A stretch of 64,000 nucleotides of DNA. Origin: Halobaculum sp. MBLA0143. GTDB lineage: Archaea > Halobacteriota > Halobacteria > Halobacteriales > Haloferacaceae. The notes beneath the pieces were generated by a model, which ran no database searches, was not told the DNA's origin, and worked only from the letters and a program-made list of their open reading frames with translations. Below are positions 1 to 64,000 of the stretch, one piece after another; the first letter of the stretch is position 1, and every line of letters starts with the position of its first letter. The position numbers and the translations under genes are program-made. The stretch lies in contig NZ_JBGKAC010000001.1 in the NCBI RefSeq assembly GCF_041361465.1, forward strand, positions 1,302,001 through 1,366,000, read 5' to 3'.

Positions 1-1097
1 GGCAGCGTCTCCCGGACGACCGCCCGGAACCGGTCGTGGAACCGTTCGTGCCGGAAGCGGTCGCGCGCCCGTCGCGGTCGGTCACCCCGCTCGACAGCCG
101 CTGCCAACAGAGTCGCCCCCTCCGCCGGCGAGCCGTACAGTCGGTCCGGGTCGCCGTCCAACACGTCACGCTGACCGCCGGAGTCGGGCGCGAACGCCAC
201 CATCCCTGCGGCGACGTACTCCGCGACGGCCATCCCGAAGTGTTCGCCCGGCTTGGCAGACAGGCCGTACTTGTTCGACGTGAGTAGTCGTTCCAACTCC
301 GCCCGAGAGGCGTCGCGGTGGAGCCGGGCGTGCGGCCGCTCGGCGACCGCCGCCGCCACTCGCTCGGCGTACTCTCGGTACGCCGGCGCCGCCGTCCCGA
401 CGACGTGGACGGACAGGTCCGCGCCGCGCTCGCGGGCTCTGTCGACGAGCTCCAACGCCGCGAGCGTCCGTTTGTCCGGCGCGAGCCGACCGAGGATCAC
501 GACGCCGTCCTCGCGGTCCGGCCACTCCGCGGCGCCCTCGATAGGGTCGACCGGGGGGTGGAGCACGGACGGCGTCCGACCGTAGCGACGCTCGACGGCC
601 GCAGCCGTGTACGAGGAGTTGGCGAGCAGCCGTGCGTCGTCCGGCAGCCCGTCGGAGACGGCCAGCCGGCTCCAGAGTCGGTTCCCGAGCCCCCCCTCGT
701 CGTCTGCGGCCGCCCGAAACTGCGGGTAGTGGACGTACTGGACGGACGGCCCCGGGACGTCGAACTCGTTTGCGGTGCTGACGACCAGGTCGAACTCCCC
801 GCGCCGACGGGCGAGGAGTCGGTCCAACAGGGCACTCCGGGCGGGCAGTTGCGGGCCGACACGTGGCGCGGCGGCGGCGAGCACCCGCCCGAGCGCCCGG
901 CCCGCGGGCGGTGTCACGACGTCGACGCCGGCCGCGTCCGTGTCGAACAACGCGTCCAGCTCCGACAACGGCGGGTGTGACAGCGTGACGAGCGTCACGT
1001 CGTGGTTGCGAGCCAGCGCCTCACAGGCGTGGAGACAGACGGCGTCGGCGCCGCCACGGAGGTCGAGTGTGTTGTGAACGACAGCGACACGAGCCAC
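1..1097 (-). CDS. Family 4 glycosyltransferase (3' end outside window)
   Basis: Transfers a sugar from an activated donor, probably on the cytoplasmic face of the membrane. I start it at the GTG at 1097; the frame then stays open to the left edge, so the C-terminus is missing. The N-terminus has a Rossmann-type start (RVAVVHNTLDLRGGAD). The donor-binding half shows APDKR and the GT4 E-x7-E region, EHFGMAVAEYVAAG. That last motif resembles ALG11-type mannosyltransferases, but donor and acceptor cannot be told from sequence. It diverges from the oxidoreductase fusion at 1243 across a 145-base gap that carries a 45-bp tandem repeat. The neighbouring phosphatidyltransferase suggests a lipid or cell-surface glycoconjugate (inference). 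Confidence 0.85.
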   Translation of the reverse strand, partial: MARVAVVHNTLDLRGGADAVCLHACEALARNHDVTLVTLSHPPLSELDALFDTDAAGVDVVTPPAGRALGRVLAAAAPRVGPQLPARSALLDRLLARRRGEFDLVVSTANEFDVPGPSVQYVHYPQFRAAADDEGGLGNRLWSRLAVSDGLPDDARLLANSSYTAAAVERRYGRTPSVLHPPVDPIEGAAEWPDREDGVVILGRLAPDKRTLAALELVDRARERGADLSVHVVGTAAPAYREYAERVAAAVAERPHARLHRDASRAELERLLTSNKYGLSAKPGEHFGMAVAEYVAAGMVAFAPDSGGQRDVLDGDPDRLYGSPAEGATLLAAAVERGDRPRRARDRFRHERFHDRFRAVVRETL

Positions 1098-1123
1098 TGA
1101 GGTGTGGATGGGTCCCGGCCGGT

Positions 1124-1210
1124 TTCAATCCGACGACCGCGTAGTCCGGCGGTTCCCGTCTCTCCGACTTCAATCCGACGACCGCGCAGTCCAGCGGTTC
1201 CTCTCCCCCC
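1124..1210. repeat. 45-bp imperfect tandem duplication before the oxidoreductase
   Basis: Two head-to-tail copies (1124-1168 and 1169 to about 1210) share TTCAATCCGACGACCGCG and differ at a few positions. They fill the space between the divergent glycosyltransferase and the GTG start at 1243, so they could carry duplicated promoter or operator sites. There is no spacer and no third copy, so this is not a CRISPR. Confidence 0.7.
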
Positions 1211-1242
1211 GGCTTCTTGTTCGTCCGGCCCGTAACTCGTTC

Positions 1243-2901
1243 GTGAACTGTCTGTTCGTCGGCGCGGGCGCGGCCGCCGAGGCGTACGCCACCGGGCTCT
1301 CGGCCACTCGCCTGTCTCTCTCGGCCGTCTGTGATCTCGACGCCGACCGCGCCGAGCGGCTGGCAGCCGAGACGGACGCCGCCGCGTACACCGACGTGGA
1401 CACGATGCTGGCCGCGGAGTCGGCGCCGTTGGTCGTCGTGTTGACGAGCCACGCCGCCCACGCGGCCGTCACCCGGACTGCCCTCGCCGCGGACCGTCAC
1501 GTCTTCTGTCAGAAGCCGTTGGCGCTGTCGCCCGACGACGCCTGGAGCCTCGTCGAGCTGGCCCGCGACCGTGGGCTGGCGCTGGGCTGTGCCCCCGTCT
1601 CCCCCCGCCACCCGGCACAGCGCCGTGTCGGCGAACTGCTGGCCGACGGCCGACTCGGCCCCGTCCGGCTGGGGTACGTCCACGCCCACGTCGGCCGGGT
1701 GACGGAGTGGCACGACAGCCCGGACTCGTTTCTCGACGTCGGCCCGTTGTACGACGGCGCCGTCTACCCGCTCACGTTGTTGACGGCGTGGTTCGGCCGC
1801 GTCGACCGGGTCCGGACGGCCGACGCGAGCGACCCCTGGCCGGACGACCGCCGGACGCCGTCGGCGCCCACTCACGTCGAGGCGACGCTGTCGTTCGCCG
1901 ACGGCCCGCTCGTCCGGCTGACGACCAGTCTGTACGCCCCGCACCGCTCGCGGGAGTTCTCCAGTCTCGAACTCCACGGCGACGGCGGCTCGCTGTACCT
2001 CGGCGACTGTGGCGCCGGCACGGACGACCCGGAGACGGTCCAGTTCGGCCGCGAGGGGCGCGCGTACACCGCCGTCCCGCCGACGGCGCCGAGCCGCGAG
2101 GGTGGGTTCGCCGACGGCCCGGCGCGACTCGCCGCTCGGGTCGGCGACGGCGCCCGCCCGGTGTCGACGGCCGTCCGGGCCGCACACGTCGTCACCGTGG
2201 CCGACGCCGTCGACCGGGCCGCCACGACCGGCGACGCCGTCCCCGTGCCGGACCCGCCGACGGACGCGCCGTTCGCCCTCGACCGCCCGCCCGCCCCGTG
2301 CTACGGCGCCACCCCGCCCGCGACCCCGCCCGACGCCGGGGTCCGCCTCCCTCGTGTGGGTGTCGCGCCGCAGCCGGACGCGGGCGCCGACACGGTCGAG
2401 ACCGCCGTCGACGCCGGCTGTCGGCTGTTCGTCGTCGACGGCGACACGGCCGAGACGGTCGGGGCGGCACTGTCGGGGCGCGGCGCTCCCGACCCGGCGA
2501 CGGTCCACGTCGCCGCCGTCGTGGACGACCCGGACGCCGACGTGGACCGCGTCCGGTCGGCGCTCGGGCGGGCGGCCGACAGCCTCCTGTTGCGGGTCGA
2601 CGCCGTCGACCCGCCCGCGCGGCCGGCGGTCTGGCGGGGGCTGACCGACCGCGCGCCGGTCGTCGGAGTCGCCGGGAGCGCCCCGGAGCTCGCGGAGACG
2701 GCCGTGGGGGTCGACAACCCGGCGCTCGTCGTCGCCGACGACACGCCGGTGACCCACTCGTCGGTGACACGGGCCCTGACCCACGTCGACGACGCGACGG
2801 CGGTGAGCGACGAGATCGACGCCGGCCGAGTGCCGGTGTCGACCGCGAGCGACCCCGAACGCGTCGTCACACACCTCGCCGCCGCCGGGGGTGTGTCGTG
2901 A
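1243..2901 (+). CDS. Gfo/Idh/MocA oxidoreductase with degenerate aldo/keto-reductase-like C-terminal domain
   Basis: NAD(P)-dependent oxidoreductase of about 552 residues, from GTG 1243. The open frame reaches back to 1102, but that part reads through the tandem repeat and lacks family character. The first ~340 residues are a typical Gfo/Idh/MocA protein: nucleotide-binding GAGAAAEAY at the start and the catalytic-loop motif as QKP (usual EKP). Residues ~345-552 are extra. Their order of motifs recalls an aldo/keto-reductase barrel (DTVETAVDAGCRL, then RSALGRAADSLLLRVD, then VVGVAGSAPEL), but I see no catalytic Tyr/Lys/His set, so this half is probably structural or regulatory. The stop overlaps the next gene's GTG by four bases. 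Substrate unknown; a sugar derivative is likely. Confidence 0.8.
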   Translation: MNCLFVGAGAAAEAYATGLSATRLSLSAVCDLDADRAERLAAETDAAAYTDVDTMLAAESAPLVVVLTSHAAHAAVTRTALAADRHVFCQKPLALSPDDAWSLVELARDRGLALGCAPVSPRHPAQRRVGELLADGRLGPVRLGYVHAHVGRVTEWHDSPDSFLDVGPLYDGAVYPLTLLTAWFGRVDRVRTADASDPWPDDRRTPSAPTHVEATLSFADGPLVRLTTSLYAPHRSREFSSLELHGDGGSLYLGDCGAGTDDPETVQFGREGRAYTAVPPTAPSREGGFADGPARLAARVGDGARPVSTAVRAAHVVTVADAVDRAATTGDAVPVPDPPTDAPFALDRPPAPCYGATPPATPPDAGVRLPRVGVAPQPDAGADTVETAVDAGCRLFVVDGDTAETVGAALSGRGAPDPATVHVAAVVDDPDADVDRVRSALGRAADSLLLRVDAVDPPARPAVWRGLTDRAPVVGVAGSAPELAETAVGVDNPALVVADDTPVTHSSVTRALTHVDDATAVSDEIDAGRVPVSTASDPERVVTHLAAAGGVS

Positions 2902-3698
2902 CTGCGACCGCGCGGCTCCCCCGGCGGCTCCGGGCGGAGGCGGCCGTCGCCGTCTCCGGCTCCGGGGTGGCGCTGGCCCTCGGCTACCTCCTGTTGACCG
3001 GGATCGGCGGGCTCGCCGAGACCTGGCTGGCGGTCGCGGCGCCGGCCGGGTTCGGCGTCGCCGTCTACCTCCGGCGGAACCTCCCGGACAACCACCCGGC
3101 CGACGGGACGGTCGCGGGGCTGCGCCGGACGCTGGGCGTCGCCAACGCCGTCACGCTCGCCCGTGGACTGGCGTACGCCGGCGCCGCCGGCTTCCTGTTC
3201 GTCCCGCGGACGACCGCCGTCGCCGCGCTGCCGGCGGTGCTGTACGGCGGCGGTGTCCTGCTGGACGCCGTCGACGGTGTCGTCGCCCGCCGTGTCGGCC
3301 AGACGACGCGTCTCGGCGAGCGGCTGGACATGGCGTACGACACGCTGGGGTTCGTCGTCGCGCCCGCAGTGGCGGTCGCCTGGGGGCGGCTGCCGGCCGT
3401 CTACCTCGCGTTGGCGGCCGCTCGCTACCTCTACCGCGCCGGACTGACGGTCGAGCGGCGGCGTGGTCGCCGGATCCGGCCGTTGCCGCCGGGGCGATTC
3501 CGCCGCCCGCTGGCGGGCTGGCAGATGCTGTTTCTGACCGTCGCGCTCTCGCCGGTCGTGCCGGCGACGACGCTGCACGCCGTCGCGCCGGTCGCGTTGG
3601 CGCCGTCGTTGCTCGTGTTCGCACGCGACTACCTGGCCGTCACCGGACGCCTCCCACGCCACGGGACCGACCCGTCGGGACGGCCGGCCGACGACTGA
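2898..3698 (+). CDS. CDP-alcohol phosphatidyltransferase family membrane protein
   Basis: Integral membrane enzyme of 266 residues that joins a CDP-activated alcohol to an acceptor alcohol. The full family signature is present: Asp126-Gly-x2-Ala-Arg, eight residues, Gly140, three residues, Asp144, three residues, Asp148 (DAVDGVVARRVG to RLDMAYD). Hydrophobic helices surround it. The GTG at 2898 overlaps the previous stop (GTGA), implying translational coupling. Beside a glycosyltransferase and two dehydrogenases it probably makes a phospholipid-linked or inositol-type product; which alcohol is used cannot be read from sequence. Confidence 0.88.
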   Translation: MTATARLPRRLRAEAAVAVSGSGVALALGYLLLTGIGGLAETWLAVAAPAGFGVAVYLRRNLPDNHPADGTVAGLRRTLGVANAVTLARGLAYAGAAGFLFVPRTTAVAALPAVLYGGGVLLDAVDGVVARRVGQTTRLGERLDMAYDTLGFVVAPAVAVAWGRLPAVYLALAAARYLYRAGLTVERRRGRRIRPLPPGRFRRPLAGWQMLFLTVALSPVVPATTLHAVAPVALAPSLLVFARDYLAVTGRLPRHGTDPSGRPADD

Positions 3699-3755
3699 CA
3701 CCGAGGCGACAGAGGAAAGTCGGTGTGGCTCCAGGCGTGTACGAGGCGACAGACA

Positions 3756-4787
3756 GTGAGTGGCACACGACGCGCGCTGGTGTTCACCGGGCCGCGGTCC
3801 GTCGCGGTCCACGAGCGACCGGCACCGACGCTCGCGACCGACGAACTCCGGGTCCAGACCACCTGTTCCGGCGTCTCCGCCGGGACGGAGCTGTTGGTGT
3901 ACCGCGACCAGGTTCCGGGAGAGATGTCCGTCGACGCCACGCTGCCGGCGTTCGACGGCGACCAGTTCGAGTACCCGCTGACGTACGGCTACGCCGCCGT
4001 CGGCCGAGTGACGGACACCGGAGCCGACGTGGACGACGACTGGCTCGGTCGGCGCGTGTTCGGCTTCCACCCCCACGCCGAGACGTTCTGTGCGCGCCCG
4101 GAGTCGGTCGTCCGACTGCCCGACGGGCTCTCGACGGCCGCCGCGGCGACGTTGCCGACCGTCGAGACCGCGGTGACGCTCGTGTTGGACACTGCACCGC
4201 GGCTGGGCGAACGGGTCGCCGTGTTCGGCGCCGGCGTCGTCGGACTGGCGACCGTCGCGCTGCTGTCGGCGTTCCCGTTGTCGGAGTTGGCCGTCGTGGA
4301 GCCACAGCCCGAGCGGCGCGACCGAGCGGCCGCGCTCGGCGCCGACACCACGCTCACCCCCTCCGAGGCGGGGACGCTGGCCGAGCGCCGCCGGGCCGAC
4401 GAGGCGTCCGGGCTGGACGCCGCCGTCGAGATCTCCGGCAACCCCGCCGCGCTGGACGACGCCGTCGCCGCCGTCGGCTACGACGGCCGCGTGACCGTCG
4501 GCTCCTGGTACGGCGAGAAACGCGCCGACCTGAACCTGGGCGGCGACTACCACCGCAGCCGGATCGCCATCGAGTCCAGCCAGGTGTCCACCGTCGACCC
4601 CGCGCTGCGTGGTCGGTGGAGCACGGATCGCCGGCTCCAGACTGCCGTCGACCGGGCACGGGACCTCCCGTTGTCGGAGTTCGTCACCCACCGCGTCCCG
4701 TTCGCCGAGGCGCCCCGAGCGTACGAACTGTTAGACGAGCCCGACGGCGAACGACCGCTCCAGGTCCTCCTGGAGTACGAGGACTGA
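3756..4787 (+). CDS. Medium-chain dehydrogenase/reductase lacking the catalytic zinc motif
   Basis: MDR-superfamily oxidoreductase, 343 residues from GTG 3756; the frame opens upstream at 3723 but the fold starts here. The N-terminal half has CSGVSAGTE near residue 38. The NAD(P) fold shows VAVFGAGVVGLA. Where zinc alcohol dehydrogenases have a GHExxG motif this protein reads YGYAAVG, so the usual catalytic zinc ligands are missing. The C-terminus (GSWYG, then HRSRIAIESSQ) resembles the BchC-like branch. It follows the CDP-alcohol enzyme after 57 bases and precedes the PTPS-like gene, so it probably reduces an intermediate of the same pathway. Confidence 0.82.
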   Translation: MSGTRRALVFTGPRSVAVHERPAPTLATDELRVQTTCSGVSAGTELLVYRDQVPGEMSVDATLPAFDGDQFEYPLTYGYAAVGRVTDTGADVDDDWLGRRVFGFHPHAETFCARPESVVRLPDGLSTAAAATLPTVETAVTLVLDTAPRLGERVAVFGAGVVGLATVALLSAFPLSELAVVEPQPERRDRAAALGADTTLTPSEAGTLAERRRADEASGLDAAVEISGNPAALDDAVAAVGYDGRVTVGSWYGEKRADLNLGGDYHRSRIAIESSQVSTVDPALRGRWSTDRRLQTAVDRARDLPLSEFVTHRVPFAEAPRAYELLDEPDGERPLQVLLEYED

Positions 4788-4925
4788 CGAGGCCAGGTGT
4801 CGCCCGCGGGACACCGCTCGCGGCCCGTCACCCGTGGTCCGCCGCCAGCGTCCCGAGACGCCCTCGACACCGCCGCTCGCGCGGCCACGCCAGCCCGTAA
4901 GTTTCCTGTTCCCGCCGGCCGTGGT

Positions 4926-5318
4926 GTGAGCGTGTACCGACTCGCCGTCTCGCGGACGTTCGTCGCACAGCACTTCCTCACGGTGCCCAGCCCGCCGCCG
5001 GGCGAGGGTGAGCCACACAGCCACACTTACGAGGTGGAGGCGGAGCTTCGCGCCGCCGAACTCGGCGAGTACGGCTACGTCGTCGACATCGACGCCGTCG
5101 AGGCGACGTTGGACGACCTGGTCGCCGACTACCGAGACACGTTGCTCAACGACCGCCCGGCGTTCGACGGTAACCCCAGCGTCGAGCGGTTCGCCCGGCT
5201 GTTCGGCGACCGGCTCGTCGAGACCGTCGACGACGACACGCTGGCGGGGGTCGACGGGCTGACCGTCCGGATGTGGGAAGACGACGTGGCCCGCGTGGCC
5301 CACGACCGCGACCTGTGA
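4926..5318 (+). CDS. 6-pyruvoyltetrahydropterin synthase / QueD-family protein with Glu at the catalytic Cys position
   Basis: T-fold pterin enzyme of 130 residues from GTG 4926; GTAAGTTTCC at 4897-4906 fits a TATA box for a leaderless start. Zinc ligands His16 (FVAQHF) and His31/His33 (EPHSHTYEV) are present. The catalytic Cys normally four residues before the first His of the pair is Glu27. Known PTPS subfamilies with Glu there have altered activity, so this may not be the queuosine/archaeosine enzyme QueD. No QueC or QueE lies nearby; the neighbours are dehydrogenases and a methyltransferase, pointing to another pterin or aldehyde product. The stop overlaps the next start (GTGA). Confidence 0.85.
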   Translation: MSVYRLAVSRTFVAQHFLTVPSPPPGEGEPHSHTYEVEAELRAAELGEYGYVVDIDAVEATLDDLVADYRDTLLNDRPAFDGNPSVERFARLFGDRLVETVDDDTLAGVDGLTVRMWEDDVARVAHDRDL

Positions 5319-6382
5319 CGGGGACCGAGGGCCACGACCACGCCGACACGCGCTACCTCGACGCCAAGGCGACCGTCGACGACCGCGCCCTGGACCGTCG
5401 GGTCGCCGACCGGCTCCGGGAGGAACTCCCGCCGTCGCCGACGGTGTTCGACGCCGGCTGTGGCACGGGCGTCACGCTCCCCCGGCTCCGCGAGTGGGGT
5501 GTCGAGCCCGCGGGCTACCGAGGCGTCGACACCGACGCCGGCCTCGTCGCGGCCGCCCGCGAGCGTCACGCCGCCGACACCGTCTCGTTCGCCGTCGGCG
5601 ACGCCGTCGCGGCCGCCCGCGAGGCCGCGGACGGCTCGTTCGACCCGGACCTCGCCGTCGCCGGCTCCTTCCTCGATCTCGTCCCGGTCGGCGAGGCCGT
5701 CGACACACTCGCGGCCGCCGTCGGTCCCGGTGGGCTCGTGTACGCCCCGTTCACGTTCGACGGGAGGACTACGTTCGCGCCGGCACACCCGGCCGACGAC
5801 CTCGTCGAACGGATCTACCACGAGACCATCGACGCCCAACCCGGTCGGAACGTCCGCGCTGGCCGCGCGGCCGTCGATCACTGTCGCCGGGCGGACGGCC
5901 AACTGCTCGCCGTCGGCGCTTCCGACTGGGTCGTCCGGGCGAACGACGACGGCTACCCGAACGACGAACGTTACTTCCTCTCGTGTATCCTGGGGTTCGT
6001 CGCCGACGCGTTGTTCGTAGACGGCGGCGACGGCGAGGGCCCGACGGACAGCGCCGAGGCAGAGAGTGTCGACGCGGACCCGACCGACCGCGCCGGCGGA
6101 GCAGTTGCCGACGCGGACCCGACCGACCGCGCCGGCGGAACAGTTGCCGACGCGGACCCGACCGACCGCGCCGGCGGAACAGTTGCCGACGCGGACCCGA
6201 CCGACCGCGCCGGCGGAACAGTTGCCGACGCGGACCCGACCGACCGCGCCGCCACGGCCCTGACCGACACGGACCACACGGCCGCAGACCTGCGCGACTG
6301 GCTCCAGTGTCGTCGACGGCAGGCGGAGGCGGGCGAACTGGTCTACACCGCGAGCCAGTTCGACGTGCTGTACCGGGCGTGA
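5315..6382 (+). CDS. Class I SAM-dependent methyltransferase with internal 13-residue repeats
   Basis: SAM methyltransferase of 355 residues, start GTG 5315 overlapping the PTPS-like stop. Motif I is FDAGCGTGVTLPRL near residue 47, and an acidic motif II follows (YRGVDTDAG). After the catalytic domain, residues ~253-313 form an acidic linker of about five 13-residue units (DADPTDRAGGTVA) encoded by a 39-bp tandem repeat. The final ~50 residues (LRDWLQCRRRQ onward) return to normal composition and may be part of the fold, so the repeat array is an insertion. Substrate unknown; coupling to the PTPS-like gene suggests the same pathway. Confidence 0.8.
   Translation: MTGTEGHDHADTRYLDAKATVDDRALDRRVADRLREELPPSPTVFDAGCGTGVTLPRLREWGVEPAGYRGVDTDAGLVAAARERHAADTVSFAVGDAVAAAREAADGSFDPDLAVAGSFLDLVPVGEAVDTLAAAVGPGGLVYAPFTFDGRTTFAPAHPADDLVERIYHETIDAQPGRNVRAGRAAVDHCRRADGQLLAVGASDWVVRANDDGYPNDERYFLSCILGFVADALFVDGGDGEGPTDSAEAESVDADPTDRAGGAVADADPTDRAGGTVADADPTDRAGGTVADADPTDRAGGTVADADPTDRAATALTDTDHTAADLRDWLQCRRRQAEAGELVYTASQFDVLYRA
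6071..6252 (+). repeat. 39-bp in-frame minisatellite in the methyltransferase gene
   Basis: Four complete and one partial head-to-tail copies of a 39-bp unit starting GACGCGGACCCGACCGACCG (6071, 6110, 6149, 6188, 6227). Copies are nearly identical; the first differs by one base and the last diverges. Each adds exactly 13 codons, so copy-number change keeps the frame. Confidence 0.95.
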
Positions 6383-6383
6383 G

Positions 6384-7412
6384 CTAGTCGGCGACCGCCT
6401 CGTCGCCGACCGTCGGCGCCGTCGGGTCCTGCACCCAGAGGTCGCCGAACAGGTCGTCCTGGCGGAGCCGCACCTCGCCGCGGTGCGCCAGGAACAGCAG
6501 GGCGAGGTACGTCTGGACGGGCGAGCCGCCGGCGGTCCGCACCTCGCGGAACAACACCTCCCGGCGACCGTTGTCGTACTGCCGGGTCAGCGCCGTCCGC
6601 ACTTCGCCGATCACCGTCTCGATGTCCTCCTCGTGTGTCGTCTCCGTCACGTCGCCCTCGCCCGGCTCCGGCTCCGGTCGAGAGTCCGAGCCGCCACGGT
6701 ACTGGAGGGTCTGTGTCCCCGACGGCTCCGTCTCTCCCGAGGTGTCGTACTCGCGTGACTCCTTCCACCGAGAGCCTCGCTCCGCCTCCCGCAGTTCCCG
6801 CACGAGCTCGTCCAGCGTCTCCGGGGACCCACGGGTGGAACGGCGCTCCAGCCGACGGTCCATCTCCGCCTCCAGGGCGTCCACCGGGTCGAAGTCGTCG
6901 TCGTCGTCCACCGCCTCCGGCCCGGCGCCGTCCCTGAACGCCGTCTCCCACGGCTCCGGCTCCTCGGACTCCGGCTCGTCGGGCTCCAACATCGCGTCCG
7001 ACTTCATCCGCAACAGGACGCTCGCGTAGAACAACGCCCGTCCGGAGGTCCGGAGGTCGCGTTCCTCCAGCTCTGCCAGGAACGCGTCCGTCACGGCCAC
7101 GATGTCGGTGTCCCAGGGGTCGATCTCGCCCCGTTTCGCCAACTGGACCAACACCTCCACCGGCTCCGTCTCCTCGTCGTCTGTGGCCGACCCACTGTTC
7201 GTACCGTCGTCGCCTGTGCCACCGTCGCCCGGGTCGCTGGCTCCACTGTCGTCGCCCGAGTCGGCGCTCCTGCCGTCGCCCGGGTCGCTGGCTCCACTGT
7301 CGTCGCCCGAGTCGGCGCTCCCGTCGTCACCGTCGCCGAACAGCCCCTCGGTGTCACGGTCGCGGTCGCTGCCGTGCCCCAACGGGATGTCCGGCACGTC
7401 GTCGTCAGTCAT
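6384..7412 (-). CDS. scpA: Segregation and condensation protein A (ScpA, kleisin)
   Basis: Kleisin subunit that bridges the SMC heads in the chromosome-condensation complex; 342 residues. The conserved N-terminal kleisin region is present (PVEVLVQLAKRGEIDPWDTD, then SGRALFYASVLLRMKSD). The winged-helix C-terminus follows after an acidic linker (VLFREVRTAGGSPVQTYLALL). The first ~85 residues are an acidic tail with a duplicated 17-residue block (SADSGDDSGASDPGDGR). The start overlaps the 3' end of smc by eight bases, so the pair is co-translated. No scpB is in the window. Confidence 0.93.
   Translation of the reverse strand: MTDDDVPDIPLGHGSDRDRDTEGLFGDGDDGSADSGDDSGASDPGDGRSADSGDDSGASDPGDGGTGDDGTNSGSATDDEETEPVEVLVQLAKRGEIDPWDTDIVAVTDAFLAELEERDLRTSGRALFYASVLLRMKSDAMLEPDEPESEEPEPWETAFRDGAGPEAVDDDDDFDPVDALEAEMDRRLERRSTRGSPETLDELVRELREAERGSRWKESREYDTSGETEPSGTQTLQYRGGSDSRPEPEPGEGDVTETTHEEDIETVIGEVRTALTRQYDNGRREVLFREVRTAGGSPVQTYLALLFLAHRGEVRLRQDDLFGDLWVQDPTAPTVGDEAVAD
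7224..7325. repeat. 51-bp direct duplication in the scpA N-terminal region
   Basis: Two adjacent copies of a 51-bp block (about 7224 and 7275), nearly identical, encode the repeated acidic segment of ScpA. The period is a multiple of three. Confidence 0.85.
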
Positions 7413-10400
7413 CCGCGGACACCTCCGTGCGGTCGCTCTCGCCGTCCAGTTGGATCCCGGTGACGGCCGAGACGTTGTCCTCCTGCATCGTCACGCCGAC
7501 CGCCCGCTCGGAGCGGTCCAACAACGCCGACCGGTGGGAGACGACGACGAACTGCGCCTCCTCGGCGAGCTCGTCCACGAGTTCGCCCACTCGCTCGGCG
7601 TTGGCGGCGTCCAAGAACGCGTCTACCTCGTCCAGGGCGTAGAACGGCGCCGGGTTGTGCCGTTGGATGGCGAAGATGAACGCGAGCGCCGTCAGCGACT
7701 TCTCCCCGCCGCTCATCGCGTCCAGCCGTTGGACCGGCTTGTCCGCCGGCTGCGCTTTCATCGTCAGGCCACCGTCGAACGGCTCCTCGGGGTTCTCTAG
7801 GTGGAGCTCACCCGACCCCGAGGAGAGCCGTTGGAAGATCTCCCGGAAGTGGCCGTCGATGGAGTCGAACGCCGCCCGGAACGTCTCCCGCTTCTGGTCC
7901 TCGTAGGAGGCGATCCGGTCTTCGATCCCGTCGCGCTCCTCCGCGAGCACGTCTCGGCGTTCCTCGAGCTCTGCCAGCTCCGCCTCCACCTCGTCGTACT
8001 CCTCGATCGCCAGCATGTTGACCGGCTCCATCGCCGACATCTCCTGGCTCAACCGCTCGATCTCCGACTCCACCGTGTCGTGGTCCGGGATCTCCTCTGG
8101 GTCGTAGTCGCCGACCGACGACGACAGCCGGTCGATCTCCCGTCGGAGCTCGTCTGCCGTCGCCTCTAGGTCGTCCAGCCGACTGCTCGTCTCCTCGACG
8201 GCCGACTCCGCCTCGTCGCGTTCCGACTCCGCCGTCTGGAGCCGTTCGCGCAGCGTCGACCGTTCCTCCTTCAACCCGGCCAGCTCCTCTTCCAGTTCCG
8301 CGATCTCGTCGCGTTTCGCCGTCAGCTCCGACTCTAACTCCGCGACGCGGTCTTCGAACTCCTCGATCTTCGCCTCGGCGTCGGCCTTCCGTTCCTGGGC
8401 CGCCTCCACCGTGTCGTTGAGGTCCTCGACGGCGTCTTCGGCGTACTCCCGTTCCAGTTCCAGTTCGTTGAGTTCGGCGTCCACCTCGGACATCCGACTC
8501 TCCACGTCGTCGATCTCCGCCCGGATCTCGTCGGCCCGGTCGGACAGCTGTGGGATCTCCGAGTCGGCCAACTCCGCTTCGATCTCCTCGACGCGAGCCT
8601 CCCGCTCGTCGATCTCCGTCGACAGCTCCGCGAGCTCCTCGTCTAGCTCCGTCATCTCCGCGTCGACGGACTCCCGCTCGGACTCCAGTTCCGCCTTCCG
8701 CTCGCGGAGCTCCTCGATCCGGGCGTCCGTCTCCTCGATCTCCGTCTCCGCCCGGTCGCGGTCCGCCGTCACCTCGCGGACGGTCTCTTTCGCCGCCGAC
8801 ACCCGTTCGCGGGCGTCCTCGATGTCCCCCTCGACCGCCTGGATCTCCTCGCGCAGCGCCTGTCGGTCGTCCTCCAGGTCGTGGATCTCCTCGGCGATCC
8901 GTTCGAGCTTCCCCTCGCCGCTCTTCGAGAAGGCGTACCGAGAGCCGCCGCCCGAGCCCCCGGTCATCGCGCCGCTCGTCTCCACGAGGTCCCCGTCCAG
9001 CGTCACCATCCGGTACTGTCCCATCAGGTCCCGGGCCGTCTCCATGTCCTCGACGACCAACGTCTTCCCCAGGACGTACGAGAACACCCCCTCGTACGTC
9101 GCGTCGTAGTCGACGAGGCTGCGGGCGAAGTCGACGACCCCCGGGTGCGACGGGAGCGACGGCAGCCTCCGTTCGTCCATCTCCGTCAGCGGGAGGAACG
9201 TAGCCTGGCCGGCGTTGCGTTGCTTCAGGTAGTCGATACAGTCACTCCCGACGCCGTCGTCGTCGACGACGACGTTCGCCAGCCGGCCGCCCGCGGCCGT
9301 CTCACACGCCGTGGCGTACTCGGAGTCGACCGCGCCCAGCTCGCCGACCGGGCCGTGGACCCCCCCGAACTCCGCGTTCGTCACCGTCGTCACCGCTCGC
9401 GGCCAGGAGCTGTCGCCCGTCTGTTCTGCCCGCGCCTCCAACTCGGCGTACTCGTTCTGTCGTTCGCGGATCTCCGACTCCAGCCCGTCTAGCTCCGACT
9501 CCAGGTCCGCCTTCTCCTCGCGGAGGTCCTCGACGAGCCCCGCGGCCGTCTCGCGGTTCTTCCGGGCGCTGTCGAGCTCCGACTCCAACTCCGACAGCCG
9601 GCGGCGGAGCTCCGGCAGCTCCGTCTCCGCGTCCGCGATCTCCGACTCCACCTCCTCGATCTCCGAGGAACGCCGCCGGGCGTCGTCGAGGAGTCGGTCC
9701 CGCTCGCGTTGTCGCTCGTGGCGCTCCTCGCGCAGTTCCTCCAGCCGTCGTTTCTCGTCTTCCAACTCCGCTTTCAGCTCGTCGTAGGCGGTGTCTGCGT
9801 TCTCGATCTCCGACTCCACCTCCGCGAGATCCGACTGCTTGGCCGCGAGGGTGGACTTCAGATCCGCCTTCCGGATCTTCGCGTCGCGGATCTCGTCGTC
9901 CAGTTCGTCGATCTCCTCGTTCTTGCGGTCGATCTGGACGAACGCCTCCCGCCGGTCCGTCTCCGCGTCGTCGCGCCGTTCCGACTGCGTCTCGATCTTC
10001 CCCTCCAAGGTGGCGATCTCGCCTTTGATCTCCTCGATCTCCGATTTGATCTCCAACTGCTCTTCTTCGCCCGTGCGCTCGATCTCGGCGTTCAGGTCGT
10101 CCAGCTCCGACTGTCGCTCCTGGACCGTCGCCGTCGCCTCGTCCAGCCGTTCGCGCCGCTCGGCCAACTCCGATCGAGCGGACTCGATCTCCGACTCCAC
10201 GTCCCCGAGCTCGTCGCGGCGTTCCTCCAGCTCCGCGGCGGTGAGGTACCCCTCGTACTCCTCCTTCTCGTCGCGCAGGTCTTGGTACGCCAGCGCCTGG
10301 TCGCGCTCGTCGGAGAGCCGTTCCAGTCGCTCCGTCTTCTCGTCGATCCGGAGCTGTGCCTCCTCGATCCGGTCTTCCACGGTCTCCAACTCCTCGAAGG

Positions 10401-10989
10401 CGTCCTCCTTCTTGGCGTCGAACTCCGCGACGCCGGCGATCTCGTCGATCACCTCCCGGCGCTCGTGGGGAGTCATGTTGATGATCCCCGTCACGTCACC
10501 CTGCATCACGACGTTGTACCCCTCCGGCGTGACGCCCGCCTGCGCGAGCAAATCTCGTACGTCCGAGAGGTTCACCGACCGGCCGTTGAGGTAGTAGTAG
10601 GAGTAGTAGTTGTCGTCCGTCTCCTTCACCCGGCGCTTGACGGTGACTCGGTCGACGTCACCCACCTTGTCCGTCCCGGCGGCGTTGACCACCTGTGACC
10701 GGTCCAGGGTGCCGTCCTCGTTGTTCAGGATCACCTCGACGGACGCCTCACGGGGCCCGTCCGCCCGCGTTCCGTCCGCGTGACCGGGGTTGTAGATGAG
10801 GTCCGTCAGCTTCTCGGCCCTGATCCCGCGGGTGCGGGCCAGTCCCAGGGCGAACAATACGCCGTCGATGATATTCGACTTCCCGGAGCCGTTCGGGCCG
10901 GTGACGACGGTGAAGTCCTCGTAGAAGGGGATCTCCGTCTCGCGCCCGAAGCTCTTGAAGTCGTCTAAGACGAGTTTCTCGATGTGCAT
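7405..10989 (-). CDS. smc: Chromosome segregation protein SMC
   Basis: ATPase of the SMC condensin complex, 1194 residues, the usual length. Walker A is VVTGPNGSGKSNIIDG near residue 28. Two long coiled coils rich in Glu/Arg/Leu heptads flank a hinge around residues 515-660 (VHGPVGELGAVDSEYATA to VTLDGDLVETSGAMTGGSGG). The ABC signature is LDAMSGGEKSLTALAF and Walker B is FYALDEVDAFLDAAN near the C-terminus. The ATG at 10989 is followed by a textbook N-terminus (MHIEKLVLDDFKSFG). scpA overlaps its 3' end and a small coiled-coil gene lies upstream on the same strand. Confidence 0.97.
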   Translation of the reverse strand: MHIEKLVLDDFKSFGRETEIPFYEDFTVVTGPNGSGKSNIIDGVLFALGLARTRGIRAEKLTDLIYNPGHADGTRADGPREASVEVILNNEDGTLDRSQVVNAAGTDKVGDVDRVTVKRRVKETDDNYYSYYYLNGRSVNLSDVRDLLAQAGVTPEGYNVVMQGDVTGIINMTPHERREVIDEIAGVAEFDAKKEDAFEELETVEDRIEEAQLRIDEKTERLERLSDERDQALAYQDLRDEKEEYEGYLTAAELEERRDELGDVESEIESARSELAERRERLDEATATVQERQSELDDLNAEIERTGEEEQLEIKSEIEEIKGEIATLEGKIETQSERRDDAETDRREAFVQIDRKNEEIDELDDEIRDAKIRKADLKSTLAAKQSDLAEVESEIENADTAYDELKAELEDEKRRLEELREERHERQRERDRLLDDARRRSSEIEEVESEIADAETELPELRRRLSELESELDSARKNRETAAGLVEDLREEKADLESELDGLESEIRERQNEYAELEARAEQTGDSSWPRAVTTVTNAEFGGVHGPVGELGAVDSEYATACETAAGGRLANVVVDDDGVGSDCIDYLKQRNAGQATFLPLTEMDERRLPSLPSHPGVVDFARSLVDYDATYEGVFSYVLGKTLVVEDMETARDLMGQYRMVTLDGDLVETSGAMTGGSGGGSRYAFSKSGEGKLERIAEEIHDLEDDRQALREEIQAVEGDIEDARERVSAAKETVREVTADRDRAETEIEETDARIEELRERKAELESERESVDAEMTELDEELAELSTEIDEREARVEEIEAELADSEIPQLSDRADEIRAEIDDVESRMSEVDAELNELELEREYAEDAVEDLNDTVEAAQERKADAEAKIEEFEDRVAELESELTAKRDEIAELEEELAGLKEERSTLRERLQTAESERDEAESAVEETSSRLDDLEATADELRREIDRLSSSVGDYDPEEIPDHDTVESEIERLSQEMSAMEPVNMLAIEEYDEVEAELAELEERRDVLAEERDGIEDRIASYEDQKRETFRAAFDSIDGHFREIFQRLSSGSGELHLENPEEPFDGGLTMKAQPADKPVQRLDAMSGGEKSLTALAFIFAIQRHNPAPFYALDEVDAFLDAANAERVGELVDELAEEAQFVVVSHRSALLDRSERAVGVTMQEDNVSAVTGIQLDGESDRTEVSADD

Positions 10990-11092
10990 CTGTCACTCGT
11001 GTGTGGCTGTCGTCCGTCGCGGCGACCCCCAGTGTCGTCGACTGTTCGAACGCCCAGCCGTGTGAACGTACCGGACCGCCCGCGAGCCCGGC

Positions 11093-11515
11093 TCAAGCGA
11101 CGATGATGTCGTCGCCGTCCTCGTCGTCCGTCGACTCCTCGCTGCCGTCCGTCGTCGACTGGTCGCGCGTGCTGCCGCGGGCCTCCGCCTGTGCGGCGTC
11201 CTGTCTCCGCTGTCCGGACTGTTGGGCCGACTGCCCGGACTGGTCCGACTGACCCGACTGTGTCTGCCGGTCGTCGCTCGCGTCCGCGTCTCGCGCTCCG
11301 ACGTACTCCGTGTGCTCTTCCGGCGACTGGTTGGGGACGAACTCGACGTGTGCCTGCTCCCGCCGGTCGTCGTCGGTCGTCTCCGTCTCCGCGTCGGCGG
11401 ACGCTTCGAGCTGATTGAGTCGTTCCTTCGTCTCGACGAGCTCCTCGGTCAGTCCGTCGACCGCCGCCCGCAGCTCTGTGACCTGCCGCTCCAGATTCTC
11501 CACCCTGTTTCCCAT
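11093..11515 (-). CDS. Small coiled-coil (leucine-zipper-like) protein upstream of smc
   Basis: Uncharacterised haloarchaeal protein of 140 residues. Residues ~4-42 form a leucine-zipper-like coiled coil (VENLERQVTELRAAVDGL). A short conserved patch follows (AHVEFVPNQSPEEHTEYVG), then a Gln/Ser/Asp-rich disordered tail ending in DDIIVA. It could dimerise. It lies 104 bases upstream of smc on the same strand, which hints at a chromosome-related role but does not prove one. A TATA box at 11541-11547 serves the ATG. Confidence 0.7.
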   Translation of the reverse strand: MGNRVENLERQVTELRAAVDGLTEELVETKERLNQLEASADAETETTDDDRREQAHVEFVPNQSPEEHTEYVGARDADASDDRQTQSGQSDQSGQSAQQSGQRRQDAAQAEARGSTRDQSTTDGSEESTDDEDGDDIIVA

Positions 11516-11540
11516 GACAGGTGTGGGACACTCTACAGGG

Positions 11541-11547
11541 TTAAATG
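11541..11547 (-). promoter_or_regulatory. TATA box for the coiled-coil gene
   Basis: CATTTAA on the minus strand, 26-32 bases before the ATG at 11515, the spacing of a haloarchaeal leaderless promoter. Confidence 0.6.
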
Positions 11548-11595
11548 TCCGTCAGACAGAGAGCCGACGGAAGCCAGCGGTGGCGGCGCTTCCCA

Positions 11596-11730
11596 ATGGT
11601 AATGAACCTCGACAACTCTGCACGAAGTATGGAAGATCTAGTACGAGTCGCGATCGAACACGTCCGCGAGAACGAGGCGAAGTACGTTGCGATGGGCGAA
11701 GTCGGACGGCTCGAAGAGCCCGAAGAGTAG
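11596..11730 (+). CDS. Small uncharacterised acidic protein
   Basis: Possible 44-residue protein (ATG 11596 or 11602) with an amphipathic helix, SMEDLVRVAIEHVRENEAKY, and a Glu-rich end. The frame opens at 11545, but that start would overlap the divergent promoter. It converges on the HTH-Fic/Doc gene. Many Fic/Doc toxins have small antitoxins nearby, yet nothing in the sequence shows that relationship. It may not be a real gene. Confidence 0.35.
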   Translation: MVMNLDNSARSMEDLVRVAIEHVRENEAKYVAMGEVGRLEEPEE

Positions 11731-11837
11731 TCTCGTCGCCGGTGTCGGTTCCGGGCGTACGCTAGAACGTCGTCGAGGAACCCCGTTTCGAGTTCGCTTC
11801 GCGGTCGCTCGTCGGTCTGGAGCAGATTGTCGCGGAA

Positions 11838-12602
11838 CTACCGCAGCCAGTGGTGGTACAGTTCGTCTCGCTCCCACAGTGTGTCGAACCGTGCGTCACA
11901 GTGGTAGCCACGGAGGAGCTTCGACCGCACCACGGCCACGTCGATCCAGTCGAACGGCCGGTCGTCCGTGGGTGTGTGGCCGTTCGCGTCGAGCACGACG
12001 TACAGTGACGCCACCGCCGTCCGGTGGTTGGCGTCCGGAGAGAAGTGGAGCCCGACGAGCCCCCGAACCCAGTGAGCACACTGTCGATACAGTGTCTCTG
12101 TACGCGGGAACTCTCGGACGAACCGGTCGAGGCGGTAGTCGGGAACGTTCCGGATTCGGCGTGCCGTGAGTTCCCGATCGCCTCTGACGTGGCCGTAGGC
12201 GTACGCGCCGTCCTCGAAGAACTCCCGGTTCAGACTCTCGAACAACTCCCGGTTCAGACTCTCGAACAACTCCGGCTCGACGGTCGAGAGATCGTCGATC
12301 CGGTGGTGTTCGTCCCGTACCACGGGTGAGATCTCGACGCACTTCGACGAGCCCGACTCCAGGCAGTCCTCGAAGGTCCCCCAAGCGTCGGTTGTCGTTC
12401 GCCAGGCGTCGGGCGCGACCGGCGCCAACACGCCGAGCCGTTCGAGATACCGACACTGCAGCCGGATCACGTTCTCTCGGTAGCGACTCTGGGCGATATC
12501 ACGAAGTCGCGCCGGCCCGTCGTCGGCAAGAGACGCAACTACGTCTCGGTCGGTCAGTGTGTTCGACCGATCGTGCGAGCGCCAGGGACGCAGCTGCGAC
12601 AC
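11838..12602 (-). CDS. Winged-helix / Fic-Doc-like fusion protein
   Basis: 254 residues from GTG 12602. Residues ~15-65 look like a winged helix (TLTDRDVVASLADDGPARLR, then YLERLGVLAPV). The C-terminal half carries a Fic/Doc-type loop, HFSPDANHRTA at residues 186-196. His186, Asp190, Asn192 and Arg194 match the Doc pattern H-x-F-x-D-x-N-K-R except that Phe is Ser and Lys is His. Doc enzymes phosphorylate and Fic enzymes AMPylate proteins; with two changes in the loop the activity here is uncertain. An eight-residue duplication (ELFESLNR twice) sits at 111-126. The fused HTH suggests self-regulation or a DNA-linked defence/stress role (inference). Confidence 0.6.
   Translation of the reverse strand: MSQLRPWRSHDRSNTLTDRDVVASLADDGPARLRDIAQSRYRENVIRLQCRYLERLGVLAPVAPDAWRTTTDAWGTFEDCLESGSSKCVEISPVVRDEHHRIDDLSTVEPELFESLNRELFESLNREFFEDGAYAYGHVRGDRELTARRIRNVPDYRLDRFVREFPRTETLYRQCAHWVRGLVGLHFSPDANHRTAVASLYVVLDANGHTPTDDRPFDWIDVAVVRSKLLRGYHCDARFDTLWERDELYHHWLR
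12220..12267. repeat. 24-bp tandem duplication inside the Fic/Doc-like gene
   Basis: Two identical adjacent 24-bp units (12220-12243 and 12244-12267) encode the doubled ELFESLNR block; frame is preserved. Confidence 0.85.
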
Positions 12603-12726
12603 TGGTAGCTATCGAGACTATCCTGACTAGATCCTCACGGTCACACGCGACGATCCGAAACCGACGGGGACGGCCGCGCACCACAACGGCCAAACCCCTC
12701 CCCGCGCAACCCTCGGTCGATCAACT

Positions 12727-13761
12727 GTGTCACAGACGGAACGGTCGGACCCGGAGCCGAGCGTGGCGCTGGGCGTCGGGCTGACGGCGGCGGTGTTCCT
12801 CGTGGTCCAGGTCGGTGCGCTGGCGCTCGTCCCGGACTTCTCTGCGGCCGGGCTCCAGGCGACGCCGGACCCCTCGGACCCGACGAACGCGCTCGTGTAC
12901 GTCGGCGCCATCCTCGTCATGACGGCGCTGATGCTGGCGGCGTTCCGCTTCGGCGTGGACGCGCTGGTGAAGGCGGTGATCCTGCTCACCTCCGGGATGC
13001 TGTCGTGGTACGTGTTCGCGGTGGTGCTACCGTCGACGGCGGCGTTGGTCGCGGCTGGGCTCGTCCCGTTGCTCCTCTGGCGCTACCCGGAGTGGTACGT
13101 CTTGGACGCCACGGGGGCGGTGATCGGCGCCGCCGCGGCCGGCGTGTTCGGCATCAGCTTCGGTCTCCTGCCGGCGATTCTCCTCCTGGTGGCCCTGGCC
13201 GTCTACGACGCCATCTCCGTCTACCAGACGGAACACATGCTGGATCTCGCCTCCGGCGTCATGGACCTCAACATCCCGGTCGTGCTCGTGTTCCCGCTCA
13301 CGCTGGACTACTCCGTGTTCGACGACGGAGGAGCGGCCGACGGCGGCGACGGCGAGCCCGCGGCCGACGGCGACGACCCGAAGGGAGACGCGGCGGTCGC
13401 CGACGGCTCCGGGGAGTCGGAGCCGACCGCGGAGACGACCGGCGACGACGGCGCACGGGAGGTGTTCTTCGTCGGGCTGGGTGACGCCGTCATGCCGACG
13501 GTGCTCGTCGCCTCGGCGGCGTTCTTCTCGCCGGCGTCGTCGCTGGGCGTCCCCTTCCTGCCCGGGCTCAACCTCCCGGCACTGCTGGGCATGGTCGGCA
13601 CCTTCGCCGGGCTGGCCGTGCTCCTGCGGTGGGTGTTGGCCGGCCGCGCCCACGCCGGGCTACCGTTGCTCAACGGCGGCACCCTCGCGGGCTACCTGGT
13701 CGGGTCGCTGCTGTCCGGCGTCTCGCTCGTGACCGCACTCGGCCTGGGGCCGTACCTGTGA
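12727..13761 (+). CDS. Presenilin / signal-peptide-peptidase-like intramembrane aspartyl protease (first of two)
   Basis: Multi-spanning membrane protease of 344 residues that cleaves transmembrane helices. The two catalytic aspartates are in the family motifs VYDAISVY (YD, near residue 161) and FFVGLGDAVMP (GxGD, near 255). The C-terminal PAL-like motif reads AGLPLLNGG. Between the catalytic helices is a ~60-residue acidic cytoplasmic loop (GDGEPAADGDDPKGDAA) typical of the haloarchaeal PSH group. About nine hydrophobic helices are visible. Start GTG 12727. Its stop overlaps the start of the second protease. Confidence 0.88.
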   Translation: MSQTERSDPEPSVALGVGLTAAVFLVVQVGALALVPDFSAAGLQATPDPSDPTNALVYVGAILVMTALMLAAFRFGVDALVKAVILLTSGMLSWYVFAVVLPSTAALVAAGLVPLLLWRYPEWYVLDATGAVIGAAAAGVFGISFGLLPAILLLVALAVYDAISVYQTEHMLDLASGVMDLNIPVVLVFPLTLDYSVFDDGGAADGGDGEPAADGDDPKGDAAVADGSGESEPTAETTGDDGAREVFFVGLGDAVMPTVLVASAAFFSPASSLGVPFLPGLNLPALLGMVGTFAGLAVLLRWVLAGRAHAGLPLLNGGTLAGYLVGSLLSGVSLVTALGLGPYL

Positions 13762-14657
13762 GCACGGCGACGTGGCCGCTGTCGGACCCCCGGGTCCGGG
13801 GTGCCGTCGGTACGGGGGCGTTGTTCCTGGCGGTCCAGGCGCTGGCGTTGCTCGTCACGCCCCGACTCGCCGGTCGCGGGGTCCAGTACGGCGACGGCGG
13901 CGGGACGGCGCTGATCCCGTTGGTGGCCGGGCTGGCGCTCGGGACCGTCCTCGCGCTCGGGGTGGCTCGCTGGGGCGTCTCCCCCTCGTTGCTGCGCGGG
14001 CTGACGACGCTGTCGCTGTCCGTCTCCGTCTGGTTCGTCGGGACGGCGTTCCTCGGCCCGGTCGGGGGGGTCGTCCCGGCGGCGGTCGCGGCTGTCGCCG
14101 TCGCCCGGTCGGCCAGTCTCCCCGTCCGCAACCTCGTCGCGGTCGTCGCCGTCGCGGGCGCCGCCGGCGTGTTCGGCGCCAGTCTCGGCCCGCGGTACGC
14201 CGCCGTCGCGCTCGTCGTCGTCGCCGGCTACGACGCCTACAGCGTCTACTACTCCGGCCACATGGTGGAGTTGGCCGACACGAGCGCCAGACTGGAGCTA
14301 CCGACCGCGTTCGTCGTCCCGAGCGACGACGGGTTCGACGCGACGAGCGCGAGTGTCGACTCCTCGACGTCGTCGGCGGCGCCGTCCGCGACACTGCTCG
14401 GCGCCGGTGACGCGCTGTTCCCGGCGCTCCTGGCCGCGAGCACCCAGGCACACACGGCGACGATCCAGGTCGTCGGCGGCGGGCCGCCGCTCGGGCTCGC
14501 GCCGGCGACCGTCGGCGCCGTCGCCGGCGGCTTCGCGGGCTTCCTCGTGCTCCAGGTGTTCGTCCAGCGCCGTGGCGGCGTCCACGCCGGGCTGCCGCCG
14601 ATTGTCGCCGGCGCGCTGCTGGGCTGGCTGCTCGCCGGTGGTGCCAGCTTCGTGTAG
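13758..14657 (+). CDS. Presenilin-like intramembrane aspartyl protease (second, shorter paralogue)
   Basis: 299-residue paralogue of the preceding protease, start GTG 13758 overlapping its stop (GTGA). Motifs are kept: AGYDAYSVYYSGHMVEL (YD) and LLGAGDALFPALL (GxGD), with AGLPPIVAG in place of the PAL-like motif. The loop between catalytic helices is shorter (~35 residues, Ser/Asp rich). Sequence identity to the first copy is low outside the motifs, so the duplication is old. Coupled translation suggests a heterodimer or two proteases acting on related substrates. Confidence 0.82.
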   Translation: MSTATWPLSDPRVRGAVGTGALFLAVQALALLVTPRLAGRGVQYGDGGGTALIPLVAGLALGTVLALGVARWGVSPSLLRGLTTLSLSVSVWFVGTAFLGPVGGVVPAAVAAVAVARSASLPVRNLVAVVAVAGAAGVFGASLGPRYAAVALVVVAGYDAYSVYYSGHMVELADTSARLELPTAFVVPSDDGFDATSASVDSSTSSAAPSATLLGAGDALFPALLAASTQAHTATIQVVGGGPPLGLAPATVGAVAGGFAGFLVLQVFVQRRGGVHAGLPPIVAGALLGWLLAGGASFV

Positions 14658-14662
14658 TTGGC

Positions 14663-15160
14663 TCAGTCGTCCGCCGGCACGCCCGCCCGCACCCGCACCG
14701 CGACGCCGCTGTCGAAGTCCTCCATCCCGGTCGCGGGCAGTTCCGCCCGGCCGACCGCCAACAGTTCGCCACGCTCGTGGACGACGAGCACCTCGTCGCG
14801 CTCCCGAATCCCCGGGTCACAGTCCAGGACGAACTTGGCGAAGACGTTCTTCGCCTCGCGGACGAACGGCTCGCTCTCGTCGCCGACGACGACCCGGTTG
14901 GCCGGCGGCGACAGCGTCTGGAGCCGGCGGCCGCCGGCGACCCCCAGCGTGAAGCGGCCGTCCGTGCCGTAGCTGACGAGCCGGTCGTCGCCGGTCAACA
15001 CCTGTCGGGGCCGCCCGCCGGTCGAACGCCGGACGGTGATGTCCTCGGCGTCGGGCGGGAACAACGCCACGCCGGCGCCGGCACCGAACTGGTAGTCCGC
15101 GACCGTCCGAAGCTGTGGGAGGGCCGTGTCCCCGGTCGCGGTCGTCGCGTTCTGGCTCAC
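14663..15160 (-). CDS. PUA-domain protein
   Basis: 165 residues from GTG 15160, whose first bases overlap the stop of the NYN gene. An N-terminal ~70-residue domain (LRTVADYQFGAGAGVALFPP) precedes a C-terminal PUA RNA-binding domain (NVFAKFVLDCDPGIRERDEV, then ERGELLAVGRAEL). This layout occurs in archaeosine tRNA-modification proteins and small stand-alone archaeal PUA proteins. With no catalytic domain it probably binds structured RNA. Co-transcription with a putative RNase (NYN) supports an RNA-processing role. Confidence 0.8.
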   Translation of the reverse strand: MSQNATTATGDTALPQLRTVADYQFGAGAGVALFPPDAEDITVRRSTGGRPRQVLTGDDRLVSYGTDGRFTLGVAGGRRLQTLSPPANRVVVGDESEPFVREAKNVFAKFVLDCDPGIRERDEVLVVHERGELLAVGRAELPATGMEDFDSGVAVRVRAGVPADD

Positions 15161-15654
15161 AGTAGGAACGTCTCCTCGCGGTCGCTCATGTCGACGAACG
15201 TCGTCGCGGCGTCGACCAGTTCGTCTGCGGTCGACCCGCCGAAGCCGACCACCTCCGTCCGGACCCCCTCGTGGCGGAGGTGACGACACAGTCGCGAGAA
15301 GTCTCCGTCGCCGGTCGCCAACACCAACACGTCGACGTGGTCGGCGAGCGTCACCGCGTCCAGGCTCATCCCCACGTCCCAGTCGGCCTTCTGTGAGCCG
15401 TCCGGGAACGTCTTGATGTCCTTGATCCGGGTCTCGAAACCGATGTCCCGCAGCGCCTCGAAGAACGACTCCTCCTCGGGGGAGTCCGCCCGGATCACGT
15501 AGGCGATGGCTCTGACGAGCGCCCGGTCCTGGACGGCCTTCTGGAGCAGGGCGCTGTAGTCGACGTTCTGGGAGTAGAGACTCTGTGCGGAGTGGTAGAG
15601 GTTCTGCGCGTCGGCGATCACGCCGACCCGCTGTGCGTCGTGTACGCTCGTCAC
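15157..15654 (-). CDS. NYN-domain (PIN-like) putative ribonuclease
   Basis: 165 residues from GTG 15654. LabA/DUF88-type NYN fold with the expected acidic residues: VIADAQNLYH near the N-terminus, KADWDVGMSLDA in the middle, and VLATGDGDFSRLCRHLRHEG after it. Such proteins are metal-dependent RNA nucleases. A clear TATA box at 15678-15684 lies 24-30 bases upstream. The stop overlaps the PUA gene's start, giving a two-gene operon. Confidence 0.85.
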   Translation of the reverse strand: MTSVHDAQRVGVIADAQNLYHSAQSLYSQNVDYSALLQKAVQDRALVRAIAYVIRADSPEEESFFEALRDIGFETRIKDIKTFPDGSQKADWDVGMSLDAVTLADHVDVLVLATGDGDFSRLCRHLRHEGVRTEVVGFGGSTADELVDAATTFVDMSDREETFLL

Positions 15655-15677
15655 GTCCGCAAGGGGTCTCGGACGAG

Positions 15678-15684
15678 ATATATT
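15678..15684 (-). promoter_or_regulatory. TATA box of the NYN-PUA operon
   Basis: AATATAT on the minus strand, 24-30 bases before GTG 15654; strong match to a haloarchaeal promoter. Confidence 0.7.
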
Positions 15685-15706
15685 CCTGTCGGGAGCGTGC
15701 GCCCCG

Positions 15707-16141
15707 TCAGTCGTCGTGCGGGACGGACAACACGGTCGCCTCCCCGGTGAGAACGACCTCCCCGTCGGTGTCGTCTGCGTCTGTCGCCGCCTGGTCGGCG
15801 ACGCTCTCGGCGACAGTCTCCACACGGAGCCGGTCGCCGCCCAGTTCCTCCAGCACCTCCACCTCGGCGGCCACGGTGTCGCCCGGCCGGACGGGCGCCT
15901 CGAAGGAGAACTCCTGGGAGACGTAGACGATGTCACCGTCTAAGGCCGCGAGGGCGGCGCTGACGACGCCTGCGGTGAACATCCCGTGGGCGACGCGGCC
16001 GCCGAACAGCCCCTCGGCGGCGTACTCGTCGTCCGTGTGCAACGGGTTGTCGTCGCCGGTGACGGCGGCGTAGTCGTCGACAGTCTCCTCGGTGACGGTC
16101 ACGGCGTGGCGACGGGTGTCGCCGGCAGATGCGACTGGCAC
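15707..16141 (-). CDS. MaoC-family (R)-specific enoyl-CoA hydratase
   Basis: Hot-dog-fold hydratase of 144 residues from GTG 16141. The catalytic Asp-x4-His motif is GDDNPLHTD, and the substrate-channel motif GRVAHGMFTAG follows. FSFEAPVRPGDTVAAEVEV completes the family pattern. It hydrates 2-enoyl-CoA in fatty-acid degradation or polyhydroxyalkanoate supply. The hydrolase and acyl-CoA ligase transcribed divergently next to it fit acyl-CoA metabolism. Confidence 0.88.
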   Translation of the reverse strand: MPVASAGDTRRHAVTVTEETVDDYAAVTGDDNPLHTDDEYAAEGLFGGRVAHGMFTAGVVSAALAALDGDIVYVSQEFSFEAPVRPGDTVAAEVEVLEELGGDRLRVETVAESVADQAATDADDTDGEVVLTGEATVLSVPHDD

Positions 16142-16165
16142 ACACCGAGGTGACGCCCGCCAGGC

Positions 16166-16171
16166 GAAAAG
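16166..16171 (-). promoter_or_regulatory. TATA-like box for the MaoC gene
   Basis: CTTTTC on the minus strand, 25-30 bases before GTG 16141. Confidence 0.4.
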
Positions 16172-16228
16172 AACGGGGTTAACATGTGAAGCGGGTGGTT
16201 GAAGTCGGACGCGGCGGTGGGGAGGCGT

Positions 16229-17038
16229 GTGCAGACAGTCACGAGAGACGGCGTCGAGATCGCCTACGAGCAACGGGGTCGGTCCGCGAACGACGCGCCG
16301 TCGGTCGTTCTGGTCGAGGGGCTCGGCTACGGTCGGTGGATGTGGCGCTGGCAGGCGGACGCTCTGGCTGACGACTACCACGTCGTCTTACCGGACAACC
16401 GCGGCACGGGCGAGTCCGACGCCCCCGAGGGACCGTACACGGTCGAACAGATGGCGGCGGACCTGGAGGCCGTGTTGGCCGACACCGGCGTAGAGACCGT
16501 CCACGTCGTCGGCGCGAGCATGGGCGGGATGATCGCACAACGGTACGCGCTGTCGTCCGACCGGGCGGCGTCGCTGTCGTTGTTCTGTACCTCGCCGGGC
16601 GGCGACGACGCCGTGGCGACGCCCGACGAGACGCTCGCGCGGATGTTCTCCGTTCCCGAGGACGCCGACGAACGGGAGGCGATCCGGTACAAGATGGCGC
16701 CGGCGCTGTCGGAGGGGTTCCCGGAGGCGAACCCGGAGCTGATCGAACGGATCGTCGACTGGCGGCTGGCCTCGGACGCCCCACCGGCCGCGCGGGAGGC
16801 GCAGGCGGCCGCCGTGGAGGCGTTCGACGCGAGCGACGAACTCGGCGACTTGGACGTGCCGACGCTCGTCCTCCACGGCACCGGCGACCGTGTCCTCCCG
16901 GTCGAGAACGGGGAGCTCCTGACCGAACTGCTGACGGACCCGGAGACGACGTTCTACGAGGACGGGTCTCACCTGTTCTTCCTAGAGGAGTCCGAGCGGG
17001 TGAACGAGCGACTCCGGGGGTTCCTCGATGCAGCCTGA
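16229..17038 (+). CDS. Alpha/beta-fold hydrolase
   Basis: Serine hydrolase of 269 residues. Nucleophile elbow VGASMGG (Ser97), oxyanion region VLVEGLGYGRWMW, acid in LHGTGDRVLP and catalytic His in EDGSHLFFLEE form a full triad. I use GTG 16229 because VQTVTRDGVEIAYE is the usual N-terminus; the frame opens at TTG 16199. The next gene starts ten bases before its stop, so it is co-expressed with the acyl-CoA ligase. Substrate unknown; a lipid ester or CoA thioester is plausible. Confidence 0.85.
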   Translation: MQTVTRDGVEIAYEQRGRSANDAPSVVLVEGLGYGRWMWRWQADALADDYHVVLPDNRGTGESDAPEGPYTVEQMAADLEAVLADTGVETVHVVGASMGGMIAQRYALSSDRAASLSLFCTSPGGDDAVATPDETLARMFSVPEDADEREAIRYKMAPALSEGFPEANPELIERIVDWRLASDAPPAAREAQAAAVEAFDASDELGDLDVPTLVLHGTGDRVLPVENGELLTELLTDPETTFYEDGSHLFFLEESERVNERLRGFLDAA

Positions 17039-18701
17039 GCCGGCGGTGCCGGCGGGCGTCCACGCCAACGACTGGGTGGGCGACTGGAGTGCCCGCCGGG
17101 CGAGTCTCTCGCCGGACCGTGTCGGCCTCGTCGACGCCGACACGGGCACGGAGTACACCTACGCCGAGTTGGACCGCCGGGCCAACAGGACGGCGCGGCT
17201 CTGTCGTGCTCACGGCGTCGAACAGGGCGACCGGGTGGCCGTCCTCTCGCGCAACCGGCCGGCGCTGATCGACCTGTTCTTCGCCACCGGAAAGATCGGT
17301 GCGGTGTTGGCACCCGTCTCACACCGCCTCGCACCGCCGGAACTGGCGGCGATGTTCGACGACGTCGACCCGACGCTCGTGGTCGCCGAGGCGCCGTTCG
17401 CCGACCTCGCGGCCGACGTACTCGCCGAGCCGGCGTTCGACGGCGACCCGACGGTCGTGGTCGTCGGTGACGACGCAGGCGACGCCGGCGACACGGGCGA
17501 CGCAGGCGACGCCGGCGACACGGGCGACGACGAGCGAGCCGGCGGTGACGACCCAGCGGGCGACCCACTCCCGGCAGTCGTGGACGCCGCCTGGACCGCG
17601 GCGCTCCCGGCAGACGACAGCCCGGTCGACCGGCCGGACGTGTCGCTGACAGATCCGCACCTGTTCCTCCACACCGGCGGGTCGACGGGGATCCCCAAGG
17701 AGACCGTGATCCCTCACCGACAGGTGTTGTGGAACTCCTTCAACACGATCACCGCGTGGGGACTGCGCCCGGAAGACACCACGCCGATGACGTTCCCGAT
17801 GTTCCACACCGGGGGGTGGAACGTCGTCACGGCGCCGTTGTTCCACCTCGGCGGGACGGTCGTGATCGCCAGAGAGTTCGACCCCGGTCAGGTGTTGTCG
17901 TTGGTCGAAGAGCGCTCGGCGACCGTACTGATCGCCGTGCCGGCGGTGCTGCGGGCGATGAGCGAACACGACCGGTGGACGGAGACGGACCTCTCGACGC
18001 TCCGATTCGCCAAGTCCGGCGGCGGGCCGTGTCGCAACGCCGTCTTGGAGGCGTGGTGGGACCGTGACGTCGACCTCTCGCAGGGGTACGGGCTGACGGA
18101 GTGTGGCCCGAACAACTTCGCCATGCCGGACGGCTGGCCCCGGGAGAAGGCCGACTCCGTCGGCGTCCCGGCGCCACACGTCGACGCCCGGATCGTCGAC
18201 GAGACGGGTGACACGCTCCCGGACGGCGAGGTGGGTGAACTGGAGCTGTCCGGGCCACAGGCCGCCGACCGTTACTGGCAGAATCCCAGAGAGAGCCGGG
18301 GGACGTTCGGGGACGGCGACGGCGACCGCTGGGTCGCTACCGGCGACCTCGCTCGTGTCGACGACGACGGCTACTACCACATCGAGGGACGCGTCAAGAA
18401 CATGTTCGTCTCCGGGGGGGAGAACGTCTACCCGCCCGCAGTGGAAGACGCCGTCGCCGACCACCCGAAGGTGTCGGACGCCGTCGTGATCGCCGTTCCG
18501 GACGAGCAGTGGGGAACCGTCGGGCGCGCGGTCGTCGCCGGCGACGACTCACTGACGCTGTCCGAACTGCGGGAGTTCCTGGACGACCGGCTCGCCCGGT
18601 TCAAACACCCGCGGTCGCTCCGGTTCGTCGAGGAACTGCCCACCTCCGGGCCGTCGAAGATCGACCGCAGTGCCGTCCGCGAACGGTTCGGCGAGGAGTA
18701 G
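17028..18701 (+). CDS. Acyl-CoA synthetase (class I adenylate-forming enzyme)
   Basis: 557-residue ligase that activates a carboxylic acid through an acyl-AMP to acyl-CoA. Motifs: P-loop FLHTGGSTGIPKE, YGLTECGPNNFAMP, ATGDLARVDDDGYYHIEGR, hinge GGENVYPPAVEDA and the C-terminal catalytic lysine in TSGPSKIDR. Residues ~149-166 are a low-complexity Gly-Asp insert (GDAGDTGDAGDAGDTGD) encoded by a doubled 27-bp unit. It overlaps the hydrolase by 11 bases. With the MaoC hydratase it suggests handling of a fatty or aromatic acid. Confidence 0.9.
   Translation: MQPEPAVPAGVHANDWVGDWSARRASLSPDRVGLVDADTGTEYTYAELDRRANRTARLCRAHGVEQGDRVAVLSRNRPALIDLFFATGKIGAVLAPVSHRLAPPELAAMFDDVDPTLVVAEAPFADLAADVLAEPAFDGDPTVVVVGDDAGDAGDTGDAGDAGDTGDDERAGGDDPAGDPLPAVVDAAWTAALPADDSPVDRPDVSLTDPHLFLHTGGSTGIPKETVIPHRQVLWNSFNTITAWGLRPEDTTPMTFPMFHTGGWNVVTAPLFHLGGTVVIAREFDPGQVLSLVEERSATVLIAVPAVLRAMSEHDRWTETDLSTLRFAKSGGGPCRNAVLEAWWDRDVDLSQGYGLTECGPNNFAMPDGWPREKADSVGVPAPHVDARIVDETGDTLPDGEVGELELSGPQAADRYWQNPRESRGTFGDGDGDRWVATGDLARVDDDGYYHIEGRVKNMFVSGGENVYPPAVEDAVADHPKVSDAVVIAVPDEQWGTVGRAVVAGDDSLTLSELREFLDDRLARFKHPRSLRFVEELPTSGPSKIDRSAVRERFGEE
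17472..17525 (+). repeat. 27-bp in-frame duplication in the acyl-CoA ligase gene
   Basis: Two identical adjacent 27-bp copies (17472-17498, 17499-17525), each built of three related 9-bp blocks, encode the Gly-Asp insert. Confidence 0.85.
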
Positions 18702-18720
18702 CTGGTCCCCCGGATCCACG

Positions 18721-19521
18721 TCAGATTTCCGTGCTGTCCGGGTCGTCGTCTGCGTGGGCGTCGTCTGCGTGGTCGCCGTGAGCGTCGTCTGCGTGGTCGT
18801 CGTGAGCGTCGTCTGTGTGGTCGTCGTGAGCGTCGTCCGCGTGGGCGTCGTGAGCGTCGTCCGCGTGGGCGTCGTGAGCGTCGTCTGCGTGGTCGTCGTG
18901 AGCGTCGTCTGCGTGATTGTCGTGTTCTTCACCGCCGTGTTCGTCGTGGGTGTCGTGTTCCTCGCCGTCGTGGCTGCCCTCGTGGTCCCCCGGCTCGTCT
19001 GCGTGTTCGTCCTGCTCGTCGTGGTCGGTCGGTTCGTCGGCGTCGTGCTCGTCCAGTTCGATCGACTCCGGACCGTCGTCGGCTTCGTCCTCGTCGTCTA
19101 CGTCGACGGTGCTGTCGGACTCCGTCTTCGGGACGTGGACCTGGAGCGTGCCGTTCTCGGCGAGCGTGGCGTCTGCGGCGGTCGGGTCGACGCCGGCGCC
19201 CTCCGGCAGTTCGGCGGTGCCGTCCAACGACAGCCCGCGGCCGGGGAACCGCATCTCGAACTCCTCGTGGAACTCCCGGAAGCGGTCTACCTTCACCTCG
19301 ACGGCCTCGTCGCGGAACTGCACCTGCACGTCGCTGTTCGTCGCGCCCGGGGCGTCGAACACGACGAGGTAGGCGTCGTCGGACTCCAACACGTCGTACG
19401 CCAACGGCCGACGCTCCTGGACCTTACTCACGCCGCGACCGACACGGTCCAAGAGCCCCTCGACTGCCGACTCGCCGATCTCGCGGAGCCCCTTGCCCTG
19501 AGACTCACCCTCACCGTTCAT
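18721..19521 (-). CDS. Hsp20/alpha-crystallin chaperone with His/Asp-rich repeat tail
   Basis: 266 residues from ATG 19521. Residues ~25-140 are an alpha-crystallin domain (ERRPLAYDVLESDDAYLVVF, then VEVKVDRFREFHEEFEMRFP, then GTLQVHVPKTES). The last ~110 residues are highly acidic and His rich, ending in about seven copies of an eight-residue unit of the type HADDAHDD. Usual Hsp20 proteins end soon after the crystallin domain. The tail could bind divalent metals or keep the chaperone soluble in brine (inference). The start overlaps the stop of the zinc-finger microprotein (ATGA), so the two form an operon. Confidence 0.85.
   Translation of the reverse strand: MNGEGESQGKGLREIGESAVEGLLDRVGRGVSKVQERRPLAYDVLESDDAYLVVFDAPGATNSDVQVQFRDEAVEVKVDRFREFHEEFEMRFPGRGLSLDGTAELPEGAGVDPTAADATLAENGTLQVHVPKTESDSTVDVDDEDEADDGPESIELDEHDADEPTDHDEQDEHADEPGDHEGSHDGEEHDTHDEHGGEEHDNHADDAHDDHADDAHDAHADDAHDAHADDAHDDHTDDAHDDHADDAHGDHADDAHADDDPDSTEI
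18745..18920. repeat. 24-bp minisatellite encoding the Hsp20 His/Asp tail
   Basis: About seven head-to-tail 24-bp units related to GTCGTCTGCGTGGTCGTCGT (plus strand) with scattered single-base differences; all keep the reading frame. Confidence 0.9.
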
Positions 19522-19676
19522 AGCTGAATCTCGCGGAGGCTGTCCGTCTCCCCACAGTACGGACACGAGAGGTCCCCGACCTCGTGGTCGTCGGGGACGT
19601 CGTAGGTGTAGTGGTTCTCGAACATGTCGAGCTCGCAGTCGTCGTTGACACACTCGATTTCCTTTGTCGCGGGCAT
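19518..19676 (-). CDS. Zinc-finger microprotein (52 residues)
   Basis: Short gene from ATG 19676 to a TGA overlapping the hsp20 ATG. The protein has two Cys pairs: IECVNDDCELDMFENHY near the start and LSCPYCGETDSLREIQL at the end, with a conserved-looking YTYDVPDD between. It fits the many small zinc-ribbon proteins of haloarchaea (DUF7559-like by memory). TTTATA at 19701-19706 lies 25-30 bases upstream. Function unknown; the overlap with hsp20 suggests a stress link. Confidence 0.8.
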   Translation of the reverse strand: MPATKEIECVNDDCELDMFENHYTYDVPDDHEVGDLSCPYCGETDSLREIQL

Positions 19677-19700
19677 ACCCGAACGTTGGACGGGCGGCGG

Positions 19701-19706
19701 TATAAA
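19701..19706 (-). promoter_or_regulatory. TATA box of the zinc-finger/hsp20 operon
   Basis: TTTATA on the minus strand, 25-30 bases before ATG 19676; leaderless transcript expected. Confidence 0.65.
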
Positions 19707-19792
19707 CGGCGGGGGGTTCGCGTCGTCGCTGTCGGCCGGTCGGGCCGTTCCCGACCGAGAAGACTTAGCCGACCACCGCCGTACGCTCGGGC

Positions 19793-21049
19793 GTGACAGA
19801 CACGAGCGAGACGGACGCGCCGACGGCCGCGGAGCTGGCCGACCGGGTCCGTACCGGCGACCTCCGGCTGTACGAACTCGAAGACCACGCGGACGCGGAC
19901 ACGGCCGCCGCCGCCCGTCGGCGGCTGGTCGGCGCCCACGACGGCTCTGCGTTCGACGACGCGACGACGGCGCTGTCGACCACCGGCGAGTACGGCTTCC
20001 CGGCCGCGGCGGCGGACTCCAACGTCGAGAACATGACCGGCGCGGTCCAGATCCCCGCGGGCGTCGTCGGCCCCGTCTCCGTCGACGGCGGCGCGTTGTC
20101 GGGCGAGCGGTACGTCCCGATGGCGACGACCGAGGGAGCGTTGCTCGCGTCCGTCAACCGCGGGTGTTCCGTGTTGGACCGCGCCGGCGGCGCGACCGCC
20201 CGCGTGCTCGACAACGGGATGGTCCGCGCACCCGTCTTCCGGGTCGACGACGTCGCCGAGGCGGAGGCGCTCGTCGCGTGGGTCCACGACGAAGAAGAAC
20301 AACTGCGCGAGGCCGCCGAGGCGACGACGAGCCACGGTGAACTCCAGTCGATCACCCCACACGTCGTCGGCAACAACGTGTTCCTCCGATTCACGTACGA
20401 CACGAAAGACGCGATGGGGATGAACATGGCCACCATCGCCACGGAGGCGGCGTGTGACGTGGTGGAGGCGGAGACTGACGCGACGCTGATCGCGGTGTCG
20501 GGCAACCTCTGTACGGACAAGAAGCCGGCCGCGATCAACGCGATCCAGGGGCGAGGCCGGACGGTTGCCGCCGACGCGACGATCCCCCGCGAGGTGGTGA
20601 CGGACGTGCTCGACACGACGCCGGAGGCGGTCGCGGAGATCAACACCCGGAAGAACCTCGTCGGCAGTGCCAAGGCCGGCAGTCTGGGATTCAACGCCCA
20701 CGTCGCCAACACGGTCGCGGCCGTCTTCCTCGCTACGGGTCAGGACGCCGCTCAGGTGGTGGAGGGAGCGAACGCGATCACGACCGCTGAGGTCGTCGAC
20801 GGGGACCTCTACGTCTCGCTGACCATCGCCTCGTTGGAGGTCGGCACCGTCGGCGGCGGGACGAGTCTCCCGACGCAGGCAGAGGGACTGGACGTGTTGG
20901 GTGTCCGCGGCGGCGGCGACCCCGCCGGCAGCAACGCCGACGCGCTCGCGGAGGCGACGACCGTCGCCGCCCTCGCCGGCGAACTGTCGTTGCTGTCCGC
21001 GCTCGCCTCCCGCAACCTCGCCGGCGCCCACGCGGAGCTCGGGCGGTAA
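19793..21049 (+). CDS. hmgA: 3-hydroxy-3-methylglutaryl-CoA reductase
   Basis: Reduces HMG-CoA to mevalonate with NADPH, the committed step to archaeal isoprenoid lipids. 418 residues, class I type. Motifs: substrate loop VENMTGAVQIPAG (Glu79), TEGALLASVNRG, catalytic Lys in GNLCTDKKPAAIN, the DAMGMNMA dinucleotide motif near residue 205, and VGTVGGGTSLPTQ. Start GTG 19793. It is divergent from the zinc-finger/hsp20 operon. The thiolase and HMG-CoA-synthase-like genes at 24588-27187 may be functionally linked but are 3.5 kb away. Confidence 0.96.
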   Translation: MTDTSETDAPTAAELADRVRTGDLRLYELEDHADADTAAAARRRLVGAHDGSAFDDATTALSTTGEYGFPAAAADSNVENMTGAVQIPAGVVGPVSVDGGALSGERYVPMATTEGALLASVNRGCSVLDRAGGATARVLDNGMVRAPVFRVDDVAEAEALVAWVHDEEEQLREAAEATTSHGELQSITPHVVGNNVFLRFTYDTKDAMGMNMATIATEAACDVVEAETDATLIAVSGNLCTDKKPAAINAIQGRGRTVAADATIPREVVTDVLDTTPEAVAEINTRKNLVGSAKAGSLGFNAHVANTVAAVFLATGQDAAQVVEGANAITTAEVVDGDLYVSLTIASLEVGTVGGGTSLPTQAEGLDVLGVRGGGDPAGSNADALAEATTVAALAGELSLLSALASRNLAGAHAELGR

Positions 21050-21097
21050 CGAGTCCACCGTGTTCGGCTCGGGCCACGCCGGAGACGGTCCGAGCGG

Positions 21098-21568
21098 TCA
21101 GTCCACCTCGGAGACAGAGAGACTCACGTCGCCGGTGGTGCCGACCCGGACGGTCACGGTGTCGGCGCCGAGCCCACCCCCGACCGTCTCGTACAGTCTG
21201 ATCCGGCCGGTCGCCGTCTCCCGGCGGACCCGCGCCTCCACGACGTAGCTGCCGGGCTGCGGGAAGAAGTTCCGGTTCGTCCGGGTCGTCTCCGCCGGCA
21301 CCGGGAACGCCCCCTCCACCGTCACCGTGTCCGACAGCGGCGTCGGCTGTCGCTCGCTCGGGGTCTCCCCTTCTAAGAGCGCCCTGACGACCACCCTGAC
21401 CGGCTCCGGACGCTCGTTGACGAACCGCAGCCCGCCGGGGACGCGGTTGGCGCGGACGCCGCGCCCGCAGCCCGCCAGCGCCGCCGTCGCCGTCACGCCG
21501 GCGGCCCGCAGCAGTCGTCGCCGGCCGAGTCCGTCCCCGTTCGACCCGCCCCCGTCTCCGTTTGACAC
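21098..21568 (-). CDS. Tat-exported lipoprotein of unknown function
   Basis: 156 residues from GTG 21568. A twin-arginine lipoprotein signal is clear: GRRRLLRAAGVTATAALAGC, with the lipobox Cys near residue 34. The mature part is a single beta-rich domain (LRFVNERPEPVRVVVRALLE, then FFPQPGSYVVEARVR) that looks like an immunoglobulin-type fold. Family not recognised. It is convergent with hmgA and divergent from the MBL gene. Confidence 0.7.
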   Translation of the reverse strand: MSNGDGGGSNGDGLGRRRLLRAAGVTATAALAGCGRGVRANRVPGGLRFVNERPEPVRVVVRALLEGETPSERQPTPLSDTVTVEGAFPVPAETTRTNRNFFPQPGSYVVEARVRRETATGRIRLYETVGGGLGADTVTVRVGTTGDVSLSVSEVD

Positions 21569-21647
21569 GTCACCGCCTGCGCGGGGCGACGGCAAGAACC
21601 CTTCGCGTCCCCGAAAGCTTCTCGCCGGTCGCCGCCCACGTTCCGAC

Positions 21648-22652
21648 GTGACAGACACGGCTGGAACTGGCGTCAGCCTCCGCGACGGCGTCCGGATCGA
21701 CCTCTCGGACGGCACCCGCGTGGTCGCGGACGCGACCGACCCCGAAGGCGACGCCGTCGTCGTGACCCACGCCCACGGCGACCACCTGCCGGACGACCCG
21801 CCCGCGACGGCGGTCTGTTCGGCGGCGACGGCGGATCTCGCGGCCGTCCGCCGGGACGGTCGGCCGACGTCGACGGCGACGATTCCGGGCGACGGCTCGG
21901 TCGAACTGCTGGACGCCGGCCACGTCGCCGGCTCGCGCGCCCTGCTCGTGACGGACCCGGACGGCACCCGGTACTGCTACACGGGCGACGTCTCCGTCCG
22001 AGACCGGCTGTACCTCGACGGGTTCGAGCCGCCCGAGGCGGACGTGCTCGTCGTGGAGGCCACCTACGGGGAGCCGGGGTTCGTCTTCCCGCCGCAGTCG
22101 GAGCTGGAAGGCGAGATCGTCGACTTCTTCGAGGATACGACGGACCGGCCGGTGTTGGCGTTCGGCTACGCGCTCGGCCGCGCCCAGGAGCTCCAACTGC
22201 TGGCCGAGCGGGCGGGGCGGTCGGTGACCGTCTCGGACGCGATCGCGGATCTCGACGCGGTCGTCGCCGACCACGTCGACGCGACGTTCTCGGCCGACCG
22301 CTACGACGATCTCGACGAGATCGGTCCGGGTGACGTGGTCGTGTTGCCGAGTGGACTCGCCGGGAGCGACTGGGTCGACCGGCTGTGTGACCGGACTGAC
22401 GCGCTCGCGGCCGGCTTCTCCGGGTGGGCCATCGACGACTCCTTCCAGTACCGCGGCGGCTACGACGAGACGTTCGTGCTCACGGACCACTGCGACTTCC
22501 GCGAGTTGGTCGAACTGGTGGAGGCGGTCGACCCCGAGCGGGTGTACACCACACACGGCTCGACGGACACGTTGGCGACGGAGCTGACGACCCGCGGGTT
22601 CGACGCTCGGGCGCTCGTCGCCGACCAACACACGCTCGGAGAGTTCGGTTGA
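21648..22652 (+). CDS. Metallo-beta-lactamase-fold (exonuclease-like) protein
   Basis: 334 residues from GTG 21648. The MBL metal motif is HAHGDH at residues 41-46; DAGHVAGSRALLV and YTGDVSVRDRLYLDGFEPPE match the mRNA 3'-end-processing exonuclease branch. A beta-CASP-like part follows (AFGYALGRAQELQLLAERAG) with C-terminal TTHGST. It is shorter than full CPSF-type proteins and has no KH domain. Likely a DNA or RNA nuclease (Artemis/SNM1-like) by family; substrate not known. Confidence 0.78.
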   Translation: MTDTAGTGVSLRDGVRIDLSDGTRVVADATDPEGDAVVVTHAHGDHLPDDPPATAVCSAATADLAAVRRDGRPTSTATIPGDGSVELLDAGHVAGSRALLVTDPDGTRYCYTGDVSVRDRLYLDGFEPPEADVLVVEATYGEPGFVFPPQSELEGEIVDFFEDTTDRPVLAFGYALGRAQELQLLAERAGRSVTVSDAIADLDAVVADHVDATFSADRYDDLDEIGPGDVVVLPSGLAGSDWVDRLCDRTDALAAGFSGWAIDDSFQYRGGYDETFVLTDHCDFRELVELVEAVDPERVYTTHGSTDTLATELTTRGFDARALVADQHTLGEFG

Positions 22653-22713
22653 GGACAGACGTCTGCGATTCCGGGCGCTACCGAGGACAGATGTCTGCGA
22701 CTCGGGCGCTACC
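22651..22713. repeat. 32/31-bp tandem duplication between convergent genes
   Basis: Two adjacent copies starting GAGGACAG (22651-22682 and 22683-22713) span the stops of the MBL and HAD genes. The second has a one-base deletion and two changes. Confidence 0.75.
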
Positions 22714-23365
22714 GACGACAGATCGCAACGAGTTCGTGGAGGTCGGCGACGTCGTACGTCGGGGTGACCGAGAGGTCGAACTCCTCGCGGTGTGGCCGCC
22801 TGATGAACGCAGAGTCGACGCCGGCGTTGTCGGCCGCCCGCAGGTCCGACTCGTTGTCGCCGACGAACAGTGCGGTGTCGGCGTCCAGCTCCGACACCAC
22901 GCGGTCGAGGTAGTGGGAGTTGGGCTTCTTGCGACGGAGGCTCTCCGGGGTCGGGTTGCGCCCGACGGCCGACGCGAACATGTCGCGGACGCCGAAGTGG
23001 TCCAACACGTAGTCGACCGTCTGTTGTTGGTTCGAAGAGACGATCCCCAGCGGCGCGTCGACCTCTCGGAGGACGGACACGTCCGGGTAGAGGTCCTTGC
23101 GGCCGGCCTCGATCTCGCGGCGCTGACGGCGGTGGGCGTGGAGGTCGCGGGCGGCCCACAGATCCTCTGCGGAGACGCCGTAGCGGTCCGCGACGGACGA
23201 CAGCTGCTCGGGCGAGACGCCGACGACCATCGACTCCACGTCGTCGGGATCCGGATCGTCGATCGACAGCGTCTCGAACGCGCTCCAGGTCGCCTCCCGC
23301 AGAACGTCGTAGCTGGTCCGACCCACGAGCACGCCGTCGTTGTCGAGCACCACCGCGTCGTACAC
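22709..23365 (-). CDS. HAD-superfamily hydrolase
   Basis: Phosphatase-type hydrolase of 218 residues from GTG 23365. Motif I is VVLDNDGVL (nucleophile Asp8, general acid Asp10), motif II LGIVSSNQQ, motif III lysine in RRKKPNSHY, motif IV FVGDNESDLRAA. An alpha-helical cap lies at residues ~15-90, as in phosphoglycolate phosphatase relatives. Substrate unknown. A TATA-like GACTTTTC lies 27-34 bases upstream. Confidence 0.87.
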   Translation of the reverse strand: MYDAVVLDNDGVLVGRTSYDVLREATWSAFETLSIDDPDPDDVESMVVGVSPEQLSSVADRYGVSAEDLWAARDLHAHRRQRREIEAGRKDLYPDVSVLREVDAPLGIVSSNQQQTVDYVLDHFGVRDMFASAVGRNPTPESLRRKKPNSHYLDRVVSELDADTALFVGDNESDLRAADNAGVDSAFIRRPHREEFDLSVTPTYDVADLHELVAICRR

Positions 23366-23391
23366 AGTGGTACGACTGGTTCCCGCGGCGT

Positions 23392-23399
23392 GAAAAGTC
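23392..23399 (-). promoter_or_regulatory. TATA-like box for the HAD gene
   Basis: GACTTTTC on the minus strand, 27-34 bases before GTG 23365. Confidence 0.45.
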
Positions 23400-23546
23400 T
23401 CACCCTCCCCCGGCCTCGACCGGGACCGCTCGGCTCTCCGAACCCGGTCGGCGGACGCACGCACACTCCGTCCGTCGCCGTGAGACCCGGGTGGCCGACC
23501 TCGCCGCTGCCGAAACGCACACCACCGTCCGGCCCGGTGTTCCTCC

Positions 23547-24551
23547 GTGACCGACGGCCACACGCCAGCGCGGGACGCCGTCACCGTGACGGCCGGCGGC
23601 CGGCTCCACTTCGGGTTCGGCAACCTGAGTCTCGCCCACGAGCGACTGTACGGCGCCTGCGGCGCGACGGTGGCGGAGCCCCGGGTCCGGCTCACCGCCC
23701 GCCCGGCCGAGGAGGCGACTGCCGACACGGAGACGGCCGCCCGCTACACGGAACGGGTGTGTGAGACACTGGCCGTCCCCGGAGCGCGCGTGTCCGTCGC
23801 GGAGTCGCTCCCACGACACGCCGGCCTGGGCAGCGGCACCCAGACCGCGTTGGCCGTGCTCACGGCCGTCGCCCGACTGTACGCCCTGGAGCCACGGGTG
23901 CGCGAGCGGGCGCCGACGCTGGGCCGTGGCGGGCGTTCCGGCGTCGGCGTCGCCGCCTTCGAACGGGGTGGGTTCGTCCTGGACGCCGGCCACCCGACGG
24001 AGCGGTTCACCGCCGCCCGCCCCGCAGACGGCGACTGGACCGTCCCCCCGGTGGCTGCCCGCCACACCCTCCCGGAGGACTGGCGGTTCCTGGTGGTCGT
24101 CCCGGACGCAGCGCCCGGTCGTTCCGGCGACGGCGAGGAGGCCTCCATGCGGTCGGTGGTCGAGTCTGCGGACCCGGCCGTCGCCGACAGGGTCGCGGGC
24201 GTGATCGCCAGACGACTCCTGCCGGCGGTCGCTGCCGGCGCCGTCGACCGGTTCGGCGCCGCCGTCCGCGAACTCGGCCGACTCAACGGCTCCTGGTTCG
24301 CCGACGAACAGGGCGGCGTCTACCGCCCACCCGTCGGCGACGTGGTGTCGGAGCTCGCGGACGCGACCGCCGTCTCCGGCGTCGGCCAGTCCTCTTGGGG
24401 GCCGACCGTCTACGCCGTCACGGACACCGCTCGCGCCGACGCCGCCCGAGAGGCCGGCCGCCGGGCGCTCGACGCGGCCGGCGTCGCCGGCGACGTGACT
24501 CTCGCCGCCCCCCGCAACGACGGGGCGACCGTGGTAGACGACGCCGTCTGA
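23547..24551 (+). CDS. Beta-ribofuranosylaminobenzene 5'-phosphate synthase (GHMP-type)
   Basis: 334 residues, start GTG 23547. Homologous to RFAP synthase, which condenses 4-hydroxy- or 4-aminobenzoate with PRPP in methanopterin-type cofactor synthesis. Family features: GGRLHFGFGNLSL at the N-terminus, the GHMP-like motif PRHAGLGSGTQTALAV, GRGGRSGVGVAAFERGG, and GVGQSSWGPTVYAV at the C-terminus. Haloarchaea are not methanogens, so the product may be a modified folate or other C1 carrier. It stands alone between a HAD hydrolase and the convergent HMG-CoA-synthase-like gene. Confidence 0.85.
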   Translation: MTDGHTPARDAVTVTAGGRLHFGFGNLSLAHERLYGACGATVAEPRVRLTARPAEEATADTETAARYTERVCETLAVPGARVSVAESLPRHAGLGSGTQTALAVLTAVARLYALEPRVRERAPTLGRGGRSGVGVAAFERGGFVLDAGHPTERFTAARPADGDWTVPPVAARHTLPEDWRFLVVVPDAAPGRSGDGEEASMRSVVESADPAVADRVAGVIARRLLPAVAAGAVDRFGAAVRELGRLNGSWFADEQGGVYRPPVGDVVSELADATAVSGVGQSSWGPTVYAVTDTARADAAREAGRRALDAAGVAGDVTLAAPRNDGATVVDDAV

Positions 24552-24587
24552 GCCGTGGGCGTTCGGACCGTCGCCGTCTGACCGGCG

Positions 24588-26018
24588 TCACTCCACCGGT
24601 CGCGCCTTCGCGCCGTAGCGCACGACACCCTCCTGCTCGTACACTCGCCGGATCGCTCGCTCGACCGTGTCGCCCGCCGTGGCGTCGCTCGGGTCCGCGT
24701 CACACACCTGGAGCGGCACGTCGACCGTCGCGCCGTCGACGGTGAACCGGACGATTCCGACCGGGAACCCCCCGTCGCGGGTCGCCTGCGGGACGAACTC
24801 CGGCGGTGCGCCGTCGGCCGTCACCCCGGTGACCGTGACGATCTCGCCGCGGTCCGGGAGCGTCACCCGTTCGTAGTCGACGAGCGCGCGACAGCCGGTG
24901 CAGGCCCCCTCCGGCGGGAACCGGAGCGCCCCACAGTCCGGACACCGACCGGCGACGAGCCGGTACCGAGCCGCCCGTGACTGCCGCCACGTCGGCACGG
25001 AGACGGCCGCCCCCCCGCCGGCCGGCGGCGACCCCGCCAGTTCCCCGCGGCGGCGCGTCGCCTCGGCGTACGACAGTTCGCGGTCGCCGTCCAACGCCGT
25101 CTCCGTCGGCGCCGTCCCGTCGACGACCGTCGCCGCGGCGCTGCCGGCGCTCCCGACGCCGACGAGCAGCGTCCGGGCGGCGTCGTCGTCGAACGCCCGG
25201 GCCAACCCGACGAGCGGGCCGGCGGCGCCGGTGTCGCCCAGGGTCCGGACGGGCGTCGTGATCGCGGACGGCGACGGGGCCGCGTCCGTCGCGGCGAGGG
25301 CCCGCGCCGGGAGACTCCCGTCCGGCGCGGTGACGGCGACCGCCTCGGTCCCCTCCGGAGCGGCGTCTCCCGGGAGGGCCGAGACGGCGGCGACGACCGG
25401 CTCCCGGAACGCCGCCCGGTCGTAGCTCGTCACCCCCAGCGACTCCGTCTCGGTCTCCCCACGCCGGCGGTAACGAGTCCCGGGGTAGTCTTCCGCGTGA
25501 CGCCCCCACGCCGAGAGGGTCGCGCCGTCGCCGTCGGCCGTCACCACGACCGCACCGGCCGCGGCGCCGGCGGCGTCCCCCTCCGGACTGTCCGGCTCCC
25601 CCTGGGGGGCGTCGGCGGCGACGACGAGCGCCGGCCGGGCGGCTCTGGCGACCGTCGCCGACAGCGCCGCCGTCCCCGCGCGAGTGCCCCCGGCGTGTGT
25701 CTCCCGGCTCGCGCCGGCCGGCACACCCAGGAACTCACCGAGCCGGGGCGTCAGCTCCGGTTCCTCGACCGGCGGCGTCGTCGTGGCGAACGCGAGGTGT
25801 TCGACCGCGGCGGCGTCGACGCCCGCCGCCGAGAGCGCCCGTCGGCCGGCCGCGGCACCGAGCGTGAGACTGTCCTCGTCTGCCGCCGGCACGGCGACGC
25901 TGTCGACGCCACGGGCGCGATCGCCGTCCCAGAAGGCCGCAATCGCGTCTGTCGGGAGTCGAGCCGAGGGGGCGTACGCGCCGGCCCCGGCCACGACCGT
26001 CTCGCCGTTGTCCGTCAC
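24588..26018 (-). CDS. HMG-CoA-synthase-like domain fused to a DUF35 zinc-ribbon/OB domain, catalytic Cys absent
   Basis: 476 residues from GTG 26018, overlapping the thiolase stop. Residues ~5-330 follow the ketoacyl-synthase-III/HMG-CoA-synthase fold (LTLGAAAGRRALSAAGVD, then SYDRAAFREPVV). Where active enzymes have the ACYGGT-type Cys this protein reads ETHAGGTRAGTAAL, so condensation is unlikely. Residues ~345-476 are a DUF35 rubredoxin-like zinc ribbon (RCPDCGALRFPP, ACTGCRAL) plus OB fold that binds CoA. Archaeal thiolase, HMG-CoA synthase and DUF35 are known to form one complex; here two parts are fused and follow the thiolase. It may be a scaffold or carry a diverged activity. Confidence 0.82.
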   Translation of the reverse strand: MTDNGETVVAGAGAYAPSARLPTDAIAAFWDGDRARGVDSVAVPAADEDSLTLGAAAGRRALSAAGVDAAAVEHLAFATTTPPVEEPELTPRLGEFLGVPAGASRETHAGGTRAGTAALSATVARAARPALVVAADAPQGEPDSPEGDAAGAAAGAVVVTADGDGATLSAWGRHAEDYPGTRYRRRGETETESLGVTSYDRAAFREPVVAAVSALPGDAAPEGTEAVAVTAPDGSLPARALAATDAAPSPSAITTPVRTLGDTGAAGPLVGLARAFDDDAARTLLVGVGSAGSAAATVVDGTAPTETALDGDRELSYAEATRRRGELAGSPPAGGGAAVSVPTWRQSRAARYRLVAGRCPDCGALRFPPEGACTGCRALVDYERVTLPDRGEIVTVTGVTADGAPPEFVPQATRDGGFPVGIVRFTVDGATVDVPLQVCDADPSDATAGDTVERAIRRVYEQEGVVRYGAKARPVE

Positions 26019-27187
26019 GCCCCCCGCACCCCCGCGCGCTCGAAGGCGTGGACGACGGCGGCACCGCCGGAGCCGCCGACGTTGTGTGTCAGCCCCCGTT
26101 CCGGGTCCGACAGCTGTCGGGCGCCGGCAGCGTCCGTCAGTTGGTGGAACGCCTCTACCGCCTGGCCCGCTCCGGTCGCGCCGATGGGGTGGCCCTTCGA
26201 CTTGAGCCCGCCGGAGGTGTTCACCGGGAACGCGCCGTCGCGGGCCGTCACCCCCGCCGTCGCCAGCCGCGCCCCTTCGCCGTCGTCCGCCAGTCCGAGA
26301 TCCTCGTACGCCAGCAGTTCCGCGACTGCGAAACAGTCGTGAACCTCCGCGAAGTCCAGGTCCGCTCGGGGGTCGGTGACGCCGGCGCGGTCGTAGGCGG
26401 TCGCGGCCGCCCGGCGCGTCGCCGGGACGGACGTGTACGTCTCGCGGTCGTACAGCCCGACGTGGTCGGAGGCGGCGCCGACGCCCGCCACCCGGACGCT
26501 GTCGGTGAAGCTGTCGGCGACCGCGTCGGACGCGACCAGGACGAACGCCGCGCCGTCGCTCGTCGGACAACAGTGGTACAGCGTCAACGGGTCCGCGACC
26601 ACGTCCGCCGACTCCGCGTCGTCGACGGAACAGTCGAACCCGAGGTGTGCCTTCGGGTTGTCGGCGCCGTTGGCGTGGTTCTTGGCCGCGACCGCCGACA
26701 GCGCCCGGCGGTCAGCGTCGTGTTCTCGGAGGTAGGCGTCGGCCATCTGGGCGTACACGCCGGCGAAGGTGGTGCCGGCCATCCGTTCCCACTCCGTCTC
26801 GCCGGAGACGCCCAGCCAGTACTTCGTCGCGTCCGCGGAGGTGTCCGTCATCACCTCCACGCCGCCCGCGAGGACGAGGTCGGCGTACCCCGACTCCACC
26901 GCCACCACGGCCTGCCGGAGCGCGTAACCGGAGGCGGCACAGGCGTTCTCCACCCGGGTACAGGGGGTGCCGTGGAGGCCGAGGTGTTCCGTCACGGCCG
27001 GGCCCGACAGCCCGATCTGTCGCCCGCCGACGCCGAGCGTGCCGAGGTACGCCTCGTCGATCCGATCCGTGTCGAGATCGGCCGGGACGGCCCGTTCGTA
27101 GGCCGTCCGGCACAGCGACCGGTACGTCTCGCCGGGAAACGAGCCGAAGGCCGACTGACCCGCGCCGACGACGTGTGCGTCTGTCAC
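26015..27187 (-). CDS. Thiolase-family acetyl-CoA acetyltransferase (SCP-x-like)
   Basis: 390 residues from GTG 27187. Nucleophilic Cys83 lies in VENACAASGYALRQA; catalytic His residues are in FAEVHDCFAVAEL and SGGLKSKGHPIGATGAGQA; the C-terminus has NVGGSGGAAVVHAFER. The pattern is that of archaeal/SCP-x thiolases that need a DUF35 partner. That partner is fused to the HMG-CoA-synthase-like protein whose start overlaps this stop. Likely role: condense or cleave acyl-CoA, perhaps acetoacetyl-CoA for mevalonate. Confidence 0.92.
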   Translation of the reverse strand: MTDAHVVGAGQSAFGSFPGETYRSLCRTAYERAVPADLDTDRIDEAYLGTLGVGGRQIGLSGPAVTEHLGLHGTPCTRVENACAASGYALRQAVVAVESGYADLVLAGGVEVMTDTSADATKYWLGVSGETEWERMAGTTFAGVYAQMADAYLREHDADRRALSAVAAKNHANGADNPKAHLGFDCSVDDAESADVVADPLTLYHCCPTSDGAAFVLVASDAVADSFTDSVRVAGVGAASDHVGLYDRETYTSVPATRRAAATAYDRAGVTDPRADLDFAEVHDCFAVAELLAYEDLGLADDGEGARLATAGVTARDGAFPVNTSGGLKSKGHPIGATGAGQAVEAFHQLTDAAGARQLSDPERGLTHNVGGSGGAAVVHAFERAGVRGA

Positions 27188-27269
27188 GCCCGGAAGGAGG
27201 CGTGGCGACCGCCCTAAACCCCCGGGGAGCGATAGACGAGTTTACACCGACCGACCGGGTACGCCCGGT

Positions 27270-28118
27270 GTGACCGACTTCCGCGACCCCGACGCCCTGC
27301 GCCGCCGGGCCGGCGTCCGCGGCGACCCGGACCGCGACCAGCACTTCCTCGTCGACGACCGCGTGCTGGACCGACTCCCCGGACTCCTCCCCGACGGCGC
27401 CGACCGCAGCCACCTCCTGGAGATCGGCGGCGGCACCGGCGCGCTCACGGACCGCCTGCTAGCGGCCGGCGACCACGTCACCGTGATCGAGAAGGACGCC
27501 GACCTGGCCGGGTTCCTGCGCGAGGAGTTCGCCGACCCCGTCGCCGCAGACCGACTGACCGTGATCGAGGGCGACGCCACGGACACCGACCTGCCGGCGT
27601 TCACCGCCAGCGTCTCGAACCTCCCGTACGGCGCCTCCTCGCCGTTGGCGTTCCGGCTGCTCCCGACCGGGCGGCCGCTGGCGCTGATGTTCCAACGGGA
27701 GTTCGCCGACCGGATGGTCGCCGACCCCGGCACGGACGACTACGGTCGGCTGTCCGTCAGTACCGCCCACTACGCCGACGCCGAGATCGTCGAGACCGTC
27801 CCGCGGACCGCGTTCGACCCCCAGCCCCGGGTGGACAGCGCCGTCGTCCGGTGTCGGCCCCAGAAGCCGCCGTACGAGGTGCCCGACGAGGCGTTCTTCC
27901 TCCGGTTCGTGAAGGCGTTGTTCACCCAACGGCGCAAGACCGTCCGCAACGCCGTCCGCAACACCCCCCACATCTCCGGGGTCGCCGACCCGGACGCGGT
28001 CGTCGCCGCCGCAGACGAGTCGATCCTGTCACAGCGACCGGAGAACCTCCCGCCCGCGGAGTTCGCTTCGCTCGCCCGGCTGGCGACCGAACACAGCGAG
28101 ATCGGACCGGGACAGTGA
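27270..28118 (+). CDS. ksgA: 16S rRNA dimethyladenosine transferase KsgA/Dim1
   Basis: Dimethylates two adjacent adenosines near the 3' end of 16S rRNA during small-subunit maturation. 282 residues from GTG 27270. Motifs: DQHFLVDDRVLDRL, SAM motif LLEIGGGTGALTDRL, acidic VIEKDADLAGFL, catalytic SNLPYGASSPLAF, and the C-terminal KALFTQRRKTVRNAV. The stop overlaps the next gene (GTGA), coupling it to a HemK-type methyltransferase. Confidence 0.96.
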   Translation: MTDFRDPDALRRRAGVRGDPDRDQHFLVDDRVLDRLPGLLPDGADRSHLLEIGGGTGALTDRLLAAGDHVTVIEKDADLAGFLREEFADPVAADRLTVIEGDATDTDLPAFTASVSNLPYGASSPLAFRLLPTGRPLALMFQREFADRMVADPGTDDYGRLSVSTAHYADAEIVETVPRTAFDPQPRVDSAVVRCRPQKPPYEVPDEAFFLRFVKALFTQRRKTVRNAVRNTPHISGVADPDAVVAAADESILSQRPENLPPAEFASLARLATEHSEIGPGQ

Positions 28119-28777
28119 GCGGGGACGACACCCCCGACGGGGAGGGCCCGACCGAGCGCGGCGACGGCACCGACACCCTCGACGACGACGAGAGCAGCCG
28201 CGACCGGCTCGCCGACCGCCGCGGGCTCGGCGACCCGGTGTACGAGCCCGCCGAGGACTCCGGGCTGTTGGCCGAGGCTGGCCGCGACCACGCCCAGGGG
28301 CTCGCCGTCGAGGTCGGCACCGGCTCCGGCTGGGTCGCGGCGCAACTGCGCGACGTGCCGGCCGTCGACCGCGTCGTCGGCACGGACGTGAACCCCCACG
28401 CCTGCCGGACGGCCCGCGAGCGCGGCGTCGAGACCGCCCGGGTCGACCTGGTGGCCGCGCTCGCCGACGGGGCCGTCGACACGCTCCTGTTCAACCCCCC
28501 GTACCTCCCCACAGACCCGGACAACGAGTGGGACGACTGGCAGGAGGCCGCGTTGTCGGGCGGGGAGTCCGGCCGCGCCGTGATCGAGCCGTTCCTGGAC
28601 GCCGCCGGGCGCGTGGTGGGGCCCGACGGGCGCGTCCTCCTGCTCGTCTCCTCGCTCACCGGCTTCGCCGACGTGGTGGAGTACGCCGTCGCCCGCGGGT
28701 TCGACGCCGAGACGGTCGCGGAGGAGTCGTACCCCTACGAGACGCTGTCCGTCCTCCGGCTCGACCCCCGGGAGTGA
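28115..28777 (+). CDS. HemK/Mtq2-like N5-glutamine methyltransferase
   Basis: 220 residues from GTG 28115. Methylates the Gln of the GGQ motif of release factors; in archaea the target is aRF1 and the enzyme resembles eukaryotic Mtq2. SAM motif AVEVGTGSGWVAAQL follows YEPAEDSGLLAEA, and the catalytic NPPY is at residues 127-130 (LLFNPPYLPTDP). The first ~35 residues are an acidic extension. Overlap with ksgA ties two translation-related methyltransferases. Confidence 0.87.
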   Translation: MSGDDTPDGEGPTERGDGTDTLDDDESSRDRLADRRGLGDPVYEPAEDSGLLAEAGRDHAQGLAVEVGTGSGWVAAQLRDVPAVDRVVGTDVNPHACRTARERGVETARVDLVAALADGAVDTLLFNPPYLPTDPDNEWDDWQEAALSGGESGRAVIEPFLDAAGRVVGPDGRVLLLVSSLTGFADVVEYAVARGFDAETVAEESYPYETLSVLRLDPRE

Positions 28778-28852
28778 CCCGTGGGTGGCCCGCCGTCCGA
28801 GTCGAGCCCGCACGGCCGCCGGACTCTTGACCCGACGCCTCGACCCGGGAGC

Positions 28853-29341
28853 GTGGACCTCCCGGCCGACACGACGGAGACGGACCGCGAACTGCTGTCG
28901 ACTGCCCGCGACCGGATCCCGTCGCGGTGCCGCGAGCGCCGCGCCGCCGACCGCGGCGACGAACTGTTCGCGCTCGTCCGCGCCGACGACGAGACCGGCT
29001 CCGGCGACGCCTACCTCGGCGTCCCGTTCGAGCCGCCGGACGCCCCGAGCGCCGGCTTCTGTGCCGAGCGCCACGCGCTCAACCGGCTCCAGTTGGCCGA
29101 GCCGCCGGGGACCCGCCCGACTCACGTCGTCGTCGCCGGCCCCGTCCCCGACGACGACCGACGGCCGACGTTCCCCTGTGGCACCTGTCGTGACGCGATC
29201 GCCGCCGTCGGCGGCCCGGACGTGACTGTGCTTGCGACGTGTTTCGTCCGCCAGCCCGACGGCTGGGCGCTGTTCCCGACCGTCGAACGCCGGCGTGTGG
29301 AGGAGCTGGTGCCGGATCGGTGGACCGATCCGTGGGGGTAA
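28853..29341 (+). CDS. Cytidine-deaminase-fold protein
   Basis: 162 residues from GTG 28853; the frame opens at 28781, but the first 24 residues there look untranslated. Zinc-site motifs are present: GFCAERHALNRL (Cys70-Ala-Glu72) and TFPCGTCRDAIAAVG (PCxxC, Cys109/Cys112). This is the cytidine deaminase arrangement. Sequence outside the motifs is divergent, so it may act on another nucleobase. It follows the HemK gene after 75 bases. Confidence 0.8.
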   Translation: MDLPADTTETDRELLSTARDRIPSRCRERRAADRGDELFALVRADDETGSGDAYLGVPFEPPDAPSAGFCAERHALNRLQLAEPPGTRPTHVVVAGPVPDDDRRPTFPCGTCRDAIAAVGGPDVTVLATCFVRQPDGWALFPTVERRRVEELVPDRWTDPWG

Positions 29342-29399
29342 CGCCGAGTTCCGTGCCGACTCCACAGGACTTTTCTAGGTAGCTATATTGTCTAGATAT

Positions 29400-30617
29400 G
29401 TGGGCGAGGAGTACCTGCGGCGAACCGCGATCACCCGACCGAAGCTCACGCCGGAGCAGGAGCGACTGCTCGACGAGACGCTGGCCGACTGGAAGAGAGC
29501 GTGCAACGTCGCCAGCCGCGTCGGGTGGGCCGCCGACGAGACGCGGCGACGCCGTCTGCAGGAACTCACCTACCACGGGCTGGGTGAGGAGACCCGTCTG
29601 GGTAGTGAACACAGAATCCTCGCTGCACACCAGGCTGCGGCGGCGTTGAGCGGGGTCAAACAGACGGAGGCACTGGACGAGCAGTACGAGACCTCCTGTC
29701 CGACCTTCACGGCGGACACCATGAAGCACGACGCCCGCACGATGACGCTGTTCGACGACGAGACCGTCTCGCTCGCCACCGTCGACCAGAGAGTTCGGTG
29801 TGAACTCGCGCTCCCGGACGACGAGGACGGCTATCAGCGCCAGTATCTCGACGACGACTCCTGGGAGCTGACAGAGTCGACGCTCACGAAACGCGACGGG
29901 GACTACTATCTCCACCTGGGTTTTCGAAAGCCGAAACCGACCGGTCTCGCGGAGCGCCGGGACGACACGGAGGACAGGACAGTTCTCGGTGTCGATCTCG
30001 GGATCGTGAATCTGGCCGTCACGAGCACAGCCAGATTCGAGTCCGGGAGGGAGCTACGGCACAGACACGAAGAGTTCGAACGGATTCGCGGCAGTCTCCA
30101 ACAGACCGGTACGGAGTCGGCACACCGGGTGATTCAACGGATCAGTGGCCGGGAGGAACGGTACACTCGGGACGTGCTACATCGGGTTGCGAACGGGATC
30201 GTCGACGAGGCAGTCGAACACGACTGTGAGTACATCGCGTTCGAGGATCTGTCGCACATTCAGAACCGTGCCCCGCCGGCGAAACAGTTCCACGAGTGGG
30301 CACACCGCCGGCTCGTCGACTACGTCGAGTACCGCGCGGACGCGCTCGGAATCTCCGTCGTGTTCGTCTCGCCCGCCGGAACGAGCCGGCGCTGCCCGGA
30401 GTGTGGCCACACGGACGAACGCAACCGCTCGGATCGGTCCACATTCCGGTGTGTCGACTGCGGAACGACTGGGAACGCGGACTACATCGCGGCCAAGAAC
30501 GTCGGACTGCGGTACGTCCGTCGCGGGCTACAGTCCTCGCGGCGGACGGGCGACGGTCGACTCGCCCTGAAGTCGGGAACTGTAAAGCCGAGTCGGGGAT
30601 TCACCCCGTCCGACTGA
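29400..30617 (+). CDS. tnpB: IS200/IS605-family TnpB (solo, RNA-guided nuclease)
   Basis: 405 residues, taken from GTG 29400 (TTG 29388 possible). RuvC residues are intact: Asp in VLGVDLGIVNLAV, Glu in IAFEDLSHIQNR, Asp in TGNADYIAAKNVG. The zinc finger is RRCPECGHTDERN plus FRCVDCG. TnpB uses an omega-RNA from the element's 3' end to cut DNA at a target next to a TAM. No TnpA lies nearby, so the element is IS1341-like and cannot move by itself. The last codons run into the right-end hairpin. Bases are less GC rich than the neighbours. Confidence 0.93.
   Translation: MGEEYLRRTAITRPKLTPEQERLLDETLADWKRACNVASRVGWAADETRRRRLQELTYHGLGEETRLGSEHRILAAHQAAAALSGVKQTEALDEQYETSCPTFTADTMKHDARTMTLFDDETVSLATVDQRVRCELALPDDEDGYQRQYLDDDSWELTESTLTKRDGDYYLHLGFRKPKPTGLAERRDDTEDRTVLGVDLGIVNLAVTSTARFESGRELRHRHEEFERIRGSLQQTGTESAHRVIQRISGREERYTRDVLHRVANGIVDEAVEHDCEYIAFEDLSHIQNRAPPAKQFHEWAHRRLVDYVEYRADALGISVVFVSPAGTSRRCPECGHTDERNRSDRSTFRCVDCGTTGNADYIAAKNVGLRYVRRGLQSSRRTGDGRLALKSGTVKPSRGFTPSD
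30591..30615 (+). ncRNA. Right-end hairpin, candidate 3' part of omega-RNA
   Basis: AGTCGG-GG, loop ATTCA, CC-CC(GT)CCGACT forms a stem-loop over the last codons of tnpB. In IS200/IS605 elements such a hairpin marks the right end and the omega-RNA scaffold, with the guide just downstream (from about 30616). Confidence 0.5.
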
Positions 30618-30706
30618 TCGTCGGTAGAGGTCGAGTTCACCGACAAGGCCCGCCGCGTGCGGGTCAGTCGACTTCCCTCTCGGCCCTCAAAAATCGTTAG
30701 GAGCAC

Positions 30707-30722
30707 CTGTTTGTTTTTATTA
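30707..30722 (+). terminator. Oligo-T terminator downstream of tnpB
   Basis: TGTTTGTTTTTATTAC on the plus strand, an archaeal U-tract terminator for transcripts leaving the tnpB element before the oppositely oriented tRNA. Confidence 0.5.
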
Positions 30723-30726
30723 CAAG

Positions 30727-30800
30727 CGGGCCGAAAGGGAATTGAACCCCTGACCGACGGATTAAGAGTCCGTCGCTCTGCCTAGCTGAGCTATCGGCCC
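30727..30800 (-). tRNA. tRNA-Lys (anticodon CTT)
   Basis: Complete cloverleaf on the minus strand. Acceptor GGGCCGA (30800-30794) pairs with TCGGCCC (30734-30728), discriminator G at 30727. D arm TAGCTCAGCTAGGCAGAGC; anticodon loop CTCTTAA gives CTT, reading AAG (Lys); T loop TTCAATT. No intron and no encoded CCA. Promoter box CCTTTTAG lies at 30827-30834. Confidence 0.96.
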
Positions 30801-30826
30801 ACGCATTCTGTCGTAACGCCGTCTTG

Positions 30827-30834
30827 CTAAAAGG
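30827..30834 (-). promoter_or_regulatory. TATA box for tRNA-Lys
   Basis: CCTTTTAG on the minus strand, 27-34 bases before the tRNA 5' end. Confidence 0.55.
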
Positions 30835-30942
30835 CCTTCCGTTTCGGAGTCGACACGACAGTCGGGCGACAGTCTCGGTCGATACGAGAGGCTTGAAGTG
30901 AGCGCCAGTCAGACAGCCACCAGAATGAGCGCAGGGATCACG

Positions 30943-32376
30943 ATGTCGTCGATGTCCTCGTACGCCATCTTGGGGTGTGGGAGCGTCGGCCACGCGGTCG
31001 CCGACGACCTCACGGACGCGGGCGAAGACGTGGTGATCCTCGACCGCGACGACAACAGGGTCGAGGCGCTACGGGATCAGGATCTGAACGCGCGTCAACA
31101 GGACATCACGGAGGCGGACGTAGCGGAGGTCGTGGCCGACCGGGAGGTGGTGTTGATTCTCTCCGGGAACGTCGACGCCAACAAGGCGGCAGTAGAGGCC
31201 ATCAGAGCAGCCGGCGGGGAGCAGTACATCGTCGTGCGGGCGAACGACCCCGTGAGCAAAGACCAGCTCGTGGAGCTGGGCGCGGACGTGGTCATCAACC
31301 CCAGCGAGGTGATCGCCGACAGCGCCCTGCGGTCGTTGGAGGCGGGGGAGTTGGCGTACAAGACCCAGCAGATGGTGGAGATCTTCCGAGAGACGGACGG
31401 TCGGCTGGCGATTCTCTCGCACGACAACCCCGATCCGGACTCCATCGCGGCGGCGGTGGCGCTCCAGGCCATCGCCGCGGACCACGACCTGGAGGCGGAC
31501 ATCCTCTACGACGGGGAGATGGGCCACCAGGAGAACAGCGCGTTCGTCAACACGTTGGGGATCGATCTCTCCACCCGTGAGTCGGTCGGGGGGCTGTCGG
31601 AGTACGGCGCCGTGGCGCTCGTCAACCACGCCGACGCCGGCGCGGAGGGGGACGTCGAGGACGACGTGGACGTGTACGTCGACCACGACGAGCCGGCGGA
31701 GCCGGTGGGCGCGGAGTTCGTGGACGTGCGCCTGAACGTCTCGGCCACGTCGACGATCCTGACCAAGTACCTCCAGGAGCTGGACCTGTCGCCGACGGAG
31801 ACGGTCGCGACGGCGTTGTTGTACGGCATCCGGGCGGAGACGGTGGACTTCAAACGGGAGACGACGCCGGCGGACCTGACGGCGGCCGCCTACCTCCACC
31901 CGTTCGCCAACCACGACACCCTAGAGGAGGTGGAGTCGCCGTCGATGTCGCCGGAGACGCTGGACGTGTTGGCGGAGGCGATCCAGAACCGAGAGGTGCA
32001 GGGGAGCCACCTCCTGTCGAACGCCGGGTTCATCACCGACCGGGAGGCGCTGTCGCAGGCGGCCCAACAGCTGCTCAACCTGGAGGGGATCTCGACGACC
32101 GCGGTGTTCGGGATCGCGGACGACCACATTCTGCTGGCGGCGCGGTCGAACGACATCCGGCTCAACATCGGGAGCGCCCTGGACGACGCCTTCGGCGACG
32201 TCGGGGAGGCTGCGGGCCACGCCAAACAGGGGAGCGCGGAGATCCCACTGGGACTGTTCACCGGGATCGAGATCTCCGACGACAACCGTGACACGCTGTT
32301 GCAGTTGTCCGAACAGGCCGTCCGCCGGAAACTGTTCGACGCGATGGGGGTCGAAGAGGGATCGAACGGCTCGTGA
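30943..32376 (+). CDS. RCK/TrkA-N + DHH/DHHA1 phosphoesterase
   Basis: About 477 residues; ATG 30943 puts the Rossmann start near the N-terminus, with 30898, 30925 and 30952 as alternatives. Residues ~5-120 are an RCK/TrkA-N domain (YAILGCGSVGHAVADDLTD). Residues ~135-400 are a DHH phosphoesterase with LAILSHDNPDPDSIAAAVAL, ALVNHADAG and VYVDHDEPAE as metal motifs, then a DHHA1 domain (TTAVFGIADDHILLAARS). DHH proteins of this type cleave cyclic dinucleotides or short RNAs; with a nucleotide-sensing RCK domain a c-di-AMP phosphodiesterase role is attractive but unproven. Confidence 0.88.
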   Translation: MSSMSSYAILGCGSVGHAVADDLTDAGEDVVILDRDDNRVEALRDQDLNARQQDITEADVAEVVADREVVLILSGNVDANKAAVEAIRAAGGEQYIVVRANDPVSKDQLVELGADVVINPSEVIADSALRSLEAGELAYKTQQMVEIFRETDGRLAILSHDNPDPDSIAAAVALQAIAADHDLEADILYDGEMGHQENSAFVNTLGIDLSTRESVGGLSEYGAVALVNHADAGAEGDVEDDVDVYVDHDEPAEPVGAEFVDVRLNVSATSTILTKYLQELDLSPTETVATALLYGIRAETVDFKRETTPADLTAAAYLHPFANHDTLEEVESPSMSPETLDVLAEAIQNREVQGSHLLSNAGFITDREALSQAAQQLLNLEGISTTAVFGIADDHILLAARSNDIRLNIGSALDDAFGDVGEAAGHAKQGSAEIPLGLFTGIEISDDNRDTLLQLSEQAVRRKLFDAMGVEEGSNGS

Positions 32377-32460
32377 CTCTCCCGTCCGAGTCTCGTCTCT
32401 GATAATCTGATCTCAACAGTGAAGTACCACTGTCGAACAGCCACGAGTGTCGGGGTGACC

Positions 32461-32487
32461 CGGCGTGTGGAGGGGGGTCACACGCCG
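32461..32487. terminator. Stem-loop between convergent DHH and PRC genes
   Basis: Perfect 9-bp stem CGGCGTGTG / CACACGCCG with a 9-base G-rich loop, in the 175-base space between two convergent genes. It could stop transcription from both sides; no T-tract follows. Confidence 0.45.
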
Positions 32488-32551
32488 CGGCCGTCGACCC
32501 GACAGACACACCGTCCGGTCCGCCGGAGCCCACGGCCCGCGGCGACACAGT

Positions 32552-32857
32552 TCACGTCTGAGTGGGCTGTGTCGTCGACTCCTCTTCGTCCTCGCGGAGC
32601 CGTTCGACGAGGTCGTTGACGAGAATCACGTCCCCGACCGCCCGGACCCAGCGGTACGGCACCATCACGCCCTCCGTCGCTCCGACCCGCCCGGCGAACA
32701 GTTCCTCGTTCAGTTCACCCAACGCGATGCCGGTGACGACCTCTTCGCCCAAGTCCAGCCGGACGTCCTCGACTTCACCGACGAAGACGCCGTTGTTCGA
32801 GTACACTTCACGGCCGACGAGCGACGTAATCTCCTGTGGTGCCCCGTCCGCGGTCAT
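32552..32857 (-). CDS. PRC-barrel domain protein
   Basis: 101 residues from ATG 32857. One PRC-barrel domain: EITSLVGREVYSNNGVFVGE, then VEDVRLDLGEEVVTGIALGE, then VMVPYRWVRAVGDVILVND. Small PRC-barrel proteins bind RNA or partner proteins (RimM-like fold); in archaea several are linked to cell division (CdpB type). This one has an acidic Thr/Gln-rich tail. TTTAAG lies 25-30 bases upstream. Confidence 0.85.
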   Translation of the reverse strand: MTADGAPQEITSLVGREVYSNNGVFVGEVEDVRLDLGEEVVTGIALGELNEELFAGRVGATEGVMVPYRWVRAVGDVILVNDLVERLREDEEESTTQPTQT

Positions 32858-32881
32858 ACTCCGACGGACGACACCCCGGCT

Positions 32882-32887
32882 CTTAAA
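32882..32887 (-). promoter_or_regulatory. TATA box for the PRC-barrel gene
   Basis: TTTAAG on the minus strand, 25-30 bases before ATG 32857. Confidence 0.55.
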
Positions 32888-33065
32888 TCCAACCCAGCGC
32901 GGTCACGAGTGACGCCGCTCACTCCGCCGTGCGTCGTGGGGGGTGACTCCGGTCGCAGAGCGCAGTTTTCTACACGGCAGTCGGTGGCGTAGCCGACGGG
33001 TGTTGCCGAAAGTGGGACCCGTCAGTTGCTACTTCTACGGGGGCGTCCGAACGTCGGGACGTACA

Positions 33066-33935
33066 ATGTTGTCGGTCTCCGGAATCGGGAAGCAGTACGA
33101 CGGCAGTATCTGGGGGGTTCGGGACGTGACGCTCGATCTCGACGCGGGGATCCACGGGCTGCTCGGACCGAACGGCGCGGGGAAGTCGACGCTCCTCCGG
33201 ATGCTCACGACCGTGACGGAGCCGACGGAAGGCGACATCACCTGGGACGGGACGGACGTGGTCGACAGTCCGATGCCACTGCGGCGTTCGCTCGGCTACC
33301 TCCCGCAGGACTTCGGCGTCTACCCCGACCTGACGCTCGAAGAGTTCCTGGAGTACGTCGGCGCGCTGCGGTCGATGGACGGGGAGAGCGTCGACGCGCG
33401 AATCGAGGAACTCCTGGAACTGACGAACCTCGCCGACGTGCGCGACCGGAGACTCGACGGGTTCTCCGGCGGAATGCGCCAGCGCGCCGGCATCGCGCAG
33501 GCGTTGCTCAACGACCCGGAGCTGCTCGTGTTAGACGAGCCGACCGTCGGCCTGGACCCGGAAGAACGGGTGCGGTTCCGGAACGTCGTGTCGGAGCTGG
33601 CCACGGACCGTGTCGTGATCCTCTCGACACACATCGTCCCGGACATCGAGGCGACCGCGAGCCGGATCGCGTTGCTGAACGGCGGTCGTCTGGTCGACCA
33701 CACGGACCCGGAGCGCCTGATCGAGCGCGTCGAGGGGAACGTCTACGAGTACAACGTCCCCGCCGACGAGCTGACGCGCGTCCGGTCGGAGTACGCCGTC
33801 TCCGGGACGGTCCAACGCTCCGACGGCGTCGAGGTGCGGGTGATCGCGGAGTCACCCCCGGCGGAGGCCGCCACCCCGGCCCGACCGACCCTGGAGGACG
33901 CCTACCTCTGGCGGCTCGACGGAGGGGTGCGGTAG
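33066..33935 (+). CDS. ABC transporter ATP-binding protein (exporter type)
   Basis: 289 residues from ATG 33066; the longer frame from 32943 has no family features. Walker A GLLGPNGAGKSTLLRM, Q-loop LGYLPQDFGVYPDLT, signature FSGGMRQRAGIAQAL, Walker B LLVLDEPTVGLDPEER, His switch ILSTHIVPD. The subfamily is ABC-2 export systems. The C-terminal ~65 residues are an accessory domain. The permease follows without a gap (stop 33935, ATG 33936). Confidence 0.92.
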   Translation: MLSVSGIGKQYDGSIWGVRDVTLDLDAGIHGLLGPNGAGKSTLLRMLTTVTEPTEGDITWDGTDVVDSPMPLRRSLGYLPQDFGVYPDLTLEEFLEYVGALRSMDGESVDARIEELLELTNLADVRDRRLDGFSGGMRQRAGIAQALLNDPELLVLDEPTVGLDPEERVRFRNVVSELATDRVVILSTHIVPDIEATASRIALLNGGRLVDHTDPERLIERVEGNVYEYNVPADELTRVRSEYAVSGTVQRSDGVEVRVIAESPPAEAATPARPTLEDAYLWRLDGGVR

Positions 33936-35585
33936 ATGTCGACTCTCCGCTCGGTCTACCACATCGCTCGCGCAGACTACCTCCAGCGGACGCGGTCACG
34001 GCAGTTCCTGGCCGTCCTCGCGTTCGTCGTCTCCCTGGGGTACGTGGTGAGCGTCGGCGGACTGGAACTCGTGTACACGCGGGACCTGGGTGCGTTCGAC
34101 TACGAGTTCTACTACGGTCGGTCGAACGCCGCCTGGGTCGGGACGGAGGCGGCGCTCGTCGGGACGTTCTTCGTCGCCTTCGGCGGCTTCTACGTGCTGA
34201 AGAACACGCTCGCCCGCGAGCGACGGACCGGGATGGACGAACTCCTCCCGTCGATGGCCGTGAGCGACCGGCTGTACCTCCTCGGGAAGTGGCTCAGTAA
34301 CGTCGCCGTCGTGTGTACGATCCTCGTCGTGTTGGCCGCCGCGACGGTCGTGCTCCACGCGGTCAACGGCGTCGGGCAGACACAGATCGTCCCGCTGACG
34401 CTGCCGATCTTCCTGTTGGCCGTTCCGCTGGGCTGTCTCGTCGCCGGGGTGGCGTTGTTGTTCGAGACGATCGACCCGTTGTCCGGCAGCGCCGGCAACG
34501 CGGTGTACTTCCTCGGCACCGTCGTCGTCGCCAGTTGGGCGTACAGCGCGCCCGTCGCGGGCGGTGTCGTTCCGCCGGTCGTCGCGTACACGGAGCCGTT
34601 CGGCTACACCGCCGTCTACGCTGCGACACACGACACGCTCACCGGTGTCGTGCCGGCGTACGCCGGCGGCCCCCCAGTGTTCGGCCAGGTGTCCGGTGGG
34701 GAGGAGTTCACGTTCACCTGGACCGGCGGGGGGTGGCCGGGGTGGGTGTACCTCAAGTGGGCGTTGTTCGCCGTCGGTGGCGCCACGGTCGCCGCGGCCG
34801 GGACAGTCACCTTCGACCGGTTCACCGCCGGCGAACGGGGCTCGGTCCTCCGGTCGCTCCTCCCGGTCGGCGACTCGGCGGACACGGAGACGGACGAGTC
34901 GTCGGACGCGACCGTTCCTGGGGGTGGGGAGCCGGCCGGAGACACGGACGTGACGACGCTCGTCGAGTCGCTCACGCCCGTCCGGAGCCGGAACGGCGGC
35001 GGGCTCGGGCGGCTCCTAGTCGCCGAGGCGCGGATCGCGCTCCTCGGCCGTCGTCGGGTGTGGTACCTCGGCGCCGTGTCGTTGTTCCTGTTCGGTGTTC
35101 TGGCCGACGGTCTCCGCGGGCTCGTCGCTCCGGTTGCGATCCTGTGGCCGGTGTTCCTGCTGTCGGAGACGGGGGTCCGGACGCGCCGACACCAGACCCG
35201 CGAGTTGGTCGTCTCCTCGTCACACCCGGTCGGACAGCTCGCGGCCGAGTGGGCCGTCGGGGCCGGGGTGTTGGCGTCGTTGCTCGCCCCGGCCAGGCTG
35301 CCGGCCGCCGCCGGCGGCGACACGCTCGCGCTGCTCGGGTTCGTCGCCACGGTGGCGTTCGTCCCGTCGTTCGCGCTGGCGCTGGGGTCGTACACCGGCT
35401 CGACCCGGGCGTTCGAGGCGTCGTACCTCGCGCTGTGGTACGTGGGCCCGGTCAACGGCGCCACCGCCGTGGACTTCGCCGCGAGCACGGACGGGGTGAC
35501 GCCGGCGACGCTGCTCGGGTTCACGGCCGTCGGGGTGGCGTTGCTCGGCGCCGCGCTGCTGGGCCGCTCGCGGTTCCTCCGGTGA
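33936..35585 (+). CDS. ABC transporter permease (ABC-2 type)
   Basis: 549 residues, ATG directly after the ATPase stop. About eleven hydrophobic helices in two groups, separated by a soluble acidic stretch (SADTETDESSDATVPGGGEP) near residues 305-335. The N-terminal region (ARADYLQRTRSRQFLAVLAF) and NTLARERRTGMDELLPSMAV are typical of ABC-2 export permeases. Substrate unknown. Confidence 0.85.
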   Translation: MSTLRSVYHIARADYLQRTRSRQFLAVLAFVVSLGYVVSVGGLELVYTRDLGAFDYEFYYGRSNAAWVGTEAALVGTFFVAFGGFYVLKNTLARERRTGMDELLPSMAVSDRLYLLGKWLSNVAVVCTILVVLAAATVVLHAVNGVGQTQIVPLTLPIFLLAVPLGCLVAGVALLFETIDPLSGSAGNAVYFLGTVVVASWAYSAPVAGGVVPPVVAYTEPFGYTAVYAATHDTLTGVVPAYAGGPPVFGQVSGGEEFTFTWTGGGWPGWVYLKWALFAVGGATVAAAGTVTFDRFTAGERGSVLRSLLPVGDSADTETDESSDATVPGGGEPAGDTDVTTLVESLTPVRSRNGGGLGRLLVAEARIALLGRRRVWYLGAVSLFLFGVLADGLRGLVAPVAILWPVFLLSETGVRTRRHQTRELVVSSSHPVGQLAAEWAVGAGVLASLLAPARLPAAAGGDTLALLGFVATVAFVPSFALALGSYTGSTRAFEASYLALWYVGPVNGATAVDFAASTDGVTPATLLGFTAVGVALLGAALLGRSRFLR

Positions 35586-35615
35586 CGGCCGGCCGTAGAC
35601 TCCACCCGACCCGGT

Positions 35616-35623
35616 CACTTATT
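35616..35623 (+). promoter_or_regulatory. TATA box for the FAD/Fe-S dehydrogenase
   Basis: CACTTATT, 26-33 bases before ATG 35649. Confidence 0.55.
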
Positions 35624-35648
35624 CCGCCCCTCGGCGTTAGGCCTGCGC

Positions 35649-38600
35649 ATGACGACGAACCCACAGTCGGGCCGCGGGGAGGTGCCGGGGGGTGACTCTG
35701 GCGCCGCTGGCGACTCTACCGCCGCTGGCGACTCTACCCCCACCGGCGACTCTACCCCCACCGGCGACTCTGGCGCCGCTGGCGACCCTACCGCCGGCGA
35801 GGTCGCCCGGCCGGGGCTGTTGAACGACCTCGAGAGTCGCGTCGAGGGGGCCGTCAGGTTCGACACCTACACCCGGTCGTTGTACGCGACGGACGCCTCC
35901 GCGTACCACGAGACGCCGGTCGGGGTGGTCCTGCCGGCGTCGACGGCGGACGTGGCCGCGGTCGTCTCCTACTGTGCCGACCGCGGGGTTCCGGTGTTGC
36001 CTCGAGGCGGCGGCACCTCGCTGGCGGGCCAGACGGTCAACGAGGCGGTCGTCTTGGACTTCACACGGCACCTCGACGACGTCGTCTCCGTCGACCCGGA
36101 CGGGCGGACGGCGACGGTCGAGGCCGGCTGTCTCCTGGGGTCGCTGAACGAACGGCTGGAGCCGCACGGGCTGAAGTTCGCCCCCGATCCGGCGTGGGGT
36201 GACAAGTCCGCTATCGGCGGCGCCGTCGGCAACAACTCCACCGGCGCCCACTCGCTCGTGTACGGGAAGACGGACCACTACGTGGAGTCGGCGGAGGTCG
36301 TCCTCGCGGACGGCAGCGTCACCGAGCTCGGCGAGGTCTCGGTCGCCGAGCTACGCGAGCGGGCGGACCCGGACGGCGGCACGTTGGACCGGGTCGCGGC
36401 CGAGGTCGTCGGGGTTCTGGACGACGACCGTGACGCCGTCCGGGAGCGGTTCCCCGCGCTCAAACGGAACGTCTCCGGCTACAACCTGGACCGACTCGTC
36501 GCCGAGGCCGACGGGGAGTACGGCGAGCCCGGGACGGTCAACCTCGCCCGGCTGCTGGCCGGCAGCGAGGGGACGCTGGGAGTCGTGACGGCGGTGACGG
36601 TGTCGTTGGAGCCGATTCCGGAGACGAAGGCGGTCGGGCTGCTCACGTACGACTCTCTCTCCGAGGCGATGGCCGACGTGGCACCGATCCTCGACCACGA
36701 CCCCGCGGCGGTGGAGGTGATGGACGACGTGTTGTTGGACCTGGCGCGCGACACCCCGGAGTTCGCGGACGTGGTCGGACTGCTCCCGGACGGGACCGAC
36801 GCGGTGTTGCTCGTGGAGTTCTACGCCGAAAGCGACGAGGAGGGTCGCCGGAAGGTCGCCGGGCTGCTCTCCGACCGCGTGCCGTCCGTCTCCCCGTCCG
36901 CGACACCGCCCGCGGACACCCCCGACGGCGGGGACACGCGGGCGCTGGACGCGTTGGAGGCCCACGACGCCGACCGCCGGGCGACGTTCTGGAAGATGCG
37001 CAAGTCCGGGCTGCCGATCCTGCTCGGGCGCACGAGCGACGCCAAACACATCTCCTTCATCGAGGACTGTGCGGTGCCGCCGGAACACCTCCCCCGGTAC
37101 GTCGAAGGGTTCGAGGAGATCCTAGACGACACCGGGACGTTCGCCTCCTTCTACGCCCACGCCGGTCCGGGCGTGCTCCACGTCCGACCGCTGATCGACA
37201 CGAAGACGGTCGAGGGAGTCGAGCAACTGCGGGAGATCGCCGACCGAGTGACGGACCTGGTGGTGTCGCTGGGCGGGGCCGTCTCCGGCGAGCACGGCGA
37301 CGGCCGCGCCCGGACGGCGTGGAACCGGAAGCTGTACGGCGACCGGTTGTTCGAGCGGTTCCGATCGCTCAAGTCGGCGTTCGACCCCGAGTGGCTGTTG
37401 AACCCCGGCACCGTCTGTGGCGACCACGACCCGACGGAGAACCTCCGGTTCGACCCCGACTACGAGTTCGACGCCGGGTTCGAGCCGGAGTTGGCCTGGG
37501 AGACCGACAACGGGTTCCAGGGGATGGCGGAGCTGTGTCACGGCTGTGGCGGCTGTCGCGGAGAGCAGTCCACCACCGGCGGCGTGATGTGTCCGACGTA
37601 CCGCGCCGTCGACGAGGAGATCCAGTCCACCCGCGGCCGGGCGAACGCGCTCCGAGAGGCGATGAGCGGCGAACTCCCGGCGGACCCGTTCGGCGAGGAG
37701 TTCCGCAGCGAGGTGTTGGACCTCTGTGTCGGCTGCAAGGGCTGTAAGATGGACTGCCCCAGCGGCGTCGACATGGCGAAGATGAAGGCGGAGGTGTTGC
37801 ACGAACACCACGAGCGCGACGCCGACGACCGCGGGCTCAGGCGGTTCCTGGACCCGAGTGTGCTCCGGGACCTGACGTTCGCCAACGTCAACGGAGTGTC
37901 GCGGCTGGGCAGTGCGCTCGCCCCGCTCTCGAATCTCGCCGGCGACCTCCCGGTGGTGTCGAATCTCGGCAAGCGACTGCTGGGCGTGGCGACGGAACGC
38001 GACCTCCCGACGTTCCGGCGGGAGACGCTCCGGGACTGGTTCGACGCCCGCGACGGGTCGATCCCCGCCGAAGACGCCGACCGCACCGCGGTGCTCGTCC
38101 CGGACACGTACACCAACTACACCCGCCCGGCGGCTGGACGAGCGGCGGTACGGCTGTTGGAGGCCGCCGACGTGCGAGTCGAACTCGCCGAGACGGAAGA
38201 CACCGGTCGGGCGGCCCACTCGCTTGGGTTCCTCGACCGCGCCCGCGAACGGAGTCGGGCGGCGATCGACGAGCTGTCGCCCGCGATCGCCGACGGGGCG
38301 GACGTCGTGGTCGTCGAGCCCAGCGAGGCGGTGATGCTCCAGTCCGACCTGTTGGATCTCCACGGCTCCGGCGGGCAGGCGGGGACCGTCGCGGACAACA
38401 GCTACGGGTTGTTGGAGTACGTCGACACGTTCCGGTTGGACGACCGGCTCGCCTTCGACGCCCCCGACGAGTCGCTCGTCTACCACGGCCACTGTCACCA
38501 GAAGGCGACCGCGAAGGACCACCACGCCGTCGGCGTCCTCCGCCGAGCGGGCTACGGTGTCGACCCGCTCGACTCGACGTGTTGCGGTATGGCCGGCTCG

Positions 38601-38795
38601 TTCGGCTACGAGGCGGAACACTACGACCTGAGCCAGGGGGTCGCGGACATCCTGGTGGAACAGGCAGACGACAGCGACGGCGACGTGCTCACCGCGCCCG
38701 GCGGCTCCTGTCGGACACAGTTGGGCGACCGCGAGGAGACGGACGCCACCCCGCCCCACCCCGTCGAGAAGGTCGCCGACGCGCTCGCGGAGTAG
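35649..38795 (+). CDS. FAD-linked D-lactate-type dehydrogenase fused to an Fe-S (GlpC/GlcF-like) domain
   Basis: 1048-residue membrane-associated dehydrogenase that likely oxidises D-lactate or a similar 2-hydroxyacid and feeds electrons to quinone. Residues ~55-600 are a GlcD-like FAD protein: PCMH motif LPRGGGTSLAGQTV, AIGGAVGNNSTGAHSLVYGK, C-terminal GEHGDGRARTAW. Residues ~630-720 hold two ferredoxin clusters (CHGCGGCRGEQ; CVGCKGCKMDCPSGVDMAK). The end has CCG-type motifs (HGHCHQKATAKDHH; STCCGMAGSFGYE). The N-terminal ~45 residues are five six-residue acidic repeats. Known haloarchaeal D-lactate dehydrogenases share this fusion. Confidence 0.9.
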   Translation: MTTNPQSGRGEVPGGDSGAAGDSTAAGDSTPTGDSTPTGDSGAAGDPTAGEVARPGLLNDLESRVEGAVRFDTYTRSLYATDASAYHETPVGVVLPASTADVAAVVSYCADRGVPVLPRGGGTSLAGQTVNEAVVLDFTRHLDDVVSVDPDGRTATVEAGCLLGSLNERLEPHGLKFAPDPAWGDKSAIGGAVGNNSTGAHSLVYGKTDHYVESAEVVLADGSVTELGEVSVAELRERADPDGGTLDRVAAEVVGVLDDDRDAVRERFPALKRNVSGYNLDRLVAEADGEYGEPGTVNLARLLAGSEGTLGVVTAVTVSLEPIPETKAVGLLTYDSLSEAMADVAPILDHDPAAVEVMDDVLLDLARDTPEFADVVGLLPDGTDAVLLVEFYAESDEEGRRKVAGLLSDRVPSVSPSATPPADTPDGGDTRALDALEAHDADRRATFWKMRKSGLPILLGRTSDAKHISFIEDCAVPPEHLPRYVEGFEEILDDTGTFASFYAHAGPGVLHVRPLIDTKTVEGVEQLREIADRVTDLVVSLGGAVSGEHGDGRARTAWNRKLYGDRLFERFRSLKSAFDPEWLLNPGTVCGDHDPTENLRFDPDYEFDAGFEPELAWETDNGFQGMAELCHGCGGCRGEQSTTGGVMCPTYRAVDEEIQSTRGRANALREAMSGELPADPFGEEFRSEVLDLCVGCKGCKMDCPSGVDMAKMKAEVLHEHHERDADDRGLRRFLDPSVLRDLTFANVNGVSRLGSALAPLSNLAGDLPVVSNLGKRLLGVATERDLPTFRRETLRDWFDARDGSIPAEDADRTAVLVPDTYTNYTRPAAGRAAVRLLEAADVRVELAETEDTGRAAHSLGFLDRARERSRAAIDELSPAIADGADVVVVEPSEAVMLQSDLLDLHGSGGQAGTVADNSYGLLEYVDTFRLDDRLAFDAPDESLVYHGHCHQKATAKDHHAVGVLRRAGYGVDPLDSTCCGMAGSFGYEAEHYDLSQGVADILVEQADDSDGDVLTAPGGSCRTQLGDREETDATPPHPVEKVADALAE
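35691..35780 (+). repeat. 18-bp in-frame repeat at the dehydrogenase N-terminus
   Basis: Five adjacent 18-bp units beginning GGCGACTCT (first unit GGTGACTCT) at 35691, 35709, 35727, 35745 and 35763. Two variants (ACCGCCGCT / ACCCCCACC endings) alternate. They encode the disordered N-terminal tail. Confidence 0.9.
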
Positions 38796-38825
38796 GTCGT
38801 CGGCGCGTTCGTCTGAGTCGTCGCG

Positions 38826-39233
38826 TCACACCTCGTCGTGTGCCCGTTCGACGGCAGCGACGGCCCGCTCCGCGTCCGGGTAGCCCGCCAGGTGACTGTC
38901 ACAGTCGCAGTCGGAGGCGCCGAAGCCGGCGACCGGCCCGTCGACGAGCGCGCGGGCGACCGCACACTCCGCGTCGCGGTCTGGGAGCCGTCGGACGGCG
39001 TGCAGCTCCGTTGCGGGGTGGCCGCCGAGGTGGTCGACGTGCCAGTGGCGCACGTCGTGCTCGCCGGCCGCGACCCGTTCGTGGCGATCCACCCGCGAGA
39101 AGCCGCCGCTCCCCAGCGCGCTGCCGGTGTAGGCGTACGCCCCCGCGGGGAGTCGGTGCTCGCCGAGCGCGCCGACCGCGACCGTCGCCGGCGCCGAGAG
39201 TCGGTACACGATGGTGTAGGTGCCGCCGGTCAC
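38826..39233 (-). CDS. DUF123 / GIY-YIG-like protein
   Basis: 135 residues from GTG 39233. Matches the DUF123 domain found alone or fused to endonuclease III: GTYTIVYRLSAPATVAVGAL, AGAYAYTGSALGSGGFSRVD, then HVDHLGGHPATELHAV and SDCDCDSHLAGY. The fold is GIY-YIG related, but the catalytic Tyr/Arg set is incomplete, so nuclease activity is uncertain. It converges on the dehydrogenase gene. Confidence 0.8.
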   Translation of the reverse strand: MTGGTYTIVYRLSAPATVAVGALGEHRLPAGAYAYTGSALGSGGFSRVDRHERVAAGEHDVRHWHVDHLGGHPATELHAVRRLPDRDAECAVARALVDGPVAGFGASDCDCDSHLAGYPDAERAVAAVERAHDEV

Positions 39234-39322
39234 GGACGCGCTTCGGGCGCTGGCGACACCTTCGTTGCGGTCCGTCGCCCCAGAGTCGACAGGGCTACCC
39301 CCGACACGCGCCGAGATGGGTC

Positions 39323-39622
39323 GTGAACCACGATCGAATCCACTCGCGGCCGCCACAACAGGACCCCGAACGGTGGCGCGAGGGTGTGATCCGCTCGCTC
39401 ACCGAGCGCGACGGGCACGCGGTGTTCGTCGTCGCGCCGGTGGAGGGCGCTGAAGACGGGGCGGAGGCGGACGATGCGGAGTCGGTGGCGGACGGCGAGC
39501 GGGAGACCGTCGAACTGACCGTCACGACCGCGGTGCGGGACCTCGCTGTGGGTCGGCTGGAGATCGACGAGGGGGAGTCGCCGGTGGGTGAACATGTGTG
39601 GTTCCGGGAGCGTGGGGGGTGA
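39323..39622 (+). CDS. Uncharacterised small acidic protein
   Basis: 99 residues from GTG 39323, divergent from the DUF123 gene. Predicted mixed alpha/beta with a recognisable core (GVIRSLTERDGHAVFVVAPV, then VELTVTTAVRDLAVGRLEI, ending VGEHVWFRERG) interrupted by an acidic loop. Family not recognised. Confidence 0.6.
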   Translation: MNHDRIHSRPPQQDPERWREGVIRSLTERDGHAVFVVAPVEGAEDGAEADDAESVADGERETVELTVTTAVRDLAVGRLEIDEGESPVGEHVWFRERGG

Positions 39623-39667
39623 GGCGGGGCTGCGGGCGTCTCGACACGGACTGACGACAAGGGGCGG

Positions 39668-39691
39668 ATCTGTGCACACAGATTTAACTAT
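39668..39691 (+). promoter_or_regulatory. Palindromic operator and TATA box of the antitoxin-like gene
   Basis: ATCTGTG-CA-CACAGAT (39668-39683) is a perfect inverted repeat. It runs directly into the TATA sequence TTTAACTAT, about 25-30 bases before ATG 39713. A repressor bound here would block TFB/TBP, as in autoregulated toxin-antitoxin operons. Confidence 0.55.
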
Positions 39692-39712
39692 ATTGTCGAG
39701 AAACACCGCCGC

Positions 39713-39964
39713 ATGGCCGGTGAACTCTCCGACCAGATTCGAGAAATCGCCGAAGCGCGCGACGTGCCCGAGTCCGAGGTGTTCGAGCGGGCGCTCGAAC
39801 GCGGACTGCGGGACCTCTGGGAGGATCTCGTTCTCGGGCAGTACTTCGACGGTGAACTCGACCGCGAGGAGGCTGTCGAACGTGTCGGGTTGTCGAAAGT
39901 CGAGCGAGCCGAACGGGAGTGTGCTGCTGTCGAGGCAGATTTCGAGTGGGGGCTGGACGCATGA
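39713..39964 (+). CDS. Antitoxin-like protein without its toxin
   Basis: 83 residues from ATG 39713. N-terminal LSDQIREIAEARDVPESEVFERAL looks like a dimerising DNA-binding segment; the C-terminus has DREEAVERVGLSKVERAERE and AVEADFEWGLDA. Haloarchaeal antitoxins of this kind normally precede a PIN-domain toxin. Here an ATG overlaps the stop (ATGA at 39961), but after a few codons the sequence joins the upstream region of the ribbon-helix-helix gene, and no PIN motif follows. The toxin appears to have been lost at the duplication junction. Confidence 0.6.
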   Translation: MAGELSDQIREIAEARDVPESEVFERALERGLRDLWEDLVLGQYFDGELDREEAVERVGLSKVERAERECAAVEADFEWGLDA

Positions 39965-40012
39965 CGCTCTCTCCGACCACTGTCAGGTCGCCCGGGTGGC
40001 GAAGCTTCTTGT

Positions 40013-40030
40013 GTGATACGGGTGTATCAC
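40013..40030 (+). promoter_or_regulatory. Perfect palindromic operator, copy A
   Basis: GTGATAC-GGGT-GTATCAC ends six bases before GTG 40036. The seven-base arms are identical in copy B (44852) while the four-base spacer differs. Likely autoregulatory site of the ribbon-helix-helix protein it precedes. Confidence 0.65.
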
Positions 40031-40035
40031 GCAGT

Positions 40036-40314
40036 GTGAGCACAGACAGCGACACTGGCGGCGACGGGGAGATGGAGAAGATCAACGTACGGGTTCCGCA
40101 GGCGCTGCTGGCCGAGATCGACAGCGTGTGGGAGGAACGCGGGTACGCGAACAAATCCGAGTTCATCCGCGACGCGCTCCGTGACGCAGTCGACCCGCCG
40201 ACGGAACTCTCTGCGGAGGCGCTCCAGCACCTCGCCGAGAGCCGCGAGCAACGCGAAGAGGGTGAGACGGTCTCGCAGGCAGACCTGAAAGGTCGACTGG
40301 ACTCCGACGACTGA
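40036..40314 (+). CDS. Ribbon-helix-helix (CopG-type) regulator, copy A
   Basis: 92 residues from GTG 40036. The RHH core is EKINVRVPQALLAEIDSVWE followed by RGYANKSEFIRDALRDAVD, the standard beta-alpha-alpha DNA-binding dimer. The tail (REQREEGETVSQADLKGRL) resembles antitoxin C-termini but no toxin follows. Copy B (44875) differs at few residues. It is probably a repressor acting on its own operator and perhaps on the promoter of the acidic-protein gene 139 bases downstream. Confidence 0.85.
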   Translation: MSTDSDTGGDGEMEKINVRVPQALLAEIDSVWEERGYANKSEFIRDALRDAVDPPTELSAEALQHLAESREQREEGETVSQADLKGRLDSDD

Positions 40315-40390
40315 ATCGGAAAACTCGGACGACCCACTGCACAGTCCAACCTCGTTACCTCTGCTTGACATTTCACGTCCCCACGACTCA

Positions 40391-40399
40391 ACACTAGTC
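40391..40399 (+). promoter_or_regulatory. ACACTAGTC motif upstream of the acidic-protein gene (A)
   Basis: The same nine bases occur at 45229 (copy B) and 43029 (before the regulator gene). It sits about 14 bases before the TATA sequence CATTTACTA (40413-40421). CTAG is generally rare in such genomes, so three copies within 5 kb in promoters may be a shared operator. Confidence 0.4.
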
Positions 40400-40442
40400 C
40401 ACTCCACCGTAACATTTACTAGCCGTAGTCACCTTACCCGAA

Positions 40443-40562
40443 TCACGACGCTGTGGTGCACGCCGTGGAAAACGGCAGGGCGTCCATAGCGCCCTACCAC
40501 CGCAGTGTCGTGACCGCTCACGACATGTGTCCGAACGATACACCGTCAGTAAAGCCTGACGG
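40443..40562 (+). promoter_or_regulatory. Candidate structured 5' leader / RNA switch, copy A
   Basis: A TATA box at 40413-40421 predicts transcription from about 40443. From there a 16-bp helix P1 can form (40443-40458 with 40498-40513), enclosing two hairpins: CCGT-GGAAA-ACGG (40463-40475) and AGGGCG-N7-CGCCCT (40477-40495). The 3' strand of P1 can instead pair downstream: GTCGTGA-CCGC-TCACGAC (40507-40524), ending at ATG 40525. A further perfect hairpin CCGTCAG-N6-CTGACGG lies at 40543-40562. Copy B keeps all helices, with one double compensatory change. The region is also open from GTG 40453, so coding is the alternative explanation. Confidence 0.45.
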
Positions 40563-41112
40563 AACGACAGACGCAGCGACGCTCGCGGCAGATTACGAGC
40601 AGTACCGACTGGATCTGGAGGAGCTTCCACTCCCGAGCTACCGCGCCGAGGAGCTCCGCTCGCGGATCGGCGTGGTGCGGGAGGCGCTCGCGGCGGAGGG
40701 GGTGGCTTCGGCGGGCCAGCTCCAACACCTCCTGCGGGTGGTGACGGAGGCGCTGGCGGACGTGCGCGCGGCGCAGGTCGTCGCCGCGCCGGCCGAGCAC
40801 AGCGCAGCGAACGCTCTCCCCGGGTTCGAGGAGACCGGGAGGGCCTACGAGATCACGGCGACCGAGCGACGGACCGCGACGAACGTCCTGATCGAGCTCC
40901 TCTTTACCGTCGTCGAGACGCCCACCTACGCCGACAGACGCGCCGGTCACGCCGACGGCGACGACTCTGCCGCCACAGACGACGGCGTGCCGGCAGCCGA
41001 GGACACGTCGGCAGTCGAAGACACGCCGGCAGACGACGCCACCGGCTCCGGCTCCGACCACACCGACGCCGAGCGGGGTGCCAGCGTCGGGAGCCACGCC
41101 GGGCCGGAGTAG
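40453..41112 (+). CDS. Uncharacterised acidic protein, copy A
   Basis: 219 residues if started at GTG 40453, or 195 from ATG 40525. The conserved core (from DYEQYRLDLEELPLPSYRAE through VVREALAAEGVASAGQLQHL to AYEITATERRTATN and LIELLFTVVETPTYADRRAG) is mainly helical. The last ~60 residues are an acidic, disordered Asp/Thr/Ala tail that differs from copy B. No membrane segment, signal or known motif. Between copies most core differences are at third codon positions, so the protein is under selection. Family not recognised; it always follows the ribbon-helix-helix gene here. Confidence 0.7.
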   Translation: MVHAVENGRASIAPYHRSVVTAHDMCPNDTPSVKPDGTTDAATLAADYEQYRLDLEELPLPSYRAEELRSRIGVVREALAAEGVASAGQLQHLLRVVTEALADVRAAQVVAAPAEHSAANALPGFEETGRAYEITATERRTATNVLIELLFTVVETPTYADRRAGHADGDDSAATDDGVPAAEDTSAVEDTPADDATGSGSDHTDAERGASVGSHAGPE

Positions 41113-41124
41113 TCGGCTTCACTG

Positions 41125-41130
41125 TCTTTT
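41125..41130 (+). terminator. Oligo-T terminator after copy A
   Basis: Run of six T (CTTTTTTCC) 13 bases after the stop at 41112; fits archaeal factor-independent termination. Confidence 0.5.
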
Positions 41131-41243
41131 TTCCAGCTTGTGGCTCACTCGACCGTTCGATCACTCGATCACCCGATCACGTCGCGCGCGACGCGCCGAG
41201 CGTCGGGTCGGAGGTGAGTTCGACGGTCGGTCGAGGGGTGGGC

Positions 41244-42014
41244 TCAGTAGTGGCCCATCACGCCGCGTCGTCTGGCGGCACGGACGGCGACGGCGAAGGC
41301 GACACCGCCGGCGAGGGGGAAGCCGACAGCCTTGACGACGAGCACACCGAGCGCGACCGGCGGGAGCCCGGCGAGTCCGACACCCTCGCTCATCGCGGTC
41401 GTGAGGAGACGGCTCCCGAGGTTCAGTGGGATGGCCCACGTCAACACCGATCCGCGGGCGGCGATTCCGACGAGCAACAGGAACTGGACGAGCAAGAACA
41501 CCTGACTGATCCGTTTGTACACGAGCGCCAGCCCGCCGAAGGCGAGTCCCATCCCGGCGACCGGGAGCAGCGTGAGGACGACCAACGGAACGACGGTGAG
41601 CGGGTCGAAGGCGAGACTGATCCCGGCAGTGAGCGTCATCGCCGCCAACAGGAGGAGGCTCGTGAGAAATCCGAACAGGACGCTGCTGGCAACCTCGACG
41701 CCGACGACCCGCCGGAACGGGTGTGGGCTGGCGTACAGCTGTTCGAGCGTTCCCCAGGAGGCTTCGGTGCTGATGGTGTTCGCCGGTCCCTGAAACGCGC
41801 TGAACGACAGCGACCAGAGGAAGAAGCCGACGATCAGACCCGCGAGACTCTCGCCGAGCGTCGTCGGCGCGACCGCTCGGCCGCCGAACACGAGCAGGAG
41901 GAACATCACGTAGCTGGTCGCAACGTTCGAGACCGTGTTGATCCAGTAGCGTTTGAGCAACACGAGCTGTTTTCCGAAGATCACGCGGACCATCGCGTAG
42001 GTCGCGTCGGTCAC
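41244..42014 (-). CDS. ABC-2 type transporter permease
   Basis: 256 residues from GTG 42014, which overlaps the ATPase stop. Six hydrophobic helices; the family motif between helices is seen in QGPANTISTEASWGTLEQLYASPHPF. The export subfamily (drug, lipid or polysaccharide) cannot be resolved. It lies inside the segment separating copy A from heliorhodopsin. Confidence 0.85.
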   Translation of the reverse strand: MTDATYAMVRVIFGKQLVLLKRYWINTVSNVATSYVMFLLLVFGGRAVAPTTLGESLAGLIVGFFLWSLSFSAFQGPANTISTEASWGTLEQLYASPHPFRRVVGVEVASSVLFGFLTSLLLLAAMTLTAGISLAFDPLTVVPLVVLTLLPVAGMGLAFGGLALVYKRISQVFLLVQFLLLVGIAARGSVLTWAIPLNLGSRLLTTAMSEGVGLAGLPPVALGVLVVKAVGFPLAGGVAFAVAVRAARRRGVMGHY

Positions 42015-42964
42015 GCCGGCTCACCCCCGAGGCGGTCGCCCGCGGTGATGTCGAGAAACACGTCCGCGAGATCCGGTTCGACGGTCTCGATCGACTCGAC
42101 AGTCGCGTCGAGATCTCTCAGTCTCCCGGTGAGTGTGTGGAACGCGTCCGGGTCGTCCAGTTCCACTCGAACGACACTGTCGTGCCACGTCGTCGTCAGC
42201 GCCTCGGTTGCGAGCCGACCCCGGACGCGGCTCGGGTCTGCGACCGTGACGCGGTACACCTGTCGTCGGAACAGATCCAACAACGCCGTGACACTGTCGT
42301 CGGCGATGACTCGCCCGCCGTCGAGGACGATCACCCGATCACAGACCTCGCGGATCGTGTCCATGTCGTGACTCGACACCACGATAGCCCGGTCGTCCTC
42401 GTTCGCGAGCCGCGGGAGTTCGGCCCGGAGATCGCGTTTCGCCTCGACGTCCAGCCCCAGCGTGGGTTCGTCGAGAAAGACCAACGGCGTCTCACGGACG
42501 AGCGTGCAGGCGAGACTCAGTTTCTGTTTCATCCCTCTGGAGAGTTCTCTGGCGGGCGTGTCGGCCTTCGCCGTCAGATCCAGTCGCTCCAACAGTCGGT
42601 CGTGATGGTCACGTGCGGTGTTCGGGTGGACACCGCCCAAGCCAGTGAAGAATCGCAGATTCTCTCGAACCGTCAGCCGCCAGTACACGTTGCGTGCCCC
42701 TTCCAACGTGCCGGCGACCAGTTCGTACGTCGCGGACGACCCAGCCGTCGGGTCGACGTCGCCGACCCGTAACGTGCCGTCCGTCGGCTCGATCAGTCCC
42801 ATCACACACTTGATCGTCGTCGTCTTCCCTGCGCCGTTCGGGCCGAGCAGTCCGACTATCTCTCCGGAATCGACGGTGAACGACACGTCGTCGACCGCCC
42901 GCACCGAGTCGTCGTACTCCTTGACGAGCCCGTCGACGGTCAGAATCGGTGTCTGATCTGACAT
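42011..42964 (-). CDS. ABC transporter ATP-binding protein
   Basis: 317 residues from ATG 42964. Walker A GLLGPNGAGKTTTIKCVMGL, signature ELSRGMKQKLSLACTL, Walker B LVFLDEPTLGLDVEAKRD, switch VVSSHDMDTIREVCD. The C-terminal ~95 residues are an accessory domain common in ABC-2 export ATPases. Translationally coupled to the permease (overlap at 42011-42014) and divergent from the regulator at 43074. Confidence 0.92.
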   Translation of the reverse strand: MSDQTPILTVDGLVKEYDDSVRAVDDVSFTVDSGEIVGLLGPNGAGKTTTIKCVMGLIEPTDGTLRVGDVDPTAGSSATYELVAGTLEGARNVYWRLTVRENLRFFTGLGGVHPNTARDHHDRLLERLDLTAKADTPARELSRGMKQKLSLACTLVRETPLVFLDEPTLGLDVEAKRDLRAELPRLANEDDRAIVVSSHDMDTIREVCDRVIVLDGGRVIADDSVTALLDLFRRQVYRVTVADPSRVRGRLATEALTTTWHDSVVRVELDDPDAFHTLTGRLRDLDATVESIETVEPDLADVFLDITAGDRLGGEPA

Positions 42965-43028
42965 CGAACTACCGATACACCCGGCGGCGGATAACGTCTC
43001 GTAGAACCGCGTTCCAGTAGATTATTTG

Positions 43029-43037
43029 ACACTAGTC
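43029..43037 (+). promoter_or_regulatory. ACACTAGTC motif before the regulator gene
   Basis: Third copy of this motif, directly after the TATA-like GATTATTTG and 37 bases before ATG 43074, in the divergent regulator/ABC promoter region. A site for the regulator itself is possible. Confidence 0.4.
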
Positions 43038-43073
43038 CGACGAGGCTTTCGGTCGACGGCACCTGGCGGCCGC

Positions 43074-43967
43074 ATGGTCGACGAGACAGAACGGTTCGAA
43101 CTGCTCGCAGACGAGACGCGGCTGTCGATCATGCGGGTGTTGGCGGACGAGCGGCGTGTGAACTGGGAGCGGCAGGGGATGGGGTTCACACAGCTCCGTC
43201 GGGCAGTGGGTGCCACGGACGGGGGGCGGTTCAACTACCACCTCGACCGGCTGGTGGGGACGTTCGTCGAGCACCGAGACGAGACGTACTACCTGACAGA
43301 CGCAGGGTTGGAGGTTGTCGACGCGGTGCTCGCCGGCGCGTACGGCCAGGAGGGCGACCAGACGAGTGAGACGGTAGCGATGCAGTGTGACTGTGGACGG
43401 CAGCTCACCGTCGTACACGAGGAGATGACGTTCCGACTCCAGTGTCCCGACCACGGGGTCCTGTTCGGAACGACACTTCCGGCGGCGGCGAGCTCCGATC
43501 GAGCCGCGGAGACAGTAGCGGTAGTCGGGATAACCGACATGCGACAGGATATGGAGTGGGCACGGATGGGCGTGTGTTTCCGTTGTTGGGGGACGATGGT
43601 GGGAGAGCTTGCGGCGACGCTTCCGGAGACGCACCCTGCGACCGGCGACCCGCTGCCCGACTCGCACGAGACCGACGGTCCGGTTACCGTGTTCGGCTGT
43701 GATCGGTGTGAGACGGTGTTCTGGACGCCGCCGTCGGGGGCACTGTGGGGACATCCGGCGGTCACCGCGTTCAGTCACGACCACGGGCTGACCGACCCGT
43801 TGGACGTTCCTGCCCACGAGACGACGGTCACCTCGACCGATCCGTTCTCGGCCACGGTAACGTTCACGCCCCCCGACGACGCCACGACACTCCAAGTGCA
43901 GCTAGACGAGACAGCGAGTATCGTCGATGTCGAGAGAAGTAGTTCTCCACCTCTCGGGAGTGAGTGA
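43074..43967 (+). CDS. Winged-helix transcriptional regulator with zinc-binding C-terminus
   Basis: 297 residues from ATG 43074. Residues ~4-85 are an ArsR-type winged helix (RFELLADETRLSIMRVLADE, then FNYHLDRLVGTFVEHRDETY). The C-terminal part has two Cys pairs: CDCGRQL with CPDHGVLF, and CFRCWGTM with CDRCETVFW, probably structural zinc sites. Haloarchaea have many such DUF7347/DUF7351-like proteins (name from memory). It is divergent from the ABC exporter it probably controls and lies 50 bases before heliorhodopsin on the same strand. Confidence 0.85.
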   Translation: MVDETERFELLADETRLSIMRVLADERRVNWERQGMGFTQLRRAVGATDGGRFNYHLDRLVGTFVEHRDETYYLTDAGLEVVDAVLAGAYGQEGDQTSETVAMQCDCGRQLTVVHEEMTFRLQCPDHGVLFGTTLPAAASSDRAAETVAVVGITDMRQDMEWARMGVCFRCWGTMVGELAATLPETHPATGDPLPDSHETDGPVTVFGCDRCETVFWTPPSGALWGHPAVTAFSHDHGLTDPLDVPAHETTVTSTDPFSATVTFTPPDDATTLQVQLDETASIVDVERSSSPPLGSE

Positions 43968-44017
43968 CCGACGACACGGCCCACAGACGTATTGGCCTCG
44001 CCGTCTAAGTTGTCGAG

Positions 44018-44833
44018 ATGGCAACTGGTGACGCGACGGCGGCCGACACCGGCACCGACACCGTGACGGGGGCGCGTGGAACGCGGCTCAGACTCTGGAA
44101 CGCCGTGATGGCCGTGCTCCACGCGGGCCAGGGCGTAGCGATGGTGGCGCTCGCGGGGAGCGTGCTCTGGCCCGTGACGCGCACGCGGTACGGGTTCGAT
44201 CCGGCGACGGAGTCGATCGCCCCCGAGACGGTGTCGTTCGTCGACGCCAACCTCCCCCTGCTCGTCGCGGGGTTCCTGTTCGTCTCGGCGATCGCCCACA
44301 CCGTCGTCTCGACGGTCAGGTACGACAGCTACGTCGACTACCTCGACAGGGGGTTGAACCCGTACCGGTGGTACGAGTACTCAGTCAGCGCGTCGCTGAT
44401 GATCGTCGTCATCGGGATGTTGGCCGGCGTGTGGGACCTGGGGTCGCTCCTGGCCATGTTCGGACTGGTCGCCGTGATGAACCTCTCTGGGCTCCTGATG
44501 GAGCAACGCAACGAGTCGCGGACGGAGACGGACTGGACGCCGTTCTGGGTGGGCTGTCTCGCGGGCGTCGTCCCGTGGCTCGTGATCGGTGTCACGTTCG
44601 TCGGCAGCGTCACCGCCAGCGACGGGCAGTTCCCGACGTTCGTGATCTACATCTACGCCTCCATCTTCGCGTTCTTCAACCTCTTCACGTTCAACATGGC
44701 GCTGCAGTACCTGGAGGTCGGCCCGTGGCGCGAGTACCTCTTCGGCGAGAAGGTGTACGTCCTGTTGAGCCTCGTCGCCAAGTCCGTGCTCGCGTGGCAG
44801 GTGTACTTCGGGACGATCAACTCCCCGATCTGA
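44018..44833 (+). CDS. Heliorhodopsin
   Basis: Seven-helix retinal protein of the heliorhodopsin family, 271 residues from ATG 44018. Retinal Schiff-base Lys255 lies in the helix-7 motif LSLVAKSVLAWQ, and counterion Glu120 in RWYEYSVSASLMIVVIG. The conserved His pair of the family is present (His35 in VLHAGQ, His94 in AIAHTV). PFWVGCLAGVVPW and ALQYLEVGPWREYL also match known members. Heliorhodopsins sit inverted in the membrane relative to type-1 rhodopsins and have slow photocycles; their role is unsettled. The neighbouring copy-B regulator starts 41 bases after its stop, and a truncated second copy lies at 45993. Confidence 0.93.
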   Translation: MATGDATAADTGTDTVTGARGTRLRLWNAVMAVLHAGQGVAMVALAGSVLWPVTRTRYGFDPATESIAPETVSFVDANLPLLVAGFLFVSAIAHTVVSTVRYDSYVDYLDRGLNPYRWYEYSVSASLMIVVIGMLAGVWDLGSLLAMFGLVAVMNLSGLLMEQRNESRTETDWTPFWVGCLAGVVPWLVIGVTFVGSVTASDGQFPTFVIYIYASIFAFFNLFTFNMALQYLEVGPWREYLFGEKVYVLLSLVAKSVLAWQVYFGTINSPI

Positions 44834-44851
44834 GCGGGAGACCTTTCTTCT

Positions 44852-44869
44852 GTGATACGGACGTATCAC
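44852..44869 (+). promoter_or_regulatory. Perfect palindromic operator, copy B
   Basis: GTGATAC-GGAC-GTATCAC, six bases before GTG 44875; same arms and spacing as copy A with a changed spacer. Confidence 0.65.
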
Positions 44870-44874
44870 GCGGC

Positions 44875-45153
44875 GTGAGTACCGACAGCGACATCGGAAG
44901 GGACAGAGAGATGGAGAAGATCGACATCCGGGTTCCGCAGGCGTTGCTGGCCGAGATCGACAGCGTGTGGGAGGAACGCGGGTACGCGAACAAATCCGAG
45001 TTCATCCGCGACGCGCTCCGCGACGCAGTCGACCCGCCGACGGAACTCTCTGCGGAGGCGCTCCAGCAGCTCGCCGAGAGCCGCGAGCAACGCGAAGACG
45101 GCGAGACGGTCTCGCAGGCAGACGTGAAGGATCGACTCGGTCTCGATGACTGA
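44875..45153 (+). CDS. Ribbon-helix-helix (CopG-type) regulator, copy B
   Basis: 92 residues from GTG 44875. The core EKIDIRVPQALLAEIDSVWE and RGYANKSEFIRDALRDAVD is almost identical to copy A; the linker to the start and the last residues (ADVKDRLGLDD) differ. It directly follows heliorhodopsin and has its own operator. Both copies should recognise the same site, so cross-regulation is expected. Confidence 0.85.
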   Translation: MSTDSDIGRDREMEKIDIRVPQALLAEIDSVWEERGYANKSEFIRDALRDAVDPPTELSAEALQQLAESREQREDGETVSQADVKDRLGLDD

Positions 45154-45228
45154 ATCGAAGAGTTCGAGTCACCCACTGCACAGTCCAACCTCGTTACCTC
45201 TGTTTGACATTTCACGACTCGCGGCTCA

Positions 45229-45237
45229 ACACTAGTC
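45229..45237 (+). promoter_or_regulatory. ACACTAGTC motif upstream of the acidic-protein gene (B)
   Basis: Same motif and distance to the TATA box (CATTTACTA, 45251-45259) as in copy A. Confidence 0.4.
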
Positions 45238-45280
45238 TGCCTCACCGTAACATTTACTAGCCGTAGTCACCTTACCTCAA

Positions 45281-45400
45281 TCACGACGCTGTGGTGCACG
45301 CCGTGGAAAACGGCAGGGCGTCAGGAGCGCCCTACCACCGCAGCGTCGTGGTGGCCCACGACATGTGTTCGAACGATGCACCGTCAGTAAAGCCTGACGG
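45281..45400 (+). promoter_or_regulatory. Candidate structured 5' leader / RNA switch, copy B
   Basis: Same architecture as copy A. P1 45281-45296 with 45336-45351; hairpins 45301-45313 and 45315-45333 (loop TCAGGAG instead of TCCATAG); alternative hairpin GTCGTGG-TGGC-CCACGAC at 45345-45362 touching ATG 45363; hairpin CCGTCAG-N6-CTGACGG at 45381-45400. Relative to copy A the A-T pair closing the alternative hairpin became G-C, and a G-U pair in P1 became G-C. Confidence 0.45.
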
Positions 45401-45911
45401 AACGACAGACGCAGCGACGCTCGCGGCAGATTACGAGCAGTACCGACTGGATCTGGAGGAGCTTCCGCTCCCGAGCTACCGTGCCGAGGAGCTCCGCTCG
45501 CGGATCGGCGTGGTGCGGGAGGCGCTCGCGGCGGAGGGAGTGGCCTCCGCGGGCCAGCTCCAACACCTCCTGCGGGTGGTGACGGAGGCGCTGGCGGACG
45601 TGCGCGCCGCGCAGGTCGTCGCCGCGCCGGTCGACCGGGACGTGGCGAACGCCCTTCCCGGGTTCGAGGAGACCGGCAGAGCCTACGAGATCACGGCGAC
45701 CGAGCAACGGACGGCGACGAACATCCTGATCGAGCTCCTGTTCACCGTCGTCGAGACGCCCACCTACGCCGACAGGCGCGCCGGTTGCGCCGACGCAGAC
45801 GCCGACAGACACGCTGGAGTCGACACCGACACCGACACCGACGCAGACGCCAGAGCCGACATCGACGCCGGGAGACACACCGGAGTCGACGCTAACGCCG
45901 GACCGGAGTAA
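45291..45911 (+). CDS. Uncharacterised acidic protein, copy B
   Basis: 206 residues from GTG 45291, or 182 from ATG 45363. Core nearly identical to copy A. The C-terminal tail (from about residue 165) is different: a run of Asp/Thr/Ala/Arg units (DTDTDTDADARADIDAG) that looks newly expanded. The faster tail evolution against a frozen core suggests the helical part is functional and the tail only provides solubility. Confidence 0.7.
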   Translation: MVHAVENGRASGAPYHRSVVVAHDMCSNDAPSVKPDGTTDAATLAADYEQYRLDLEELPLPSYRAEELRSRIGVVREALAAEGVASAGQLQHLLRVVTEALADVRAAQVVAAPVDRDVANALPGFEETGRAYEITATEQRTATNILIELLFTVVETPTYADRRAGCADADADRHAGVDTDTDTDADARADIDAGRHTGVDANAGPE

Positions 45912-45972
45912 CGGCCGAGGCTGCGCTCGCTCTTTTTAAATCCCTCGACGGCCCACCGCAGATGTACTTCTC

Positions 45973-46078
45973 TCGCCGTCTGCGCTGTCAAAATGGCGAC
46001 TGGTGATGCGACGGCGACCGACACCGCGACGCGGGCATGCGGCACGGCTCAGACTCTGGAACGCCGTCTCCACGCCCG
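45973..46078 (+). pseudogene. Truncated heliorhodopsin remnant
   Basis: ATG 45993 and the next ~80 bases copy the start of the heliorhodopsin gene (ATGGCGACTGGTGATGCGAC; later CTCAGACTCTGGAACGCCGT), as do about 20 bases before the ATG. Small deletions shift the frame, and similarity ends near 46078 (CTCCACGC). No helices remain. From 46079 to 46286 I see no gene or clear signal. The remnant shows that module B once also ended in heliorhodopsin. Confidence 0.85.
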
Positions 46079-46286
46079 ATCTGTCTCGGGAGAGCCGACC
46101 GACTCCCCACGCGGATCCATCCGGATCGTGCCCGATGGCACTCTCGCCCGGCTCGGTTCCGGCTCGGTCGCCACTCCTACCCGTGATGGTGCCGAAGTAA
46201 TCGATCTTCTCTTCGTCTGCCCCACCCCGCGCTATCGTGTCTTCGACGAGCCATCCGACCGACGACTCACCGTGTGGGCGTACAGT

Positions 46287-46748
46287 TTACGACATTGCTA
46301 CCATCTCGCCTTGGACGAACGTTCCCTCGGAGCAGTTCGGGCACTCGTCGCCCACTAGTTCGTCCTGTGTCTTCACTCGCTCACTGTTACACTCCGGACA
46401 CTGGCGCTCGTCGCGCTTTGTATCCAGCTCGAACTGAGAGAGACAGTCGAGACAGACGGAGTAGGAGTTGAAGCCGGTCCGCTTGCTCTGTTTTTGGTCG
46501 GATGAATCCTCACCCAAGACCCGCCTGACGGTGTGATGTTCACTGGGATGCGGGCACGTAACTCGCTCGTATCCGTCGGCGTCGACTTCGTCCGTCGGCG
46601 TTCCACAACCGACACAGAAGTCTTCGATTTCGTTTACCCTTTCACCGCACTCTGAACAGATCTTCGCTTGTACGTACATGTACCCTCCCCACCCATCGGA
46701 CATGGTGAAATCACACGTATTGCAGTGGTACTCGTGAATCGCGGGCAT
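46287..46748 (-). CDS. Multi-zinc-ribbon protein
   Basis: 153 residues from ATG 46748. Ten or more Cys in pairs: YHCNTCDF, KICSECGE, DFCVGCGT, VCLDCLSQF, RQCPECNSE, DECPNCSEG. This suggests at least three zinc ribbons. Such proteins act as adaptors in transcription, translation or protein interaction; no catalytic domain is visible. GC content is lower than in core genes. It diverges from the beta-propeller gene across a shared AT-rich promoter. Confidence 0.75.
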   Translation of the reverse strand: MPAIHEYHCNTCDFTMSDGWGGYMYVQAKICSECGERVNEIEDFCVGCGTPTDEVDADGYERVTCPHPSEHHTVRRVLGEDSSDQKQSKRTGFNSYSVCLDCLSQFELDTKRDERQCPECNSERVKTQDELVGDECPNCSEGTFVQGEMVAMS

Positions 46749-46770
46749 ACCTACTCTGTACTATTCATGT

Positions 46771-46780
46771 CATTTAAACC
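46771..46780. promoter_or_regulatory. Shared bidirectional TATA element
   Basis: CATTTAAACC is nearly symmetric and lies about 25-35 bases from both divergent starts (ATG 46748 minus, ATG 46806 plus), so it can serve both genes. Confidence 0.6.
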
Positions 46781-46805
46781 ATTGGGGTGTCTCTAAACTA
46801 ACAGT

Positions 46806-47897
46806 ATGTCTTCTGGGTCGGACTGGCCGACTTTTCAGGCGGACTCCGCGCGCACAGGTCACCACCCTCATCAGCAGGCACCCGAGGAGCCGATCGTGTG
46901 TCGGTGGACTCACGAAACTGTCGAAGAATCCGATATTAGTTCTGTGGGAACGGGCATCGGGTACGGCTCCGCATCCGTTGTCGACGGTAAGCTATACTTC
47001 TCCAACGGGTCCAGCGAGGTGTACGCACTCGACGCAGAAACTGGAGACGAGAGTTGGCGTTACCGTTCAGACGGTCGTGTGGTCTCGTCTTCGTCGCCGA
47101 CGGTAACCGACGAAGCAGTTTTCGTCGGGATCGACGACGTTCTTCTGGCTTTGGACCCGGAGACAGGTGACGAGAAGTGGTCGGCAGCCACAGAAGGTGG
47201 GTCCATCGAGTGCTCACCGACTCTAATTGACGGAAACGTCGTCGTTCGGGCCGAGAAGGTGTACGCACGAGACACTGTGACGGGGGCTGTCGACTGGAGC
47301 GTGGAGATCGGTAACGACAGTCACACGCCACCAGTTGCCGGAGACGAGACCGTATACCTCGCAGGTGATGACTCTATCCACGCGATACGTACGGAAGACG
47401 GATCGAGAAGCTGGTCTGTCGATGTAGAGTGCGCTTGGAAGTCGACTCCAACCGTCAGTGAGGATCACGTCTTTGTCGTAGGGGAAGACGAGGAGTTACA
47501 CGCACTTCGAGCAGATACCGGTTCGGAGACGTGGAGCGTGGAGATCGGAGAGGTGATGCGCACTTCTCCCGCAGTCGCCAACGGGACTATCTTTATTTCC
47601 CGGTCGGAGTGGACGAGTAACGAGCTGTACGCCATCGATACTGACAGTGGCGAGGTAGAGTGGAGGTTCAGCGACTCGTCGGAGCCGTTCTCGTCGGCCG
47701 CTGTGGTGGGCGAGACGGTTCTGGTCGGTCAGGGTGGACGACTGTACGCAGTCGATGCCGTAACGGGACGAGAAGAGTGGTCGGTCGAACTGCGCGGGTC
47801 GGTTTCGTTACCAGCAGTGGCAGATGAAACAGTGTTCGTCGAGAGCAACGACCGGTATCTGTATGCACTCGAGACGGGATCGAGAGCAGAGTCGTAG
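46806..47897 (+). CDS. PQQ-like beta-propeller repeat protein, cytoplasmic
   Basis: 363 residues from ATG 46806. About seven propeller blades with the repeating Tyr-Ala-Leu-Asp-x-x-Thr-Gly-x-x-x-Trp pattern (VYALDAETGDESWRY, LLALDPETGDEKWSA, LYAIDTDSGEVEWRF, LYAVDAVTGREEWSV). Most family members are exported, but this one begins SSGSDWPTFQADSARTGHHP with no signal peptide, so it likely acts inside the cell as a scaffold. Codon use is more AT rich than core genes, a sign of transfer, matching the divergent zinc-ribbon partner. Confidence 0.85.
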   Translation: MSSGSDWPTFQADSARTGHHPHQQAPEEPIVCRWTHETVEESDISSVGTGIGYGSASVVDGKLYFSNGSSEVYALDAETGDESWRYRSDGRVVSSSSPTVTDEAVFVGIDDVLLALDPETGDEKWSAATEGGSIECSPTLIDGNVVVRAEKVYARDTVTGAVDWSVEIGNDSHTPPVAGDETVYLAGDDSIHAIRTEDGSRSWSVDVECAWKSTPTVSEDHVFVVGEDEELHALRADTGSETWSVEIGEVMRTSPAVANGTIFISRSEWTSNELYAIDTDSGEVEWRFSDSSEPFSSAAVVGETVLVGQGGRLYAVDAVTGREEWSVELRGSVSLPAVADETVFVESNDRYLYALETGSRAES

Positions 47898-48043
47898 TCG
47901 TTCACGACAACACGTTTCGGGGAGAGCGAAGCGCGGTTCCAGATTGCGCGCCTGGCACTTACCGCGGGAGGATCGACTCCTCGCCCCGAGTGATCCGTGG
48001 CTTCCCTCCCGTCCATCTCACCGCGACTCGCGGCGACGCCCGC

Positions 48044-48469
48044 TCACAGATCGTCCAACGGGCCGAAGTCGTCGACCGGCAGGACGCTGTAGTCGACGGT
48101 GAGGGTGTCGCGGGTGGCTCGCACCTTGCCGACGAACGTGGAGATCTCCTCTAAGTCGCCTTCGAGCACGAACAGCTCCATGCAGTGGTGGCCGCCGACG
48201 TGGCTGTGGAAGTTCGACACGACGGTGCCCTCGTGATCGTGGCGGAGTCGCATCATCTTCTCCTCGACGGTCGTGGTCTCGTAGTCGAACACGACCGTGA
48301 CGACGCCCATCAGCTCGCGGTCCTCCAGCCGGCGGTCCTCGAACTCGCCGAGGAGGTTGCGGCCGGCCTCCCGGATCACCTCGCTGCGACCGGTGTAGCC
48401 GTGTTCCTCCGAGAACTCGTCGATCCGTTCGAGCAACTCCTCCGGCATCGAGACGCTGACGACGGTCAT
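48044..48469 (-). CDS. nikR: Nickel-responsive regulator NikR
   Basis: 141 residues from ATG 48469. N-terminal ribbon-helix-helix ([33 protein letters not shown]) and a C-terminal ACT-like nickel domain with the ligand set [18 protein letters not shown]. NikR represses nickel uptake when nickel binds. No nickel transporter is in this window, so other targets lie elsewhere. The inverted repeat immediately upstream suggests autoregulation. Confidence 0.92.
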
Positions 48470-48470
48470 G

Positions 48471-48497
48471 TAACAACTCAGACGCCGAGAGTTGTTA
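48471..48497 (-). promoter_or_regulatory. NikR autoregulatory operator (9-bp inverted repeat)
   Basis: TAACAACTC-N9-GAGTTGTTA, a perfect dyad starting one base before the nikR ATG. Its distal arm overlaps the TATA region (CCTTAACAACTC on the minus strand), so binding would exclude the general factors. Confidence 0.65.
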
Positions 48498-48502
48498 AGG
48501 AT

Positions 48503-49033
48503 TTACCTCAGCTCGGCGAGACGGGAGCGGAGGTCGTCCCGGGACAGGACGCCTCGGTGGGTGTCGACCACGGCCCCCTCGCTGTCGGCGAACGCCAGGA
48601 ACGGGAGACCGGTGGCGCCGAAGGTGGTCAAGACCTCGCTACCGGGGTCGAGTCCGAGCGTCCAGCCGCCGTCGTGTTCGGCCCACCAGTCGACGATGTC
48701 CGCCCGCGAGAGGCTCCCGCCCGGGCGTTCGTTCGTGACGGAGACGAACGCGGTCTCGGGGAAGTCGTCGCGGACGGCCGCCAGTTCGGCGACCTGTTCG
48801 TCACACGGCGCACACCAGGTGGCGAACAGGTCCACCACCGTCGGCTGGCCGGGAACGGGGACGAGCGTCTCGCCGGCCGACGAGCCGGAAGCGTCCAGCG
48901 TCTCCACCCGCAGCGGGAGGCCGTCGTCGGTCGCGCCGCCGCGGCGGGCGACCCAGACGGCGCCGCCGGCGAGCCCCAGCCCGCCGACCGCCGCCAGCGC
49001 CTGGCGGCGTGTCACCGCTCGGTCGTCGCTCAC
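48503..49033 (-). CDS. Thioredoxin-like (TlpA/ResA-type) protein
   Basis: 176 residues from GTG 49033, overlapping the SCO1 stop. A Tat-type signal (TRRQALAAVGGLGLAGGAVW) leads to an extracytoplasmic thioredoxin fold with active site FATWCAPCDEQVAEL and cis-proline region GLPFLAFAD. Reduces disulfides outside the membrane, e.g. in cytochrome or copper-centre assembly. Coupling to SCO1 supports oxidase maturation. Confidence 0.9.
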   Translation of the reverse strand: MSDDRAVTRRQALAAVGGLGLAGGAVWVARRGGATDDGLPLRVETLDASGSSAGETLVPVPGQPTVVDLFATWCAPCDEQVAELAAVRDDFPETAFVSVTNERPGGSLSRADIVDWWAEHDGGWTLGLDPGSEVLTTFGATGLPFLAFADSEGAVVDTHRGVLSRDDLRSRLAELR

Positions 49034-49704
49034 ACCCCGATCACCGTCTCCAGGTCGGCTGCGAGCTCGTCTTCGGCCGGGGACTTCGTCCGGTAGGCTC
49101 GTTCGACGTAGCCGTCGGCGTTGACGAGCAGCGTCAGTGCGGCGTGTGCGAACATGTACTGATCCATGTTCTCGGGCTCCGTCCGCTCGAAGGTGACGCC
49201 GAACGCGTCGGTGACGACCGTCTCCGCGCGGTCGCGGGAGGCCGGCCGGAGGAACTCCCAGTTACCCGCCGACAGGTCGACGTTCATCTCCGCGGCGTAC
49301 GCTCGGAGCCGTTCTGCGTCGTCGCGCGCCGGGTCGAACGTCGTCGGGAGGAACGTCACCCGGTCGCCGTAGCCCGACTGCGCGGCGCGCGCCTGGAGGT
49401 TCCGGAGCGCCGCCACCAACACCGGACACACTGTCCGACAGTGGCTGTAGAAGAAGGTGACGAACGAGGCCGTCTGTAGCTCGCGGACGGCCACCGGCCC
49501 GTCGGCCAGTGCCGCAGACACGCGCACGTCTGGGACGCGTTCCCCCCAGGCGGGGTACGGGAGGTCGGCGCTGTCGTACTCCCGGTCCGGCTCCGAGAGC
49601 GTCACGTCCGGGTTGCCGCCGCCGAGGCCGACGGCGCCGAGACAGCCGGACAGCCCGGTCGTCGCCGCCACGCCCGCGCCGCCGAGAAACGTCCGTCGTC
49701 GCAT
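49030..49704 (-). CDS. SCO1/SenC-family copper chaperone lipoprotein
   Basis: 224 residues from ATG 49704. Tat lipoprotein signal RRRTFLGGAGVAATTGLSGC, Cys near residue 21. The thioredoxin-like domain carries the copper ligands: CxxxC in FFYSHCRTVCPVLVAAL and a His in QYMFAHAALTLLVN. Delivers copper to the CuA site of cytochrome oxidase. A far longer open frame covers the region to 52602, but it crosses three plus-strand genes and only this part is real. Confidence 0.9.
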   Translation of the reverse strand: MRRRTFLGGAGVAATTGLSGCLGAVGLGGGNPDVTLSEPDREYDSADLPYPAWGERVPDVRVSAALADGPVAVRELQTASFVTFFYSHCRTVCPVLVAALRNLQARAAQSGYGDRVTFLPTTFDPARDDAERLRAYAAEMNVDLSAGNWEFLRPASRDRAETVVTDAFGVTFERTEPENMDQYMFAHAALTLLVNADGYVERAYRTKSPAEDELAADLETVIGV

Positions 49705-49788
49705 GCTCCCAGAGTCGGCCGCGTGACTACTTGACGAGTGTGGTTGGCTCCACGACACCCGGTCACCGGGAGTCGCCGGAAGGACTAA

Positions 49789-49802
49789 CACGGACGTCCG
49801 TG
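49789..49802 (+). promoter_or_regulatory. Palindrome before the acyl-CoA ligase gene
   Basis: CACGGACGTCCGTG, a perfect 14-bp palindrome ending 13 bases before ATG 49816, just after a TATA-like GACTAACA. Candidate repressor site, possibly of a fatty-acid-responsive TetR-type regulator (inference). Confidence 0.45.
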
Positions 49803-49815
49803 ACGCTCCGTCGAG

Positions 49816-51423
49816 ATGGAACGACCACTCCTCGTGACCGACTTCCTGGACCGTGCGCGAGACTACTACGCCGACGAGACGGCGGTCGTAGCGACGACGG
49901 GCGAGCGGTACACGTACGCCGAGCTCGGCCGGCGCGCAGACCGGTTCGCCGCCGCGTTGTCCGAGCGCGGCGTCACCCCCGGCGACCGAGTGGCGGTGTT
50001 GGACCCGAACACCCACTACCACCTGGCGGCGTTGTACGGGACGGTTCAGGCCGGCGGGGTCCACACCCCGCTCAACTACCGACTCACGCCGGAGGACTTC
50101 GCGTACACCCTCTCGGACGCCGGCGTGACGGCGATCTACGCCGACCACGAGTACGCCGACCGGATCGAGGCCGTCCGCGACGAGGTGCCGACGGGGGTGT
50201 TCTTCACGGACGATCCGGACCGCGTCGACGGGGACTGGGAGTCGTTCGACGACGCGCTCGCCGACGCCGACCCGGCGGCCCACGAACGCCCGTCGATGGC
50301 GGAAGACGACGTGGTGACGATCAACTACACCTCCGGGACGACCGGCGACCCGAAGGGGGTGTGTCGTACACACCGCAACGAGACGCTCCACGCGTACCTC
50401 TCCGCGTACCACTTGGACGTGCGCGACACGGACACCTACCTCTGGACGCTGCCGATGTTCCACGTCAACGGCTGGGGCCACGTCTACTCCGTGACCGGTG
50501 CCGGTGCCACACACGTCTGTACGCGCGGCGTGGACGCGGCGACCGTCTTCGAGACGATCCAGTCGGAGGACGTGTCGTACCTCTGTGCCGCGCCGACGGT
50601 CCTGAACGTGCTCCAGGAGTACCACGCGAACCACGACGTGACGACGACCGGCGACGCGCCGGTGCGGGCCGCGACCGCCGGCAGCGCCCCGCCGGAGGCG
50701 ACACTCCGGACCGTCGAAGAGGAGTTCGGCTGGGACCTCCTCCACGTGTACGGCGCGACGGAGACCGGGCCGTTGATCACCACCTCCGAGGCCGGCCGGT
50801 TGTTCGACGACGACAACCGCTACCGACTGAAGAAGCGCCAGGGGATCGGCTTCCTCGGCACGGAGGTGCGGGTGGTAGACGAGGACGGCGAGGACGTGCC
50901 CCGGGACGACGCCACGCTGGGGGAGATCGTCGTCAGCGGCAACCAGGTGATGGACGGCTACTGGGAGAAGCCGGAGGCGACCGAGACCGCCTTCCACGAC
51001 CGCGTCGACGGCTACTACCACACCGGCGACCTCGCGGTCGTCGACGAGAACGGCTTCGTCTCCATCCAGGACCGCAAGAAGGACATCATCGTCTCCGGCG
51101 GGGAGAACATCTCCTCCATCGAACTGGAGGACACCCTGTTCGACCACCCCGACGTGACCGACGTCGCGGTGATCCCCTCGCCACACGACCAGTGGGGGGA
51201 GACGCCGAAGGCGTTCGTCGTCCCGGACGGCGACCCGGACGACCCGCCGGTGACGGCCGACGACCTCACCGAGTTCACCCGTGACCGACTGGCCTCGTAC
51301 AAGACCGTCCGGCGCGTGGAGTTCGTCGACGAACTCCCGACCACCGCCACCGGGAAGGTCCAGAAGTACGAGATCCGCGAGACGGAGTGGGCCGACCGGG
51401 ACTCGATGGTCGGACAGGGGTGA
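49816..51423 (+). CDS. Acyl-CoA synthetase (long/medium-chain type)
   Basis: 535 residues from ATG 49816. Motifs: INYTSGTTGDPKGVCRTHRN (AMP P-loop), YGATETGPLITTSEAG, YHTGDLAVVDENGFVSIQDR, KKDIIVSGGENISSIELED and catalytic Lys in PTTATGKVQKYEIRE. It closely follows the archaeal/bacterial fatty-acid CoA ligase pattern. It is separate in sequence from the ligase at 17028. Downstream is a binding-protein-dependent ABC importer whose substrate might be the acid it activates, but a 196-base gap separates them. Confidence 0.92.
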   Translation: MERPLLVTDFLDRARDYYADETAVVATTGERYTYAELGRRADRFAAALSERGVTPGDRVAVLDPNTHYHLAALYGTVQAGGVHTPLNYRLTPEDFAYTLSDAGVTAIYADHEYADRIEAVRDEVPTGVFFTDDPDRVDGDWESFDDALADADPAAHERPSMAEDDVVTINYTSGTTGDPKGVCRTHRNETLHAYLSAYHLDVRDTDTYLWTLPMFHVNGWGHVYSVTGAGATHVCTRGVDAATVFETIQSEDVSYLCAAPTVLNVLQEYHANHDVTTTGDAPVRAATAGSAPPEATLRTVEEEFGWDLLHVYGATETGPLITTSEAGRLFDDDNRYRLKKRQGIGFLGTEVRVVDEDGEDVPRDDATLGEIVVSGNQVMDGYWEKPEATETAFHDRVDGYYHTGDLAVVDENGFVSIQDRKKDIIVSGGENISSIELEDTLFDHPDVTDVAVIPSPHDQWGETPKAFVVPDGDPDDPPVTADDLTEFTRDRLASYKTVRRVEFVDELPTTATGKVQKYEIRETEWADRDSMVGQG

Positions 51424-51619
51424 ACGGCCGATAACGGCAAGTAAGACTGTATCCTGTGACGGCTCTCGATCGACCCGAATCCGGAGATGCCAGTCAACGG
51501 GCGGGAGACGGACTGAGAACGCCGTCTCGGTCACAGAGCGAGATCGACAGCCGTCGTCGGTGACGGCAACGACGGGAGCCGGTGACGGGTTCAAACCCGT
51601 CTCGTGCGTAGACTGTAGA

Positions 51620-52669
51620 GTGACAGAGCAGACGAACGCGGTGCGGCGGCGACAGTTCCTGCGAGCGGGCACAGCGGTGACTGGGGCGACGGCGCTTGGC
51701 GGCTGTGTCGGGGGCGGTGGCAGCGGCGGGGAGACCCTCACCCTGGGGACGCTGGACGTGTTCCCGATGATGCAACACTTCGTGATCCAGCGGCAGGGGT
51801 GGTACGACGAGTTGGACGCGGACATCAAGGTGGAGACGTTCGGCGGCGGGCCGCCGTTGGTCCAGGCGTACCAGAGCGGGTCACTCGACCTCGCGTACGT
51901 CGGGATCAGCCCCGGACTGGTCGGCATCGCCAACGGCGTCGACTCGAAGGTGGTGGCGGCGAACGTGTTGGAGCCGAACGTGATGGTCGCAGGCGAGCGG
52001 TTCCGGGGGTACTGGAACGAGCACGGGAGCGACGCCTTCCGTGTGTTCCGCGAGGAGGTCGGTCGGAAGCCGTCGTTCGCGACGCTGCCGGCGGGGTCGA
52101 CTCCCGACGTGTTCCTCCGATTCTGGCTGGAGGAGGCGCTCGGCCTGTCGACGGACGTGGTCAGCATCAACGGCCAGAGCCCGAGCGCGCTCCAGTCGAC
52201 GCTGCTGACGGGGAAGGTGGACGGCGGGAGCGTGATCGAGCCGATCGCCACGAAGCTGGCCCGCGACGACGGAGGTGTCGAGCCGTTCCGGTACGCGGCG
52301 CCGATCATGCCCGGCCAGCCGGGCGCCGTGCTCCAGCCGAGCCAGGCGTTGATCGACGACCAGCCGGCGCTCGTCCGGTCGCTCGTGGAGACGCACGTCC
52401 GGGCGACGGAGTTCGTCCGGGAGAACCGCGACGAGGCGGCGAAGATGGCCAGCGAGGTGATCGGAACGGAGATCCTCCCGGTCGAGACCGCCCGGACGGC
52501 GATCCGATCGCCGGCCTCGACGTTCGTCTCGGACCCCAGAGAGATCGTCGACAAGAGTCTGGTGTACAACGACTTCCACCAACAGCTGGGCAACGTCGAC
52601 ACGGACCTGACGGAGTCGGACGTGTTCGACCACAGCTTCCACGACGAGGTGACCAGCAGTGGCGGGTGA
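51620..52669 (+). CDS. NitT/TauT-type ABC transporter substrate-binding lipoprotein
   Basis: 349 residues from GTG 51620. Tat lipoprotein signal VRRRQFLRAGTAVTGATALGGC, lipobox Cys near residue 29, then a Gly-rich linker. The mature protein is an SsuA/ThiY-like periplasmic-binding fold (LTLGTLDVFPMMQHFVIQRQ, AYQSGSLDLAYVGISPGLVG, PRE-type end). Family members bind sulfonates, nitrate, thiamine precursors or similar small molecules. First gene of a three-gene importer. Confidence 0.88.
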   Translation: MTEQTNAVRRRQFLRAGTAVTGATALGGCVGGGGSGGETLTLGTLDVFPMMQHFVIQRQGWYDELDADIKVETFGGGPPLVQAYQSGSLDLAYVGISPGLVGIANGVDSKVVAANVLEPNVMVAGERFRGYWNEHGSDAFRVFREEVGRKPSFATLPAGSTPDVFLRFWLEEALGLSTDVVSINGQSPSALQSTLLTGKVDGGSVIEPIATKLARDDGGVEPFRYAAPIMPGQPGAVLQPSQALIDDQPALVRSLVETHVRATEFVRENRDEAAKMASEVIGTEILPVETARTAIRSPASTFVSDPREIVDKSLVYNDFHQQLGNVDTDLTESDVFDHSFHDEVTSSGG

Positions 52670-53459
52670 GCCGGACACGGCGGCGTACCTCACGGCCGAC
52701 GACGGCGGGTTCCGGCTGGAGAGCCTGCGGTCGACGGCGCTCCAGATCGGCGCGCTGATGGTGTTCGTCGCCGTCTGGTGGGGCGGCGCGGCCGTCACTC
52801 CGGCGAACCTCCTGCCGGCGCCGCCGGCGGTCGCGGCCGTCGTCGCCAGCGACGCCGCCAGCGGGCTCGTCTTCGAGCTGATCTGGCAGAGCCTCCGGCA
52901 CTACATCCCCGGACTGCTCGTCGGCAGCGCGTTCGGGATGGGCGTCGGCGTGCTCGTCGGCTGGAGCGACACGGCCGCCGAGACTGTCGGCACGGTCGCG
53001 CAGTTCCTGCGGCCGGTGCCGCCGTTGGCGTGGATCCCGTTCGCAATCGTCTGGTTCGGCCTCACGGACGCCGGCGCGGCGTTCATCGTCGCCGTCGTCG
53101 CCTTCTGGATCAACTACTACAACGCCGAGAGCGGCGTCGCGGGGGTCGACCAGGAGCTGTTGGAGGTGGCCCAGTCGCTCGGCACCGACTCGGACCTGCG
53201 GCTCGTCCGGAAGGTGGTGTTGCCGTCTGCGGTGCCGGAGCTGACGACCGGCTTCCGGACCGCCGCCGGCCAGGCGTGGATGGTGATGGTCGCGGCCGAA
53301 CTCCTGGGGGTGGCCGGCATCGGGAAACACCTCTGGGACGCCGCCAACTTCCTCCAGATGGACGTGGTGGTGGCGTACATGTTCGTCATCGGGACGCTGT
53401 TCCTGACGACCGACCGACTGATCGTGTTCGTCCAAGGGAGGGTGTTGTCGTGGCGCTGA
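52659..53459 (+). CDS. NitT/TauT-type ABC transporter permease
   Basis: 266 residues from GTG 52659, overlapping the binding-protein gene by 11 bases. Six hydrophobic helices, with the EAA-type coupling loop EVAQSLGTDSDLRLVRKVVL and PPLAWIPFAIVWFG, diagnostic of the SsuC/TauC group. C-terminal helix TLFLTTDRLIVFVQGRVLSW. Confidence 0.9.
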   Translation: MAGEPDTAAYLTADDGGFRLESLRSTALQIGALMVFVAVWWGGAAVTPANLLPAPPAVAAVVASDAASGLVFELIWQSLRHYIPGLLVGSAFGMGVGVLVGWSDTAAETVGTVAQFLRPVPPLAWIPFAIVWFGLTDAGAAFIVAVVAFWINYYNAESGVAGVDQELLEVAQSLGTDSDLRLVRKVVLPSAVPELTTGFRTAAGQAWMVMVAAELLGVAGIGKHLWDAANFLQMDVVVAYMFVIGTLFLTTDRLIVFVQGRVLSWR

Positions 53460-54223
53460 CGGAGGCGAGCGACGCCGAGGTCCAGGTCCGTCTGGACGAC
53501 GTCGCCAAGACGTACGACGGGGAGAACGGCCCGGTCAGAGCCGTCGAGAACGCCTCGTTCGACGCCACCCGCGGGGAGTTCGTCTCCGTCGTCGGCCCGT
53601 CCGGCTGCGGGAAGTCGACGGTGTTCCGGATCATCGCCGGGCTGGAGACGGCGACGGAGGGTCGAGTGACGGTCGGCGGTGCTCCCGTCGAGGGTCCCGG
53701 CCCGGACCGCGGGATGGTGTTCCAGGACGACGCCCTGTTCCCCTGGCGCACCGTCGCCGGCAACGTCCGCTACGGGCTGGAGGAGGTGGGAGCCCCGGAG
53801 GGGTTCACCGTCTCCGAGCGGGTCGACTACTGTCTCGATCTGGTCGGACTCGCCGACGCGCGCGACCAGTACCCGCGGGAACTGTCCGGCGGGATGCGCC
53901 AACGGGTCGGTATCGCCCGTGCGCTGGCCGTCGACCCGCCCATCCTCCTGATGGACGAGCCGTTCGCCAGCGTGGACGAACGGACGAAGGCGACGCTCCA
54001 CCGCGAGCTGTTGGAGATCTGGGACGAGACCGGCAAGACGGTCCTGTTCGTCACCCACGACATCGACGAGGCGGTGTACCTCTCGGATCGCGTCGTCGTG
54101 TTCTCCGAGGGTCCCGGGACGGTCGCCGACGTGGTGGAGCCGCCGGCGGCGCGGCCCCGCGACCGGACGAGCACGGCGTTCACGGACGCGAAGGCGGCCG
54201 TGCTGTCACAGTTCGAGGAGTGA
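53450..54223 (+). CDS. NitT/TauT-type ABC transporter ATP-binding protein
   Basis: 257 residues from GTG 53450, overlapping the permease end. Walker A VVGPSGCGKSTVFRIIAGLE, Q-loop MVFQDDALFPWRTV, signature ELSGGMRQRVGIARALA, Walker B PPILLMDEPFASVDE, switch LFVTHDIDEAVYLSD. Completes the importer. Confidence 0.94.
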   Translation: MALTEASDAEVQVRLDDVAKTYDGENGPVRAVENASFDATRGEFVSVVGPSGCGKSTVFRIIAGLETATEGRVTVGGAPVEGPGPDRGMVFQDDALFPWRTVAGNVRYGLEEVGAPEGFTVSERVDYCLDLVGLADARDQYPRELSGGMRQRVGIARALAVDPPILLMDEPFASVDERTKATLHRELLEIWDETGKTVLFVTHDIDEAVYLSDRVVVFSEGPGTVADVVEPPAARPRDRTSTAFTDAKAAVLSQFEE

Positions 54224-54236
54224 ACGCGGAAGGAGG

Positions 54237-55277
54237 CTACTCCGACTCCGGGGCCCGCGACGGCTCCGGCGACTCTGCGTCTGTGACGGCGGTCGCCGTC
54301 GAGTCGGAGTCGTCGACGGCGGGGACGGCTCTCTGTTCGCCGGTGGCGACGGTCGTCGCGGTGCCAGCGGCGGCGTCGAGCCGGCACAGCGCCGTCCCCG
54401 GCGGGTCGAACCGCTCGGGGTGGATCGCGGCCGCGAGGTGTTCCAGACTCTCGACGAGCCGCGGCCCCGGACGGTTGAGGTAGTGGTTGCCGTCGACGAC
54501 GTACGTCCGGTCGGGTGCCGCCGGGAGGTCGTCGTACCCATCGCGGTCGACGAGCGCGTCGGCGTCCGCGAGCGTCCGGGGGACGGCGAACCCGCACGGC
54601 CCGCAGACGACGACCGACGGTTCGGCCGCGACGAGTCGCTCGAAGCGGACGGGGCCGGACCGCTCGCCCACGTCGGCGAGCACCGGTTCTCCGCCGGCGA
54701 TCTCGACCAGCTCCGGCACCCAGTGGCCGGCGACCATTACCGGGTCCAGCCAGTCCAACACGGCCACCGGCGGTCGGCCGGTCTCCTCGACGGCCGTTGT
54801 CGCCGTCTCTCGGACGGCCGCGACCCGCGACTCCAACTCCGCTCGGAGCTGGGTCGCTCGCTCCGACCGACCCAGCACCTCGCCCAGCCGTTCGACGTTG
54901 TCGAACACGTCCGTCAGCGTGTGCGGGTGGGTGGCGACGAACTCGGCGTCCAGCCCCAGGTCCGCGATCGTCTCGCGGGCGACCGTCTCGTCGACGGCAC
55001 ACACGTCACAGATCCCCTGGGTGACGACCACGTCCGGGTCTAGCTCCCGGAGTCGCTCCCGGTCGAGTTGGTACACGCCGTCGTCTGCCGCCTGGACCGC
55101 GTCGTCGACGGCCGCGCTGTCGCCGTCCGTGTCGATCCGGCTGTGGACGACCGTCGGCAGGTCCGTGACCTCCGGCGGGTAGTCGCACTCGTGGGTCACC
55201 CCGACCGGCTCCACGCCGAGCGCACACAGCGTCTCCGTCGCCGACGGCAACAACGAGACGACTCGCTGGTCTGTCAT
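54237..55277 (-). CDS. Cobalamin-binding (BtuF-like) protein without signal peptide
   Basis: 346 residues from ATG 55277. Periplasmic-binding fold of the BtuF/FhuD type: VVSLLPSATETLCALGVEPV, VTHECDYPPEV, DPDVVVTQGICDVCAVDE, VLDWLDPVMVAGHWVPELVE and HYLNRPGPRLVESLEHLA. It starts directly with the fold and has no signal or membrane anchor, so it is predicted to be cytoplasmic, unlike transport BtuF. A role in intracellular corrinoid handling is possible. The last ~45 residues are acidic. Confidence 0.82.
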   Translation of the reverse strand: MTDQRVVSLLPSATETLCALGVEPVGVTHECDYPPEVTDLPTVVHSRIDTDGDSAAVDDAVQAADDGVYQLDRERLRELDPDVVVTQGICDVCAVDETVARETIADLGLDAEFVATHPHTLTDVFDNVERLGEVLGRSERATQLRAELESRVAAVRETATTAVEETGRPPVAVLDWLDPVMVAGHWVPELVEIAGGEPVLADVGERSGPVRFERLVAAEPSVVVCGPCGFAVPRTLADADALVDRDGYDDLPAAPDRTYVVDGNHYLNRPGPRLVESLEHLAAAIHPERFDPPGTALCRLDAAAGTATTVATGEQRAVPAVDDSDSTATAVTDAESPEPSRAPESE

Positions 55278-55492
55278 GTCGCGTCGTTGGTGCCCCGCCC
55301 ACAAAACTCCCGTCGTCCGCTCGCCGTCGTCCGTGGGCGCCCACTGATCGCCTGCTCTCGTCCGCAGACGCCCGTTGTTCGCCCGCTCCCGTCCGGGGAC
55401 GCACGCCGTCGACTCCTCGTCGTCCGCGGCCGTCTGCCGTCGCCCGCCGACGCCCGCTGTCCGCCGACTGTCGCCCACCGGATCGTCGCCGC

Positions 55493-56458
55493 TCAAAACT
55501 GGTCGAGCCCGGTCTGGCGGCGTCTGGTACCCGGAGGGTCGCGGACCCAGGGAGTCCGGGACGCGCGGAGCGCGTCGGCGTCGACGGCCGGCGGGTCCGC
55601 GGGCTCGCGGCGCGGACAGTCGTCGCCGCAGTCGCTGCCGGGGGCGACCACCCGGTCGTAGGCCGCACAGTACGGCAGGCCGTTCTCGTCCGGCTCACAC
55701 CGGGCGCACGCGGGGTACGACGACGGTCGCCACCCTTTGCCGTAGGCACGTTCCGCGACCACGCGACGCCGCGCCGCCTTCTCGTCGGCGGAGACGACGG
55801 TCACCGCCGTCCGGCCGTCGTGGGCCTCGCCGGGCTCTACGCCCGGCTCGTCGACCGGGAGCCGGTCGGGCGGCCGAACGACCGTCCGCTCGCCCGTCTC
55901 CGGGTCGAACTCCCAGATTCCGACCGACTCGGGAACGCGGTTGCGGTGGGCGCCGGTGACGTGTGTCGCCGTCGCCAACACGACACGGTCGAACAGGCCG
56001 AGACTGGCGTCCAGTCGGAGCTGTGCCCGGAGGTCGCCCGGGCGGTCGAGATCCGGCTTGTTCTCGACGGCGACGAGCTCGTCGACCCACCCATCGGGGT
56101 AGCGTGTGGTCTGGCGGACCCGCCTCTCCGTGCCGTCGTGTTCGGACGCCAGGAACCCACAGTCGACGGCCGCCTCGACGGCCTCCTCGCGACGCTCCGG
56201 GTGACAGTCGAACGCCCGCTCCGGCCGGCGTGCGCGGCCGACGCCCACGTCCGCCGCGACCGCCGCCGGCGGGATCGTCCGGTCCGTGATCGCCGCTCGG
56301 TCGTCGAACGCCGGCCCGGGGACGACCCCGACCACGTCCACGATCCGTCCCCCGGGGTCGGCGACCGCGCCGCCGTGCTGGCGGGACACCACCCACTCCG
56401 TCTCCCGTTCCAGGGTCGCACACAACGCGAGTTCGAAGCCGTACTCCGTGGCGGCCAC
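55493..56458 (-). CDS. DUF5787-type protein, possible PD-(D/E)xK nuclease
   Basis: 321 residues from ATG or GTG near 56458. Begins EYGFELALCATLERETEWVV; a middle motif WVDELVAVENKPDLDRPGDL has the E-x-K spacing of PD-(D/E)xK nucleases. The C-terminus holds a Cys cluster (ACARCEPDENGLPYC, SDCGDDCPR) that could bind zinc or an Fe-S cluster. The layout recalls Fe-S nucleases of the Cas4/AddB kind, but this is inference. Family name from memory; function unknown. Confidence 0.65.
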   Translation of the reverse strand: MAATEYGFELALCATLERETEWVVSRQHGGAVADPGGRIVDVVGVVPGPAFDDRAAITDRTIPPAAVAADVGVGRARRPERAFDCHPERREEAVEAAVDCGFLASEHDGTERRVRQTTRYPDGWVDELVAVENKPDLDRPGDLRAQLRLDASLGLFDRVVLATATHVTGAHRNRVPESVGIWEFDPETGERTVVRPPDRLPVDEPGVEPGEAHDGRTAVTVVSADEKAARRRVVAERAYGKGWRPSSYPACARCEPDENGLPYCAAYDRVVAPGSDCGDDCPRREPADPPAVDADALRASRTPWVRDPPGTRRRQTGLDQF

Positions 56459-56530
56459 ACCACGACGTAGGGCTCCACGAGTAAGTGTGACGCGACCGCG
56501 CCGCGACCCGGCGGCACGGGGGTGGGCCGG

Positions 56531-56537
56531 ATTTAAG
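56531..56537 (+). promoter_or_regulatory. TATA box of the pilus-motor operon
   Basis: ATTTAAG, 30-36 bases before ATG 56567. Confidence 0.6.
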
Positions 56538-56566
56538 TTCGCTGGCCCCCGAGACAGTACGAACCG

Positions 56567-58303
56567 ATGGCCGGCGACATCTCCGAGGCGCTCGGGTCGA
56601 CGCTAGAGCGGGACGACGAGGAGCTGTCGGTGACGGAGCGGATTCGTCGCACCCTGGAGATGCTGCGCGGCACGGACCTGGACACACGGCCGTTCCGGCC
56701 CGAGGACGGCCCGCTGGCGGACTTCCAGCCGCCCGAGGGCCACGAGGTGGTAGAGCGTTACTGGGTGAACGCGCCGTACGCCTACGTCGTCGTCACCCAC
56801 GACCCGGAGGCGGCAGAACACTACTACCACGCCGTCGAGCCGGAACTAGACGAGTTCGAACGGGAACTGCTCGCCCGGGTGGTGGAGGACATCCGCGACC
56901 CCCTCCTGTTCCGCGAGGGCGTGGGTCGTGCCGGCCAGGAGACGCTCCGCGAGGAGCTCGCGCGGCTGTTAGAACAGTACGGCGCGGACGTCGGGATGAA
57001 CAGCTTCCACGCGCTGTTGTACTACCTGGCCCGCGACTTCCGGCGGTACGGGAAGGTGGATCCGTTGTTCCACGACCCACACATCGAGGACATCTCCTGT
57101 GACGGCTACGACCTCCCGATCTTCGTCTACCACGACCGCTACACGGACATCGAGACGAACGTCGTGTTCGGGAGCCAGGAGCTGGACAACTACGTCACGC
57201 GGCTGGCACAGCGGTCCGGCAACCACGTCTCCGTCGGCGAACCGATCGTCGGGACGACGCTGCCGAACGGGGCCCGGGTGGAGCTGACGCTGGGCGAGGA
57301 GGTCACGCCCCGCGGGTCGGCGTTCACCATCCGGAAGTACGCAGACGAGCCGTTCACGCCGGTGGACCTGATCGAGTACGGCACCTTCTCCGTCGAGCAG
57401 ATGGCGTACTTCTGGCTGTGTATCGAGCACAACAAGAGCCTCATCTTCGCCGGCGGCACCGCCTCCGGCAAGACCACCTCGATGAACGCGGTGTCGATGT
57501 TCATCCCGCCGCGGGCGAAGGTGCTCACCATCGAGGACACCCGGGAGCTGTCGTTGTACCACGACAACTGGCTGTCGTCGGTCACCCGCGAACAGACGGG
57601 CGAGGGGTCGGACATCGACATGTACGACCTGCTGCGGTCGGCACTGCGCCACCGCCCGGAGTACATCATCGTCGGCGAGGTGCGTGGCGACGAGGCGGTG
57701 ACGCTGTTCCAAGCGATGAACACGGGCCACACGACGTTCTCGACGATGCACGCAGACTCCATCGAGACCGTCATCAACCGCTTGGAGAACGAGCCGATCA
57801 ACGTCCCGCGGGCGATGGTCCAGAGCCTGGACATGCTGTCGATCCAGACGCTCACCCGGTTCGACGGGGAGCGCGTCCGCCGTGCGAAGACCGTCGGCGA
57901 GATCGGCGGCATCGACCAACGGACCGAAGAGCTCAACTACTCGTCGGCGTTCAGCTGGCTGCCGGAGGCCGACGAGTTCCAGCGCAACGACTCCAGCCTG
58001 CTGGACGAGATCCAGGAGGAACGGGGCTGGAGCCGGTCGGAACTGCTGTCGGAGATGCGGGACCGCCAGCAGTTCCTCCAACACCTCATGGACCGCGGGG
58101 TGACGGACTACCGGACGTTCACGGCGTTGGTCAACGAGTACTACGCCGACGCCGAGGAGACGATGGCCCGGATCGAGGACGAACAGTTGGTCGACAGCGT
58201 GCTGGACGACGAGGCCGTCACGGCGGGCGCGGACGCGTCGGAGCCGGACTACGACAGCGGTGACGCCGGCGTCGGCGCCGAGACCGACGGCGGCTTCCAG
58301 TGA
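56567..58303 (+). CDS. Type IV pilus assembly ATPase (PilB/TadA-type)
   Basis: 578-residue secretion ATPase driving pilus or archaellum-like assembly at the membrane. Walker A FAGGTASGKTTSMNAVSMF, Asp box TIEDTRELSLYHDNW, Walker B YIIVGEVRGDEAVTLFQAM, His box NTGHTTFSTMHADSIE. The N-terminal ~230 residues match the archaeal PilB3 type rather than ArlI. An acidic tail ends it. The membrane partner starts two bases after its stop. Confidence 0.92.
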   Translation: MAGDISEALGSTLERDDEELSVTERIRRTLEMLRGTDLDTRPFRPEDGPLADFQPPEGHEVVERYWVNAPYAYVVVTHDPEAAEHYYHAVEPELDEFERELLARVVEDIRDPLLFREGVGRAGQETLREELARLLEQYGADVGMNSFHALLYYLARDFRRYGKVDPLFHDPHIEDISCDGYDLPIFVYHDRYTDIETNVVFGSQELDNYVTRLAQRSGNHVSVGEPIVGTTLPNGARVELTLGEEVTPRGSAFTIRKYADEPFTPVDLIEYGTFSVEQMAYFWLCIEHNKSLIFAGGTASGKTTSMNAVSMFIPPRAKVLTIEDTRELSLYHDNWLSSVTREQTGEGSDIDMYDLLRSALRHRPEYIIVGEVRGDEAVTLFQAMNTGHTTFSTMHADSIETVINRLENEPINVPRAMVQSLDMLSIQTLTRFDGERVRRAKTVGEIGGIDQRTEELNYSSAFSWLPEADEFQRNDSSLLDEIQEERGWSRSELLSEMRDRQQFLQHLMDRGVTDYRTFTALVNEYYADAEETMARIEDEQLVDSVLDDEAVTAGADASEPDYDSGDAGVGAETDGGFQ

Positions 58304-58304
58304 G

Positions 58305-60515
58305 ATGGTGTTGTGGCTACTCCCGTTGGTGGGCGCCCTCGGGCTGCTCGTCCCGTTGGTGCTCGCGCAGTTCGACGACGACGTGGAGGTGTTCCTCACC
58401 CGCGTCGCGGTGACGTTCTTCGGGCAGTACGTCGCCCGGGAGAGCGACCGGAAACGGGACCAACAACGCCGGATGCGGGCGGCACACGTCGGCGACACCC
58501 ACCGGTCGTTCGCCGCCCAGACGCTGTTGTTCGCGGCGGTGTTGGGGCTGGTCGGGAGCGTGCTCGGGGTGTACGTCATCGCCGGCGGGTTGTTCGCGCT
58601 CCAGGTCGGCGGCGAGGCCATCGCCGCCAGACTCCCCCCGGCGCTGTCGTTCGTCGGCGAGTTCGACACCGTCTCCGATCTGGGCGTCGTCCAACTGTTC
58701 CCGTTGCTGTTGGTGTCGTCGGCGACGTTCGGGACGTTGTTCGGCGCCGGCACCTACTACGGCCGGTGGCTCCTGGTGGACAACACGGCGTACGCTCGGG
58801 CGGGGAAGATCGAGGCCACCCTCCCGCGGACGGTGGCGTTCGTGTACGCCCTCTCGCGGTCCGGGATGGCGTTCCCGAAGGTGATGAACACGCTCGCCGA
58901 CAACGAGGACGTGTACGGGGAGGCCGCCCGGGAGTTGGGGGTGGCCGTCAGGGAGATGGAGACGCTGGGGGCCGACCCCATCACGGCGATGGACCGGCTG
59001 TCCGAGCGCACTCCCTCGGACAACATGTCGGAGTTCGCGGGCAACCTCTCGTCCGTGTTGGGCAGTGGGCGCAACCTCTCGGAGTTTCTCCGCAACCAGT
59101 ACCAGCGGTACCAGGACGAGGCGGAGTCACAACAGGAGCAGTACTTGGAGATCCTGTCGACGATGGCCGAGGCGTACGTGACGGTCCTGGTGGCCGGCCC
59201 GTTGTTCCTCATCACGATCCTGGTCGTGATCGGGCTCGTGCTCGGCCAGAACACGATGGTGGTGTTGCGGTTCGTGGTGTACCTCGGCGTCCCGTTGGCG
59301 ACGCTGGGGTTCGCCGTCTACATCGACTCCGTCTCACAGCGGACCCGAGGCGCCGGCGCGGCGACGGAGTCGTACACGGACCCCCGGACGACCGCGCTGG
59401 GGGGTGGTGACGGGGACGGTGGCGGGCCCGAGCCGTTGGCGACGACGGGGTCGGTCGCCGTCGACGGCGCCGGTCGGCCGGTGGCCACGACCGACGGCGG
59501 GGAGGAGGCGGCGGCCGACGGCGGGACGGTGACGGAGGAGACGACGGCGGATCGGTGGGCGGAGAGTCGACAGCGGCTGGCGGCGTACGACGCCGTCGAG
59601 TCGTACCTGTCGTTGCTGCGCCGGCCGGGGCGACTCCTCCGCGAACGGCCGTCCGTGACGGCGTGGGTGACGGTTCCGGTGGCGCTCGTCTGGATCCTCG
59701 TCCGGGCGGGTGCGGTGCCGGCGGATCCGCTCGCGGCCGCCCGGACGCTCGACAGCCCAGTCGTGGAGGGGCTCGTCTCCGTGATCGGGGTGTACGCGGC
59801 CGTCTACGAGTACGAGAGCAGACGCACCAAACGGATCGAGTCGGCGGTGCCGGACTTCCTAGACCGGATGGCGTCCGTCAACGACGCCGGAATGTCCGTC
59901 GTGGAGAGCGTGGAGACGCTGTCGCGCGACGACGTGGGGGCGCTCACGCCGGAGCTACGCCGGACCTGGCGCGACGTGGAGTGGGGCGCCGACCTGGCGA
60001 CGGCGCTCCACCGTCTCCGAGAACGAGTCAACTCCGTGATGATGACCCGGGCAGTCGCCCTGACGACGAACGCCGTGGCCGCCAGCGGCGACGTGGCGCC
60101 GGTGATGGAGATCGCGGCCGACGAGGCCCGCTCTACCCAGCAGCTCCGCCGGGAGCGCCGGCAGGTGATGGCGACGTACATGATCGTGATCTACGTCTCC
60201 TTCTTCGTGTTCCTGGCCATCGTCGGCGCGCTGACGGCGTCGTTCCTGCCGGCCATCGAGAGCGCGGAGCTGGGCGGCTCGCTGCCCGGCGGCGGCTCCG
60301 TCCCCGGGGTCGGCGGCGGCGCCGGGGCGCTGTCGGGGATCCAGAACGTGAACTCGGCGCAGTACGTCGTCCTGTTCTTCCACGCGGCCGTCGTCCAGGG
60401 GCTGTCCTCGGGCCTCATCGCCGGGCAACTGGGCGAGGGGAACGTCCGCGACGGAGCGAAACACGTCACACTGATGTTGGCCGTCGCCTACGTGGTGTTC
60501 ACGTACGTGGTCTGA
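58305..60515 (+). CDS. Type IV pilus membrane platform protein (PilC/TadC-type)
   Basis: 736 residues from ATG 58305. Two T2SSF domains: the first around residues 185-300 (TLPRTVAFVYALSRSGMAFP, ETLGADPITAMDRLSERTPS), the second around 520-620 (SAVPDFLDRMASVNDAGMSV). A Gly/Asp-rich linker of ~80 residues separates them. About nine membrane helices. Pairs with the ATPase to extrude pilins. No pilin gene (type III signal peptide) is seen nearby, so substrates are encoded elsewhere. Confidence 0.9.
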   Translation: MVLWLLPLVGALGLLVPLVLAQFDDDVEVFLTRVAVTFFGQYVARESDRKRDQQRRMRAAHVGDTHRSFAAQTLLFAAVLGLVGSVLGVYVIAGGLFALQVGGEAIAARLPPALSFVGEFDTVSDLGVVQLFPLLLVSSATFGTLFGAGTYYGRWLLVDNTAYARAGKIEATLPRTVAFVYALSRSGMAFPKVMNTLADNEDVYGEAARELGVAVREMETLGADPITAMDRLSERTPSDNMSEFAGNLSSVLGSGRNLSEFLRNQYQRYQDEAESQQEQYLEILSTMAEAYVTVLVAGPLFLITILVVIGLVLGQNTMVVLRFVVYLGVPLATLGFAVYIDSVSQRTRGAGAATESYTDPRTTALGGGDGDGGGPEPLATTGSVAVDGAGRPVATTDGGEEAAADGGTVTEETTADRWAESRQRLAAYDAVESYLSLLRRPGRLLRERPSVTAWVTVPVALVWILVRAGAVPADPLAAARTLDSPVVEGLVSVIGVYAAVYEYESRRTKRIESAVPDFLDRMASVNDAGMSVVESVETLSRDDVGALTPELRRTWRDVEWGADLATALHRLRERVNSVMMTRAVALTTNAVAASGDVAPVMEIAADEARSTQQLRRERRQVMATYMIVIYVSFFVFLAIVGALTASFLPAIESAELGGSLPGGGSVPGVGGGAGALSGIQNVNSAQYVVLFFHAAVVQGLSSGLIAGQLGEGNVRDGAKHVTLMLAVAYVVFTYVV

Positions 60516-61235
60516 ATGGCAGGGTTCGACGGAGACGAACAGACGGGACAGTCCGGCGGAGACGCGACAGGACGGCGACGCGCGGTCGCGGAGACGTACG
60601 ACCGAATCGCAGACCACTTCGCCGAGACCCGCCACCACCCGTGGCCGGAGGTGCGGGAGTTCCTGGCGGACCGCGAGGGAACCGTCGGGCTGGATCTGGG
60701 CGCCGGCAACGGTCGCCACGCCGAGCTGTTGGCCGAGCGGACGGACCGCGTGGTGGCCCTCGACGCGAGTCGGGCGTTGCTGGCGGTCGCCCGCGAGCGG
60801 GCCACGGAGCGGGAGTACGACGACCGGCTCGCGGCCGTCGCGGGCGACGCCGTCCGACTCCCGGTCCGGACGGACAGCGTCGAGTTGGGGGTGTACGTCG
60901 CCACGCTCCACCACGTCCCGACGCGGACCGACCGCGTGGCGTCGCTGTCGGAGTTGGCCCGCGTGCTCGCGCCCGACGGCGTCGCGGTCGTCTCCGTCTG
61001 GAGCACGGCCCACGACCGATTCGACCGCGAGGAGGGGTTCGACACGACCGTCGACTGGACGCTCCCCGGCGGCGAGACGGTCCCGCGGTACTACCACGTG
61101 TACGACCCCGCGGAGTTCCGGGCGGACCTGGCCGACAGCCGGCTGACCGTCCGTTCGACGCGGGTTTCGAGCGGCAACTGCTACGCGGTCGTCACGACGA
61201 GCCGGGAGGAAGACACTTGTAGCCGGCCCGCGTAG
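60516..61235 (+). CDS. Trm9-like SAM-dependent methyltransferase
   Basis: 239 residues, ATG immediately after the PilC-type stop. The N-terminal AETYDRIADHFAETRHHPWP followed by VREFL is the hallmark of Trm9/ALKBH8 methyltransferases, which finish 5-methoxycarbonylmethyl-uridine at tRNA wobble position 34. SAM motif VGLDLGAGNGRHAELLAE, then VALDASRALL and VYVATLHHVPTRTDRV. The position after the pilus genes is probably incidental. Confidence 0.85.
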   Translation: MAGFDGDEQTGQSGGDATGRRRAVAETYDRIADHFAETRHHPWPEVREFLADREGTVGLDLGAGNGRHAELLAERTDRVVALDASRALLAVARERATEREYDDRLAAVAGDAVRLPVRTDSVELGVYVATLHHVPTRTDRVASLSELARVLAPDGVAVVSVWSTAHDRFDREEGFDTTVDWTLPGGETVPRYYHVYDPAEFRADLADSRLTVRSTRVSSGNCYAVVTTSREEDTCSRPA

Positions 61236-61244
61236 GATCACGGT

Positions 61245-61505
61245 ATGCGTCAACGCATCACACGGACGGTCGACAGGGCGAAGTACGCGGCGGTCGGCGG
61301 CGCCGTCGGCGGTGCGGTCGGGGGACTGTTCGGCCGGAACGCGGCCTCCAGCGGCGCGGCCGCGGGGGCACTCGTGGGCGCGACCGTCGGCGAGAAACGG
61401 GCGACCGTGGACGCCGTCGTGGAGCGCAGCGGCGTGGACGGCCTCGTTCGGCGGGCACGCGACACCGCGCGAGAACGGGCGAGCCGACGCGCCGAGTCGG
61501 AGTAG
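61245..61505 (+). CDS. Small glycine-zipper protein
   Basis: 86 residues from ATG 61245. A Gly/Ala-rich hydrophobic stretch with glycine-zipper spacing (AVGGAVGGAVGGLFGRNAAS, AGALVGATVGEK) could form a membrane helical hairpin. A charged helix follows (RARDTARERASRRAESE). Unknown function. Confidence 0.65.
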   Translation: MRQRITRTVDRAKYAAVGGAVGGAVGGLFGRNAASSGAAAGALVGATVGEKRATVDAVVERSGVDGLVRRARDTARERASRRAESE

Positions 61506-61608
61506 CCCCGGCGGGCGGTCGTCACGAACCGACACTCCGAGGGAGACTTTTTGTGTGTTCGACGGACACACAGCAGACGATGTCAGTGACGCCCGGCGGT
61601 GATCGACG

Positions 61609-61851
61609 GTGAACGAACACGTGAGACAGCTGGCCGAGACACTGCGGCGGTCGTTCGTCCCTCTCGACGGAGTCGCGCGGGTCGTGACGGCGCTCGGCGG
61701 CGCGTTCGTCGTCGTTCGGGCACTCGTCGCCAGCCTCCAGGTGTGTTCGGCGGGGACGAACTGTCCGCCGGTCGTCACCTCGGAGACGGCGGTGTCCGTG
61801 TTGTTCGGCGTGACGCTCCTGTACGTCGCCGCCCGGTTCGACCCGCAGTGA
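61609..61851 (+). CDS. Small membrane protein, two helices
   Basis: 80 residues from GTG 61609. Two hydrophobic segments (VVTALGGAFVVVRALVASLQ and AVSVLFGVTLLYVAARF) flank a short loop with two Cys (VCSAGTNCPP), which would be outside the cell and could form a disulfide. No family recognised. Confidence 0.6.
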   Translation: MNEHVRQLAETLRRSFVPLDGVARVVTALGGAFVVVRALVASLQVCSAGTNCPPVVTSETAVSVLFGVTLLYVAARFDPQ

Positions 61852-61967
61852 GCCGTCACGGGAGTCGCCGCCGCGAAGGGTGTGTTCGCCCGAACTGTCG
61901 GCCTGTCACTCGTTCTCGTCGCCCCCGACTCGGAAGCCACAATACCACCCGGTCGTGAAGGGGGGGT

Positions 61968-63011
61968 ATGAGTGCAGAGCCGTTCGCCTGGGACGGGGGA
62001 GAGGTCCGTCCGGGCGAGACGGAACACGTCCGGTTCCCCGTCAGCGAGACGTACCTGGGCGACCCGGTGGAGACGCCCGTGACGGTCGTCTGCGGGGAAC
62101 GACCCGGACCGACGGCGTTTCTGACCGCGGCCGTCCACGGGGACGAACTGAACGGGGTCGAAGTGGTGCGGGAGGTGGCCCACGACTGGAACCACGCCGA
62201 CGTCCACGGCACACTCGTCTGTCTGCCGGTCGTCAACACGCAGGGGTTCGTCTCACAGGAGCGGTACCTCCCGGTGCAGGACCGGGATCTGAACCGTGCG
62301 TTCCCGGGGAGCCCCGACTCGACGGGTGCGAAACGCATCGCCCACCGGATTTACGAGCAGTTCCTCTCACAGTGTGACTTCGGGGTCGACTTCCACACCT
62401 CCACGCGCGGGCGGTCGAACATGTTCCACGTCCGAGCGGACATGAACGACGAGGACGTGGCACGGCTGGCGCGCGCCTTCGGGACGAACATGATCATGGA
62501 CACGGACGGCTCCGAGGGGATGCTCCGCCGGGAGCTGTCGGAGGCAGGCGTGCCGACGATCACGGTGGAGATGGGTGAGGCCCACCGGTTCGAGCGCCAC
62601 CTGATCGACCACGCGCTCGCGGGCGTCGAGAGCGTGTTCGGGGAGTACGGCGTGTTCCCGGACCGCGAGGTACGGTGGCCGGGGTGGCGCACCACCGTCT
62701 CCGGCTGGGAGGAGAAGACCTGGCTCCGGGCCGACGTCGGCGGCATCGTCGAGGTCCACGCCGACCGCGGCGGGCTCGTCCACGGTGGCGACCGGGTGTG
62801 TACGATCACGAACCCGTTCAAGACGGAGAAGACGGTCGTCGAGGCGCCGTTCACCGGCGTCGTCGTCGGCGTGCTGGAGAACCCGGTCGTCTCCCCCGGC
62901 AACCCCCTGTGTCACCTCGCCAGCGTCGAGGACGACACCCGACAGGCCATCGAACACGCCCGCAACGGCGACGGCGACCCCGCAGGCGACGTACCCGCCG
63001 CCTCCGAGTGA
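61968..63011 (+). CDS. Succinylglutamate desuccinylase/aspartoacylase-family deacylase
   Basis: 347 residues from ATG 61968. Zinc carboxypeptidase-like fold: metal motif AAVHGDELNGVEVVREVA (His, Glu), VVNTQGFVSQERYLPVQDRD, second His in FGVDFHTSTRGRSNMFHV and catalytic Glu in TITVEMGEAH. The C-terminal ~90 residues form a biotinyl/lipoyl-like beta domain (VEVHADRGGLVHGGDRVCTI). Removes an acyl group from an amino-acid derivative; the partner of RimK-type ligases in many archaea, none of which is seen here. Confidence 0.88.
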   Translation: MSAEPFAWDGGEVRPGETEHVRFPVSETYLGDPVETPVTVVCGERPGPTAFLTAAVHGDELNGVEVVREVAHDWNHADVHGTLVCLPVVNTQGFVSQERYLPVQDRDLNRAFPGSPDSTGAKRIAHRIYEQFLSQCDFGVDFHTSTRGRSNMFHVRADMNDEDVARLARAFGTNMIMDTDGSEGMLRRELSEAGVPTITVEMGEAHRFERHLIDHALAGVESVFGEYGVFPDREVRWPGWRTTVSGWEEKTWLRADVGGIVEVHADRGGLVHGGDRVCTITNPFKTEKTVVEAPFTGVVVGVLENPVVSPGNPLCHLASVEDDTRQAIEHARNGDGDPAGDVPAASE

Positions 63012-63017
63012 CAACGG

Positions 63018-63166
63018 CGACGAATCCCGCGCCACCGGGCCCGTTCCGGCGGCGACGAATCCCGCGCCACCGGGCCCGTTCCGGCGGCGACGAATCCCGC
63101 GCCACCGGGCCCGTTCCGGCGGCGACGAATCCCGCGCCACCGAGACCGTTCCGGTGGCGACGAACC
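63018..63166. repeat. 35-bp tandem repeat array, four copies
   Basis: Units begin CGACGAATCCCGCGCCACCG at 63018, 63053 and 63088 (identical) and 63123 (three changes), plus a nine-base fifth start. The array lies between the deacylase stop and the Lrp promoter. Units abut without spacers, so it is not CRISPR. 35 is not a multiple of three and no start precedes it, so it is non-coding. Confidence 0.95.
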
Positions 63167-63194
63167 TCCCAACCACGTTTTCTTCTTCGCAAGG

Positions 63195-63203
63195 TACTTT
63201 TTC
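63195..63203 (+). promoter_or_regulatory. TATA region of the Lrp/AsnC gene
   Basis: TACTTTTTC, 22-30 bases before ATG 63225. Confidence 0.5.
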
Positions 63204-63224
63204 GCTCACCGTAAATGTCCCTTC

Positions 63225-63653
63225 ATGAGTTCGTCGTCGACGGCCGAGCGCGTCCTCGACGCCCTCGAGGCCGACGCGCAGGCCTCTCACGCCGAGATTG
63301 CGGAGCGTGCGGGGGTGTCGAAGCCGACTGTCAGGAAGTACATCGACCAACTGGAGGACGACGGGGTGGTCGTCGGTTACTCCGCCGAGGTCGACCCCAA
63401 GAAGCTCTCCGGCCGCACGATCGCGTTCGTCGGGGTCGAAGCCGAGAGCGACCGCTACGTCGAGGCCACCCGGGGGCTCAAGTCCCTCGACGCGATCGAA
63501 CGACTGTACACCTCCTCGGGCGATCACATGTTCATGGCCGAGGTGCGCGCCGCGGACGGCGAGGACCTCGGCGTGGTGATCGACGAGGAGGTGCTCGCCG
63601 TCGAGGGCGTCGAAGCCGCCCACCCGTCCGTTCTCCAGGAGCGTCTGAAGTGA
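63225..63653 (+). CDS. Lrp/AsnC-family transcriptional regulator
   Basis: 142 residues from ATG 63225. N-terminal helix-turn-helix (ASHAEIAERAGVSKPTVRKY, LEDDGVVVGYSAEVDPKKL) and a C-terminal RAM/ACT ligand domain (FVGVEAESDRYVEATRGL, YTSSGDHMFMAEVRA). These proteins sense amino acids. The next gene overlaps its stop (GTGA), so both are likely in one transcript. Confidence 0.9.
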   Translation: MSSSSTAERVLDALEADAQASHAEIAERAGVSKPTVRKYIDQLEDDGVVVGYSAEVDPKKLSGRTIAFVGVEAESDRYVEATRGLKSLDAIERLYTSSGDHMFMAEVRAADGEDLGVVIDEEVLAVEGVEAAHPSVLQERLK

Positions 63654-63970
63654 GTGTCGTCGACAGCCTCCCGACGCGTCCGCTGTCGGACGCGACCGTC
63701 TCGAGGCTCAACCGTTCGGAGCCGGTGACGCTCGCGGTCGCCGTCGACACCGACGCGGGTGGCTCCGACGACGACCCGACCGACGAAACGAGTGACGACA
63801 CGGACGACACCCGTGGCCTGCTCGTCGCCACCGACGAGTGGGTGCGCGGGCTGGCGTTCGACGACGGCTGGCGGGTCGTCCACGCCGTCGACTACCGGGC
63901 CGGCGACGACGGCGAGGGTCGCTACGAGGCGCTCCGCGAGTGTGAGACTGCCGTCCGGGAGACGCTGTAG
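63650..63970 (+). CDS. Uncharacterised small acidic protein coupled to the Lrp regulator
   Basis: 106 residues from GTG 63650, overlapping the regulator's stop. Conserved-looking ends (LPTRPLSDATVSRLNRSEPV; GLLVATDEWVRGLAFDDGWR; HAVDYRAGDDGEGRYEALRE) surround an acidic insert of Asp/Thr repeats. Not recognised; the coupling suggests a partner of the regulator. Confidence 0.6.
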   Translation: MSVVDSLPTRPLSDATVSRLNRSEPVTLAVAVDTDAGGSDDDPTDETSDDTDDTRGLLVATDEWVRGLAFDDGWRVVHAVDYRAGDDGEGRYEALRECETAVRETL

Positions 63971-64000
63971 CGACGGTCGGCTCCGCCTCTCGTGTTCGCC

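Follow-up and report, generated by a model that had tools for sequence, protein, structure and literature searches.

We asked whether the leader shared by two copies of a gene in Halobaculum sp. MBLA0143 is an RNA switch. The two copies lie in a 64,000-nucleotide stretch of genomic DNA (the window), in which an earlier note had pointed to a 16-bp helix (P1, 40443-40458/40498-40513) enclosing two hairpins (P2 and P3) in a three-way junction, with a 3' strand that can pair instead with the bases before ATG 40525. RNA folding recovered the junction at these positions in copy 1 (-63 kcal/mol, z -7.1; 0 of 200 shuffles folded equally well) and returned the same predicted shape for copy 2 (z -4.3), in which all helices are kept as the note had claimed. 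The alternative pairing was also confirmed: GTCGTGA (40507-40513) pairs with TCACGAC (40518-40524), touching the ATG, and an equivalent stem forms at ATG 45363 of copy 2. As described, the differences between the copies preserve pairing, the pair closing the alternative hairpin changing from A-T in copy 1 to G-C in copy 2, and a G-U pair of P1 becoming G-C. TTTACTA lies 28 nt 5' of P1 in both copies, which makes a transcription start near 40443 plausible. What the note had missed is that a hairpin within the coding sequence (40543-40562) belongs to the element, and that the element is spread through the class. Two copies by themselves would be weak evidence, and it is their relatives that provide the strong evidence. 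The features of both copies are listed in Table 1.

Table 1. Leader elements and downstream genes of the two copies in the window
Feature	Copy	Position	Strand	Basis or remark
TATA-like element TTTACTA	1	40415-40421	+	sequence; like motifs in 128 parsed leaders
P1 5' strand	1	40443-40458	+	RNA folding, covariation
P2 hairpin, loop GGAAA	1	40462-40476	+	RNA folding, covariation
P3 hairpin, abutting P2 without a joining base	1	40477-40495	+	RNA folding, covariation
P1 3' strand	1	40498-40513	+	RNA folding, covariation
Alternative hairpin (40507-40513/40518-40524)	1	40507-40524	+	adjoins start codon; excludes outer P1
Downstream gene	1	40525-41112	+	ATG 40525
Coding-region hairpin, codons 7-13, CCGTCAG/CTGACGG (40543-40549/40556-40562)	1	40543-40562	+	folding, covariation
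TATA-like element	2	45253-45259	+	sequence
Three-way-junction leader	2	45281-45351	+	P1 45281-45296/45336-45351, P2 45300-45314, P3 45315-45333
Alternative hairpin	2	45345-45362	+	sequence, copy comparison
Downstream gene	2	45363-45911	+	ATG 45363
Coding-region hairpin	2	45381-45400	+	folding, covariation

The downstream protein had no match in Pfam or NCBIfam; its AlphaFold model is a helical bundle (pLDDT 84) with no significant match in the PDB. Ten paralogues are encoded in the same genome, and nine of them carry the leader directly 5' of the ATG, with many sequence differences. The only paralogue without it (L007, G000:C1:2048801-2049181) also lacks an MCSNDSPSQK-like segment at its N-terminus. 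Two relatives, a congener (11 copies) and a Haloferacaceae MAG, have the same leader before this protein family. In the window, a gene for a ribbon-helix-helix (CopG-type) regulator stands 5' of each copy (40072-40314 and 44911-45153) and was duplicated together with the downstream gene as a cassette of about 1 kb. A heliorhodopsin gene (44018-44833; Pfam PF18761, E 9.7e-94) lies just 5' of the regulator gene of copy 2, outside the duplication.

Covariance models R1 to R3, grown from the leaders of paralogues and relatives, were used for a wider search. The search for homologues, which the earlier note had proposed, recovered this architecture from 48 of 98 Halobacteria genomes and 29 of 45 genera (even sample, E<=1e-4). 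Four of five Halobacteria matched in a search in which none of 36 genomes from other classes of the same phylum did, and 738 kb of decoy viral DNA gave no model match. Twenty genomes, mostly picked because of earlier matches, held 2 to 30 matches each at E<=0.05. Among 135 model matches, 128 parsed to a three-way junction with an ATG 6-26 nt past P1, and TATA-like motifs in these 128 leaders peaked 27-29 nt 5' of P1. When 39 leaders were folded one by one, each formed the junction of P1, P2 and P3. We rejected a halovirus origin on a comparison that covered 80 viral loci and the SWIM zinc-finger protein: none of the loci, all of which share an ATG-hairpin pattern, matched the model, and the protein had no phage match.

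Unrelated genes follow the leader. Besides SWIM zinc-finger proteins and a SOSS-B family protein, they encode a PadR-like regulator, an integrase-type-domain protein, zinc ribbons, proteins that carry twin-arginine-like signals, and numerous small unassigned proteins. Several of these labels come from our reading of the sequences, and for PadR and the integrase the match falls below the Pfam cut-off. The genes have no common theme that would indicate a ligand. Named carriers include Haloarcula marismortui pNG100 to pNG500, H. hispanica N601 pHH126, Halobacterium NRC-1 pNRC200 and Halalkalicoccus sp. FCH27. On pNRC200 the leader occupies 219732-219862 (minus strand), 5' of VNG_RS11530, and in H. 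hispanica N601 leaders precede HISP_RS17050 and HISP_RS17115. Each of the five H. marismortui plasmids (L344, L345, L346, L348 and L350) holds one full-length two-gene unit with its own leader, encoding about 109 and 87 amino acids in genes that overlap by 4 nt, and degenerate copies of this unit are frequent in Haloarcula. Leader elements are clustered in pairs at L103, L116 and L120; clustered elements are often divergent and face unrelated small genes. Such elements, present in multiple copies, often plasmid-borne and 5' of varied genes, might also be expected of a feature acting at the DNA level, such as a recombination site, the end of an insertion element or an operator.

The pattern of mismatches speaks against a DNA-level element. 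A DNA inverted repeat would give equal numbers of the two strand-asymmetric mismatches, but G-U exceeded A-C by 70 to 10 in P1 and by 20 to 2 in P2 (90 versus 12 together), indicating constraint at the RNA level; the fixed position between TATA and ATG also disfavors this explanation, which we regard as very improbable. Across the class, leader sequences are almost entirely different and the structure is kept. In 37 close leaders, double changes occurred in 20 of 34 pairs (score 0.291 versus 0.130±0.009 shuffled); in 50 leaders from across the class, double compensatory changes were found in 33 of 34 pairs (score 0.490 versus 0.133±0.009 shuffled), and this score fell to at most 0.100 when the partners were slid. 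The pair-keeping changes that the earlier note had read as a cis-regulatory RNA signature therefore hold far beyond the two copies. These covariation counts lean upwards, since the sequences are related and were aligned by fitting them to the structure, a bias that affects the slid controls and the single-sequence folds less. Pairing counts are likewise inflated by the selection of matches with a structure model, against which permutation tests and features outside the models (the alternative hairpin and the TATA motif) served as safeguards. By kind, the element would be a cis-regulatory structured leader RNA: its structure is conserved, its changes are compensatory, and it lies 5' of the start codon and overlaps it.

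The alternative hairpin is absent from the structure of every model and so offers a partly independent test, with the limit that the models contain consensus sequence at its positions. We reduced the 128 parsed leaders by clustering to 57 dissimilar groups and scored the P1 3' strand against the nine bases 5' of the ATG, using as a control nine-base segments permuted among leaders. The mean stem score was 14.95; in 300 permutations it was 7.85±0.58 and never exceeded 9.54. Stems of 5 bp or more were present in 44 of 57 leaders, versus a permuted mean of 11.9 and maximum of 20. Chance complementarity was rejected by this test together with covariation and the folding of copy 1 against shuffles. 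The stems are wholly unlike in sequence (GTCGTGA/TCACGAC, GCTTCGTG/CACGAAGC, GGGTTCT/AGAACCC and GCTGTTTC/GAAACAGC), and the pair closing the hairpin beyond P1 covaries (18 of 32 Watson-Crick, versus 9.3 expected). Conservation of this hairpin in 57 dissimilar leaders, with covariation in all but one of the 34 pairs, supports the description of the locus as a candidate cis-regulatory RNA switch. As judged from their sequences, the leaders could adopt two mutually exclusive structures, one of them reaching the start site, as in a riboswitch. At positions that are C-G in P1, the alternative stems of L187, L200, L089 and L125 repeatedly show C-A mismatches, a pattern that looks as though single G-to-A substitutions tuned the mimic to be weaker than P1.

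All 49 scored stems end between positions -3 and +1 of the ATG, a range fixed by the span searched: the spacing is 0 in 24, entry into the ATG by 1-3 bases is possible in 21, and one base is left in four. A stem ending at the AUG could mark a cleavage site that yields leaderless mRNA, the main haloarchaeal route of initiation (in Hfx. volcanii, 72% of the transcripts that code for proteins lack a leader; PMC4983044). Such a processing signal fits the 24 stems with no spacing; however, cleavage at the AUG would not favor the 21 that can enter it, and we recognized no nuclease motif, so we consider this explanation improbable.

The predicted energies favored the P1 state by a median of 3.9 kcal/mol, P1 being the more stable in 44 of 49 leaders and the other state in five, which suggests that the OFF state would require an active cause. 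The same preference, of about 4 kcal/mol, is what a static structured leader would show, in which P1, P2 and P3 protect the 5' end or fix a low level of translation, complementarity before the AUG only tunes that level, and nothing switches. Genes without a common theme are also compatible with a static leader. Nevertheless, exclusive pairing kept in 57 clusters despite near-total sequence change exceeds the needs of a fixed hairpin, and the conserved apical loops described below suggest recognition; a static leader is therefore unlikely, if the most serious of the competing explanations.

The earlier note had named translation from GTG 40453 as an observation that would count against an RNA element. 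The leader would then encode an N-terminal extension, and the frame is indeed open in both copies; one RefSeq SWIM gene, moreover, is annotated from within its leader. Leader lengths, however, show no frame regularity (21/12/24 modulo 3 in the 57 clusters), 23 of the 57 leaders have an in-frame stop before the ATG, and Haloarcula annotations mostly begin at the ATG. We give such an extension hardly any weight, and the reading of the leader as RNA stands.

Conserved bases sit in the loops of P2 and P3 and not in the junction strands, suggesting that the loops are recognized. AGAA or GGAA was present in P2 of 37 of 57 leaders (shuffled mean 8.0), and P3 loops were biased towards U-R-N-A. As their innermost P3 pair, 18 of 50 leaders have U·G and 16 have C·A; these are isosteric wobbles if C·A is protonated. 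P2 and P3 have no joining base in 45 of the 57 clusters. The coding hairpin, spanning roughly nt 19-38 of the reading frame, scored 10.26 versus 6.04±0.35 for codon-shuffled sequences, with double changes in seven of seven pairs. It is the less certain part of the element, because the G·U excess is absent there (G-U 16 versus A-C 14), and it is missing in several subfamilies.

No family of Rfam 15, the purine riboswitch included, matched the element at eight loci, and the covariance-model search returned only a tRNA and CRISPR repeats elsewhere, in line with the earlier note, which had matched it to no riboswitch class. We found no description of the element in open full-text papers. The translational add-type purine riboswitch (the Vibrio vulnificus adenine switch) has a three-way junction, and the 3' strand of its P1 otherwise sequesters the start region. 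The element resembles it in the junction, in P1 as the putative switching helix and in the proposed ON logic, but differs in its lack of an Rfam match, in a P2 and P3 that usually abut directly, in conserved bases that lie in apical loops, in the unrelated genes that it precedes and in the added hairpin within the coding sequence. Leaders of archaeal S15, eL15 and L4 ribosomal-protein genes are structured and read by proteins (PMC7247131). The element is likewise a structured archaeal mRNA leader, perhaps also read by a protein, but no ribosomal-protein gene was recognized among the downstream genes examined, which separates it from that group, as does the Rfam result. Only one natural archaeal riboswitch is described as experimentally tested, the fluoride riboswitch of Thermococcus kodakarensis (PMC8241225). 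That switch, too, is an archaeal leader thought to control translation, but it is known from another archaeal class. Its fold and ligand class are different. In haloarchaea themselves, 5'-UTR stem-loops are required for growth-phase translational control (PMC2636863); like the element they lie before a start codon and occur in Halobacteria, and they have a role in translation, but they concern two single genes, form no conserved family and need the 3'-UTR. We regard the element as a new class of RNA whose proposed logic, that of a translational ON riboswitch, is of a kind already known.

Our preferred reading, to which we assign a probability of about 0.6, is that these leaders form a new Halobacteria-wide family of cis-regulatory RNA with two-state control of translation start. 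Transcription would begin close to the 5' end of P1, and the nascent RNA would fold P2 and P3, abutting each other, and then close them with P1. A complete P1 would leave the 8-14 nt 5' of the AUG free, and translation could begin (ON). With P1 partly open, its 3' strand may pair with the AUG-touching bases, which mimic the P1 5' strand, and block the start (OFF); control would probably be exerted at translation. A factor reading the P2 (AGAA/GGAA-like) and P3 (closed by a U-G or C-A wobble) loops may set the balance. The apical loops are conserved, the sequence of P1 drifts and the genes are unrelated, all of which would suit recognition by a protein more than binding of a metabolite in a pocket; we judge a trans-acting protein the more likely trigger.

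More tentatively, the element may be a Halobacteria-specific riboswitch-like class: one translational gate common to accessory and plasmid-borne genes, differing in sequence from locus to locus and responding to a single cellular cue, which could be a protein or the ionic state inside the cell. PMC4983044 describes structured leaders as atypical of haloarchaea. If true, a two-state structured leader that occurs in about half of the Halobacteria sampled, with as many as 30 matches in a single examined genome, would run counter to this. The element would link many unannotated genes and would offer a handle on start-codon selection in archaea.
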